Source: Oligella urethralis DSM 7531 (GTDB lineage: Bacteria; Pseudomonadota; Gammaproteobacteria; Burkholderiales; Burkholderiaceae_B). From it: a stretch of DNA of 44,090 nucleotides. Positions 1-44,090 of the stretch are shown piece after piece. Positions within the stretch are counted from its first letter, which is position 1; each line of letters opens with the position of its first letter. Made by a program: the position numbers and the translations under genes. The stretch lies in NCBI RefSeq assembly GCF_000372065.1, contig NZ_AQVB01000017.1, forward strand, positions 1-44,090, written 5' to 3'. The notes beneath the pieces are model-generated. The model searched no databases and was not told the DNA's origin. It worked only from the letters and a program-made list of their open reading frames with translations.

Positions 1-138
1 TCATATCACACAAGGATATAACCTTACTATTTCTTCATAACTTAAGCATAAGCACTTAAAACATAATTTATTTCGCTCACCGTCGTGAAACGGCGGTCGC
101 TCACCATGTTAAGTGCCCACACTTATCGGTTGTTTAAA

Positions 139-150
139 TTGTTAAAGAAC
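139..150 (-). promoter_or_regulatory. boxA antitermination element of an rRNA leader
   Basis: Read on the minus strand the bases are GTTCTTTAACAA, close to the boxA consensus of bacterial rRNA leaders (GCTCTTTAACA), where NusB/S10 load the antitermination complex. It lies about 90 bases downstream of a consensus promoter and just after a boxB-like hairpin, the usual leader order. The rRNA gene itself is not in the window; its presence beyond position 1 is inferred. A boxA can also sit in a 16S-23S spacer, but the promoters upstream favour a 16S leader. Confidence 0.75.
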
Positions 151-153
151 ACG

Positions 154-169
154 TGGTTGATTTCAACCA
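154..169 (-). promoter_or_regulatory. boxB-like hairpin in rRNA leader
   Basis: A perfect 7-bp inverted repeat (TGGTTGA/TCAACCA) lies directly upstream of boxA on the minus strand. The boxB-boxA order is typical of rRNA leader antitermination regions. The assignment rests on position and structure only. Confidence 0.55.
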
Positions 170-238
170 GTTAAACCATCCTAACGAATCGCTTAGCTTG
201 TTGTCATCAGCACTGCTTCGTGAGCAGCAAAGATTTAA

Positions 239-267
239 ATTATGAATCATCTAAATCTATTTGTCAA
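239..267 (-). promoter_or_regulatory. rRNA-type promoter (proximal) with A/T-rich UP tract
   Basis: Minus strand: -35 TTGACA at 262-267, a 17-base spacer and -10 CATAAT at 239-244. The 40 bases upstream (268-310) are runs of A and T like an UP element. Transcription would start near 232 and run into the boxB/boxA leader toward position 1. The leader (1-232) has no open reading frame of note. Confidence 0.8.
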
Positions 268-363
268 CACATTTTTAAAAAATATTTGAAAATAAATTTT
301 AGTGTGTTGTTTTTATTTTACTTCGCTTTTACTCGCTATCACTAAATATCGCGAAAGACAGCT

Positions 364-392
364 ATTATGCTGAAGTCTTTTCTTCTTGTCAA
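364..392 (-). promoter_or_regulatory. second tandem consensus promoter (distal)
   Basis: Minus strand: -35 TTGACA at 387-392, a 17-base spacer and -10 CATAAT at 364-369, the same two hexamers and spacing as the promoter at 239-267. The two are 125 bases apart with no gene between them. Tandem promoters of this kind are characteristic of rRNA operons, so this is most likely the distal rrn promoter. It lies downstream of tRNA-Thr. Confidence 0.75.
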
Positions 393-481
393 GTCTTTTA
401 TCGAAAAGCCAAAACATCCTAGTGAGTTACCACTCAAAAGCAAGGCTATTTTAAATAAAAGTGATTTGATAGAAAGAGAAG

Positions 482-557
482 TGGTGCCGGCTACAAGAGT
501 CGAACTCGTGACCTTCTGATTACAAATCAGCTGCTCTACCAACTGAGCTAAGCCGGC
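482..557 (-). tRNA. tRNA-Thr (anticodon UGU)
   Basis: The minus strand folds as a complete cloverleaf. The 7-bp acceptor stem GCCGGCT/AGCCGGC is followed by discriminator A and an encoded CCA (482-484). The D arm is GCTC/GAGC, the anticodon loop TTTGTAA contains TGT (Thr), and the T loop begins TTCGA. The first anticodon-stem pair (27-43) is G/A, a mismatch; the other four pairs are canonical. It lies between sspB and the rrn promoters and has its own promoter. Confidence 0.97.
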
Positions 558-568
558 TGAAGATTGAA

Positions 569-596
569 ATTATAGACGATTTATATTTATTTGCAA
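569..596 (-). promoter_or_regulatory. promoter of tRNA-Thr
   Basis: Minus strand: -35 TTGCAA at 591-596, a 16-base spacer and a perfect -10 TATAAT at 569-574, placing the start a few bases before the mature tRNA 5' end at 557. This gives the tRNA its own transcription start, separate from the upstream pet-ssp genes. Confidence 0.75.
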
Positions 597-658
597 GTAC
601 TTTTGTTGTTATTTTATAAAAAAGTCGAATTTAATGCTTTTTTTGCAACAAAAATGAC

Positions 659-1063
659 TTATTTGATAATTTGCAGTATTGAGGCTTTTTTGGTTTCAGG
701 TTTTTCGGAAGCTGCGCCAGGCTCAACTGCGTTATCAACTAAATCATAATCCTCCTCAAAGGGAAAGCCCATACCCTCTTGTGTTTCTCGCGCAAAGAAA
801 CTCACCACGGTAGCCACCGGAAACATCACCTCTTGTGCTTGACCACCAAAACGCGCACTAAATGAGACCCAGTGATTATCCACATGAAAATCCTTGGTTG
901 CTACTGGACCCACATTAAAAGTGATATAGCCATCTTTAACAAAGGCCTTTGGCACTTGGCAGTTTTTATCGACGCGCACCACAATATGCGGTGTTAAGCT
1001 TTGGTCATAACACCACTCATATAATGCACGAATCAAATAAGGCTTACTGGATGCCGGAAACAT
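659..1063 (-). CDS. sspB: SspB, ClpXP specificity-enhancing adaptor
   Basis: A 134-residue protein of the SspB family, which delivers ssrA-tagged proteins from stalled ribosomes to the ClpXP protease. The folded N-terminal part (from MFPASSKPYLIRALYEW through the FSARFGG region) matches the substrate-binding domain. An acidic, low-complexity linker follows, and the last residues ILQIIK resemble the ClpX-docking motif that ends known SspB proteins. I start at the ATG at 1063 because family members begin with this short hydrophobic helix; a longer frame to 1093 adds ten unconserved residues. It follows sspA in the usual sspA-sspB order, about 80 bases downstream, and is probably co-transcribed with it. 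Confidence 0.93.
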   Translation of the reverse strand: MFPASSKPYLIRALYEWCYDQSLTPHIVVRVDKNCQVPKAFVKDGYITFNVGPVATKDFHVDNHWVSFSARFGGQAQEVMFPVATVVSFFARETQEGMGFPFEEDYDLVDNAVEPGAASEKPETKKASILQIIK

Positions 1064-1144
1064 ACAATCACTCCTTGCACTTAAATCACGCAAAATACCC
1101 GAACTTCATCAAACTGACAGCTCGGGTACTAAGCATCATAAAAA

Positions 1145-1756
1145 CTAACGACGCATTACCTTTTCACTTGGGGTAAGCGCCTCAATAAAAGACGGTCTGG
1201 AGAAAATACGCTCAGCATACTTCTGAATTGGTGCTGCGCTGCGCGGCAACTCAATCCCATAGTGCTCTAAACGCCATAGTAGTGGCGCAATCGCTACATC
1301 AGGCATTGAAAAATCATCGCCTAACAAATAGTCATTTTTGCTCATCACCGGTGCTAACACAGTTAACTGATTGCGAATACGGTTACGCGCCACTTCCACT
1401 TCCTTGGCATCTGGACTTAACTGGCGATCCTCTAACACTAGCACGTGTGAAAAAAGCTCACGCTCAAAATTATGTAAAAACAAACGCGTACGTGCACGCA
1501 TAATCGGTTCGGCTGGCATTAATTGTGGATGAGGAAAGCGCTCATCAATATACTCATTAATGATATTTGACTCATAAAGAATCAAATCACGCTCTTCCAA
1601 AATAGGTACTTTGCCATAAGGGTTCATCACTGTAATATCTTCCGGCATATTGAATAAATCAATATCACGGATTTCAAAGTCCATGCCCTTTTCATATAAA
1701 ACAAAACGACAACGCTGAGAAAAGGGGCAAGTTGTTCCCGAGTGAAGAATCATCAT
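1145..1756 (-). CDS. sspA: Stringent starvation protein A
   Basis: A 203-residue glutathione-S-transferase-fold protein that, in relatives, binds RNA polymerase and helps in starvation and acid stress. The N-terminal thioredoxin-like domain carries GTTCPFSQRCRFVLYEKG, with the VPIL and YESNIINEYIDERFPHP segments typical of SspA, followed by an all-helical C-terminal domain. The start is the first of two ATGs (1751-1756), preceded on the minus strand by GGAG; the reading frame continues upstream to 1840 but without family similarity. It lies between petC and sspB, as in many betaproteobacteria. Confidence 0.95.
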   Translation of the reverse strand: MMILHSGTTCPFSQRCRFVLYEKGMDFEIRDIDLFNMPEDITVMNPYGKVPILEERDLILYESNIINEYIDERFPHPQLMPAEPIMRARTRLFLHNFERELFSHVLVLEDRQLSPDAKEVEVARNRIRNQLTVLAPVMSKNDYLLGDDFSMPDVAIAPLLWRLEHYGIELPRSAAPIQKYAERIFSRPSFIEALTPSEKVMRR

Positions 1757-1858
1757 ATAAATTGGTCTCCGTTTAAACGAATTAAGGTCAGCGCCATAAG
1801 ACACTGACCTCATTTGCATTACACAGTAGTGTAGGTACAAAAAACTGTCGGTGTTGAA

Positions 1859-2710
1859 CTATTTTACATTTTTCCAGTATTGCTTGTTCAAGAACCAAGC
1901 GACAACAAAGAACAGTGATAAGAATAGCATTACCCAAGTACCGAGCACTTTACGGAAATGCTGATCCGGCTCAGCCATCCAACCCAAGAAAGCACTTAGG
2001 TCGGCCATGTTCTTATCAAAGGCCTCACGCTTAGACTCGTCTAAGTATGTAATTTCAGCAGAAGAACTTTCGCCGCCTTTATAATCACTAAGCACTTTTT
2101 CACTTACTAAGGTAGCAAAACCATCTTTGTCGAACTTAGTCACCGTTTCAACCCATTTGCGCGTATCGCCGTCCTCAACTGATTTGATATCAGTAATGGT
2201 GGCTTCAACCGGACCCTGCATTCTCCATAATGGATTAGGCATTGCCGCATTTGGGAATACGATATTATTCCAACCCGTTTGGCTGCTTTGATCACGATAG
2301 AAAGTACGCAAATACGTATAGATGTAGTCCGTACCCGGCTGGCCTAAGTTAGCCGCTCGAGAACGAGCAATCACAGACAGATCGGGCGGCGTCACACCCA
2401 TCCACTTTTTAGCATCCTGTGCCGGTAAGGCAATATGCATCATATCGCCTACACGCTCACCAGTAAATAATAGATTATCCTCAATCTGCTGCTCAGTGAG
2501 ACCCAGATCCATCAACTTGTTATAGCGCACATAATTAGCGCTATGGCAGTTCAAACAGTAATTAACAAATAGCTTAGCGCCATTTTGTAAGGCAGCTTTA
2601 TCAGTTACCTTAACAGGCATCACATCCCAAGCTGGGCCTGTTGTTGCTGCTCCAGCTGAAGTAACAGCAGCAACTGTTAAAGCTAAAACGCTTAATATTT
2701 TTTTCAACAT
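1859..2710 (-). CDS. petC: Cytochrome c1 of the bc1 complex
   Basis: The 283-residue haem subunit of ubiquinol-cytochrome c reductase, passing electrons from the Rieske protein to a soluble or membrane cytochrome c. A signal peptide (about residues 1-21, ending AGA) exports it. The haem-binding CLNCH is at residues 52-56, a methionine-containing NAAMPNPLWRM stretch near 157 is the likely place of the axial ligand, and a C-terminal membrane helix (about 255-275) anchors it. It is the last gene of petABC, 15 bases after petB. Confidence 0.96.
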   Translation of the reverse strand: MLKKILSVLALTVAAVTSAGAATTGPAWDVMPVKVTDKAALQNGAKLFVNYCLNCHSANYVRYNKLMDLGLTEQQIEDNLLFTGERVGDMMHIALPAQDAKKWMGVTPPDLSVIARSRAANLGQPGTDYIYTYLRTFYRDQSSQTGWNNIVFPNAAMPNPLWRMQGPVEATITDIKSVEDGDTRKWVETVTKFDKDGFATLVSEKVLSDYKGGESSSAEITYLDESKREAFDKNMADLSAFLGWMAEPDQHFRKVLGTWVMLFLSLFFVVAWFLNKQYWKNVK

Positions 2711-2725
2711 GATTCACCCTTGCTC

Positions 2726-4111
2726 TTAGTGTGGCTTGTAGGTAACACGCTCAGGTACTTCTTTGAACGTACCTAAACGACTCCAAATCGGCATAAAGAA
2801 GAAGAACGCTAAGTAAATAACTGTAGCCACTTGCGACGTCAAGTTTAATAAATCTGACGGCGCTTTAGTACCGATGATACCTAAGATAATAAAGTTAATC
2901 ATGAAGATGGCGTAAAGTAGCTTGTGCCAACCTGGACGATAACGAATCGACTTAACTGGCGATTTATCTAACCAAGGTAAGAAACCAAGCATCACCACCG
3001 TACCGCCCATGACCACAACACCCCAGAACTTCGCATCAAACACACGAAGTAGCACAGCCACAGCAATTAAAATCACTGGCCATACAATCTTCCAAATGCC
3101 ACGGGTATTTTTACTGAAGAATAAGCCAATCGCAAAGAGGATACAGAAAGCAACTAAAGCCCAAGTAAACTCATCCGTGGTGGCACGCAGCATCGAGTAG
3201 AATGGCGTGAAATACCATACTGGCGCAATATGCGGCGGTGTCACATAAGGGTCAGCAGGGATAAAGTTATTAGCCTCTAAGAAGTAACCACCCATGGTCG
3301 GCGCAAAAAACATAATAGCCGCAAAGACTAATAAGAAACCGGCCACACCTAAAATATCATGCACCGTGTAATAAGGATGGAACGGAATACCGTCAAGAGG
3401 ACGACCGTTAGCATCTAATTTTTCTTTAATCTCCACACCATCAGGGTTATTAGAACCCACTTCGTGTAAAGCAATGATGTGCGCCACAATCAAACCGATA
3501 AGCACTAATGGAATCGCAATCACGTGGAAAGCAAAGAAGCGGTTTAAGGTAGCATCAGACACCACGAAGTCACCGCGAATCCAAGTAGATAAGGCTTCAC
3601 CTACAAAAGGCACAGCCGCAAAAAGGTTAACAATCACCTGAGCGCCCCAGTATGACATTTGACCCCAAGGCAATAAATAACCAAAGAAGGCCTCAGCCAT
3701 TAAGCAGAGGAAGATGGCAACCCCGAAAATCCACACTAGCTCACGTGGCTTGCGGTAAGAACCATAGAGCATACCACGCAACATGTGCAAATACACCACC
3801 ACAAAGAACATGGAGGCGCCGGTAGAGTGCATATAGCGAATCACCCAACCAAAGGGTACTTCACGCATGATGTACTCAACTGAAGCGAATGCTACATTAC
3901 CATCTGGCTTATAGTGCATCACCAAGAAAATACCGGTCAAGATCTGAATAACCAGTACTAGCATGGCTAATGAACCGAAGAAATACCAGAAGTTAAAATT
4001 CTTGGGGGCATAATACTCCGTCATATGCTCCTTGACCATTTTGGTCATCGGAAATCGGCGATCTACCCAACCAAGAAGACCTGTTGTTTCAACAACTTTC
4101 TCGCTGGCCAT
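2726..4111 (-). CDS. petB: Cytochrome b of the bc1 complex
   Basis: The 461-residue integral membrane subunit with two b haems and the quinol sites. Haem-ligand histidines are visible in RYMHSTGASMFF...YLHMLRG and in FFAFHVIAIPLVL...AHIIALHE, and the PEWY-type quinol-site motif appears here as PVWY in the PPHIAPVWYFTPFYSMLR stretch. About eight or more membrane helices are present. The start is the ATG at 4111, preceded by AAGGAG; the frame reaches 4141 but the added ten residues lack support. It lies between petA and petC. Confidence 0.96.
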   Translation of the reverse strand: MASEKVVETTGLLGWVDRRFPMTKMVKEHMTEYYAPKNFNFWYFFGSLAMLVLVIQILTGIFLVMHYKPDGNVAFASVEYIMREVPFGWVIRYMHSTGASMFFVVVYLHMLRGMLYGSYRKPRELVWIFGVAIFLCLMAEAFFGYLLPWGQMSYWGAQVIVNLFAAVPFVGEALSTWIRGDFVVSDATLNRFFAFHVIAIPLVLIGLIVAHIIALHEVGSNNPDGVEIKEKLDANGRPLDGIPFHPYYTVHDILGVAGFLLVFAAIMFFAPTMGGYFLEANNFIPADPYVTPPHIAPVWYFTPFYSMLRATTDEFTWALVAFCILFAIGLFFSKNTRGIWKIVWPVILIAVAVLLRVFDAKFWGVVVMGGTVVMLGFLPWLDKSPVKSIRYRPGWHKLLYAIFMINFIILGIIGTKAPSDLLNLTSQVATVIYLAFFFFMPIWSRLGTFKEVPERVTYKPH

Positions 4112-4170
4112 GTAAGGCTCCTTTTTATCAAAAGCTAACAATCAAAAAAACCCTGCAGGTTCCCAAGCGA

Positions 4171-4815
4171 TTAGGCCGGAGAAACCATCCCAATCATGAT
4201 GTTGAAATCGTCAACAAAGTAATAAGGAGGTACCAGTAGGTTATCAGGGGCCGGTTGGTTTTTAAACACACGACCGGCAAAATCAAAGACCGAACCATGA
4301 CAAGGACACAAATAACCGCCCAACCAATCGGCGCTCATACCTTGAGAACTACCAGTGGCAAAGCGAGCGGAGGGAGAACAGCCTAAATGTGTACAAATAC
4401 CCACCATCACCATCCACTCAGGGTTAATTGAGCGGTGCTCATTTTTGGCAAAGTCAGGCGTAAAACCAGGACGATCGGACATTGGATCAACCAGTTCATC
4501 ATTAAGCTTGGAGAGCGAAGCAAGCATCTCGGGTGTGCGGCGCAAAATCCATACCGGCTTACCCTGCCACTCAGCAGTAATCATCTGACCCGGGGCCACT
4601 GCTGAGATATTTACCTGAACCGGTGCACCGGCAGCCTTAGCTCTATCTGATGGTGACATTGATGCCACAAAAGGAATTACCGTAGCAACCCCTGCAACGC
4701 CACCGACCGCACAGGCGGTACCTAACCAAAAACGACGAGCGGGATCATCAGGCAACACACTGGGTGAGGCCTGCTCAACGACCATCTCTTTTGAAACTGT
4801 AGATTCTTGACTCAT
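4171..4815 (-). CDS. petA: Rieske iron-sulfur protein of the bc1 complex
   Basis: The 214-residue 2Fe-2S subunit. The cluster ligands are CTHLGC (about residues 141-146) and CPCHGS (170-175), with the flexible hinge and membrane helix near the N terminus. RRFWLG at 27-32 followed by a hydrophobic helix is a twin-arginine-type signal anchor, in keeping with the known Tat dependence of Rieske proteins; tatABC lies 4 kb away. The start at 4815 has AGGGA six bases upstream. First gene of petABC, divergent from mscL. Confidence 0.95.
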   Translation of the reverse strand: MSQESTVSKEMVVEQASPSVLPDDPARRFWLGTACAVGGVAGVATVIPFVASMSPSDRAKAAGAPVQVNISAVAPGQMITAEWQGKPVWILRRTPEMLASLSKLNDELVDPMSDRPGFTPDFAKNEHRSINPEWMVMVGICTHLGCSPSARFATGSSQGMSADWLGGYLCPCHGSVFDFAGRVFKNQPAPDNLLVPPYYFVDDFNIMIGMVSPA

Positions 4816-4990
4816 ATCATTCCCTATTTCTGCCAAGGTCTAAAAAATAAACGATGTGTGGCACCAGAAACCTGCGCTACAATCGTACAAACATAATCTG
4901 AAAAATATACAATATTACTATACGCAATACTATTTAACCCCTTATTATATACTTTATAAACCTGTTACATCGATTAAAAGGAAATTTTTT

Positions 4991-5485
4991 ATGAGCAAGG
5001 CCTCCAGTTTTATTCAAGAGTTCAAGGAATTTGCTGTTAAAGGCAATATGATCGACCTCGCCGTCGGGGTGATTATCGGTGCCGCTTTCGGCAAGATCAT
5101 CGACTCATTAGTCAAGGATGTGATCATGCCGCTTATCAGCTTTATCATTGGCGGTTCGGCCGACTTCTCTAATATGTTCGTAGTGCTATCTCGCCCTGAG
5201 GGATACAGCGGCCCTGAAACCTACCAAGCGCTGACTGAGGCAGGCGCTAACGTCTTTGCTTATGGTAATTTTGTCACCATTTTAATCAACTTTATCTTAC
5301 TGGCATTTGTGGTCTTTTTAATGGTAAAAGTCATTGCTAAAGCACGCGCTAGCTTTGAACACGAGAAAAAGGTCGAAGAGGCGGCTCCTGAAGCTGAACC
5401 AGCTGATGTTGCACTGCTCCGTGAAATCCGCGATTTACTACAAAAGCAGGAAGCACAGTCGCAAATTGACAACAAATTGCAGTAG
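4991..5485 (+). CDS. mscL: Large-conductance mechanosensitive channel MscL
   Basis: A 164-residue inner-membrane channel that opens on hypo-osmotic shock. The N-terminal amphipathic helix [29 protein letters not shown] runs into the pore-lining helix; a second membrane helix follows at about 90-115, then a charged C-terminal helix ending in LLREIRDLL. Length is slightly above the usual 130-150. The ATG at 4991 has AAGGAAA upstream; the frame extends to 4856 but that part is A/T-rich and unconserved. A strong terminator follows. Confidence 0.96.
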
Positions 5486-5511
5486 TCGTTATTAGCGCTC
5501 ATCATTGCATC

Positions 5512-5544
5512 AGCCCGAACCTAGCTTGTTCGGGCTAATTTTTT
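5512..5544 (+). terminator. rho-independent terminator after mscL
   Basis: A 9-bp perfect stem (AGCCCGAAC/GTTCGGGCT) with a 7-base loop is followed by AATTTTTT, 26 bases after the mscL stop. The converging nif3-like gene ends at 5561. Confidence 0.9.
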
Positions 5545-5560
5545 GCTAAGTAACGCCCCA

Positions 5561-6340
5561 TCAAACTGGGTTTTCAATATTCACAAACTCTAACTGCAGC
5601 TGTGGAAAGCGTTCCTGCATCACCCGCATCAAACCCTGCACACCATAGCGCTCAGTCGCATGATGGCCGGCACCATAATAGGCCACACCATACTCTCTGG
5701 CCAGATGAAACACTGGCTCTGAGGCCTCACCAGTGATATAGGCATCGGCACCAGCTAAAACCGCCTCTTCAAACATACTTTGAGCGCCGCCGGTACACCA
5801 AGCAACGGTGCGAATCCTTTGCTCCGGGTCGCCAATAAAGAGCGGTGCGCGACCCAACGCCAGCTGAAGATGTTCGCTGAATTGCTGCGCAGTCATCTCG
5901 TCCTGTGGCGTCTGCCCCAACCAAATCAAATTATCCCTGCCCACGGTGTGTGGTTTATTATCCACATAGTCAACACGCAATCCCAAGACTTGCGCTAACA
6001 TGGCATTATTACCCCATAATGGATGAGCATCAAGTGGTAGGTGATATGCAATCAGATTGATATCATGTTTGATAAGCTTAGCCAGTCGCTGATATTTTGC
6101 ATTGATGATTCTGGTGTCTTCATTTTTCCAAAACCAGCCATGATGCACGATAATCGCATCTGCCTGCTTTTCAATCGCTTGTTCCACCAAATCCAGACTG
6201 GCAGTGACACCGAAAACCACCTTTTTGATCTCAGGTTTTCCCTGCACCTGCAGTCCATTTGGCGCATAATCCTGAAACAAATGGGGTTGCAGCTGAGTAT
6301 CGAGCCAATGCATGAGCTCTTTGACTGTAATTTTATTCAC
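5561..6340 (-). CDS. Nif3-like dinuclear metal centre protein (YbgI family)
   Basis: 259 residues of the Nif3/YbgI family (GTP cyclohydrolase I type 2-like fold), conserved toroidal hexamers with a two-metal site; the physiological role is unsettled. Metal-binding motifs seen are VHHGWFW (about 64-70), YHLPLDAH (about 98-105) and GAGHHATERYG near the C terminus. The start codon is GTG at 6340, with AGGA about eight bases upstream. It diverges from the protease gene with only 20 bases between the two start codons, so their promoters must lie within or overlap each other's 5' ends. Confidence 0.92.
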   Translation of the reverse strand: MNKITVKELMHWLDTQLQPHLFQDYAPNGLQVQGKPEIKKVVFGVTASLDLVEQAIEKQADAIIVHHGWFWKNEDTRIINAKYQRLAKLIKHDINLIAYHLPLDAHPLWGNNAMLAQVLGLRVDYVDNKPHTVGRDNLIWLGQTPQDEMTAQQFSEHLQLALGRAPLFIGDPEQRIRTVAWCTGGAQSMFEEAVLAGADAYITGEASEPVFHLAREYGVAYYGAGHHATERYGVQGLMRVMQERFPQLQLEFVNIENPV

Positions 6341-6360
6341 GATCGATTCCTACGTTATTT

Positions 6361-7566
6361 ATGTACCGCTATTGGTTGATTTTTACACAAGCCGTCACGA
6401 TTGTCTTGGCACTGATATTTACAATTAGTACTATCAGGCCCGGATGGCTGGATCGACAAATAGAAATCCAAACTCAACCAACCGCCATGGTCAAGATACA
6501 ACCCGAGGCGATTCCCAATCAAAACAGCTCCACTAAGTCTCAAAGCCCCATCACAACCACGGTGACGGTCTTTACCTCCTATGCGGATGCAGTGAAACTT
6601 GCCGCACCCTCAGTGGTTAATATTTATACCACTAAACGCGTTGCTTCGCCGCTACGCGAACTGAATGATATACCCTCGTTACGCCCCTTTATTCAGGAGC
6701 AAAATGAGCGTCAGCGTCTAAGCGATCCAACCAGCCTAGGCTCAGGCGTGATCGCCTCAGAACAAGGCTATATCTTAACCAATTATCACGTCGTTGAAGC
6801 GGCGGATGCGATTGAGGTGCTGCTTCATGACGGGCAAAGAGCAGGCGCTAAATTTATTGGCGCCGATCCAGACACCGATCTGGCGGTACTACAAATTGAT
6901 TTACCAACGATCCAACCCATCAAAAGCGATCCTAATCAAACGCTTAATGTCGGCGATGTGGTGTTAGCGATAGGCAACCCCTTTGGTGTTGGCCAAACCA
7001 CCACCATGGGCATTATTTCTGCCTTGGATCGCTCAGGCCTCGGCATCAATACCTATGAAAACTTTATTCAAACCGATGCGGCGATTAACCCAGGTAACTC
7101 CGGTGGCGCCTTAATTAATGTAAATGGCAGTTTGATTGGTATTAATACAGCGATATATGCTGAGTCTGGCTCTGGCGGTTCTTTAGGCATTGGCTTTGCA
7201 ACGCCAGCCAGTACGGCCTTAAAAATCATGGCCGAGATTATTGAAACGGGTAAGGTTTCACGCGGCTGGCTAGGAGTTGAGCCGCAAGACGTGACCCCAG
7301 ATCTAGCCAAAGCCTTTAATCTGCCCCAAGTGCGTGGTGTGATTATTGCCTCGGTAGGTCAGCAAAGTCCTGCAGCCACCAGTGGTTTAGCGGTGGGCGA
7401 TATTATTTTAAAAATCAATGACAAAGAGGCGATTAACACCCGCCAAATGCTGAATGAAGTGGCCGGACTAAAGCCCGGCACCCTGATTAAGCTAGAGGTC
7501 TTAAGAGGTGGTCGTAAACTTAGCTTTGATGTGACTTTAGCGCAGCGCCCTAAAAGCTTTGAGTAG
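6361..7566 (+). CDS. DegS/DegQ-like membrane-anchored serine protease with one PDZ domain
   Basis: A 401-residue HtrA-family periplasmic protease. One N-terminal membrane helix (about 5-25) acts as anchor, and residues 26-70 form a linker. The trypsin-like domain carries the triad His143 (NYHVV), Asp173 (DTDLAVL) and Ser247 (NPGNSGGAL). A single PDZ domain occupies about 300-390. One PDZ plus an anchor matches DegS more than DegP/MucD; the family often works in envelope-stress signalling, but the substrate is unknown here. No clear ribosome-binding site precedes the ATG at 6361. Confidence 0.9.
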   Translation: MYRYWLIFTQAVTIVLALIFTISTIRPGWLDRQIEIQTQPTAMVKIQPEAIPNQNSSTKSQSPITTTVTVFTSYADAVKLAAPSVVNIYTTKRVASPLRELNDIPSLRPFIQEQNERQRLSDPTSLGSGVIASEQGYILTNYHVVEAADAIEVLLHDGQRAGAKFIGADPDTDLAVLQIDLPTIQPIKSDPNQTLNVGDVVLAIGNPFGVGQTTTMGIISALDRSGLGINTYENFIQTDAAINPGNSGGALINVNGSLIGINTAIYAESGSGGSLGIGFATPASTALKIMAEIIETGKVSRGWLGVEPQDVTPDLAKAFNLPQVRGVIIASVGQQSPAATSGLAVGDIILKINDKEAINTRQMLNEVAGLKPGTLIKLEVLRGGRKLSFDVTLAQRPKSFE

Positions 7567-7572
7567 CACTGA

Positions 7573-8352
7573 TTACGACTCCTCTGCTACCGCTTCGCTC
7601 TCCGGCTTTCGGACCTTGACAAAGCGGCATAAGAAAATGCCAAACTCATACAAAATACACAGTGGCAAGGCCATGAGTAACTGACTGATAACGTCCGGTG
7701 GCGTCACGATAGCGGCTACGACAAAGGCACCGACAATCACATAACCACGAATGGCTTTTAGCTTTTCAACCGTGATAATACCAAATGAAGCTAATACCAC
7801 GACCACCACCGGCACCTGAAAAGTCACACCAAAGGCCAAAAACATCGTCATCACAAAGCTGAGATACGCTGCAATATCAGGCGCAACAGCAATCGACTCT
7901 GGCGCAACCATCGCAATAAACTGAAAGATGGTATGAAATACCACGTAATAGCAGAACAGCATGCCCAAGAAAAAGAGCAAGGTACTGGACACAATTAAGG
8001 GGATGATTAAGCGCTTTTCATGCAAATACAATCCCGGTGCAATAAAGGCCCACGCTTGATATAAAACCACCGGCAAAGCAATCACAAAGGCCACCAACAG
8101 AGTCACCTTGAGCGGCACCAAAAACGGCGTAATAACGCCTGTCGCAATCATGGTGCGATTTTCTGGTAGGGTACTGATCATGGGTTGCGCCAAAAAATCA
8201 TACACGGCACCAGTACCAGGATAGATGGTCAGCACCACAAAAACCGCCAACACCGCCAACAACATACGGATGATGCGTGTGCGCAACTCAATTAAATGTG
8301 AGAAAAAACTTTGACCCGGATCGTCTGCCGCTGAACTTGCTTGTTTAGACAT
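7573..8352 (-). CDS. tatC: Sec-independent translocase subunit TatC
   Basis: The 259-residue polytopic core of the twin-arginine translocase, which recognises the RR signal. Starts with a cytoplasmic SFFSHLIELRTRIIRML segment typical of TatC; six membrane helices are visible, with the conserved FxAPGLY-type motif (FIAPGLYLHEKR). The ATG at 8352 lies inside the last codons of tatB (8-base overlap), which fixes the start; the frame extends to 8451 only because it overlaps tatB. The C-terminal tail is charged. It ends 6 bases from the converging protease gene. Confidence 0.95.
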   Translation of the reverse strand: MSKQASSAADDPGQSFFSHLIELRTRIIRMLLAVLAVFVVLTIYPGTGAVYDFLAQPMISTLPENRTMIATGVITPFLVPLKVTLLVAFVIALPVVLYQAWAFIAPGLYLHEKRLIIPLIVSSTLLFFLGMLFCYYVVFHTIFQFIAMVAPESIAVAPDIAAYLSFVMTMFLAFGVTFQVPVVVVVLASFGIITVEKLKAIRGYVIVGAFVVAAIVTPPDVISQLLMALPLCILYEFGIFLCRFVKVRKPESEAVAEES

Positions 8353-9361
8353 GTGAGCCACCCCTATCACTACTTGATGTGTTCTTATTGCCTGCTTCGT
8401 CGGCAGCGGCCTCCTCATGCTGCGCAAGGCTAACAGCAGCCGATTCAGCACCAGGCTTTTGCTCCCATAGCGCTAAGCCCGCTAAACTTTTATCAGCATT
8501 TATAGGACTCTCATGCTCCGCCACATAGGCATCCCAAGCGGCGTTATCTGCTTCAAGCGCCTCCGCATCTCGCTCAGGCGCTAGCGGTGGTTCGTAGCTT
8601 GGTCCATCATAAGCACTAGTCAGCTGCTGCCTACTAGCACTCACGCTAGATGCAGCGGACTCCCCACTTGCGGTTGATTCATCAGCATCAGGTATCCAGC
8701 GCTTACGCAATACATCCGCGCCGGCGGCTAGACTCTCGTCCTGCTCTTCGGGATAAATTAAGGCCTCCGCCACCGTCGAATCAACGGACCTCATACGCGG
8801 CGCTGGCGCCTGCTGATGCTGTGCGGCATCAGGCATTGTGCTCTTAGCCCCAGCCCCCGTCACAGCCTCGGCAGAAGCACTGGAAGCGCCAGCGCTTACC
8901 GCAGCCGCATCACGACTGACAGTGCTTGAGGCCACTGTCTTTGGCGCCTCCGTCAGCGGCACCGAAGCCGCTGTCTTCGCTGCTTCGTCTAATTTTAAGC
9001 TATCTAAATTTGGTAAAGGGTTTAATGAACCCTTTAGCTGCTGCTCCAGATCCTTTACCTCAGATTTAACCGTATCTAAGGGGTTTGTGATGCTTTTAAT
9101 GGGATTGGTAATGGAGGTAATTTCACCCTCCACTGAAGACTTAGCTTTGGAGACGTTTGAAGCCACTTCGTCCTTAAACTTTTTAATATCATCAACGTGC
9201 ATTTCACGCTCGATATCACTTTTAATATCGTTCACATAGCGTTGTGCACGGCCCATCAATAAACCAAGCGCCCTTGCCGTTTTCGGCAGGCGCTCAGGTC
9301 CAATCACGATTAGCGCAACCAGCGCAATAATAATTATCTCGGAAAAGCTAAGACCAAACAT
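8345..9361 (-). CDS. tatB: TatB with an unusually long C-terminal extension
   Basis: 338 residues. The first 60 are a typical TatB: a short membrane helix (MFGLSFSEIIIIALVALIVI), the GPERLP hinge and an amphipathic helix running into a charged coiled region. TatB receives Tat substrates with TatC. After about residue 110 the protein is rich in Ala, Ser, Glu and Asp with low complexity, roughly doubling the normal length (about 150-200). The frame is open throughout and joins tatC with an 8-base overlap, so this is not a frameshift artefact visible in the sequence. Confidence 0.93.
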   Translation of the reverse strand: MFGLSFSEIIIIALVALIVIGPERLPKTARALGLLMGRAQRYVNDIKSDIEREMHVDDIKKFKDEVASNVSKAKSSVEGEITSITNPIKSITNPLDTVKSEVKDLEQQLKGSLNPLPNLDSLKLDEAAKTAASVPLTEAPKTVASSTVSRDAAAVSAGASSASAEAVTGAGAKSTMPDAAQHQQAPAPRMRSVDSTVAEALIYPEEQDESLAAGADVLRKRWIPDADESTASGESAASSVSASRQQLTSAYDGPSYEPPLAPERDAEALEADNAAWDAYVAEHESPINADKSLAGLALWEQKPGAESAAVSLAQHEEAAADEAGNKNTSSSDRGGSHV

Positions 9362-9394
9362 AGTAACTCGGCACGACCACCTACACCGAAGTGC

Positions 9395-9652
9395 TTAAGC
9401 AGATGGCTTATCCTTGTCCTTAATCTCGGTAAATTCGGCATCGCTAACCTGATTTACGGGCACTGCTTTAGCCTCTTCGGTAGCCGCTTTTTTGGCTACT
9501 GTGCTTTCTTCTTCGGCATCACCAAGGCCCTTTTTAAAGCCTTTGACCGCCGTACCTAAATCCTCACCGACATTACGCAATTTCTTGGTACCAAAGACTA
9601 AAGCCACTACGACCAAAACGATTAACCAATGCCAAATACTTAATGAACCCAT
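9395..9652 (-). CDS. tatA: Sec-independent translocase subunit TatA
   Basis: 85 residues: one membrane helix in [20 protein letters not shown], then the [20 protein letters not shown] amphipathic helix, then an acidic tail. TatA forms the pore of the Tat translocase. Two ATGs stand in a row (9655 and 9652); I chose the second because GGGAG is then six bases upstream, but the first cannot be excluded. It lies between hisE and tatB, the common betaproteobacterial order. Confidence 0.95.
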
Positions 9653-9729
9653 CATATTCTCCCAAAAATTTCTTTGCTAATAGTATAGCATTTGCAAGTT
9701 GATACCTTTATGACTAAAAGCAGTCCGAC

Positions 9730-10080
9730 CTATTCAGGACGTGACGCTTTTTCAACTAAACCGGATAAGCCCTCACGCCGTGCCAATTCGGCTAGTACCT
9801 GTGCCGGTGAAACGCCATAATAGATCAAAGCAAGCAGACTATGGAACCATAAGTCGGCCGCTTCATAAATAATTTCTTCTTGATTGCCATCTTTGCAGGC
9901 CATAATCAGCTCAGCGCCCTCTTCGGCAATCTTTTTCAAAAACGAGTTCTCACCCTTATGGTAGAGCTTGGCCACATATGAGGTGTCGGGATCGCCACCA
10001 TTTGCCGGGAGACGGCTTATTAAGACCTGCTCTAAATGCGCTAACACCTGTTGCGCTTCAATTTGCTTTTGCTCTGACAT
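9730..10080 (-). CDS. hisE: Phosphoribosyl-ATP pyrophosphatase
   Basis: 116 residues; second step of histidine synthesis, converting phosphoribosyl-ATP to phosphoribosyl-AMP. All-alpha MazG-like fold with the metal-binding EEGAELIMACKDG and EAADLWFHSLLAL segments. It is a separate gene from hisI, as in most betaproteobacteria. It follows hisI by 16 bases and is 77 bases before tatA. Confidence 0.95.
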   Translation of the reverse strand: MSEQKQIEAQQVLAHLEQVLISRLPANGGDPDTSYVAKLYHKGENSFLKKIAEEGAELIMACKDGNQEEIIYEAADLWFHSLLALIYYGVSPAQVLAELARREGLSGLVEKASRPE

Positions 10081-10096
10081 TTACCACTCTAACTAA

Positions 10097-10498
10097 TTAC
10101 TCAGACTTGTACATAAGCGCTGGATCCATCAGCACAGGGTCTACCGCATCCCAATAGCGCTCACCCTCAGCAGATGTCTTTAAGACTCGAAAAAAACAAC
10201 TCTCGCGACCGGTATGACAAGCCACACCGCCCTGTTGCTCGATCTTGAGTAGCAGCACATCAGCATCACAATCCAGAATAATCTCATGCACAATTTGTGT
10301 ATTGCCTGAGCTTTCACCCTTACGCCACAGCTTTTTACGAGAGCGGGACCAATAAACACCGCGTTTAGTGGTCACCGTCTCAACTAAGGCTTCATGGTTC
10401 ATCCAAGCCACCATCAGCACACGATTTGTTTGCCAATCCTGCGCTATCACAGGGATAAGCCCCTGATCATTAAAGTTGACTTGAGTGATCCAGGTCAT
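10097..10498 (-). CDS. hisI: Phosphoribosyl-AMP cyclohydrolase
   Basis: 133 residues; third step of histidine synthesis, opening the purine ring. Motifs: [35 protein letters not shown] and the zinc-ligand [12 protein letters not shown]. The ATG at 10498 directly abuts the hisF stop codon (TAAATG), so the two are translationally coupled. Confidence 0.96.
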
Positions 10499-11302
10499 TT
10501 AGTCCATCCTAACTGCAATACCTTGATCGCGCATAAACTGCTTGCACTCTTGCACCGTAAATTCGCCAAAGTGGAATACACTGGCTGCCAACACGGCGCT
10601 AGCGCCACCCTTTGTAACCCCATCAGCCATATGCTGGAGCGTACCCACACCACCAGAGGCGGTAACAGGAATGCTCACCGCATCGCTGATGGCGCGCGTT
10701 AATGCCAGATCAAAGCCATCTTTGGTGCCATCGCGATCCATACTAGTCACGAGAATCTCACCTGCGCCCTTTGTCTCCATGGTTTTGGCCCATTCAACTG
10801 CGTCCATACCAGTGCCCTGACGACCGCCGTGAGAAATAACCTCCCACCGTGGTGCTTCGCCCTCGGCATTCACCTGACGCGCATCAATCGCGATGACGAT
10901 GCGTTCGGAACCAAAACGCTCGGCTGCCTCCCTAATCAGCTCGGGATTGGCAATGGCCGCACTACCGATGGATACCTTAGAGACGCCAATATCAAGCAGG
11001 CGCTGGATATCCTCCAGACTACGCACACCGCCACCGACTGTCAGCGGAATATTGATAGCCGCTACGGTTTTTTCAATGACCGGAAAAATCATCTCACGAT
11101 CGTCACTAGTCGCAGTAATGTCTAAAAAAGTCAGCTCGTCGGCTCCCTGTTGACAATAGCTTTTCGCTATTTCAACCGGATCGCCGGCATCTCGTAAGCC
11201 GACAAAATTTACACCCTTAACTACACGACCACCATTAACATCTAAGCACGGGATGATTCGCTTGTACACATTTGATTGCTGGTTTAATTGGTCGTTTTGC
11301 AT
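10499..11302 (-). CDS. hisF: Imidazole glycerol phosphate synthase cyclase subunit
   Basis: A 267-residue beta/alpha barrel. With HisH it makes imidazole glycerol phosphate and AICAR. Catalytic aspartates sit in the [16 protein letters not shown] and [11 protein letters not shown] segments. The ATG overlaps the hisA stop by one base (TAATG). Its partner gene hisH is not found in this window, although it normally sits just upstream of hisA. Confidence 0.96.
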
Positions 11303-12054
11303 TATTCCTCTATCTCTTCAAAATAGTCATCAACAAAATCGAGGGCTTCTTCAAAATCCAAAGTACCTTCGTAGATACTCCGGCCGAGGATCACACCCTC
11401 AACGCCTTCATCTGCCACCTGACAAAGTGCCTCAATGTCTCGCAAATCAGTCACTCCGCCGGAAGCGATGACCGGAATTCTGGTCGCATTGGCCAGACGT
11501 ACGGTTGCTTCGATATTAACCCCGCTCAACATACCATCGCGGCCAATATCAGTATAGATAATCGACTCCACTCCGAAGTCTTCAAAACGCTTTGCCATAT
11601 CGATCACATCATTTTTTGTGATCTTGGCCCAACCATCAGTGGCTACCTTACCATCTTTGGCATCTAAACCCACAATAATATGCCCGTGAAAGGCGCTGCA
11701 CGCATCCTGTAAAAAACCTGGATCCTTAACGGCTGCAGTACCGATAATGACATAATCAATGCCGCTATCAAGATAATGCTCAATGGTTGCCATATCCCGA
11801 ATACCGCCGCCAATTTGTACGGGAATTTCGCGATCAACGGCTTTTAAAATGGCATCAATAGCGGCTTTGTTTTTAGGGCGTCCGGCAAAAGCACCGTTTA
11901 GGTCAACCAGATGCAGGCGCTCCGCCCCCTTTTTGAGCCAAGCTTCAGCAACTGCGGCTGGGCTATCAGAGAAAATCGTGGTGTCGTCAAGATCACCCTG
12001 TCTGAGACGAACACATTGGCCGTCCTTTAGGTCGATGGCTGGGATGAGCAGCAT
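11302..12054 (-). CDS. hisA: ProFAR isomerase HisA
   Basis: 250 residues; the beta/alpha-barrel isomerase of the fourth histidine step. N-terminal [16 protein letters not shown] carries the first catalytic Asp, and [10 protein letters not shown] the second. HisA proteins start at this Met, yet no Shine-Dalgarno sequence precedes it; instead TATAAT lies at 12058-12063, four bases before the ATG. A 198-base gap separates it from hisB where hisH is normally found. Confidence 0.95.
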
Positions 12055-12099
12055 GATATTATAGAATAGTAGAGTAAATAGTTTAAATTTAAATCAAAC

Positions 12100-12122
12100 G
12101 GCGATGGATAATATTTATCGCC
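12100..12122 (-). other. small hairpin in the hisB-hisA gap
   Basis: An inverted repeat GGCGAT/ATCGCC with an 11-base A/T-rich spacer lies 46 bases upstream of hisA. No run of T follows on the minus strand that would make it a clear terminator. It may be an operator, a leader structure or chance. Confidence 0.3.
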
Positions 12123-12210
12123 CCGCAAATAGTATTTATACCTTATTTTGAGTGTTTTGCACTAGCAATTACGAGGATCAATACAATTAAATTTGATGCT
12201 TCCTCAAATT

Positions 12211-12242
12211 GTCGTCCAAAGCCCACGCAGACCCTGGACGAC
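12211..12242 (-). other. hairpin after hisB (possible attenuator or terminator)
   Basis: A perfect 8-bp stem (GTCGTCCA/TGGACGAC) with a 16-base G/C-rich loop starts 11 bases after the hisB stop. The minus-strand tail is AATTTGAGG, too weak for a confident intrinsic terminator. Together with the hairpin at 12100-12122 it fills the 198-base gap between hisB and hisA, which holds no reading frame I can support. Confidence 0.4.
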
Positions 12243-12252
12243 ACAGGCAAGA

Positions 12253-12840
12253 CTAGAGCACACCCTTGGTTGAAGGAATTACCCCGGCCATACGCGGATC
12301 CTCGGCTAAGGCCATGCGTAGCGCCCGTCCGAATGCCTTAAATACCGTCTCGGCTTGGTGATGTGAATTAATCCCTTTAAGATTATCAATATGCAAGGTC
12401 ACTGCGGCATGATTCACAAAGCCCTGAAAAAACTCTTGGAACAAATCCACATCAAAGCGACCAATCAAAGCCCGCGTAAAAGGAATGTGGTAGTACAAGC
12501 CTGGGCGACCTGAAAAATCAATCACTACGCGTGACAGCGCCTCATCCAAAGGCACGTAGGAATGACCATAGCGGACAATGCCCTTTTTATCACCCACGGC
12601 TTTGGCAAAGGCTTGCCCCAGCGTGATACCGACATCCTCCACCGTGTGGTGATCATCAATATGTGTATCACCATCACAGTAAACCTCTAAATCAATCAGA
12701 CCGTGACGTGCGATTTGATCAAGCATATGATCGAGAAATGGCACGCCCGTATTAATATCCTGTTTACCCGTACCATCTAAATTAATGGCAACACGAATCT
12801 TCGTCTCTTGGGTATCACGACTAACTTCAGCAGTACGCAT
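12253..12840 (-). CDS. hisB: Imidazoleglycerol-phosphate dehydratase
   Basis: 195 residues, single-domain form (no fused phosphatase). Manganese-binding histidine motifs: [19 protein letters not shown] and [12 protein letters not shown]. Sixth step of histidine synthesis. AAGGAAG precedes the ATG. It follows hisD by 20 bases; hisC, which in Bordetella-like loci lies between hisD and hisB, is absent. Confidence 0.96.
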
Positions 12841-12860
12841 GACATCTTCCTTATAATAAA

Positions 12861-14162
12861 TTAATTCTTATAGCGGTATTCAGCACTACGGGCATGCGCC
12901 TGTAGACCCTCACCATACGCTAAACTACTTGCAATCGGCCCTAGCATCGCAGCGCCTGCTTGCGACACCCTAATAAGGCTAGAGCGCTTTTGGAAATCAT
13001 ACACGCCCAACGGCGATGAAAAACGAGCCGTACGTGAGGTGGGTAAGACATGATTAGGACCTGCACAATAGTCGCCTAAGGCTTCAGAGCTATAGGGTCC
13101 GACAAAGATCGCACCGGCATGGCGAATTTTATCGACCAAGGGCTGCGCATCTGCGACCGAAATCTCCAAATGCTCCGCAGCGACATAGTTAGCGATCTCA
13201 CAGGCCTCATCCAAGTCTTTTACTAATATCAAGGCACCGCGATTGGCTAAACTTGTAGCAATAATCTCACGCCGCCACATGTTGGGCAACTGGCGTTGGA
13301 TCGAAGCCTCCACCTCGTCTAAATAGGCCGCATCAGGGCATAATAAAATGGCTTGTGCCAATTCATCATGCTCAGCTTGCGAAAAGAGATCCATGGCAAT
13401 CCAGTCAGCTGGCGTTTTACCATCACAAATAATTAAAATCTCACTGGGACCGGCAATCATATCAATACCGACCACACCAAAAACTCGACGCTTTGCCTCA
13501 GCCACGTAGGCATTACCCGGACCGACAATTTTATCGACCTGTGCAATCGTCTCAGTACCATAAGCTAAGGCAGCCACCGCTTGCGCACCACCAATGCTGA
13601 GCACGCGATCGACACCGGCCACCGCCGCTGCGGCTAGCACTAAAGGATTATGCTCACCGCCCGGAGTCGGGGTCACCATCACCACTTCCTGCACCCCGGC
13701 CACCTTGGCTGGCACCGCGTTCATCAAAACCGAAGAAGGATAAGCGGCCTTACCGCCAGGCACATAGAGCCCAACCCGATCCATGGGGCTGATTTTAACC
13801 CCTAGCACCGTACCATCCGCCTCCTCGTAATGCCAGCCCTCGCTTTTTTGATGCTCATGATAGCGACGAATACGCTCAGCGGCTTTCATCAGGGCCTGAC
13901 GCTGCTCCTCAGGCAGACCCTCTAATGCGGCCTGACATTGCGCCTGAGAAATCTCCAACTCAGCCATGCTCTCGGCCTGTACGCCATCAAATTTGCGGCT
14001 ATACTCAAGCACGGCCGCATCACCACGCGCCCGCACATCCGCTATAATTTCGCTGACCACCTGCTCAATTTGAGCGTCTTGCGTCTCGTCATAGGCTAAT
14101 AACTGAGCTAACTGCTCACCAAATCCTACACTACTAGCATCTAATCGATTAATTACTGACAT
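12861..14162 (-). CDS. hisD: Histidinol dehydrogenase
   Basis: 433 residues; zinc enzyme that oxidises histidinol to histidine in two NAD-dependent steps. Recognisable segments: the [14 protein letters not shown] nucleotide-binding region, [26 protein letters not shown] (zinc ligands) and the catalytic AAEHLEI, plus [10 protein letters not shown] and GPNHVLPT. Length is normal. Two bases separate it from hisG. Confidence 0.97.
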
Positions 14163-14164
14163 AA

Positions 14165-14818
14165 CTATTCCAAGGCAGCCTTTTCAAATGCATCAAGAAA
14201 GGGCTGCAAGCTTTTACTACGGGTTTTTAAGGCCGCTTGATTCACAATCAGACGTGATGAAACTGGCATCACATCTTCCACATCAATTAAATTATTCGCT
14301 CGCAGGGTACCACCCGTGGAAACCACATCCACAATGGCGTCAGCCAAGCCAGTCAAAGGCGCCAGTTCCATGGAGCCATATAACTTGATTATATCAACGT
14401 GTACACCCTTTTTAGCGAAGTGCTCGCGCGTGATATTGACATACTTGGTGGCGACCCTTAGGCGACTCCCTTGGCGCACCGCCTTTTCATAATCAAAATC
14501 CTGACGCACCGCCACCGCCAAACGACATTTCGCAATATTTAAGTCAATCGGCTGATAAAGACCACCCGCATGATCCTGACTATATTCATACAGCACGTCC
14601 AAACCGGCCACACCAAAATCCGCCGCACCGAACTGCACATAGGTTGGCACATCAGAAGCGCGCACAATCAAAATCTGCAAATTCGGATCGCTAGTGGCTA
14701 AAATCAATTTGCGCGAGGTACTCGGGTTTTCTGCCACCTCAATCCCAACACTGGCCAATAATGGCAAGGTGTCATCAAAAATACGTCCTTTGGAAAGGGC
14801 AAGCGTCAGCTTATCCAT
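14165..14818 (-). CDS. hisG: ATP phosphoribosyltransferase, short form
   Basis: 217 residues; first and feedback-controlled step of histidine synthesis. The short form lacks the C-terminal regulatory domain, so by family knowledge it needs HisZ, which is not in this window. Seen: [16 protein letters not shown] at the start, [11 protein letters not shown], and the PRPP-binding [16 protein letters not shown]. It lies two bases after murA on the minus strand and two before hisD. Confidence 0.96.
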
Positions 14819-14820
14819 GC

Positions 14821-16080
14821 TTAATCTATCCTTTGAATTGTTGCGCCCACGGCGCTCAGCTTTTGTTCCATATTGACATAGCCGCGATCGAGGTGATAGA
14901 TACGATCGACAATTGTCTCGCCCTCTGCGACTAAACCAGCAATCACCAAACTAGCCGAAGCCCGTAGATCGGTTGCCATCACCATGGCTCCGGATAGGTG
15001 CTCAACACCGTTAACCACGGCGGTGGGACCATCAAGTAAAATATCCGCATTTAAGCGCAGCAGCTCAGAAACATGCATAAAGCGATTTTCGAAAATATTT
15101 TCTACAATCACAGCAGTCCCCTCAGCAACACAATTCATTGCCATCATTTGCGCCTGCATATCCGTAGGGAATCCTGGATGCTCGGCGGTACGAAAACTGA
15201 CGGCTTTAGGCCGTTGCTTCATGGTTGCATGAATCGTATCCGCCCCAATCTCAAGCGCAAGCCCCGCTTCGCTCAGCTTATCCAGCGTGGCACCCATGGT
15301 GTCGGGATTCACATTGCGCAACAACAGCTCACCCCCGGTCGCCGCCACCGCACATAAGAATGTCCCGGCCTCAATACGATCCGAAATAATGGCATAGTCG
15401 GTGCCATGGAGCTGCTCAACCCCTTCGATCACGATTCTATCCGTGCCGTGGCCACTGATTTTCGCCCCCATGGCAATCAGAATATTGGCCAAATCAACCA
15501 CTTCCGGTTCCCGTGCGGCATTTTCTAAAATCGTTGTACCTTTTGCCAATACAGCGCTCATTAAAAACTGCTCAGTACCACCAACCGTCACCATATCAGT
15601 ACGAATTGAGCCGCCAACCAAGCCTGTCGCACCAGCCTCGCCATAAACATAGCCATGCTCCACCGCTAATTGAGCGCCCAACTCCTTGAGCCCCTTAAGG
15701 TGTTGATCCACAGGGCGTGAACCGATGGCGCAACCACCAGGCAAGCTGACCTTAGCACGCCCAATCCGTGCTAGCAACGGCCCTAGCACAAGAATTGAGG
15801 CACGCATGGTGCTAACCAATTCATACGGCGCCTCATGCGATGTGACTTCAAGCGTCTGCAACTTCAGTACATCCTCAGCCAACCACTCCGCCACCACACC
15901 GAGCTGCTGCAACACCGCAATCATCGTTTCCACATCCTTGAGACGCGGAATATTACGTAAAATAACCGGCTCTGCGGTTAATAAGGTTGTACATAAAATA
16001 GGCAAGGCGGCGTTTTTAGCGCCAGAGATCATCACCTCACCGTGCAAAGGCTGACCGCCGATAATTCTTAATTTAGCCAT
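14821..16080 (-). CDS. murA: UDP-N-acetylglucosamine 1-carboxyvinyltransferase
   Basis: 419 residues; first committed step of peptidoglycan synthesis, the fosfomycin target. Substrate-binding [12 protein letters not shown] (Lys-Asn pair) is at the N terminus. The catalytic cysteine is present in [14 protein letters not shown], which predicts fosfomycin sensitivity at this site. [11 protein letters not shown] carries the conserved Asp. The start overlaps the BolA gene by 8 bases. The placement before hisG is normal for Burkholderiales. Confidence 0.97.
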
Positions 16081-16315
16081 GTTGAGAAAACTCTGCCGGG
16101 GTTAAGGTCTTCATTGAAAGCGCATGAATTTCCTCCTTCATGCGTTCACCCAAGGCGGCATAAACTAACTGGTGACGCTGAATTAAGCGCTTACCCTCAA
16201 AGGCTTTGCTAACAATGACCGCTTCAAAATGCGAGCCATCACCGACCACATGCACATGCTCACAGGCTAAATTACTCTCGATATACGTTTTAATCTGCTC
16301 TGGTGTAGGTAACAT
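16073..16315 (-). CDS. BolA-family protein (IbaG/YrbA-like)
   Basis: 80 residues with the BolA fold; family members bind monothiol glutaredoxin and take part in iron-sulfur or haem metabolism. The conserved stretch [19 protein letters not shown] followed by [14 protein letters not shown] is diagnostic. The position next to murA and the mla genes matches ibaG of E. coli. It overlaps murA by 8 bases. Confidence 0.92.
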
Positions 16316-16335
16316 CTTGATTAACCCTTTAAAAA

Positions 16336-17199
16336 TTAATTTCTTAGCTTATAACCACTGACAATTAAACGCAAAGCGATCAGTGAAACAATCACAAAAA
16401 ACACACTAACCACCGCCAAACTTAACCAGGGGGAGGTGTCTGCCACCCCAAAGAAGCCATAGCGCATGCCGTCAATCATATAAAAGATCGGATTCCAATG
16501 GGATACGGCTTGCCAAAACGGCGGTAATGAGTGAATTGAATAAAACACACCGGACAAAAAACTCGCCGGCATAATTAAAAAGTTTTGGAATAGGGCTAAT
16601 TGGTCAAACTTCTCCGACCATAGGCCCGCAATCAATCCCAAGGTAGACATAATACCGCAAGCTAATACAGCAAAGACTAAAACCCACAGTATATTGTAAG
16701 GTAGCACCACCCTAAAAATCAGCGCAAAGAGCCACAAGCTCAGTCCCACCATCAAACCACGGATAACCCCACCCAGCACATAAGCACCATACAGCTCATA
16801 GGCAGATAACGGTGGCAATAAAATAAACACCAGATTACCGGTGATCCGACTTTGCACGAGCGACGATGAGGCATTAGCAAATGCATTTTGCTGCATACTC
16901 ATCATAATTAATCCCGGAATCAAAAATGATACATAGTCAATGCTAATATCCGAGCCTGCGTAGCTTTGTACCCGTCCTTGCAAGACATGGGAAAAAACCA
17001 GTAAATAAAGCACAGAGGTTAACACCGGCGCCAGGATGGTTTGTAGAGCCACACGCCAGAAGCGCATCACCTCTTTGGCTAAGAGCGTAGGAAATCCAGA
17101 ACGATAGTCTTTATGCTGGCGCAGTCGTTGATAGGCACTACTTCCTAACGCGCTGTTCTCTACGGTCGACGACACTTGACGATCACTAGTCCTAGTCAT
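16336..17199 (-). CDS. ABC-2 type exporter permease (YadH-like)
   Basis: 287 residues from the ATG at 17199, which has GGAGG six bases upstream; the longer frame to 17265 overlaps the ATPase gene. About six membrane helices with the ABC-2 signature around FLIPGLIMMSMQQNAFANAS and LPPFWQAVSHWNPIFYMIDG. Pairs with the ATPase (8-base overlap) to form an exporter of the YadGH type; the substrate is not established. The pair often follows mla genes in betaproteobacteria. Confidence 0.9.
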   Translation of the reverse strand: MTRTSDRQVSSTVENSALGSSAYQRLRQHKDYRSGFPTLLAKEVMRFWRVALQTILAPVLTSVLYLLVFSHVLQGRVQSYAGSDISIDYVSFLIPGLIMMSMQQNAFANASSSLVQSRITGNLVFILLPPLSAYELYGAYVLGGVIRGLMVGLSLWLFALIFRVVLPYNILWVLVFAVLACGIMSTLGLIAGLWSEKFDQLALFQNFLIMPASFLSGVFYSIHSLPPFWQAVSHWNPIFYMIDGMRYGFFGVADTSPWLSLAVVSVFFVIVSLIALRLIVSGYKLRN

Positions 17200-17986
17200 G
17201 AGACACCTCCAGCGAGGAATCATACATAGCGCGAGAAAATGCGGCCTCAAGATTCGCACCACCATAATGCGCCATAATCGCTTCTGTTGTATCTAAGGCG
17301 ATTAAATTACCACGTTTTAAAAAGGCCAAGCGATGGCACATGGACTCGGCCTCTTCGAGATAATGCGTCGTTAAAAGTACAGTATGACCCTTTTTATTTA
17401 GTCTTGAAATAAAATCCCAAAGCCCACGTCGTAAATCCACATCCACGCCAGCGGTAGGTTCATCCAAAATAATCACCGGCGGACAGTGTACCAAGGCTTG
17501 CGCAACTAAAACACGCCGCTTCATACCACCTGATAGGGCGCGCATATTTGCCTCGGCCTTATCGCTTAAGCCTAAATTAGCAAGCACCTCATCAATCCAG
17601 TCGTCATTATGGCGAATGCCAAAATAGCCAGACTGCAAACGTAAGGTCTCACGCACGGTAAAAAAGGGGTCATATACCAGCTCTTGTGGCACCACGCCCA
17701 AGGCTCGGCGTGCCTGTCTATATTGCTCCTGCACATCAAAGCCCATCACCTTGGCGGTTCCAGCACTGGCTCGCACCAAACCCGACAGCACCGAAATCAG
17801 GGTAGTTTTACCGGCGCCATTAGGACCCAACAAACCAAAAAACTCCCCCTCTTTTACCTCAAAGGACACATCATTGAGCGCCTGAAAGCCGCCAGCCTCC
17901 ACATCACGCCCCATGAGACGGCGCCACATTGAGCTTTCCTTAGGGTATATCTTGGAGACATGCTCAAATTGAATTGCAATAGACAT
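17192..17986 (-). CDS. ABC-2 type exporter ATPase (YadG-like)
   Basis: 264 residues. Walker A GPNGAGKTTL, signature ALSGGMKRRV, Walker B VIILDEPTAG and the switch HYLEEAE are all intact. The start MSIAIQFEHVSKIY at 17986 fits the family; upstream sequence to 18019 is not conserved and no strong ribosome-binding site is seen. A long hairpin at 18021-18055 lies directly upstream. Confidence 0.92.
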   Translation of the reverse strand: MSIAIQFEHVSKIYPKESSMWRRLMGRDVEAGGFQALNDVSFEVKEGEFFGLLGPNGAGKTTLISVLSGLVRASAGTAKVMGFDVQEQYRQARRALGVVPQELVYDPFFTVRETLRLQSGYFGIRHNDDWIDEVLANLGLSDKAEANMRALSGGMKRRVLVAQALVHCPPVIILDEPTAGVDVDLRRGLWDFISRLNKKGHTVLLTTHYLEEAESMCHRLAFLKRGNLIALDTTEAIMAHYGGANLEAAFSRAMYDSSLEVSHD

Positions 17987-18020
17987 AGATTTATTAACGT
18001 TAAGATTCTTATAAAGCAAG

Positions 18021-18055
18021 AAGTGAGACTAAGCTATTTTAGCCTAATCTCACTT
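18021..18055 (-). other. long near-perfect hairpin between mlaC and the ABC ATPase gene
   Basis: Two 16-base arms, AAGTGAGACTAAGCTA and TAGCCTAATCTCACTT on the plus strand, pair throughout with two G-U type positions and a 3-base loop. On the minus strand the tail (CTTGCTTT) is only weakly T-rich, so it may terminate, attenuate or protect the mla mRNA. It occupies the 150-base gap where mlaB would normally be. Confidence 0.65.
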
Positions 18056-18136
18056 TTAATCAGTTGACAATCCTTAAGCCTAACTCAAGGATGTCTGAAC
18101 GACGGTAGCTACCCTAAACGCTTAGCACAGCAATCA

Positions 18137-18748
18137 CTAGCGTTGTAGACTCTTAATCAAGCCATCGATACCATTGCGACTGATTTCACCAGCAAACTGG
18201 TTGCGGTAATTTTGAATCAACCAAATGCCCTCGATATTCATATCATAAACTTTCCACGAGCTACCGGCTTTTTCCAAACGGTAATCAACCGCTACCGGGG
18301 TATTACTCACACCAGTTAAGGTGGTACGCACGACCACATCGGCGGCATTAGGATCACCACGGAATGGCAACACATTCAGCTTGGTACTATCAGTCACGTC
18401 CTTTAAGGCACCACTATAGGTACGCACTAAGGTATTTTTAAAGCCCTCAACCAAGGCCGCTTTCTGCTGCTCAGTGGCTTGACGCCAAGGTTGACCGGTG
18501 GCTAAGCGGGTGGTTTTTTCCATATTGACATAAGGCACAATGTACTTATCCACCAAGCGATTGGTCGCCCCTACGTCACCGCTACGCGCAGCTTGGTCTT
18601 GTAATAAAGCGCTTAAGGCTTGATTAGCGACTTTCTCAACAAAGGCGTTAGGACTTTCAGCTCGGGCCTGAGCGCTAGCAAAAACACCTAAACTGATCAA
18701 TGCTGCTAAAGCACCACGATTGACGACCTTTCCGGCTGTTAATTTCAT
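18137..18748 (-). CDS. mlaC: MlaC, periplasmic phospholipid-binding protein
   Basis: 203 residues with a signal peptide (MKLTAGK... ending SAQARA). The Tol_Tol/Ttg2 domain (MlaC) shuttles phospholipids between the outer-membrane MlaA complex and the inner-membrane MlaFED complex. Recognisable: FVEKVANQALSALL, VDKYIVPYVNMEKTTRLATG, and WKVYDMNIEGIWLIQNYRNQF. The ATG at 18748 has GGAG six bases upstream. Long hairpins lie on both sides of the gene. Confidence 0.94.
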   Translation of the reverse strand: MKLTAGKVVNRGALAALISLGVFASAQARAESPNAFVEKVANQALSALLQDQAARSGDVGATNRLVDKYIVPYVNMEKTTRLATGQPWRQATEQQKAALVEGFKNTLVRTYSGALKDVTDSTKLNVLPFRGDPNAADVVVRTTLTGVSNTPVAVDYRLEKAGSSWKVYDMNIEGIWLIQNYRNQFAGEISRNGIDGLIKSLQR

Positions 18749-18823
18749 AAAACTCTCCATAATCATTTGAGCTATCCATTGATTGGACTCGATTTTTTAC
18801 AAGAGTGATAGCTCTGTCAGGCT

Positions 18824-18850
18824 AATGTACAGCATTTAATGCTGTACATT
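18824..18850 (-). other. perfect 12-bp hairpin between mlaA and mlaC
   Basis: Arms AATGTACAGCAT and ATGCTGTACATT are perfect complements around a 3-base loop. No T-run follows on the transcribed (minus) strand, so it is not a standard terminator. It may be an mRNA stability or processing element within the mla transcript, or a protein-binding palindrome. Confidence 0.7.
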
Positions 18851-18890
18851 ATTTAGTCTTTGTGTAGATATGTAACCCAATCGCTAACTA

Positions 18891-19883
18891 CTAAGCCTCT
18901 GGATCCTCATACTGTGGCAAGTCAGCGCTAGTATCTGGCGTTGATGCTGTCGCTGTTGCATCAGCCTCAGGATCCTCGTACTGAGGTAGAGCGGAGGCAC
19001 TCGCAGCCGTATCAGCGCCGTCCGGGTCATCGTAGCTTGGCAAGCCATCATAGCCTAAATCATCCGTGGTTGGACGATACTGATCCATGGTCGGCTGCAT
19101 AAACATATCCTCACCCGGACCATAACGATGATCGTCCTCCTTAGTCCATGCGGGTACCTTCGTGCCATCGGTGATTTCAGGAGCCATTTTTTGAGCCACC
19201 AGGGCGCGACGATTCTGCAAATAGGCATCACGCACAAAACTGTACTTATCAATGGCAATACTATCTGCCAATTCATCCGCATCTAATAAACTAGCACGGC
19301 TATCAATCACACCAAGTCCCACAGCAGGATTACGCAGCCTAACATTATCAATACTCCATGGGGATAAATAAGCCTCGGTTTTAGCTAAAGAATCCACTGC
19401 CAAACCAGCCGTATCACGGAAATTGCTTGGGCCAAAGCCAGGCAATACCACATAATCCCCTTCACCTGCACCCCAAACCGCCAAGGTGGTACCGAAATCA
19501 TTGCGAATTTTATGTGCGCCGTTCATTGAGGCAACATCAATACAGCCCCCTAAGCCCACGGTACTATTAAAAAGTACGCGCCCAAAGGTGTTAACCGCAT
19601 CCAAGCCGCGTCCCTGTAACATACTGTTGAAACCGGACCAAACATCGCCCAAGTTACCAAAAATATTACTGACACAAGTTCTGACTGGATTCGGCACCAA
19701 CACCTCGTAGGTACGCGCCACCGGTTTAAGAACCGCACCATCCAAGGCCTCATTTACCTCAAACATAGTGCGGTTATAGCTCTCAAAAGGATCATTTGGA
19801 TCCGGTTGGGGCACAGACACGCATGCCGATAAAGCAAGCCCTAAAGCGCCTACCGTTAGTAGTTTTTTAGTCATCGCGAGCAT
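18891..19883 (-). CDS. mlaA: MlaA/VacJ outer-membrane lipoprotein with C-terminal acidic repeats
   Basis: About 330 residues. A lipoprotein signal ends in the lipobox LSAC. The VacJ domain follows: DPFESYNRTMFEVNEALD, the VPNPVRTCVSNIFGNLGDVW region and the VLPGFGPSNFRDTAGLAVD motif. MlaA removes phospholipids from the outer leaflet of the outer membrane. After about residue 275 the protein ends in three spaced copies of an LPxYxDPxA motif in an acidic Ala/Thr-rich tail, longer than the usual protein. Start uncertain among three close ATGs; 19883 has GAG six bases upstream. Confidence 0.93.
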   Translation of the reverse strand: MLAMTKKLLTVGALGLALSACVSVPQPDPNDPFESYNRTMFEVNEALDGAVLKPVARTYEVLVPNPVRTCVSNIFGNLGDVWSGFNSMLQGRGLDAVNTFGRVLFNSTVGLGGCIDVASMNGAHKIRNDFGTTLAVWGAGEGDYVVLPGFGPSNFRDTAGLAVDSLAKTEAYLSPWSIDNVRLRNPAVGLGVIDSRASLLDADELADSIAIDKYSFVRDAYLQNRRALVAQKMAPEITDGTKVPAWTKEDDHRYGPGEDMFMQPTMDQYRPTTDDLGYDGLPSYDDPDGADTAASASALPQYEDPEADATATASTPDTSADLPQYEDPEA

Positions 19884-19913
19884 CATATTCTCAATCAAAA
19901 TTATTGTTAGTAT

Positions 19914-20381
19914 TTATTCGGCCGAACCCTGTTTATCAGCCGTGGAGAACAAGAACTTACTAATTAAATCCTCAATCACCACTGCACTTTGAGTGTAAGT
20001 AATCACCCCACCCTGTGCTAAATTCTCATCATCGGCTCCGGGCGTTAAGTCAATATACTGCTCACCGATAAGGCCTTGGGTCTTAATCGAAGCGGAAGTA
20101 TCCGTCGGAAACTGATACTGCTTTTCTATATCCATTTCAACAATCGCACGAAACATTTGATTATCAAAGGCGATATTTTTAACGCGACCTACCACCACAC
20201 CGTTGCTCTTGACTGCCGAGCGCTTTTTGAGCGAGCCGATATTATCAAAATGGGCACTGACAGTGTAGTTAGGCTGCATACTAAAGGTGCTGAGATTACC
20301 GGCACGTAAGGCTAAAAACACCAATGCCAACACGCCTAACAGCACAAAAATGCCAACCACAAACTCAATACGTTTATTCAT
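19914..20381 (-). CDS. mlaD: MlaD, MCE-domain phospholipid transporter subunit
   Basis: 155 residues: an N-terminal membrane helix (about 7-26) and one MCE domain (VSAHFDNIGSLKKRSAVKSNGVVVGRV, then QGLIGEQYIDLTPG). It forms the periplasmic hexameric ring of the MlaFED complex. Fifteen bases after mlaE. Confidence 0.96.
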   Translation of the reverse strand: MNKRIEFVVGIFVLLGVLALVFLALRAGNLSTFSMQPNYTVSAHFDNIGSLKKRSAVKSNGVVVGRVKNIAFDNQMFRAIVEMDIEKQYQFPTDTSASIKTQGLIGEQYIDLTPGADDENLAQGGVITYTQSAVVIEDLISKFLFSTADKQGSAE

Positions 20382-20396
20382 TTCTAAACCTTTGCT

Positions 20397-21170
20397 TTAA
20401 AACATCACGGCGGTCAATAAGAAATCTAGACCCAAAACCGTTAAAGAACTGATAACCACGGTACGTGTTGTGGCTTGCGAAACGCCCTCGGGCGTGGCTC
20501 TACACGTCCAACCTTGATGTAGGGCAATCAACATACACGCCACCCCGAACGCCATGCTTTTTACCACGCCATTTAGCACATCATCAAACACATCAACACC
20601 TGCTTGCATTTGAGACCAGAAAGCGCCGTCATCAACACCTAGCGACACCACGCCAACAAACCAACCGCCCATCACGCCGACCGCTGAGAAAATAGCCGCC
20701 AAAATCGGCATTGCGATCACACCACCCCAGAAGCGCGGCACTAATACTCGCTCAACCGGATTAATCCCCATCACATCAATGGCATCCAACTGCTCACCGG
20801 CCTTCATCAAACCGATTTCGGCCGTAATCGAGGTGCCCGCACGCCCAGCAAACAATAAGGCCGTCACCACTGGACCAAGTTCACGCAACAAAGATAAGGC
20901 AACCATCAAACCCAAGGCCTGTTCAGAACCGAACATCGAGAGAATACTGTAGCCTTGGAAACCCAAGACGAAGCCCACAAACAGACCGGATACCGCAATA
21001 ATCAGTAAGGAATAGACCCCAATAAACAGAATCTGCTCAACCAATAGTCGCGGCCGCTTAAAAATCAAGGCTGAACGCAACACAATCTGCACTAGCAGAA
21101 TAAAAATATTACCCAGGTGACCAATACCATTAATCACATAGCCACCAATTGATGCAATCCATGAATACAT
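20397..21170 (-). CDS. mlaE: MlaE, phospholipid ABC transporter permease
   Basis: 257 residues with five or six membrane helices and the MlaE-family segments LLRELGPVVTALLFAGRAGTSITAEIGLMKAGEQLDAI and RVLVPRFWGGVIAMPIL. It is the membrane core of MlaFED. Two bases after mlaF, so translationally coupled. Confidence 0.96.
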   Translation of the reverse strand: MYSWIASIGGYVINGIGHLGNIFILLVQIVLRSALIFKRPRLLVEQILFIGVYSLLIIAVSGLFVGFVLGFQGYSILSMFGSEQALGLMVALSLLRELGPVVTALLFAGRAGTSITAEIGLMKAGEQLDAIDVMGINPVERVLVPRFWGGVIAMPILAAIFSAVGVMGGWFVGVVSLGVDDGAFWSQMQAGVDVFDDVLNGVVKSMAFGVACMLIALHQGWTCRATPEGVSQATTRTVVISSLTVLGLDFLLTAVMF

Positions 21171-21172
21171 AA

Positions 21173-22105
21173 CTATCGCCCCCTGCGCTTAGACTTCGCT
21201 TGGCGAGCAATTTGCAGCTGCTTTTCTGCAAACCAACTTTCATAATCAGGCGTCGTCGGGTACTCAAAGCGTGTGCTACCCTCGGGCGACAGACCATGAA
21301 TAAAGTTTTGTACCCGCTGATCCGACATGGCACGAATCTGTGCTGGTGTACCCTCCGCAATAATGCCACCTTGATGAAGCATATACACATAATCCACGAT
21401 GCGGAAAGACTCCTCAATATCATGGGTAATTAAGAGACCAGCGGTGCCTAATTGCTTAGTAATGCCGCGTAGCATATCCGCCGTTTGATTCATGGAAACA
21501 GGATCTAGACCCGCGAAAGGCTCGTCATACAGCAATAACTCTGGCTCCATCACAATGGCGCGAGCCAAGGCAATACGTCTTGCCATGCCCCCAGACACCT
21601 CGGAAATATTTAAATGAGCCGCAGTCTTAAGACCCACCGCAGCGAGCTTATCCAGCACGCGCTCCACAATCTGCGATTCATCCAGCGTGGTTAATTCACG
21701 TAAAGGATAAGCCACATTTTCAAAAGTATTTAGATCTGTAAATAGCGCGCCCTGCTGAAACAGCACACCCATATTTTTACGTAATAGGCTCAGCTCCTTG
21801 GGGCTGATCGCATTCAGCACCTGGCCAAAGAGCCTAACCTCCCCGGTCTTGGCACGAATCTGCCCGGTCACGCCACGCATAATGGTTGACTTACCGGAGC
21901 CGGAGCCGCCGATTAAGGCGATTAACTGCCCCTTGTGAATCGAAAGATTCACCCCGCTGAGAATAATACGCTTACCATAACCCAAACTGACATCGTTAAA
22001 CTCAACGACTTTTTCAGAGGATAAATAATCGGCTGCTTTGGTTGCGGCGCCTGCATGACTTAGCGTAGCGTCTGTAGGTGAACCGTCAGAGCTTTGAATT
22101 GACAT
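21173..22105 (-). CDS. mlaF: MlaF, phospholipid ABC transporter ATPase
   Basis: 310 residues. Walker A GGSGSGKST, signature EVSGGMARR, Walker B LLLYDEPFAG, and switch His in LITHDIEE. The first 30 residues are an unconserved, low-complexity lead-in, so an internal start is possible. First gene of the mla run; a promoter lies at 22141-22169. In relatives MlaF is stabilised by MlaB, whose gene is not seen here. Confidence 0.95.
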   Translation of the reverse strand: MSIQSSDGSPTDATLSHAGAATKAADYLSSEKVVEFNDVSLGYGKRIILSGVNLSIHKGQLIALIGGSGSGKSTIMRGVTGQIRAKTGEVRLFGQVLNAISPKELSLLRKNMGVLFQQGALFTDLNTFENVAYPLRELTTLDESQIVERVLDKLAAVGLKTAAHLNISEVSGGMARRIALARAIVMEPELLLYDEPFAGLDPVSMNQTADMLRGITKQLGTAGLLITHDIEESFRIVDYVYMLHQGGIIAEGTPAQIRAMSDQRVQNFIHGLSPEGSTRFEYPTTPDYESWFAEKQLQIARQAKSKRRGR

Positions 22106-22140
22106 TAACTAGGCTTATAAACGATTAGGTAGATCAATTG

Positions 22141-22169
22141 ATTTTAAATAATCAAATTTTTTCTTGCAA
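22141..22169 (-). promoter_or_regulatory. promoter of the mlaFEDAC run
   Basis: Minus strand: -35 TTGCAA at 22164-22169, a 17-base spacer and -10 TAAAAT at 22141-22146, 36 bases before the mlaF start. An inverted repeat TTGATT/AATCAA (22138-22155) overlaps the -10 and might be an operator. Confidence 0.6.
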
Positions 22170-22239
22170 TAACTATAACATCAATTACGCCATCTCGTTA
22201 CAATAGCAACATCACTTATCATCATTTACTGCTTAGGCA

Positions 22240-23643
22240 ATGATCAAAAACGACAATTCCGCACCCGCTTCCACCTCTTCCTTTAACAGCCTCAATTTAT
22301 CGGAGGCGCAATTAGCCAATCTACAACAACTGGGTTATGAGCAAATGACAGCGATCCAAGCGCTAGCCTTACCACTTGCCTTAAGCGCCCAGGATTTGAT
22401 TGTGCAGGCGCATACCGGCAGTGGCAAAACCCTGGTCTTTGCCTTAGCCATACTACAAACACTGGAGTTAAGCCGTATAGAGGCACAGGCCTTAGTGCTT
22501 TGCCCAACGCGTGAGTTGGCCACACAAGTGGCAGAGGTAATTCGTAAGGTAGGTAGAAGCCACCCCTCATTAAAAGTCAGCCTTATCTGCGGTGGCGCTT
22601 CGATTAGCCGTCAACAAGCATCCTTAGCTCAAGGCACCCATATCATTGTGGGGACACCGGGACGGATTGAGGACCTTATCAATCGTGGCGCCTTGCCATT
22701 AGGCAGTGTAAAAACGCTGGTCTTCGATGAGGCTGACAAAATGATGGATATGGGCTTTTATGAAAGTCTCAGTACAATTAGCAATGCCTGCCCTTTAAAG
22801 CGCCAGACCTTAATGTTTTCTGCGACATACAGCCCGGCGTTATTGGAGCGCACTGAGGGCTTTTTAATCAATCCACACATGATTCAGGCCATAGATGAGC
22901 CAAAGCCCGAGATCCAGCAGGAATTTTATTTAGTCAACGCCAATGAGCGAGGCCAAGCGCTTATCAGCTTACTTAATCACCATCTCCCGCTGGCCACACT
23001 AGCCTTTTGTAATACCCGTGATGAGTGTGAGCTATTGCAACGCCAATTACAACGCGCCGGTATTATCAGCCATGTACTGCACGGACAAATGGAGCAACGT
23101 GAGCGCGAGGATGTATTAATCCAGTTTGCCAATCACAGCTGCAGCGTGTTGGTCGCCACCGATGTTGCAGCGCGCGGCTTGGATATCCATGCCTTAGATT
23201 TAGTGGTTAACGCACATATCTCACCGAATGCCGACACCCATCTGCACCGCATTGGACGCACCGGCCGTCAGGGCGCAACAGGGCACGCCATTACCTTCGT
23301 CACTGAGGACGAACTTTTCCGTAAAAAAAGAATCGAAGAAGTCAGCGCACAACGCTTTGATTTACTCGCTGCGCCTCCGGCGTGGCAGGGTCGACAACAC
23401 TTAAAAGCGCCGATGCAAACCATCACAATCCGTGGGGGTAAAAAAGACAAATTACGTGCCGGTGATATCCTAGGTTCACTGACTAAAACGCTTGGGCTAG
23501 AAGCAGAGCAAGTCGGCAAAATCACGATTCATGACTTTGTTAGCTTTGTGGCGATCGCACGGGATATTGCCCCGCAAGTAGCACAACGCTGGCAACAAAC
23601 AACCATCAAGGGCAAGCGTCGCAAAATCAGCTTACTCCCTTGA
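22240..23643 (+). CDS. dbpA: DEAD-box RNA helicase DbpA
   Basis: 467 residues. Helicase core: Q motif near the start, Walker A AHTGSGKT, PTRELA, DEAD in VFDEADKMMD, SAT, ARGLDI and HRIGRTGR. The last 75 residues (TITIRGGKKDKLRAGDILGSL ... KITIHDFVSFVAI) are the DbpA RNA-binding domain, which in E. coli recognises hairpin 92 of 23S rRNA during 50S assembly. The C-terminal domain separates it from RhlE or SrmB. Confidence 0.95.
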   Translation: MIKNDNSAPASTSSFNSLNLSEAQLANLQQLGYEQMTAIQALALPLALSAQDLIVQAHTGSGKTLVFALAILQTLELSRIEAQALVLCPTRELATQVAEVIRKVGRSHPSLKVSLICGGASISRQQASLAQGTHIIVGTPGRIEDLINRGALPLGSVKTLVFDEADKMMDMGFYESLSTISNACPLKRQTLMFSATYSPALLERTEGFLINPHMIQAIDEPKPEIQQEFYLVNANERGQALISLLNHHLPLATLAFCNTRDECELLQRQLQRAGIISHVLHGQMEQREREDVLIQFANHSCSVLVATDVAARGLDIHALDLVVNAHISPNADTHLHRIGRTGRQGATGHAITFVTEDELFRKKRIEEVSAQRFDLLAAPPAWQGRQHLKAPMQTITIRGGKKDKLRAGDILGSLTKTLGLEAEQVGKITIHDFVSFVAIARDIAPQVAQRWQQTTIKGKRRKISLLP

Positions 23644-23711
23644 TAACTTACATAAATTAACACCTTACACAGCAAGCAATCAGGGAACTAAAGACTATCT
23701 TTGCAGTCAAA

Positions 23712-23738
23712 TTAGCACTCAGACCGATAGAGTGCTAA
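23712..23738 (+). promoter_or_regulatory. CIRCE operator (HrcA binding site) upstream of rpoH
   Basis: TTAGCACTC, nine bases, then GAGTGCTAA: an exact match to the CIRCE consensus, the operator of the heat-shock repressor HrcA. It ends 54 bases before the rpoH start and overlaps the likely promoter region (TAAAAT at 23736-23741). It implies that rpoH is repressed by HrcA; hrcA is not in the window. Confidence 0.93.
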
Positions 23739-23792
23739 AATAGCATACAGCGTACTTTATCGGCGCCTATCTATTAAAGGACATATATTACT

Positions 23793-24686
23793 ATGACAAA
23801 TCAAGCACTTGCTTTACATAATCGCGCATTAGCCACCCTTGGCTCGGGTGCTATTGGCAGTATTGAGTCATATATCAGTAGTGTGAATCAGATTCCTATG
23901 TTGACGCCCGAAGAGGAGCGAGAGTATGCGGAGCGTCTACAGTACCAAGATGATATACAGGCAGCCCAAGCCTTAGTGTTATCACATTTACGTTTAGTGG
24001 TGTCAATTGCACGCCAGTACTTAGGCTATGGCCTACCGCATGCCGATCTTATCCAAGAGGGTAATATTGGCTTGATGAAGGCGGTTAAGCGCTTTGACGT
24101 TAATCGTGGTGTACGTTTAGTCTCTTTTGCCGTACATTGGATTAAGGCAGAAATTCACGAGTACGTGATCCGTAACTGGCGCATGGTACGCATTGCGACC
24201 ACCAAGGCGCAGCGTAAGCTATTCTTTAATCTTCGCAGCCTACGCTTAGACAGTTCTACCCTGGCGCCCGAGGAGATTCAAGGCATTGCTGACAAGCTTA
24301 ATGTCAAACCTGACGAAGTGGTTGAGATGGAGATCCGCTTAAGCGGTCGTGATATGTCATTGGATCCAGGCCCTAGCTCACGTGCCGATGATGATGAGTT
24401 TACGCCTATCGATTATCTATCCGATGAGGGTGAAAGTAGCCCTTATGAGATCATCGCTAGACGCGAACATGAGGAATTGCAGACGCATGGTCTTGCGGCT
24501 GCTTTGGAGTCCCTGGACCCACGTTCACGTCGCATCGTGGAAGCGCGTTGGTTACAGGACGACGGTGGTTTAACACTACATCAACTAGCCGATGAGTTCG
24601 GCGTATCCGCTGAGCGTATTCGCCAGATTGAAGCCGCTGCAATGAAGAAAATGCGTAGCTTCCTTGGTGAAGATGCAATGAACTAA
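23793..24686 (+). CDS. rpoH: Heat-shock sigma factor RpoH (sigma-32)
   Basis: 297 residues. Sigma-70 family with region 2 (LVLSHLRLVVSIARQYLGYGLPHADLIQEGNIGLMKAVKRFD), then the RpoH box QRKLFFNLR at 140-148, the mark of sigma-32, and a region 4 helix-turn-helix (GLTLHQLADEFGVSAERIRQIE). It directs heat-shock gene transcription and is a substrate of FtsH and DnaK control in relatives. AAGGA lies about 12 bases before the ATG. The CIRCE element upstream links it to HrcA. Confidence 0.97.
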   Translation: MTNQALALHNRALATLGSGAIGSIESYISSVNQIPMLTPEEEREYAERLQYQDDIQAAQALVLSHLRLVVSIARQYLGYGLPHADLIQEGNIGLMKAVKRFDVNRGVRLVSFAVHWIKAEIHEYVIRNWRMVRIATTKAQRKLFFNLRSLRLDSSTLAPEEIQGIADKLNVKPDEVVEMEIRLSGRDMSLDPGPSSRADDDEFTPIDYLSDEGESSPYEIIARREHEELQTHGLAAALESLDPRSRRIVEARWLQDDGGLTLHQLADEFGVSAERIRQIEAAAMKKMRSFLGEDAMN

Positions 24687-24701
24687 TCCACACAGCGCAA
24701 G

Positions 24702-24735
24702 CTCACCATTAGTTACATTTTAGGGGTGAGTTTTT
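24702..24735 (+). terminator. terminator after rpoH
   Basis: A 6-bp stem CTCACC/GGTGAG with a 17-base loop is followed by five T, 16 bases after the rpoH stop. It is of moderate strength and a second, stronger terminator lies 120 bases further on, at the end of the candidate small RNA. Confidence 0.6.
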
Positions 24736-24740
24736 GGAAC

Positions 24741-24888
24741 TAACAGGAGATTCTCTGGACTAACACCTGTGAGCAATGGAAACGTAGTTATTACCCCGCT
24801 CATCATTCGTCCATTTTTCTCCTCTTTCCCTTCCCCTTAAGGACGAATGTTTAGACACTTCCGGCCCCCTTGCCGGAGGTGTTTTTTT
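24741..24888 (+). ncRNA. candidate small RNA with C/U-rich loop, downstream of rpoH
   Basis: About 150 bases with no reading frame but dense structure. It holds ACAGG (24744-24748) pairing with CCTGT (24766-24770), then TGAGC/GCTCA (24770-24774 and 24798-24802). A perfect 9-bp stem CATTCGTCC/GGACGAATG (24804-24812 and 24841-24849) displays a 28-base pyrimidine loop with CTCCTC and CCCTTCCCC. A strong terminator with a run of seven T ends it. Displayed C/U-rich loops plus a long U tail fit Hfq-type RNAs that block ribosome-binding sites. The 5' end is not defined; it could be processed from the rpoH mRNA. Confidence 0.6.
24855..24888 (+). terminator. strong terminator ending the rpoH/small-RNA region
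   Basis: A 10-bp stem ACACTTCCGG/CCGGAGGTGT (one G-U pair), an 8-base loop and a run of seven T. It lies 40 bases from the end of the converging senC gene. Confidence 0.93.
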
Positions 24889-24927
24889 GCGCTGATATTG
24901 TTAACCCCCTTTGAATCAATCAAAGTC

Positions 24928-25557
24928 TCACTCAAGGAGAAGCTTTTTCAAATCAGCAGCCATCTTGTCGGGTGGCGTGCCCTCGCTAAATAAAAGCACG
25001 GATTCTGCGGCTTTATCCAATACAAACACATAGGCACTATGCTCCATCGTATAAAAACCCGCTGGTCCTGGCACCTGATGATAAAACACATTAAAGGATT
25101 TGGCGATTTGTTGTAATTGTTGAGGCTCGGCAATTAAGGCCTTAAAGCTGGGATCAAAATGCGATAAATACTCTCTTAAGCGCTGAGGCGTATCACGCGC
25201 CGGATCCACCGTCACAAAGTAAAACTGCACCGCTTCTGCCTCTGTCGGCGCTAATAAGTTAAGTGCCTGTTGGATCTGCACCAGGGTATTAGGACATACA
25301 TCCGGACAATGGGTAAAGCCAAAATAAACGAGCGAGAGTTTACCCTTAAAATCATCAAATTTGAAGTCATTCCCACGTTCATCACGAGCCTCTAGACCGC
25401 GACCAAAATGACTGCCCCGAATACCACTGCCATTAAAATCGCTATGAGTCAAATTAAACAGATGCTGCCATTGTGCTGCAACCGGGCTCATCGCCAGTAA
25501 GGAAAAGGCGACGCTTAGACTAATAAGCAAGGGTAAAAAATAAGCCACAAAACGCAT
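24928..25557 (-). CDS. SCO1/SenC copper chaperone of cytochrome oxidase
   Basis: 209 residues. An N-terminal membrane helix is followed by a thioredoxin-like domain with the copper-binding CPDVC and, near the C terminus, the conserved His in MEHSAYVF. It delivers copper to, or keeps reduced, the CuA site of cytochrome c oxidase. I start at the ATG at 25557, which has GGAGG eight bases upstream; the frame runs to 25671 but adds residues without family similarity. Confidence 0.92.
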   Translation of the reverse strand: MRFVAYFLPLLISLSVAFSLLAMSPVAAQWQHLFNLTHSDFNGSGIRGSHFGRGLEARDERGNDFKFDDFKGKLSLVYFGFTHCPDVCPNTLVQIQQALNLLAPTEAEAVQFYFVTVDPARDTPQRLREYLSHFDPSFKALIAEPQQLQQIAKSFNVFYHQVPGPAGFYTMEHSAYVFVLDKAAESVLLFSEGTPPDKMAADLKKLLLE

Positions 25558-25709
25558 CCTAGCTGCCTCCGATTGTTGATTGAAAAGACGCCAAGCGCTT
25601 GAGATATGCTTCGTCACACCCGGACACAGTTCAAACACTAAGGCTTGATATATACTTGGAGATAATGTCATTATTTTAATATCCTAGTATACAGAGGAAG
25701 AGTAAGTCA

Positions 25710-26525
25710 TTGAAGCTTGAAAAAATGCAAGCGCTCTATCAGCAGTTAAGCCAGCAGGTTCAAGAGGTGCCCGTGAGCGGCTCAAGACCCTTGATTATTG
25801 CCGGTAAAATTGCCGGTTTTATCCATCCCGCCGCCATTAGTGCATTACAAACTAAGCACTACCTTAAGCAGGATGCGTTGGCGGTTTATCTGGCTGAAGC
25901 AGGTATTACTCGGAGCGAGTTAAATGCGCTCTTAGTTGATGTAGCCTATTGTTTACGTGATGCAGGCTTAACCAGAGCTTGGCGCAATGAATTGCTAAAT
26001 GTATACGCCGAGGGCTCCGTGATTGCACAGATTGAGCGTGCTGCCATGCGCCCCCTTGGCCTCTTAACCATGGCGATTCATTTAAATGGCTGGACCCCTG
26101 AGGGAGATATTTATCTGCAATTACGCGCCGCCAGTAAGGCCTTCGATCCTAATCGCTGGGATACCTTAGTCGGTGGTTTATTAAATGCCGAGGACAGCCC
26201 ACCCGAGGGCTTAATCCGTGAATCACAGGAAGAAGCCGGGCTCGCCACCACTCATCTCAAGCAACGCACACCGATTCGTACGATTTTGCGGATGCGTCGA
26301 CGCCTTCCCGAGGGCTATCAATTAGAAGATATTTTAGTCAGTGATTGCATTATTCCGCCTGACGCGACCCTTGAAAATCAGGATGGTGAGGTAGAGCGCA
26401 TTGAGACCTTTAGACCGAGCGAAGTGATACAAATGATTGAGGATAAAGACATCACTATTGAAGCCGCCATTGTTCTTTTAGATAGCTTGATTAACCAGCA
26501 TATTCGTCATTTAATGCAGCAATAA
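25710..26525 (+). CDS. NUDIX hydrolase with DUF4743-type N-terminal domain
   Basis: 271 residues. The N-terminal 120 residues resemble the DUF4743 part of thiamine-pyrophosphokinase-linked NUDIX proteins. The NUDIX box is in GGLLNAEDSPPEGLIRESQEEAG, with REsqEE intact and one extra residue before RE compared with the strict consensus. The substrate is unknown. The start is TTG at 25710: AGGAAGAG lies about seven bases upstream, whereas the next ATG (25725) is too far from it. Confidence 0.85.
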   Translation: MKLEKMQALYQQLSQQVQEVPVSGSRPLIIAGKIAGFIHPAAISALQTKHYLKQDALAVYLAEAGITRSELNALLVDVAYCLRDAGLTRAWRNELLNVYAEGSVIAQIERAAMRPLGLLTMAIHLNGWTPEGDIYLQLRAASKAFDPNRWDTLVGGLLNAEDSPPEGLIRESQEEAGLATTHLKQRTPIRTILRMRRRLPEGYQLEDILVSDCIIPPDATLENQDGEVERIETFRPSEVIQMIEDKDITIEAAIVLLDSLINQHIRHLMQQ

Positions 26526-26561
26526 TCCACCCAACAAAAGCCGTAGCCTAAGGAGAAAGAG

Positions 26562-27401
26562 ATGAGCAAAGAACCTTTTAACTTTAACTTCCCCTTTGTT
26601 AATATGATGCCTGAGGAGATGGACGATCCGAATTTGCTTTTCAATAGCATGAAGATGATGAGTCAAGCCTGGCAGAAATTTGCCAATCTCGCTCCCCAAG
26701 CGACCAGCATGGCACTCGATCCTAATGAGCTCGATAAGCGCATTGAGGAACTAAAAGCGGTGGAGTCTTGGCTCAAATTAAATCTGTCCATGCTCTCTAG
26801 TAGCATTCACAGTTTAGAAATACAAAAGGCCAATCTACAAAACTTCAACAGTTTTATGGGCATGATGAGCGAGCCGCTAAGAGCTTCGCAAGCCACCACA
26901 ACAACACCAGCATCCGGGGACAGCGCTTCCTCCCCTGCTCCTGAACAGCCACCGACTGAAGCGAACAAACAGAGCTCACAGCATGCCGCTACCGGTGCCG
27001 ACGAACAGCAACCAGATGTCCAAAGCGATACGCTTGAATCCAGCATTGCCAATACTGGCGCGCTGATGCAAGAGCAGGCCCTAAACTGGTTTAATCTTCT
27101 AGGCGATCAATTTAAAAATATCGTTGCTTCAGTGGCTGCCGCTACCCCGGCGGACGTTGTCGCAAAAGCTGAGACTGAGAGCAAAGCACAGCCCGCTGCC
27201 AGCAAAAAAACGGCAGCCAAAAAGGCGGCGAGCAAAAAGACAGCAACAAAAAAAGCGGTGACTAAGAAAGTGGCGACTAAAAAAGCAAGCAAAACCACAG
27301 CTAAAACTGCCGCTCAACGCACTACCACGAGCGCCACAAAAAAAGCCACAAAACGTGCGGCTAGCAAGCAGGCGAACGCCAAAACATCAAGCAACGAGTA
27401 A
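26562..27401 (+). CDS. phaM: PhaM-like PHA granule-associated, DNA-binding-tail protein
   Basis: 279 residues. The N-terminal part has the PhaM core DPNELDKRIEELKAVESWL followed by LNLSMLSSSIHSLEIQKANL, an acidic and polar linker follows, and the last 80 residues are a histone-H1-like Lys/Ala/Thr tail with repeated KKTA/KKA units. In Ralstonia, PhaM activates PHB synthase and ties granules to the nucleoid through such a tail. AAGGAGA precedes the ATG. Function here is by family; no phaC is in the window. Confidence 0.82.
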   Translation: MSKEPFNFNFPFVNMMPEEMDDPNLLFNSMKMMSQAWQKFANLAPQATSMALDPNELDKRIEELKAVESWLKLNLSMLSSSIHSLEIQKANLQNFNSFMGMMSEPLRASQATTTTPASGDSASSPAPEQPPTEANKQSSQHAATGADEQQPDVQSDTLESSIANTGALMQEQALNWFNLLGDQFKNIVASVAAATPADVVAKAETESKAQPAASKKTAAKKAASKKTATKKAVTKKVATKKASKTTAKTAAQRTTTSATKKATKRAASKQANAKTSSNE

Positions 27402-27444
27402 ACTACTTTACTAACCCATTTTTTAACTATAACCAATTAAGACC

Positions 27445-28821
27445 ATGAAACTAACTATCGTAATTTTGGCTGCCGGCATGGGTAAGCGTATGCAATCTGA
27501 TTTACCGAAGGTACTCCATAAGTTAGCCGGTAAGCCCATGTTGGCCCATGTGATTGAAAGCGCAAAGCAATTAAAGCCGGCGCAGATTGCCGTGGTCGTC
27601 GGTCATGGTGCCGACACGGTAAAAGCCGCCTTTGATAAACAAAAGGACTTAGCTTTTGCCTTGCAGCAGCCCCAACAAGGAACAGCGCATGCGGTACAAC
27701 AGGCTGAGCCACTTTTTGTGGGCGATGCGGAGAGCGATAAAACCTTAATTCTTTATGGTGATGTGCCCTTAGTGCAGGCAGAGACCTTAAGCCGCTTGAT
27801 TGAGGCCGCTGGCGATGGGGTTGCGGTATTAACCGAGTTTTTAGACGATCCTAGCGGTTATGGTCGTATTATTCGTGATGCCCAAGGCAATGTCAGCCGT
27901 ATCGTGGAGCATAAGGACGCTAGCGAAGAAGAGTTACAGACCAAGGAAATCAATACTGGGATTCTTTGTGCGCCGACCAAGCAATTAAAAACATGGCTTA
28001 GCAAAATCGATAATAACAATGCCCAAGGTGAATACTATCTTACTGATGTGATCGGCTTAGCGGTTAGTGATGGTGTGACCGTCAGCGCGGCGCAGCCGGC
28101 AGCCTCATGGGAAACACTGGGGGTGAATAGCCGTATCCAACAGGTTGAATTAGAACGTGCTTGGCAAGAAGAACAGGCACGCCGCCTATTGGCGCAGGGC
28201 GTCACCTTAGCAGACAATAAACGCATTGATATTCGCGGCACCTTAAGCTGCGGTCGTGATGTGTTTATTGATGTAGGTTGTGTATTTGAAGGCGAGGTTG
28301 AACTAGCAGATGGCGTACATATCGGTCCATACTGTATTTTAAAAAATGTCAAAGTCGCTAAGGAGGCTAAGATTGAGGCCTATAGCCACCTGGATCAAGC
28401 AAGCTTGGCAGAGCAATGCAAGGTCGGTCCATATGCACGCTTACGTCCAGGCGCGCAACTAGGTAAGGGCAGCCAAGTGGGTAACTTTGTTGAAATTAAA
28501 AACACGGAATTAGGCGCCTTTAGTAAAGCAAGCCATCTGAGCTACTTAGGTGATGCCGTGATCGGTCAGCGTGTTAATATCGGCGCCGGCACCATCACAT
28601 GTAATTACGACGGTGCAAATAAATTTACCACCGTCATCGGTGATGATGCCTTTATTGGTTCTGACACCCAGCTCATTGCCCCAGTCACCGTGGGCGAGGG
28701 CGCCACTATCGGTGCTGGCACCTCGCTACGCCAAGACGCACCAGCAAATCAATTAACCTTGACGCAAAGCAGACAAATTAATGTCCCCCATTGGCAACGT
28801 CCGGTTAAGAAGAAGCATTAA
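27445..28821 (+). CDS. glmU: Bifunctional UDP-GlcNAc pyrophosphorylase / GlcN-1-P acetyltransferase
   Basis: 458 residues. The N-terminal uridyltransferase domain begins [19 protein letters not shown], and the C-terminal left-handed beta-helix acetyltransferase carries the hexapeptide repeats and the catalytic-site VEIKN and NYDGANK segments. It makes UDP-GlcNAc for peptidoglycan and lipopolysaccharide. First gene of a compact plus-strand run; the MFS gene starts 6 bases after its stop. Confidence 0.97.
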
Positions 28822-28827
28822 TCACCT

Positions 28828-30255
28828 ATGCCTAAACTCAACGCTAAGCCCAGTAGCATCAGCCAACCACAACGACAGTCGCCTGCACTCAAGCCGGCCC
28901 AAGGCAGTGCAGGCCTGCCGAAGCCACGACGCTATTGGGCGGTAGCCGCGATCCTATTAGCCATCACCATCAGTGTGATGGACGCCAGTATTGCCAACCT
29001 GGCCTTGCCGACAATTTCCAAAGAACTCGGCATTCCTCCTCACCTCACGGTGTGGATTGTGAACGCCTATTTAGTCACCTTAATCGCCACCACCATACCG
29101 CTATCGGCCGTGGGCGAACGCATCGGCTTTATCCGGATGTTTCGCTGTGGCATCCTCATTTTTATGTGCGGCAGCACACTCTGTGCCTTAGCCACCAACC
29201 TCCCCATGCTGGTAACTGGACGCGTGGTCAATGGTTTGGGCGGTGCTGTGATGATGAGTATTTTCGGCGCCATGATGCGCCATATTTATCCACCCCGAGA
29301 AATTGCTAATGGCATCAGTTTAAACGCCATGATGGTTGGGGTATCGGCCATTTTAAGTCCAGCGCTGGGGGCCTTTATCATCTCCATTGCATCATGGCAT
29401 TGGATTTTTATCTTCCCCATCCCCATTTGCTTGATTTCATTGATATTTTCACACTATCTACCAAGGGTTGATGCGCTTAACAAGCCCTATGATTTTCACA
29501 GTGCACTATTAAATATCATCACCTTTGCCTGCTTTATCACTGGCTTAAATCTGCTCACTAATCAAACCCTAATTAGCATGGCGCTACTCAGTATTGCGAC
29601 CATCAGCGGCACCCTTTTGTGGCGACGTTCACAACGACAAGCCGCCCCGCTTTTCCCGGTAGATTTGCTAAAAATTCCTACCTTTAAATATGCTGTTATC
29701 GTCTCAGCCTTAAGCTTTGGCACGGCATCCTCCGCCATGCTGTCACTGCCTTTTTTCTATGAAAATATCATTGGCCTACCCACCAAAACCGTGGGGCTAC
29801 TCTTTATGGCGTGGCCTATAGGCTCTACCCTGATGGCACGTCCATCAGCCCGACTCTCGGCCATCTACCCGGCTTCTATCCTTGCTGCCATTGGCTCCTG
29901 CATCATGCTCGCTAGCCTACTGCTGCTAACATTCATCCCCCATAGCGCTTGGTTAGGCTGGTATGCCCTTTGCATGTTCTGTTGCGGTTTAGGCTTTGGC
30001 TTTATTCAAACGCCAAATAATAAAACTATTTTATTATCCACCCCACTGAATCGTAGTGGCGCCACTGGCGCCATGCAGTCTGGGGCACGTATGTTTGGTC
30101 AAAGTACGGGCGCCGCCTTGGTTGCGGTATCATTTCATTTATCGGCCGAGCGGGGCGTATTTTTGGCGCTGAGCATCAGCGTACTATCCATTGCCATCGC
30201 ATCCTTAATTAATTTAATACGGTTTTTTCGCGGTCAAGACATAGAGATTCTTTAA
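28828..30255 (+). CDS. MFS transporter, DHA2 (EmrB/QacA) family
   Basis: 475 residues with about 14 membrane helices after a 30-residue cytoplasmic lead. The motif MDASIANLALPTIS in helix 1 is typical of DHA2 drug-proton antiporters (MDxTIVNVALP), and GRVVNGLGGAVMMSIFGAM is the helix 4-5 region. Substrate unknown. Six bases from glmU and four from the next gene. Confidence 0.87.
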   Translation: MPKLNAKPSSISQPQRQSPALKPAQGSAGLPKPRRYWAVAAILLAITISVMDASIANLALPTISKELGIPPHLTVWIVNAYLVTLIATTIPLSAVGERIGFIRMFRCGILIFMCGSTLCALATNLPMLVTGRVVNGLGGAVMMSIFGAMMRHIYPPREIANGISLNAMMVGVSAILSPALGAFIISIASWHWIFIFPIPICLISLIFSHYLPRVDALNKPYDFHSALLNIITFACFITGLNLLTNQTLISMALLSIATISGTLLWRRSQRQAAPLFPVDLLKIPTFKYAVIVSALSFGTASSAMLSLPFFYENIIGLPTKTVGLLFMAWPIGSTLMARPSARLSAIYPASILAAIGSCIMLASLLLLTFIPHSAWLGWYALCMFCCGLGFGFIQTPNNKTILLSTPLNRSGATGAMQSGARMFGQSTGAALVAVSFHLSAERGVFLALSISVLSIAIASLINLIRFFRGQDIEIL

Positions 30256-30259
30256 AGAG

Positions 30260-31081
30260 ATGGTTTCAACTCCTACACCTACAGAAACAGCACCAGCCAA
30301 AGCCAGCTTAGCCGTGGCCTTGATTGTAAAAAATGAAGCACGCTTATTAGCGCAATGCCTAGAAAGTATTGCCCACTTGGCTGATGAAATCGTGATTCTA
30401 GACTCCGGCAGCACAGATGAGACGGAGGCTATTGCACGTCGCTATACCGATAAATTTTATGTTAATGCCGACTGGCCCGGCTTCGGTCCGCAAAGACAGC
30501 TTGCGCAACGCTATGTCAGCGCTGACTGGGTGCTATGGCTGGACGCAGACGAAGTGGTGAGCGAGGAGCTAGCCGAGAGCATTCGTCAAGCCATCGCCGA
30601 GGATAATCGACAAACTATTTACAAAATCAGTCGCTTAAACTGGGCCTTTGGTCAATTTATACGTCACGGCAGCTGGAATCCAGACTATGTGGCTCGCCTC
30701 TATCCCACCGCCTTAACCAACTACAATGACAATCTACTCCATGAAAGCGTGATCATCCCCAAAGGTATCAAAGTCACCGCACTCAAGGGACGACTGCTTC
30801 ACTACACGTACAATACCTTAGCAGAGCATCTACAAAAATCCCTGAAATACGCAGAAATCTGGGCAGAGCAACGCGCCCTCGCTGGTAAAACATCAAGCAT
30901 TACTAAAGCCATCTTTAAAGCCTTTGGTCGCTTTGCCAGAGACTATCTGCTAAAACTTGGCTTTCTGGATGGTCTTGCCGGCTTGATGATTGTGATTGTC
31001 ACCATGCAAGGCACCTTTAACCGATATGCACTCTTGCACTATAAATCCAAAGAAAAAAACAATGAACATCCTACAGATTAA
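30260..31081 (+). CDS. Family 2 glycosyltransferase (WaaE/KdtX-like)
   Basis: 273 residues, GT-A fold: LIVKNEARLLAQCLESI, the SGSTDETEAIA donor loop and LDADEVVSEEL with the DxD-type motif. WaaE-like enzymes add a sugar (often glucose) to the inner core heptose of lipopolysaccharide. The C-terminal part has amphipathic or membrane-associated helices. It overlaps the next gene by 20 bases. Confidence 0.85.
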   Translation: MVSTPTPTETAPAKASLAVALIVKNEARLLAQCLESIAHLADEIVILDSGSTDETEAIARRYTDKFYVNADWPGFGPQRQLAQRYVSADWVLWLDADEVVSEELAESIRQAIAEDNRQTIYKISRLNWAFGQFIRHGSWNPDYVARLYPTALTNYNDNLLHESVIIPKGIKVTALKGRLLHYTYNTLAEHLQKSLKYAEIWAEQRALAGKTSSITKAIFKAFGRFARDYLLKLGFLDGLAGLMIVIVTMQGTFNRYALLHYKSKEKNNEHPTD

Positions 31082-32192
31082 TATGGAAAAGGGTTGGCGC
31101 GGTGGTGAGAGCCAAACCCTGTTGTGCATGGAGCAATTTAGACAAGCCGGTCATGAGGTTGAGCTATTAGCACGACGCCACAGCGAGTTGGCACAACGTG
31201 CAAGCGCTAAAGGCTTTAAAGTACATACGCAAAAAAGCGCAGCGCTGGCTGCACTCTTTTTTTTATTAGGCCGTGCCGCTAAATACGATATCATCCATTG
31301 CCAAACAGCCAATAGCCTCACTTGGCCTGCCCTCTTTAAAGGCCTATTTAAAGCGAAGTTAGTTTATACGCGACGCACCGCCTTTCCAATTAAAGCGCAT
31401 AAAGAAAAGTCCACTCGCCTAAAATGGCGTAACACAGATTTATTTGTCGCTAACACCCAAGCTGGCATGGCTGAAGCCTTGCGCATCAAAGCGCTGGCTG
31501 CAGAAGCAGTGCAAACCATCGCGGAGTTTAAGCCGCAAGCGCATGGTAAAGGTCCTACAGCTATCGTGATTCCCAGCGCCACGATACCACAGAGCTATGA
31601 TGACGCACGTTTTAACGACATTATCGAGCAACACCATTTGCAGGGTAAAAAAATCATTGCCGTGATTGCGGCCTTAACAGAAGAAAAAGAGCCTTTGCTA
31701 GAAATTGAGGCAATTCATCAGTTATTTCAACGCCGACAAGATATTGCTGTGCTTCATTTCGGCACCGGCAAGCTACTCCCAAGCTGCCAACAAAAAGTGC
31801 AGGCCTTAGGTTTAGCGCCGAACTATGTGTTTATGGGCTTTCAACATCAAGTCGAACAACTGTTTCAGGGCTTCGATTGCTATTTACTCACCAGTCGTCA
31901 TGAGGGCGCTAATAACGGCATTATCAATGCCTTTTTTAATGAGGTAGCTGTTGTTTCCACCGCCTGTGGTGGACCGAACGAACTGATCGGTCAACATAAT
32001 GAGCGCGGTTACCTCTGCCCCGTTGGCGACGCCAAAGCACTGGCTGAGGCACTTTATTTAGCCCTTGATCAAAGCCCTGAAACCGCCGCACGCATCCAGG
32101 CTGCCAAAGACTATGCACTACAAAATCACACGGTCGAAACAATGGCTAAGCACTACTTAACGGCCTTTAAGGCATTACTTGGGAGGTCTTAA
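31062..32192 (+). CDS. Family 4 glycosyltransferase (LPS/surface polysaccharide)
   Basis: 376 residues, GT-B fold. The N-terminal domain starts MNILQINMEKGWRGGESQ; the C-terminal domain has the YLLTSRHEGANNGIINAF segment with the donor-binding Glu region and ACGGPNELI. The start at 31062 lies inside the previous gene (20-base overlap), is the only one that begins with the expected first strand, and implies coupling. It probably acts in lipopolysaccharide core or similar glycan synthesis. Confidence 0.83.
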   Translation: MNILQINMEKGWRGGESQTLLCMEQFRQAGHEVELLARRHSELAQRASAKGFKVHTQKSAALAALFFLLGRAAKYDIIHCQTANSLTWPALFKGLFKAKLVYTRRTAFPIKAHKEKSTRLKWRNTDLFVANTQAGMAEALRIKALAAEAVQTIAEFKPQAHGKGPTAIVIPSATIPQSYDDARFNDIIEQHHLQGKKIIAVIAALTEEKEPLLEIEAIHQLFQRRQDIAVLHFGTGKLLPSCQQKVQALGLAPNYVFMGFQHQVEQLFQGFDCYLLTSRHEGANNGIINAFFNEVAVVSTACGGPNELIGQHNERGYLCPVGDAKALAEALYLALDQSPETAARIQAAKDYALQNHTVETMAKHYLTAFKALLGRS

Positions 32193-32198
32193 GCTAGC

Positions 32199-32747
32199 AT
32201 GACTCAACTTCACCCCCTAGTCATTCACTACAGCACCACCCAGAGCGATATCGGCGTGATTTTGCTGGCCACCCTCAAGCAGCAGATCTATAGTGTGATC
32301 CTTGACGATAGCGAAGAAGCATGTCTAGCGGCCTTAACAATACAAACAGCCAAGGATTTTCCTAGGGCCAAACTGCAAGCGACCTCCCCACACCCCACTC
32401 TCACCCTGATTAGCAACTTTATCGCTGCACCTAGTCATCAGCGCTATCAGTCATTACAGCGCATAGATTTATACTGCCAGGGCACAGATTTTCAGCAGCG
32501 AGTCTGGCAAGCCTTAAACCGTATTCCGCTAGGACAAACCGTGTCTTACGCCACCTTAGCTCAACAACTAGGCTGCCCCAAGGCCGTGCGTGCGGTGGCA
32601 CAGGCGTGTGCGGCGAATCGGCATGCTATCATCATTCCATGCCACCGTGTTTTACGCAGTGACGGCAGCATCTCAGGTTATCGCTGGGGCGTTGCTCGTA
32701 AACAGCAGTTACTCGCCCTTGAAGCCACCACTAAGGAAGCATCATGA
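32199..32747 (+). CDS. ogt: Methylated-DNA--protein-cysteine methyltransferase
   Basis: 182 residues. The active-site IPCHRVLR, the RAVAQACAANRHAIIIPCH context and the preceding PLGQTVSYATLAQQLG helix-turn-helix are diagnostic. It repairs O6-methylguanine by moving the methyl to the cysteine. The last codons overlap dgt (ATGA, 4 bases). The symbol ogt is used for the single-domain type. Confidence 0.92.
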   Translation: MTQLHPLVIHYSTTQSDIGVILLATLKQQIYSVILDDSEEACLAALTIQTAKDFPRAKLQATSPHPTLTLISNFIAAPSHQRYQSLQRIDLYCQGTDFQQRVWQALNRIPLGQTVSYATLAQQLGCPKAVRAVAQACAANRHAIIIPCHRVLRSDGSISGYRWGVARKQQLLALEATTKEAS

Positions 32748-34201
32748 GTACTACCAAAGACTCGTTTAAGAACAGCGCCGTTTGGGAGCAACGCTTTAAC
32801 ACCCAGGACTCTGCCAACCGCTCCGAGAGAGAGGTTAGAACGCCTTGGGAGCGAGATTATGCACGGCTAATCCATTCTTCTGCCTTTAGACGCATGCAGT
32901 CTAAAACACAGGTACTCGGCCTAGGTGAAAGTGATTTTTATCGCACCCGTCTCACCCATTCATTGGAAGTAGCACAAATCGGTGTCGGCATTGTGCGCTG
33001 GCTTGAACAAAAACTCGAACGTAAAGAGTTTCTCGTGAGTGAGGTGGAGCAACACCATAGCAGTCAATTAAAACAGCTACTCCCTGATTATGAATTGATG
33101 AATGCGATTTGCCTGGCCCACGATCTTGGTCACCCACCCTTTGGTCATGGTGGTGAGGTAGCTTTAAATATCTGTATGCGTGACTATGGTGGCTTTGAGG
33201 GCAATGGTCAAAGCCTACGTATCCTCTCCCGCTTAGATAAATACACCAAAGCCAATGGCATGAATCCGACCCGTCGGTTGCTATTAGGCATACTGAAATA
33301 CCCACTACCCTATAGCGAACTGTGTGTGCCTGAGGCCTATGGCCCTCTTGCCACACCAGTTTGGCTAAGCAAAGCCAAAGAGCAACTACCGCCTAAATGC
33401 TACTTAGATAGTGAAAAAGAGATCGTAGACTGGATTTTAGAACCACTCACGGCGGTCGAGAAAGAAGCCTTTACCGCAACCAAAGCCCGCTCAGACACAG
33501 ATAGCACGCCCAAGCACCGTAAAACCCGCTTTAAATCCTTTGATACCTCGATTATGGAATTGGCGGATGATATCTCCTATGGTTTGCATGATTTAGAGGA
33601 TGCGATTTCCCTAGGTTTAATCAGTCAACAGCATTGGCAGCAGCATTTTAAAACGCATCTGCACTTATTCGAGGCCCTATGTAGCGGCAGCAACCAGGGC
33701 AAAAGCCCTCAACAAATGGCCAAGGAAGTAGAGACTCAGCTATTTTCCGAGCAAAGCTACGAGCGTAAACGACAAATTGGACGCTTGGTGCATCACTGCA
33801 TTACCAGTATCTTTATTGACTCCAGCGGTATTGAGCATGCCACTCAGCCATTAATTAGGTATAACGCCTATCTCGGCGCTGAGCAAAGCGATTTACTGGC
33901 GCATATTACGACACTGGTCTTTGACAAAGTCATTCGTAGCGCCAATGTACAACAATTGGAATTTAAGGGTCAAAAAATCGTGATTGAGATCTTCCAAACC
34001 CTCAAGGCCGACCCGCTGCGCTTACTCCCGGACGGCACCCGTGAACGCTATCGTCAAGCGCTAACTCAGCACCCTCAGGATACTGCGCTACATATGCGCA
34101 TCATTTGTGATTTTGTGGCTGGCATGACGGATGAGTATGCCGCACGCTTTTATGAACGCATTTACCACCCGCATGAGGGCTCGGTATTTGATCGGATGTA
34201 G
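32744..34201 (+). CDS. dgt: Deoxyguanosinetriphosphate triphosphohydrolase
   Basis: 485 residues, HD-domain superfamily. Metal ligands: TRLTHSLEVAQIG and LAHDLGHPPFGHGGE, with DDISYGLHDLEDAI further on. Hydrolyses dNTPs, chiefly dGTP, to nucleoside and tripolyphosphate. Start ATG overlaps the ogt stop by 4 bases. Length is close to the E. coli Dgt (505). Why it is next to glycan genes is unclear. Confidence 0.93.
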   Translation: MSTTKDSFKNSAVWEQRFNTQDSANRSEREVRTPWERDYARLIHSSAFRRMQSKTQVLGLGESDFYRTRLTHSLEVAQIGVGIVRWLEQKLERKEFLVSEVEQHHSSQLKQLLPDYELMNAICLAHDLGHPPFGHGGEVALNICMRDYGGFEGNGQSLRILSRLDKYTKANGMNPTRRLLLGILKYPLPYSELCVPEAYGPLATPVWLSKAKEQLPPKCYLDSEKEIVDWILEPLTAVEKEAFTATKARSDTDSTPKHRKTRFKSFDTSIMELADDISYGLHDLEDAISLGLISQQHWQQHFKTHLHLFEALCSGSNQGKSPQQMAKEVETQLFSEQSYERKRQIGRLVHHCITSIFIDSSGIEHATQPLIRYNAYLGAEQSDLLAHITTLVFDKVIRSANVQQLEFKGQKIVIEIFQTLKADPLRLLPDGTRERYRQALTQHPQDTALHMRIICDFVAGMTDEYAARFYERIYHPHEGSVFDRM

Positions 34202-34213
34202 GGTTTAAAGAAC

Positions 34214-35098
34214 ATGAGCTTAACTCGCAAACAAGCAACGAGCGTACCGGTGCTGATGTATCACCACGTGACCCCAAGTGGCGGTTCACTTAGCTGTAGC
34301 GTGAAAAACTTTGAATCGCAAATGCGCTTTTTAGCCAAGCATGGCTACACCAGCCTCCGGGGCGAGCAGTTTGCTGCTTTTTTAGAGGGCAAGGCCGTAC
34401 CTAAACGCTCCGTGCTTCTCACCTTTGATGATGGCTATTTGAATAATTATCAATATGCGCACCCCATTCTTCAACGCTACGGCATGCATGCCATGCTATT
34501 TTTAATTACGCAATATATACACGATGGACCACTACGCCCGACCATGCTCAATGGCGCCGATCAAGCGTATAGCCCAGGGCACTATGAATGTAAAAAGCTG
34601 ATCGCTGAGGGTAGAGCCAATGAGGTGATGCTACGTTGGGAAGAGGTGCGCGCCATGCAAGCGGCGGATAGCTTTGAGTTTCACAGTCATACCCACACGC
34701 ACAATCGTTGGGATCTAGCCGCCGACAACGCGAATAAAAACCGTCATATTCGTGAGGATCTGCTGCAATCACAACTCGAGTTCCAAACCCATCTGGGCGC
34801 CGTCAGCGATCATCTATGCTGGCCACAAGGCTACTTTGATAAAGACTATGTTGCTATTGCCAAGGCATTAGGCTTTAACTATCTCTATACCACCGACGCC
34901 TACGGCATGAATCAGGCACATGGTGCAGCTGACCATATTTATCGAATTGCCGTCCGTAATCGCCCAGGGCTATGGCTGGGGCAACGCTTATGGTTAGCAA
35001 GCCATCCGCGACTAGGACCGCTATATAATCAAGCAAAACTAAAGAAAAAACAGCGTCGTGAGCAAAAACGCTTAGCCCGCCAGGATGAGGCTTCTTAA
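34214..35098 (+). CDS. Polysaccharide deacetylase family protein
   Basis: 294 residues, NodB-homology fold. Motifs: VLMYHHV at the start, LTFDDGYLNN (metal-binding DD), and HSHTHTHNRWDLA (HxxxH), all catalytic residues intact. No signal peptide, so probably cytoplasmic or peripheral. In betaproteobacteria such genes sit in lipopolysaccharide core clusters next to WaaE-like transferases, as here. The C terminus is very basic. Twelve bases after dgt. Confidence 0.87.
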   Translation: MSLTRKQATSVPVLMYHHVTPSGGSLSCSVKNFESQMRFLAKHGYTSLRGEQFAAFLEGKAVPKRSVLLTFDDGYLNNYQYAHPILQRYGMHAMLFLITQYIHDGPLRPTMLNGADQAYSPGHYECKKLIAEGRANEVMLRWEEVRAMQAADSFEFHSHTHTHNRWDLAADNANKNRHIREDLLQSQLEFQTHLGAVSDHLCWPQGYFDKDYVAIAKALGFNYLYTTDAYGMNQAHGAADHIYRIAVRNRPGLWLGQRLWLASHPRLGPLYNQAKLKKKQRREQKRLARQDEAS

Positions 35099-35129
35099 GT
35101 CGATCACTAGACTTGAGGCAAGTAAGCAA

Positions 35130-35154
35130 AAGGCCACCCTCAATGGGTGGCCTT
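35130..35154 (-). terminator. terminator between converging deacetylase and thiolase genes
   Basis: A perfect 10-bp stem AAGGCCACCC/GGGTGGCCTT with a 5-base loop. On the minus strand TTTTGC follows (terminator for the thiolase gene ending at 35177); on the plus strand no T-run follows, although the deacetylase gene ends 31 bases before it. Confidence 0.8.
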
Positions 35155-35176
35155 AAGCGCTTAAGCAAGGAAAAAA

Positions 35177-36361
35177 TTACTCGACGCGCTCAAAAATAGC
35201 GGAGATACCCTGACCACCACCAATACACATCGTCACTAAGGCGTATTTACCGCCGATACGATGTAATTCATGTAATGCCTTGGTCGTAATAATGGCACCG
35301 GTCGCACCGATAGGGTGACCCAAACCAACGCCACTACCGTTAGGATTAACCTTGGCAGGGTCTAAGCCTAAAGACTTGGACACGGCTAAGGCTTGTGCTG
35401 CGAAGGCCTCGTTTGCCTCAATCACGTCCATATCCTCCACGCTAAGGCCTGCTTTTTTCAACACTTTTTCAGAGGCTGGTACCGGACCAATACCCATGAT
35501 TTCAGGATCCACCCCAGCGTGAGCATACGCCACTAAACGGGCTAAAGGCTTGGCGCCGTGCTTTTTCACTGCCTCTTCGCTCATTAATACTACGGCGGCT
35601 GCACCGTCATTAATACCGGAGGCATTACCCGCAGTCACGGTACCATTTTCTTTAACAAACACCGGACGTAGCTTAGCTAAACCCTCTGCCGTCACGTCAC
35701 CGCGCGCATGCTCGTCGGTATCGAATACGACCTCACCCTTGCGCGTTTTGAGCGTGATAGGCACGATTTGCTCTTTGAAATAACCGTTCTCAATAGCGTG
35801 ACGGGCACGACGGTGAGACTCAACCGCTAAGGCATCCTGCTCTTCGCGTGTGATATTGTACTTCTTGGCAACGTTTTCAGCGGTCACGCCCATATGAATC
35901 ACTTCGAAGGGGTCAGTTAAGGCACCGGTCATCATATCCACGACCTTATTGTCACCCATACGCGCACCCCAACGTAAGCTAGGCGTGATATAAGGACCAC
36001 GGCTCATCACCTCAATACCACCGCCGATTGCCACATCCGCATCGCCCAGTTTAATCGCCTGAGCAGCTGAAACAATGGCTTGTAGACCAGAGCCACATAA
36101 ACGATTAACGTTCATGGCAGGGGCGTCCTTGGTCACACCCGCATTCACAGAAGCTAATCGAGATAAATACTGGTCTCTAGGCTCCGTGTTAATCACATGA
36201 CCAATCACCACGTGATTCACATCATCCCCCGTGATACCCGCTTTTTCAATTGCGGCTTTGATCACGGCAGCGCCTAACTCATGTGGTGGCATATCCTTTA
36301 AACTACCACCGAAACCACCAATGGCGGAGCGCATTGCTGACACTACATAGACTTCTGACAT
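35177..36361 (-). CDS. Acetyl-CoA acetyltransferase (beta-ketothiolase)
   Basis: 394 residues, thiolase family. Active site: Cys in NRLCGSGLQAIVS, NEAFAAQ, GHPIGATG and the second Cys in CIGGGQG. It condenses two acetyl-CoA to acetoacetyl-CoA, or the reverse; biosynthetic (PhaA/AtoB) or BktB-like. It is not beside phaB or phaC, so its pathway (PHB, ketone body or fatty acid) is not settled by context. GAGGAG precedes the ATG. Confidence 0.93.
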   Translation of the reverse strand: MSEVYVVSAMRSAIGGFGGSLKDMPPHELGAAVIKAAIEKAGITGDDVNHVVIGHVINTEPRDQYLSRLASVNAGVTKDAPAMNVNRLCGSGLQAIVSAAQAIKLGDADVAIGGGIEVMSRGPYITPSLRWGARMGDNKVVDMMTGALTDPFEVIHMGVTAENVAKKYNITREEQDALAVESHRRARHAIENGYFKEQIVPITLKTRKGEVVFDTDEHARGDVTAEGLAKLRPVFVKENGTVTAGNASGINDGAAAVVLMSEEAVKKHGAKPLARLVAYAHAGVDPEIMGIGPVPASEKVLKKAGLSVEDMDVIEANEAFAAQALAVSKSLGLDPAKVNPNGSGVGLGHPIGATGAIITTKALHELHRIGGKYALVTMCIGGGQGISAIFERVE

Positions 36362-36485
36362 ACCAATCTCCTCAGAAAGTTAAGACAAAATAATTTAGTC
36401 CAGGCAAACATACTCAAGGGCTGAATAAAAACCACCCAGCATAAAACTAAACTATCAAATTTATATTACACGATTAAGAACAAAA

Positions 36486-36509
36486 TACCCCACTTAAATA
36501 AGCGGGGTA
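36486..36509 (-). terminator. terminator after the hpf-baeRF unit
   Basis: Minus strand: an 11-bp stem TACCCCGCTTA paired with TAAGTGGGGTA (one G-U) and a tiny loop, followed by TTTTGTTCTT. It lies 33 bases after the baeRF stop at 36543 and closes the two-gene transcript. Confidence 0.87.
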
Positions 36510-36542
36510 ATGAATTTGTATTAACTTATTTGTCGCCAAGCT

Positions 36543-37697
36543 CTAAAAGCGATAAATCGAAGCAATACCGGTATCCGTTGGCATATACTGACTTGGGATA
36601 ATTTTCACATCGCCACCGCGACGTAGCACCATTTCAGCCAAATCATCTAACACATCATCGGCATTGGGGTCGGAAAAGTCCGCCACTAGCTCAACCTTAC
36701 GGGCTTCACGATCAATTTTGCCGGCAAGCTTTTTCTCGGCATCAACTAATAAAGTATCCACCCGACCATCTAGAATTGCCGCTAAGGTGCGATCAAGGTC
36801 GCCATTGGCAAGACCCGTGCCGTGCGTTTGCTGAAAACGACTAATTTCCTCCTGCACCCGCTTTGCCGCTACTGGTTCCACGATCGCCCACGCTTTTTCA
36901 AGCAATTGCTCTTCACTTAAAGCGCTCGGATCAACATGAATCTCTTGCTCCAAAACATATGGATTTGCATTGTGCTTGCGGAAAGCGCCCAGGTTTTCAG
37001 GTAGCCCCACTAACACCACAGGCAGTTTGGCATTTTTGCTGATATTGTTATGCAAAGCACGTGCCACCACTCCTAAAAAGCGCTCTTTATCCGCCTGTAC
37101 AGCGTCTTTACGACCACCTTGATAGCGCAAGGCCTGACGCTGACGATAGGATGGACCTAAACCATAGGAGGAGCTCGGTATCATTGGCGCCGTTTCGTCG
37201 TACGTATCATCAATATGCTCAGGGAAGCCCTCAGCAAAAATCACCTGATCCAGACCCTCACGTGTGCCCTCATACATCTCAATATCGGTACGGGTAATGC
37301 AAAGCACCTGGAAGCGATCTTGCGTCTGCGTGATGCGTAGCAAAGGCTTTAAGTGAAAGGAATCAGACACAACAGCAAAGGCTTCGGGCTGACGCTGCAA
37401 GGTAAATACCTCAAAATGAGTTTCATCCGCCAAAATTGCTAAGCCATCTAAGACCTGACGCTGCCAAAAATCATGATTATCAGCCAACTGCTGAAAAGGT
37501 TGCATCAGCGACTCGATCTCACTTTTAGCATATTTCTCTGCCAAGGATTGCTCTAATGTCTTGAGCAAGTTTTTGTAGCGAATCAGATCCTGCTGATTTT
37601 CAGGGTGGCTCCGGTGTGTCGGTTGGTACAAAGATAAGCAAGGTCCCTCGTGCCTTTCTAAAAAATAACTCAGGCTTTGAAGATTAACTGGTTGCAT
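36543..37697 (-). CDS. baeRF (bacterial archaeo-eukaryotic release factor 1-like) family protein
   Basis: 384 residues. The HEGPCLSLYQPTHRSHPENQ start, DGLAILADETHFEVFTL and SDSFHLKPLLRI segments match the baeRF3-type group of eRF1-related proteins. The loop corresponding to GGQ of eRF1 appears as GGR (about residues 194-196), so classic peptidyl-tRNA hydrolysis is doubtful. C-terminal part resembles an L7Ae-like domain (VDTLLVDAEKKLAGK ... DDVLDDLAEMVLRRGGDVKII). Relatives such as Balon bind dormant ribosomes. Preceded by hpf-like gene (81 bases) and a strong AAGGAG site, spacing seven. Function here is inferred. Confidence 0.85.
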   Translation of the reverse strand: MQPVNLQSLSYFLERHEGPCLSLYQPTHRSHPENQQDLIRYKNLLKTLEQSLAEKYAKSEIESLMQPFQQLADNHDFWQRQVLDGLAILADETHFEVFTLQRQPEAFAVVSDSFHLKPLLRITQTQDRFQVLCITRTDIEMYEGTREGLDQVIFAEGFPEHIDDTYDETAPMIPSSSYGLGPSYRQRQALRYQGGRKDAVQADKERFLGVVARALHNNISKNAKLPVVLVGLPENLGAFRKHNANPYVLEQEIHVDPSALSEEQLLEKAWAIVEPVAAKRVQEEISRFQQTHGTGLANGDLDRTLAAILDGRVDTLLVDAEKKLAGKIDREARKVELVADFSDPNADDVLDDLAEMVLRRGGDVKIIPSQYMPTDTGIASIYRF

Positions 37698-37778
37698 CGT
37701 ACTCTCCTTATTATGTAATTTGTGAAAAACCTCAATCAAGGCCGTGATATCAGCTACCACTAGTTATCCGCTGATTAC

Positions 37779-38102
37779 CTATGAGCGGTGGTCCTGCGAC
37801 TTGGAAATCACTTTGCTAAGACCTTGTACTAGCTTACGCGTGGCCTCAAGAATAGCAATCTGAATATCCTCTGAGCGATGCTCAGCCACCACTGGCTTCA
37901 TTGCCGCTACCCGAGCCTCAACCAAGCAACGCTTATCAGTAGCACCGGCACGTGTTTCACTATTGACATCCGACAGATGATATTCAACGCGAGTTAGATG
38001 TGCTGCTTGATGCTTTAACTCCTTCGCCGCGATCGCCTCAATGCGTTGAACTAATGCCTCGCTACGTGTGGTGTGCCTGTCAGTATTAACTAAAATTTGC
38101 AT
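37779..38102 (-). CDS. HPF/RaiA-family ribosome-associated protein
   Basis: 107 residues of the ribosome hibernation-promoting factor fold: MQILVNTDRHTTRSEALVQRIE, then VEYHLSDVNSE, DKRCLVEAR and a C-terminal helix. It has only the ribosome-binding domain, as in short HPF and YfiA, with no C-terminal dimerisation domain. Such proteins occupy the tRNA/mRNA channel of resting ribosomes. AAGGAGG lies five bases before the ATG. First gene of the unit with the baeRF protein; a 6-residue ORF with a good ribosome-binding site lies in its leader. Confidence 0.85.
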   Translation of the reverse strand: MQILVNTDRHTTRSEALVQRIEAIAAKELKHQAAHLTRVEYHLSDVNSETRAGATDKRCLVEARVAAMKPVVAEHRSEDIQIAILEATRKLVQGLSKVISKSQDHRS

Positions 38103-38160
38103 AGAACCTCCTTGAACTACTGCGTTTTATTATTACTCTATTATTACTAAAGATTGAGCA

Positions 38161-38181
38161 TTAAGCCAATCCGTAGCGCAT
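38161..38181 (-). CDS. possible 6-residue leader ORF upstream of the hpf-like gene
   Basis: On the minus strand ATG CGC TAC GGA TTG GCT TAA encodes MRYGLA and is preceded by AAAGGAG with seven bases of spacing, a fully functional-looking translation start. It ends 58 bases before the hpf start. It could be a regulatory leader peptide, or chance, as it is very short. Confidence 0.35.
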   Translation of the reverse strand: MRYGLA

Positions 38182-38299
38182 GATTTACTCCTTTGGATCG
38201 ACTATATTTTGATCAATAACAATTAACGCTGAGGCAAATAGTAGCTAATTTCTCAAGGACTTAACGCAACGCTCGGCACGATCATAACGTCGCTGGCGG

Positions 38300-38327
38300 T
38301 TAATATGGTACTTACAAAGTTTTGCAA
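38300..38327 (-). promoter_or_regulatory. possible promoter for the hpf-baeRF unit
   Basis: Minus strand: TTGCAA at 38322-38327, 16 bases, TATTAA at 38300-38305. It would give a leader of about 190 bases containing the short ORF. The rest of 38103-38403, a 300-base divergent region, shows no other gene; a second A/T-rich -10-like TATAGT at 38202-38207 has no good -35. Confidence 0.4.
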
Positions 38328-38403
38328 AGACTTAAGTTTTGAGTCGATTATTTAAGCCTCAACTAAACACCATCTGCTACATTACAAAGCACCCCTAAAT
38401 CAC

Positions 38404-39159
38404 ATGAAGCGATCGTATATGACTATGTTTAAGCCAGTGAAGCATTTCATCCAACAAAGCTTATGCCTACCCCTATTAACACTTAGTATGGTGATGCCAG
38501 CCAGTGCCGCTGCACCCTATCAGGCAATTGATTATGTCGATGCAGAGTTTGCCGTGTCCTATAACCAGGCCGCTGCAGGCGGTACAGCCAAGCTAACAAT
38601 TCGTCAGCAGCAACATCACTACGATGTGAATTTCAACATCCAGCATAGCCTCTTAAAGGCAAGGCAGCAGGCGCATTTCAGTGCTGAGGGTTGCGATATC
38701 ACGCCCCAGTCCTATAGCGCCAGCACGGAAGCGGCATTTAAAGGCAGGAGCCAGGAAAATTTAGGCTTTAACTGGGCGGATAAAATCGCTACTCGTCAAC
38801 ATAATAAAGACGGCGATACCAGCTTTCAGCTCACACAAGCTTACTATGACCCGATGAGCTTATACTTCAAAGCCCGTTGCGATTTGATGGCGGGTAAACA
38901 GCAACTCAGCTACCCTCTTATTTATAAAGGCAAAGAAAGTACCCACCGCTACCAGGTGGTTGGTACCGAAAAAGTCAATACGGGCATGGGTGAATTTGAG
39001 GCCTTGGTGGTAGAGCGTCAGCGCCGCAACAAAAACCGTCGCACCACCTTTTATGTGGCGCCAGCGCTGGACTATTTAATTGTTAAGATCGAGCATCGTG
39101 AAAGTAGCCTCGCCACCGTCAGCATGACCTTAAAACGTATGGACTATCAACTCCAATAA
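38404..39159 (+). CDS. DUF3108 domain-containing exported protein
   Basis: 251 residues with an N-terminal signal peptide (hydrophobic LCLPLLTLSMVMPASAAA). The rest is beta-rich with FKARCDLMAGKQQLSYPLIYKGK and TFYVAPALDYLIVKIEHRE, typical of the DUF3108 family of periplasmic proteins of unknown role. Start ambiguous: ATGs at 38404, 38419 and 38425, none with a clear ribosome-binding site; the first gives the best basic n-region. Confidence 0.8.
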   Translation: MKRSYMTMFKPVKHFIQQSLCLPLLTLSMVMPASAAAPYQAIDYVDAEFAVSYNQAAAGGTAKLTIRQQQHHYDVNFNIQHSLLKARQQAHFSAEGCDITPQSYSASTEAAFKGRSQENLGFNWADKIATRQHNKDGDTSFQLTQAYYDPMSLYFKARCDLMAGKQQLSYPLIYKGKESTHRYQVVGTEKVNTGMGEFEALVVERQRRNKNRRTTFYVAPALDYLIVKIEHRESSLATVSMTLKRMDYQLQ

Positions 39160-39161
39160 AA

Positions 39162-39194
39162 AAGCGCTCCCAAGCACTAGGATTGAAAGCACTT
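39162..39194 (-). terminator. terminator after the polyamine-binding protein gene
   Basis: On the minus strand AAGTGCTTTC pairs with GGGAGCGCTT (G-U pairs included) and six T follow. It lies 22 bases after the converging potF-like stop, and 2 bases after the DUF3108 stop. Confidence 0.6.
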
Positions 39195-39216
39195 TAAAAC
39201 TAAATTAAAAAATCGC

Positions 39217-40323
39217 CTAGCGACCCGCTTTGAGCTCAGCCCAGAGACGTGTTTGTAATCGCAGCAACTCCATGGACTGGGGTTGCATCAAAAACAGCGT
39301 ATCACGCACTTCCTGCGGTGGATAAAGCATCGGGTCGTTAGCAATTTCAGGCTTGACGAACTTTTTGGACTCCAAATTGGCATTGGCAAAGAACATCTCA
39401 TTGGTAATCTCTGCGTGCACTTCGGGGGTTTCCATGTAGTTAATAAAGGCCATGGCATTATCAAAATTAGGGGCGTTTTTAGCCACTGCCATCATGTCCA
39501 TCCAAATCAATGCGCCACCGCGCGGGATCACGTAGGCAATTTCATAAGGACGATTCGCCTCTTTGGCACGGTCAGCGGCAATATAAATATCACCATCGCC
39601 CGCATAGACTAAACACACATCATTTTGCGCCAGCTCCTCAATATGAGCAGCAGGGCTAAAATGCTTAATATAAGGACGAATCGATTTTAAGACCTCAAAG
39701 GCCGCTAAATAATCATCCGGATCTTGAGAGGCCGGATCCTTGCCCATGTAGTTAAGTACCGCAGGGAAAATCAAACCCGCCTCATCGTACAGCGAGATGC
39801 CACAGCTAGCGAATTTTTTGGCCTTTTCTGGATCAAATAAATTACCCCAATCCATTAGGTCCACATCCTCACCTGCCACTTCCTTGGCACGGGTCACGTT
39901 ATAACCTAAGCCCAAGGTACCCATGGCCCAAGGCACTAAGTATTGATTGCCCGGATCAACCTCCTCCAAGATCTTCATAATCTCAGGATCCAAGTACTTT
40001 AAATTAGGTAGTTGAGACTTATCGAGCTTTTCTAAAAGACCCGCTTCAATCTGGCGCTTCGCGTAGTAACTACTGGGAATCACCACATCATAACCGGAAT
40101 TACCAATCAGCAATTTGGTTTGTAAGACGTCATTATTATCAAAGGTATCAAAATTTACCTTGATGCCGGTACTGCGTTCAAAGCCTGGAATCGTATCCTC
40201 TGCCACGTACTCCGCCCAGTGATAAATATTTACCACCCCCTTATCCTGAGCCGCTGCGCCGTAATTCACCGCAAATAAGGCGCCTGCCATGGCAATGCCT
40301 TTTATTAATTTATTAAACTTCAT
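39217..40323 (-). CDS. Spermidine/putrescine ABC transporter substrate-binding protein (PotD/PotF-like)
   Basis: 368 residues. A signal peptide (MKFNKLIKGIAMAGALFAVNYGAAA) exports it. NIYHWAEYVAEDTIPGFERSTG, YDVVIPSSYYAKRQ and the VPWAMGTLGLGYN hinge are typical of PotD/PotF. The aromatic and acidic polyamine-binding residues are in place (WAEY, YDEAG, WMDMM). The transporter genes (potABC/potGHI) are not adjacent, so partners must be elsewhere. Confidence 0.9.
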   Translation of the reverse strand: MKFNKLIKGIAMAGALFAVNYGAAAQDKGVVNIYHWAEYVAEDTIPGFERSTGIKVNFDTFDNNDVLQTKLLIGNSGYDVVIPSSYYAKRQIEAGLLEKLDKSQLPNLKYLDPEIMKILEEVDPGNQYLVPWAMGTLGLGYNVTRAKEVAGEDVDLMDWGNLFDPEKAKKFASCGISLYDEAGLIFPAVLNYMGKDPASQDPDDYLAAFEVLKSIRPYIKHFSPAAHIEELAQNDVCLVYAGDGDIYIAADRAKEANRPYEIAYVIPRGGALIWMDMMAVAKNAPNFDNAMAFINYMETPEVHAEITNEMFFANANLESKKFVKPEIANDPMLYPPQEVRDTLFLMQPQSMELLRLQTRLWAELKAGR

Positions 40324-40369
40324 CGTATCCCCCCCTTATCAAGATGGACCAAACTACTTATAAAAATAA

Positions 40370-40385
40370 AAGACAATGCTGTCTT
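40370..40385 (-). promoter_or_regulatory. inverted repeat upstream of the polyamine-binding protein gene
   Basis: AAGACA, four bases, TGTCTT: a perfect 6-bp repeat 46 bases upstream of the ATG. On the minus strand its AAGACA lies 17 bases before TATAAG, so it may overlap a -35 region and act as an operator. Weak evidence. Confidence 0.25.
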
Positions 40386-40448
40386 AAAAAACGGATCGAT
40401 TTTATTTCATTTTCCTATCATAAAGGCTGCAATAGCGCGATTTTTAAT

Positions 40449-40489
40449 AAAAAATATCAGCCCACTGGCGTACTAGGACGTAGTGGGCT
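40449..40489 (-). terminator. terminator after gltS
   Basis: Minus strand: 8-bp stem AGCCCACT/AGTGGGCT with a 15-base loop, then GATATTTTTTATT. It starts 6 bases after the gltS stop at 40496. Confidence 0.88.
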
Positions 40490-40495
40490 CAGACG

Positions 40496-41773
40496 CTACT
40501 GTAGAAACGGCAATTGCGTAAAGATTTGCAGCACAGTGGCGTTAATTAAATCCACAAAAAACGCACCCACAATGGGCACTAGCAAAAATGCCTTATAGGA
40601 TGGACCGTAGCGGTCGGTCACGGCCTGCATATTCGCCACCGCCGTGGGCGTAGCACCCATCCCGAAGCCGCAATGACCTGCCGCTAAAATCACCGCATCA
40701 TAGTCCTTGCCCATGACCCGATAGGTGATCAAAATCGCATAGCACATCATTAGTAATACTTGCACCGCTAAAATCACCAATACGGGCAAGGCTAAATCTA
40801 CTAACTCCCACAACCGTAATGAGAGCAATGCCATTGCCAAGAATAAAGAAAGTGAGGCGTTACCAAAGACATCAATGGCCCGATCAAACATATCGAAGCT
40901 AAAGACATGGGTCAGGATATTACGTAGAATCACACCGCACATTAAAGCCCAGACAAAGGTCGGCAATTCAAACGCCGTGCCCTTGGCCACATTCGTCATC
41001 ACATCGGCAAAAGCCAAACAAGCCGCAAAGAGCGCCAGGGTCTCAATGGCTGAAGAAGCGGTGATACGACGAATCTGATCCGGTTTATCAAAGAGTGCAT
41101 CATCATAGCCATCATCATCCTCATCGTGACGCGTATTGTAAAGCGAGGTCTTTTTAGCTTGTTGCTCCAGCGGGGTCAACTCCGCTGGCTCAGGTAGGCG
41201 CTCACGTTGCATTCTTTTTAATAGAAACTTAGCCACTGGACCACCAATCATACCCCCAGCCACTAAGCCAAAGGTAGCGGTAGCGACCCCCAAGGTGGTA
41301 GCACCAACGATGCCGTACTGATCCTCTAAAATCGGCCCCCACGCCGCTGCCGTACCATGTCCGCCGGTTAAGGTAATGGAACCAGTCACTAGACCCATCA
41401 AAGGATCCAGTCCAACTAAAGAGGCCATGGCGACACCCACCACATCCTGCACAATAATCAGACCTGAGACCGTAAAACTAAAAATCACCAGGGGCATACC
41501 GCCCACTTTGAGACGCTTGAAATCAGCACTTAAGCCGATGGAAGCAAAGAACATCAGCATAAAGGCGGTTTGCAGCGCCCCATCGAACTTAAAGGAGATG
41601 CCAAAGAAGTACTTCAGCAGCATCACAATACAACTTGCTAACAATCCGCCTGCGACTGGCTCGGGAATATTATAAGACTCCAAAAACTTAATGCGACGGG
41701 TCAAGATACGACCTAAAAGCAGCACTAAGGTGGCCAGAATTAAAGTGTAATAGCCATTTAGTACAATTTCCAT
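40496..41773 (-). CDS. gltS: Sodium/glutamate symporter GltS
   Basis: 425 residues with about ten membrane helices. The GltS signature GSITLTGGHGTAAAWGP (first reentrant loop) and its repeat GHCGFGMGATPTAVANMQ are present. A charged cytoplasmic loop with RHDEDDDGYDD lies mid-protein. Imports glutamate with sodium. Two ATGs in a row (41776 and 41773); the second has GAGG six bases upstream. Confidence 0.94.
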   Translation of the reverse strand: MEIVLNGYYTLILATLVLLLGRILTRRIKFLESYNIPEPVAGGLLASCIVMLLKYFFGISFKFDGALQTAFMLMFFASIGLSADFKRLKVGGMPLVIFSFTVSGLIIVQDVVGVAMASLVGLDPLMGLVTGSITLTGGHGTAAAWGPILEDQYGIVGATTLGVATATFGLVAGGMIGGPVAKFLLKRMQRERLPEPAELTPLEQQAKKTSLYNTRHDEDDDGYDDALFDKPDQIRRITASSAIETLALFAACLAFADVMTNVAKGTAFELPTFVWALMCGVILRNILTHVFSFDMFDRAIDVFGNASLSLFLAMALLSLRLWELVDLALPVLVILAVQVLLMMCYAILITYRVMGKDYDAVILAAGHCGFGMGATPTAVANMQAVTDRYGPSYKAFLLVPIVGAFFVDLINATVLQIFTQLPFLQ

Positions 41774-41975
41774 CATATACCTCTTTGTTATTCACGCTAT
41801 GCCACAGTTTAAAACACTCTCGGCAAAATGCGAAATTTAAATTTAAACTGCTGTCTTATCCTGTTCGTACTTTACCTAGGGTTACCTAGCATTTGTGCTA
41901 ATGTTAAATCAGACCGATTTACCCTATGCTTTAATACATAGCCATTTATTCATCTTTATAGTTTTAGTTTAGCGC

Positions 41976-42794
41976 ATGAGTTCTTATTACAAACTGCTTA
42001 ACCGCACAATTCAGGACGATGGCACGGTGGTTGCCAACTATCAACCGACTATCCACAGTCAGGGTGCATGGAATGCACATGAGCAGCATATGGCCCCTGC
42101 TTCTGGTGTGATGAGTTATGAGTTAGAGCTATTTCAGCCGCGTGACGATATGATTTACGGTCGTTTAGGCTTTGATATTTTGGGTTTGATCCCGCTTAAA
42201 GACTTCACCATCACCACGCGTAATATTCGCCCCGGCAAAACCATTGAGCTGATTGAGAGCAGCTTAAGCTGTGAGGGCAAGGTCGCCATTGTACTCCGTG
42301 CTTGGCGGGTGATGAAAAATGACACGAGCACGGTAGCAAGTGTGGCGGATGAACCAATCACCCCACGCAATGAGATGGTCGAGTGGACGGCACTCAAAGG
42401 GGTCTGGGCCGGCGGCTATATTGCCTCCATTAGCGATCATATCCGTAGCAACCGTGAGCGCCGTCCAGGATGTGCGCAAGTCTGGTTGAGTAATGATCTC
42501 GCCATGGTGGAGGGTGTTGCAACCAGCTCCTTTGTGAAGTTAATGGGCATGGTTGACACCAGTAACGGGGTGGCGGTGTCGCAGCAGTCACCCTTTAGCC
42601 ATATGTTTCCTAATGTTGATCTGCAAATCCACCTATACCGTCTACCCCAAGGTCAATGGTTAGGCCTTAATACTCGCCAACAATATGGCGCCCAGGGCGT
42701 GGGTCTCACCACCTCGATTCTATACGATGAGATGGGCCCCTTTGGTCATAGCGAGCAGATCCTCACCGTGCGCCCTATGCCTATTAAGGCTTAG
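41976..42794 (+). CDS. Thioesterase-like (double hot-dog) family protein
   Basis: 272 residues. Two hot-dog-like halves: FQPRDDMIYGRLGFDILGLIPLKDFTI near residues 52-78 and FVKLMGMVDTSNGVAVSQQSPFSHMFPNVDLQIHL in the second half, as in the TesB-like acyl-CoA thioesterase group. No catalytic assignment can be made with confidence and the substrate is unknown. Divergent from gltS; its stop codon overlaps the pdxA stop on the other strand. Confidence 0.72.
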   Translation: MSSYYKLLNRTIQDDGTVVANYQPTIHSQGAWNAHEQHMAPASGVMSYELELFQPRDDMIYGRLGFDILGLIPLKDFTITTRNIRPGKTIELIESSLSCEGKVAIVLRAWRVMKNDTSTVASVADEPITPRNEMVEWTALKGVWAGGYIASISDHIRSNRERRPGCAQVWLSNDLAMVEGVATSSFVKLMGMVDTSNGVAVSQQSPFSHMFPNVDLQIHLYRLPQGQWLGLNTRQQYGAQGVGLTTSILYDEMGPFGHSEQILTVRPMPIKA

Positions 42795-43828
42795 CGACGG
42801 GCAGCTTCCCACACGGCGGCCCAACCAAGCGACAACTCGGCGGCACGTTCGGCCGCCATCACCAAACTATCTTCTCGGGCAATGGTTTGACCGGCAATAT
42901 CAAAGGCGGTGCCATGATCCACCGAGACACGCACGACTGGCAGACCGACCGTGATATTTACCCCCTGATCACCATACACCGCTTTAAAAGGTGCATGACC
43001 CTGATCGTGATAGCACATCACTAAAAAACGCCAACGCTGATCGCGCACGGCTTGAGGCCAAATCACATCCCCTGGGATGGGACCGTGTAAATTAATCCCT
43101 CGTGCCCGACCTCGCTCAATCGCAGGCAGAATAATGCTCGACTCCTCGGTACCGAACAGATTATTTTCTCCCGCGTGTGGATTTAGACCGGCCACCGCAA
43201 TGGCTTCACCCTCACGCCCCAAGGCTTTGGAAAAGGCATGCACCAACGCAAAGATGGCATCAAAACGCGCTGCTGTGCAGTCCTCAACCGCCTGCTTCAT
43301 GGATACATGGGTGGTGGCATGAAACACAAATAACTCACCGCTAGAGAGCACCAGTGAAAAATCCTCCACCCCGAACTCATGCGCTAGCAGCTCGGTATGC
43401 CCTGGCCAATGATAACCCCCCAGATGCATCGCCTCTTTATTTAAGGGGGCGGTGACAATGCCGTCCACCTCACCGGCACGGGCTAAGGCACAGGCCTTTA
43501 TCACAAACTGGGCAGCAGCTGCACCGGCACGGGCATCTACGGTAGCCAGCTGCACCTCGGCTAAGCTTGTCCCCACCTGTATCACCTCAATACTATCGGG
43601 CGCATTAATAATCTCTGTGGGGCTTTGCACCTCACGCACCACCGCCGCATCAAAACCGATTTGCTGTGCTGCTTTTTGCAAAGCAGCGACATCCCCTATC
43701 ACCACAAAACGCGCTTTAAGCCGCAGATGAGGGTGCTTTAGCAGCATTTTTGCAGTGACTTCGGGACCGATACCGGCGACATCACCTAAGGTGACCGCCA
43801 GGATGGGTAAGCGCTTTTGAGTAGACAC
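42791..43828 (-). CDS. pdxA: 4-hydroxythreonine-4-phosphate dehydrogenase
   Basis: 345 residues; oxidises 4-phosphohydroxy-L-threonine in vitamin B6 synthesis. Motifs: LGDVAGIGPEVTAKML, GHTELLAHEFG, the metal-site HVSMKQAVED, GLNPHAGENNLFGTEE and CYHDQGHAPFK. The likely start is GTG at 43828 (AAGGA nine bases upstream), giving the usual N terminus; a TTG at 43849 would add seven residues. A group II intron ends 62 bases upstream of the GTG. Confidence 0.94.
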   Translation of the reverse strand: MSTQKRLPILAVTLGDVAGIGPEVTAKMLLKHPHLRLKARFVVIGDVAALQKAAQQIGFDAAVVREVQSPTEIINAPDSIEVIQVGTSLAEVQLATVDARAGAAAAQFVIKACALARAGEVDGIVTAPLNKEAMHLGGYHWPGHTELLAHEFGVEDFSLVLSSGELFVFHATTHVSMKQAVEDCTAARFDAIFALVHAFSKALGREGEAIAVAGLNPHAGENNLFGTEESSIILPAIERGRARGINLHGPIPGDVIWPQAVRDQRWRFLVMCYHDQGHAPFKAVYGDQGVNITVGLPVVRVSVDHGTAFDIAGQTIAREDSLVMAAERAAELSLGWAAVWEAARR

Positions 43829-43928
43829 GATGGCTGTTCCTTGTAGCAAAAAATCAAAGGTATCGTTATTTTACACCTGCGCTATTAAAAATCGAGTAGG
43901 GTGAGGTTTGCACCTCATCCCTCTCACA

Positions 43929-43959
43929 GAACCGTACGTACGGACCTCGTATACGGCTC
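43929..43959 (-). other. group II intron domain V
   Basis: Minus strand: GAGCCGTAT, an 11-base apical hairpin ACGAGGTCCGT (three pairs, five-base loop), bulge AC, then GTACGGTTC. The lower stem and bulge match the domain V consensus; the shortened tip is unusual. Confidence 0.85.
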
Positions 43960-43966
43960 ATGCACA

Positions 43967-44089
43967 TTACCATTTAGCATATGCGCTAAACACGTAGCCA
44001 GTCTCAACTTTCCCCATATCATACAACGTTAAACTATCTAACCACTTATTCGGCATAGCATAGTGAGCTAATGGACTGGCTGAGTTTCT
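43967..44089 (-). CDS. group II intron-encoded protein, C-terminal fragment
   Basis: The last 40 residues of an open frame that enters from the right edge, ending FSAYAKW and a TAA eight bases before domain V, where intron-encoded reverse transcriptase/maturase genes normally stop. The visible part RNSASPLAHYAMPNKWLDSL resembles the usual C-terminal end of such proteins (pattern N-G-ASHMN-A-PK-WFD-LGL). The reverse-transcriptase domain itself is outside the window, so intactness cannot be judged. Confidence 0.72.
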   Translation of the reverse strand, partial: RNSASPLAHYAMPNKWLDSLTLYDMGKVETGYVFSAYAKW

Positions 44090-44090
44090 C

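Follow-up and report, generated by a model that had tools for sequence, protein, structure and literature searches.

Organization of the locus

The window, a 44,090-nucleotide (nt) stretch of DNA from Oligella urethralis DSM 7531, carries on its minus strand a gene for an HPF/RaiA-like protein, followed after 81 nt by a gene for a baeRF family 3/Balon-type protein (Table 1). The earlier note, made from the letters alone, had given this gene order, the spacing, and the 107-aa size of the HPF-like protein, all of which are borne out by the sequence. It had also called the ribosome-binding sites near-perfect and placed a single terminator behind the pair; both descriptions hold, with AAGGAGG and AAGGAG lying 4 and 6 nt before the start codons and a hairpin of 10 pairs closing the pair.

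Table 1. Features of the HPF-baeRF locus, in window coordinates
Feature	Position	Strand	Description
Shine-Dalgarno AAGGAGG, HPF-like gene	38107..38113	-	sequence; 4 nt before ATG
HPF/RaiA-like gene	37779..38102	-	107 aa; short form, S30AE domain only
Shine-Dalgarno AAGGAG, baeRF gene	37704..37709	-	sequence; 6 nt before ATG
baeRF family 3/Balon-type gene	36543..37697	-	384 aa plus stop
His31-Pro32	37602..37607	-	counterpart of Balon HP motif; aligned to HP of 8rd8_B
Gly194-Gly195-Arg196	37110..37118	-	end of loop corresponding to GGQ loop
Intrinsic terminator closing the pair	36486..36509	-	10-pair stem plus T-rich tail; z -3.06

The listed baeRF open reading frame opens earlier than shown in Table 1, at an in-frame GTG (37760) that would give a protein of 405 aa. 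On sequence grounds the ATG at 37697 (stop at 36543) is the preferred start, since a ribosome-binding site precedes it and four same-genus relatives align from that residue. The z score of the terminator refers to a 71-nt stretch, which 2 of 200 shuffles matched; a consensus scan found one terminator-like site against a shuffle mean of 1.8, which by itself is not significant. The same scan detected no terminator-like site between the two genes and no excess of promoter-like sites over shuffles (2 found; shuffle mean, 2.9). A comparison of the upstream regions of six Oligella-group loci showed conservation of the ribosome-binding site and of short A/T-rich stretches alone, with no clear regulator site. 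The downstream neighbor, on the same strand, encodes a 394-aa protein resembling (by eye) acetyl-CoA acetyltransferase, and the upstream neighbor, a 251-aa gene, is oriented away from the pair. From the gene spacing and the single terminator, we infer that the HPF-like and baeRF genes are cotranscribed.

The HPF-like protein and the canonical HPF

The HPF-like protein scores 25.0 bits against Pfam PF02482, above the gathering cutoff of 23.7, and an HPF fold is predicted for it; Pfam score and fold together place it in the HPF/RaiA superfamily. Against NCBIfam TIGR00741, the HPF/YfiA equivalog model, it reaches 21.0 of the 40.9 bits required. Judged by these scores, it is a divergent member of the superfamily. 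The same genome holds two HPF-domain genes, the paired one with 24.3 bits and the canonical one with 71.6 bits to PF02482. The canonical HPF (G000:C3) has the same Pfam domain and is likewise 107 aa long, but it is encoded at a separate locus, followed there by a gene for a 149-aa protein resembling (by eye) PTS EIIA, and has little pairwise similarity to the HPF-like protein. In a PF02482 search of 30 genomes, 28 had a strong match (>70 bits), which we took as canonical HPF; the other two were G482, in which the HPF-like gene alone scored (310 contigs), and G464, in which none did (78% complete). Six genomes with a baeRF gene (G393, G459, G387, G326, G374, and G471) had only canonical HPF among the scored matches.

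The baeRF protein, its HP motif, and its GGR loop

The baeRF protein matches PF18845 (baeRF_family3) over the entire model (positions 1 to 168 of 168; E value, 1.9e-33; 116.6 bits against a cutoff of 31.5), and the genome contains one baeRF3 match. Its closest named relatives are those of an Alcaligenaceae metagenome-assembled genome (MAG; L033, 79% identity) and Oligella ureolytica DSM 18253 (L034, 77%). The structure model (pTM 0.69) predicts three eRF1-like domains across the full length, and the predicted fold is closest to Balon throughout; the structural alignment has ~20% identity and a large rmsd (8.0). As to Balon's bL27 trap and EF-Tu-related beta-hairpin, the model gives two strands at residues 325 to 337, in the C domain. 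Against NF052287, the NCBIfam Balon equivalog, the protein scores 189.7 bits where 330 are required. Because this cutoff is missed, we describe it as a homologue of Balon and do not claim it as an ortholog.

Conservation was counted in two alignments. The first holds 31 relatives; it leaves out G005 and G430, whose genes are split, the proteins of G063, G107, and G126, the second G326 copy, and six distant members of the family (G316, G335, G338, G365, G420, and G434); the second has 38 rows, namely, these 31 plus G107 and the six distant members. The proline of the HP motif is present in all 31 relatives and the histidine in 28; with the distant members counted, the figures are 33 of 38 and 28 of 38, proline being absent from 5 rows and histidine from 10.

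The GGR residues (194 to 196) lie at the end of a loop modeled with low confidence (residues 168 to 194, pLDDT <50) and directly before a predicted helix (196 to 223). In a family-profile alignment, this stretch falls opposite the LGGKR loop of archaeal Pelota (3j15_A), so the earlier statement that GGR stands where eRF1 has GGQ is fair as to position. Of the 31 relatives, 10 have R, 16 have K, and 5 have another residue at position 196; among the 38 rows the residue is R in 11, K in 16, Q in 1, another residue in 4, and a gap in 6. Many relatives read HGHGGK at this site, and the surrounding loop varies in both sequence and length. Since residue 196 is K or R in most relatives and Q in none of the 31, the alignment indicates that GGR is part of a group-wide noncatalytic loop. 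We rejected GGR as a special substitution, the column being K or R in 26 of the 31 relatives and the loop variable. GGQ strings do occur in nine of the 38 rows, eight of them toward the C terminus and the ninth, in L041 (row residue 174), earlier in the loop; in none of these nine is the string at the GGR position.

These data bear on a rival reading in which the baeRF protein hydrolyzes peptidyl-tRNA on stalled ribosomes and serves as an active alternative factor for release or rescue. Such a role would fit an eRF1-superfamily fold that extends over the full length, and a few baeRF families retain the glutamine (Burroughs and Aravind 2019, PMC6514570, in the sections cited). However, glutamine is never found at residue 196 in the close relatives and only once when distant members are added, the loop varies in sequence and length, and the NIKS string is absent from all 38 rows. 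The window protein itself does not have the GGQ and NIKS motifs by which a class 1 release factor (aeRF1) is recognized. We regard this role as very improbable.

Linkage of the two genes across genomes

We searched a sample of 250 genomes of the family for baeRF (E value, 1e-5) and for the paired-HPF type (E value, 0.001). The former was found in 26 genomes, the latter in 17, and both in 13. In all 13 cocarriers the HPF gene lies directly upstream of baeRF on the same strand; in one of them, G430, both genes are broken. The hypergeometric probability of sharing at least 13 genomes under independence is 1.2e-11, a figure to be read with reservation, since relatedness makes the genomes nonindependent. 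Of the 26 baeRF carriers, 13 have no gene of the paired-HPF type, one of them (G471) having an adjoining HPF fragment, and 4 of the 17 paired-HPF carriers have no baeRF (G304, G390, G404, and G409). Within the genus, five of eight genomes carry baeRF.

In a sample of the order, baeRF was found in 9 of 300 genomes. Besides the window, four of these have an adjacent HPF-like gene, upstream in G090, G026, and G005 and downstream in G284; no HPF-like gene was found near baeRF in G292, G063, and G107, and in G126 the match is at a contig end. In a set of 12 baeRF loci, HPF is upstream in four Alcaligenaceae loci, ~30 nt downstream in a Saprospiraceae locus (L040), and on the opposite strand at a distance of ~1.3 kb in L039; the examined stretches of the other six contain no HPF. 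Frequent linkage with variable order is as expected for a functional but nonobligate association. An obligate pair was rejected in view of the unpaired carriers on both sides, G304 included. The earlier note had named homologues unlinked to hpf as an outcome that would speak against its proposal, and in the 250 family genomes such homologues do in part occur. Its term "dedicated module" is the weaker, only partly supported part of its reading: half of the baeRF carriers lack the paired-HPF type, and 4 of the 17 paired-HPF carriers, the same-genus G304 among them, lack baeRF.

The paired proteins diverge together (r = 0.956 over 14 genomes; none of 5,000 permutations was equally high). The correlation of baeRF with canonical HPF is 0.822, and the partial correlation for the paired proteins is 0.862. 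This set leaves aside G482, G430, and G005; although they carry the pair, an intact or second HPF row or an intact baeRF is missing from them. Inheritance of the two genes together, as a single operon, accounts for the codivergence with no need of physical contact.

The two genes could also encode hibernation factors that are each useful on their own, expressed from a common promoter and with no mutual dependence, a reading that overlaps with the one we prefer, which needs no dependence either. It would account for G304, which keeps HPF and both flanking genes without baeRF, for the 13 baeRF carriers without the paired-HPF type, and for four Acinetobacter baumannii records that have the paired-HPF type and no baeRF match at an E value of 1e-5. 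Adjacency in every cocarrier and the tight codivergence argue against it, as does the finding of Balon and RaiA on the same ribosome in Psychrobacter urativorans (PMC10901736, in the part cited). We consider such independence conceivable but less likely than not.

Several individual loci deserve mention. In G304, of the same genus, the HPF-like gene (L068, G304:C13, ~1501 to 1821) has the same genes on either side but no baeRF beside it, and none was found elsewhere in this assembly (84% complete); the locus represents either a natural loss of baeRF or the state before its gain. The baeRF frame is broken into two pieces near residues 235 to 250 in two genomes from different families (L008, G005:C1:134550-135690; L032/L052, G430:C4). 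The breakage of both baeRF and HPF in G430 points to decay or sequencing error. G326 has two baeRF copies (G326:C171 and G326:C141; L057 and L045), neither with an HPF neighbor in the examined stretch.

Distribution and other gene neighborhoods

Identities of 36 to 40% to the window baeRF protein recur in Planctomycetota and Bacteroidota, and in a quick, midpoint-rooted tree with some weak branches and many unnamed rows, rows from these phyla fall amid those of Burkholderiales. Lateral spread of baeRF families has been argued (PMC6514570, in the sections cited), and the distribution seen here is consistent with it, short of proof. Plasmid searches returned distant baeRF genes (<31% identity) in 15 records and the paired-HPF type in 6; no record among these had both. 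One of them, a mobilizable Moraxella plasmid (L111, NZ_CP135141.1, 21578 to 30699), carries a Balon-type gene that is only distantly related (25% identity) and is annotated as hypothetical. Nearby are Qat anti-phage genes, an MqsA-family antitoxin gene, and nhaA. Similar matches occur in another four plasmid records, all from Moraxella osloensis. By eye, a universal stress protein-like gene lies just downstream of a distant baeRF gene on the same strand in L051, and an HdeD-like gene lies upstream of baeRF in L053.

The HPF of A. baumannii (PDB 7m4z, chain v) is 30% identical to the window HPF-like protein. In one A. baumannii record (L109, CP040042.1), a gene of the paired-HPF type (30% identity) is followed by an ankyrin-repeat gene; no baeRF is listed within ~4 kb on either side in its incomplete gene table, and tblastn found none in the record. 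In HPF-bound 70S ribosomes of A. baumannii, eravacycline was not observed at its 30S site, from which the authors infer that the sites overlap (PMC8263017, in the part cited), and Balon overlaps drug sites (PMC10901736, likewise). Both reports would suit a pair whose main effect, through occupancy of the A site and the 30S site, is to protect against ribosome-targeting drugs. Such shielding is, however, the expected by-product of any blocker of this kind, and we think it extremely improbable that protection from antibiotics is the main function.

Discussion

The gene order, the family assignments, the predicted folds, the HP motif, the absence of GGQ at the loop, and the adjacency in relatives are established here. 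By homology, we consider it highly probable that the locus is a two-gene ribosome-hibernation operon of the Balon type in an Oligella-type organism of the Alcaligenaceae. In this scheme, the HPF-like protein would bind idle 70S ribosomes at the decoding region of the 30S subunit, and the baeRF protein would enter the A site, its His-Pro motif touching the decoding center with no use of mRNA. Its flexible loop, which has no catalytic glutamine, may reach toward the peptidyl transferase center, so that the ribosome would be blocked and protected with no release of peptide. Ribosome binding, compatibility with HPF, and the lack of hydrolysis would in each case carry over from Balon. The earlier proposal of hibernation and of A-site entry without peptide release thus gains strong homology support from the likeness to Balon in full-length sequence, fold, and HP motif.

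The main elements of this proposal are in print. Burroughs and Aravind 2019 (PMC6514570), in the sections cited, describe an HPF neighborhood and an absent glutamine in several or most families of the baeRF-1 clade and propose a noncatalytic insertion of baeRF into the A site. The cited part of Helena-Bueno 2024 (PMC10901736) reports Balon, which lacks GGQ and NIKS, on dormant ribosomes with RaiA, whose gene is Balon's most frequent neighbor; there, the HP motif contacts the decoding center, and a lasso loop at the peptidyl transferase center is poorly ordered without P-site tRNA. HPF linkage, the missing GGQ, and the hibernation idea having been published in 2019 and 2024, the window pair is a further case. 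A literature search found no paper on Oligella and ribosome hibernation.

The locus provides a clear instance, in Oligella, of a Balon-type factor beside a divergent HPF, and the same-genus genome whose locus has no baeRF gene offers a natural comparison. With the general idea already being published, its value is that of a test system, not of a discovery. A bolder scheme, which we think unlikely, is that Alcaligenaceae and other Burkholderiales have two hibernation routes: a housekeeping HPF, and a divergent HPF subfamily that codiverges with its adjacent Balon-type partner, the pair forming a ribosome state that canonical HPF does not.

Among known systems, we found no defining difference between the window protein and the baeRF family 3/baeRF-1 clade, as Burroughs and Aravind 2019 (PMC6514570) describe it in the sections cited. 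Balon (AOC03_06830 of P. urativorans; PDB 8rd8, 8rdv, and 8rdw) shares with it full-length homology, the three-domain eRF1-like fold predicted here, and the HP motif, and like it has neither NIKS nor GGQ at the loop. The two systems differ in that the alignments give the window protein a longer loop before helix 196 than that of Balon, and in that the HPF paired with it belongs to a different HPF subtype from the RaiA in 8rd8.
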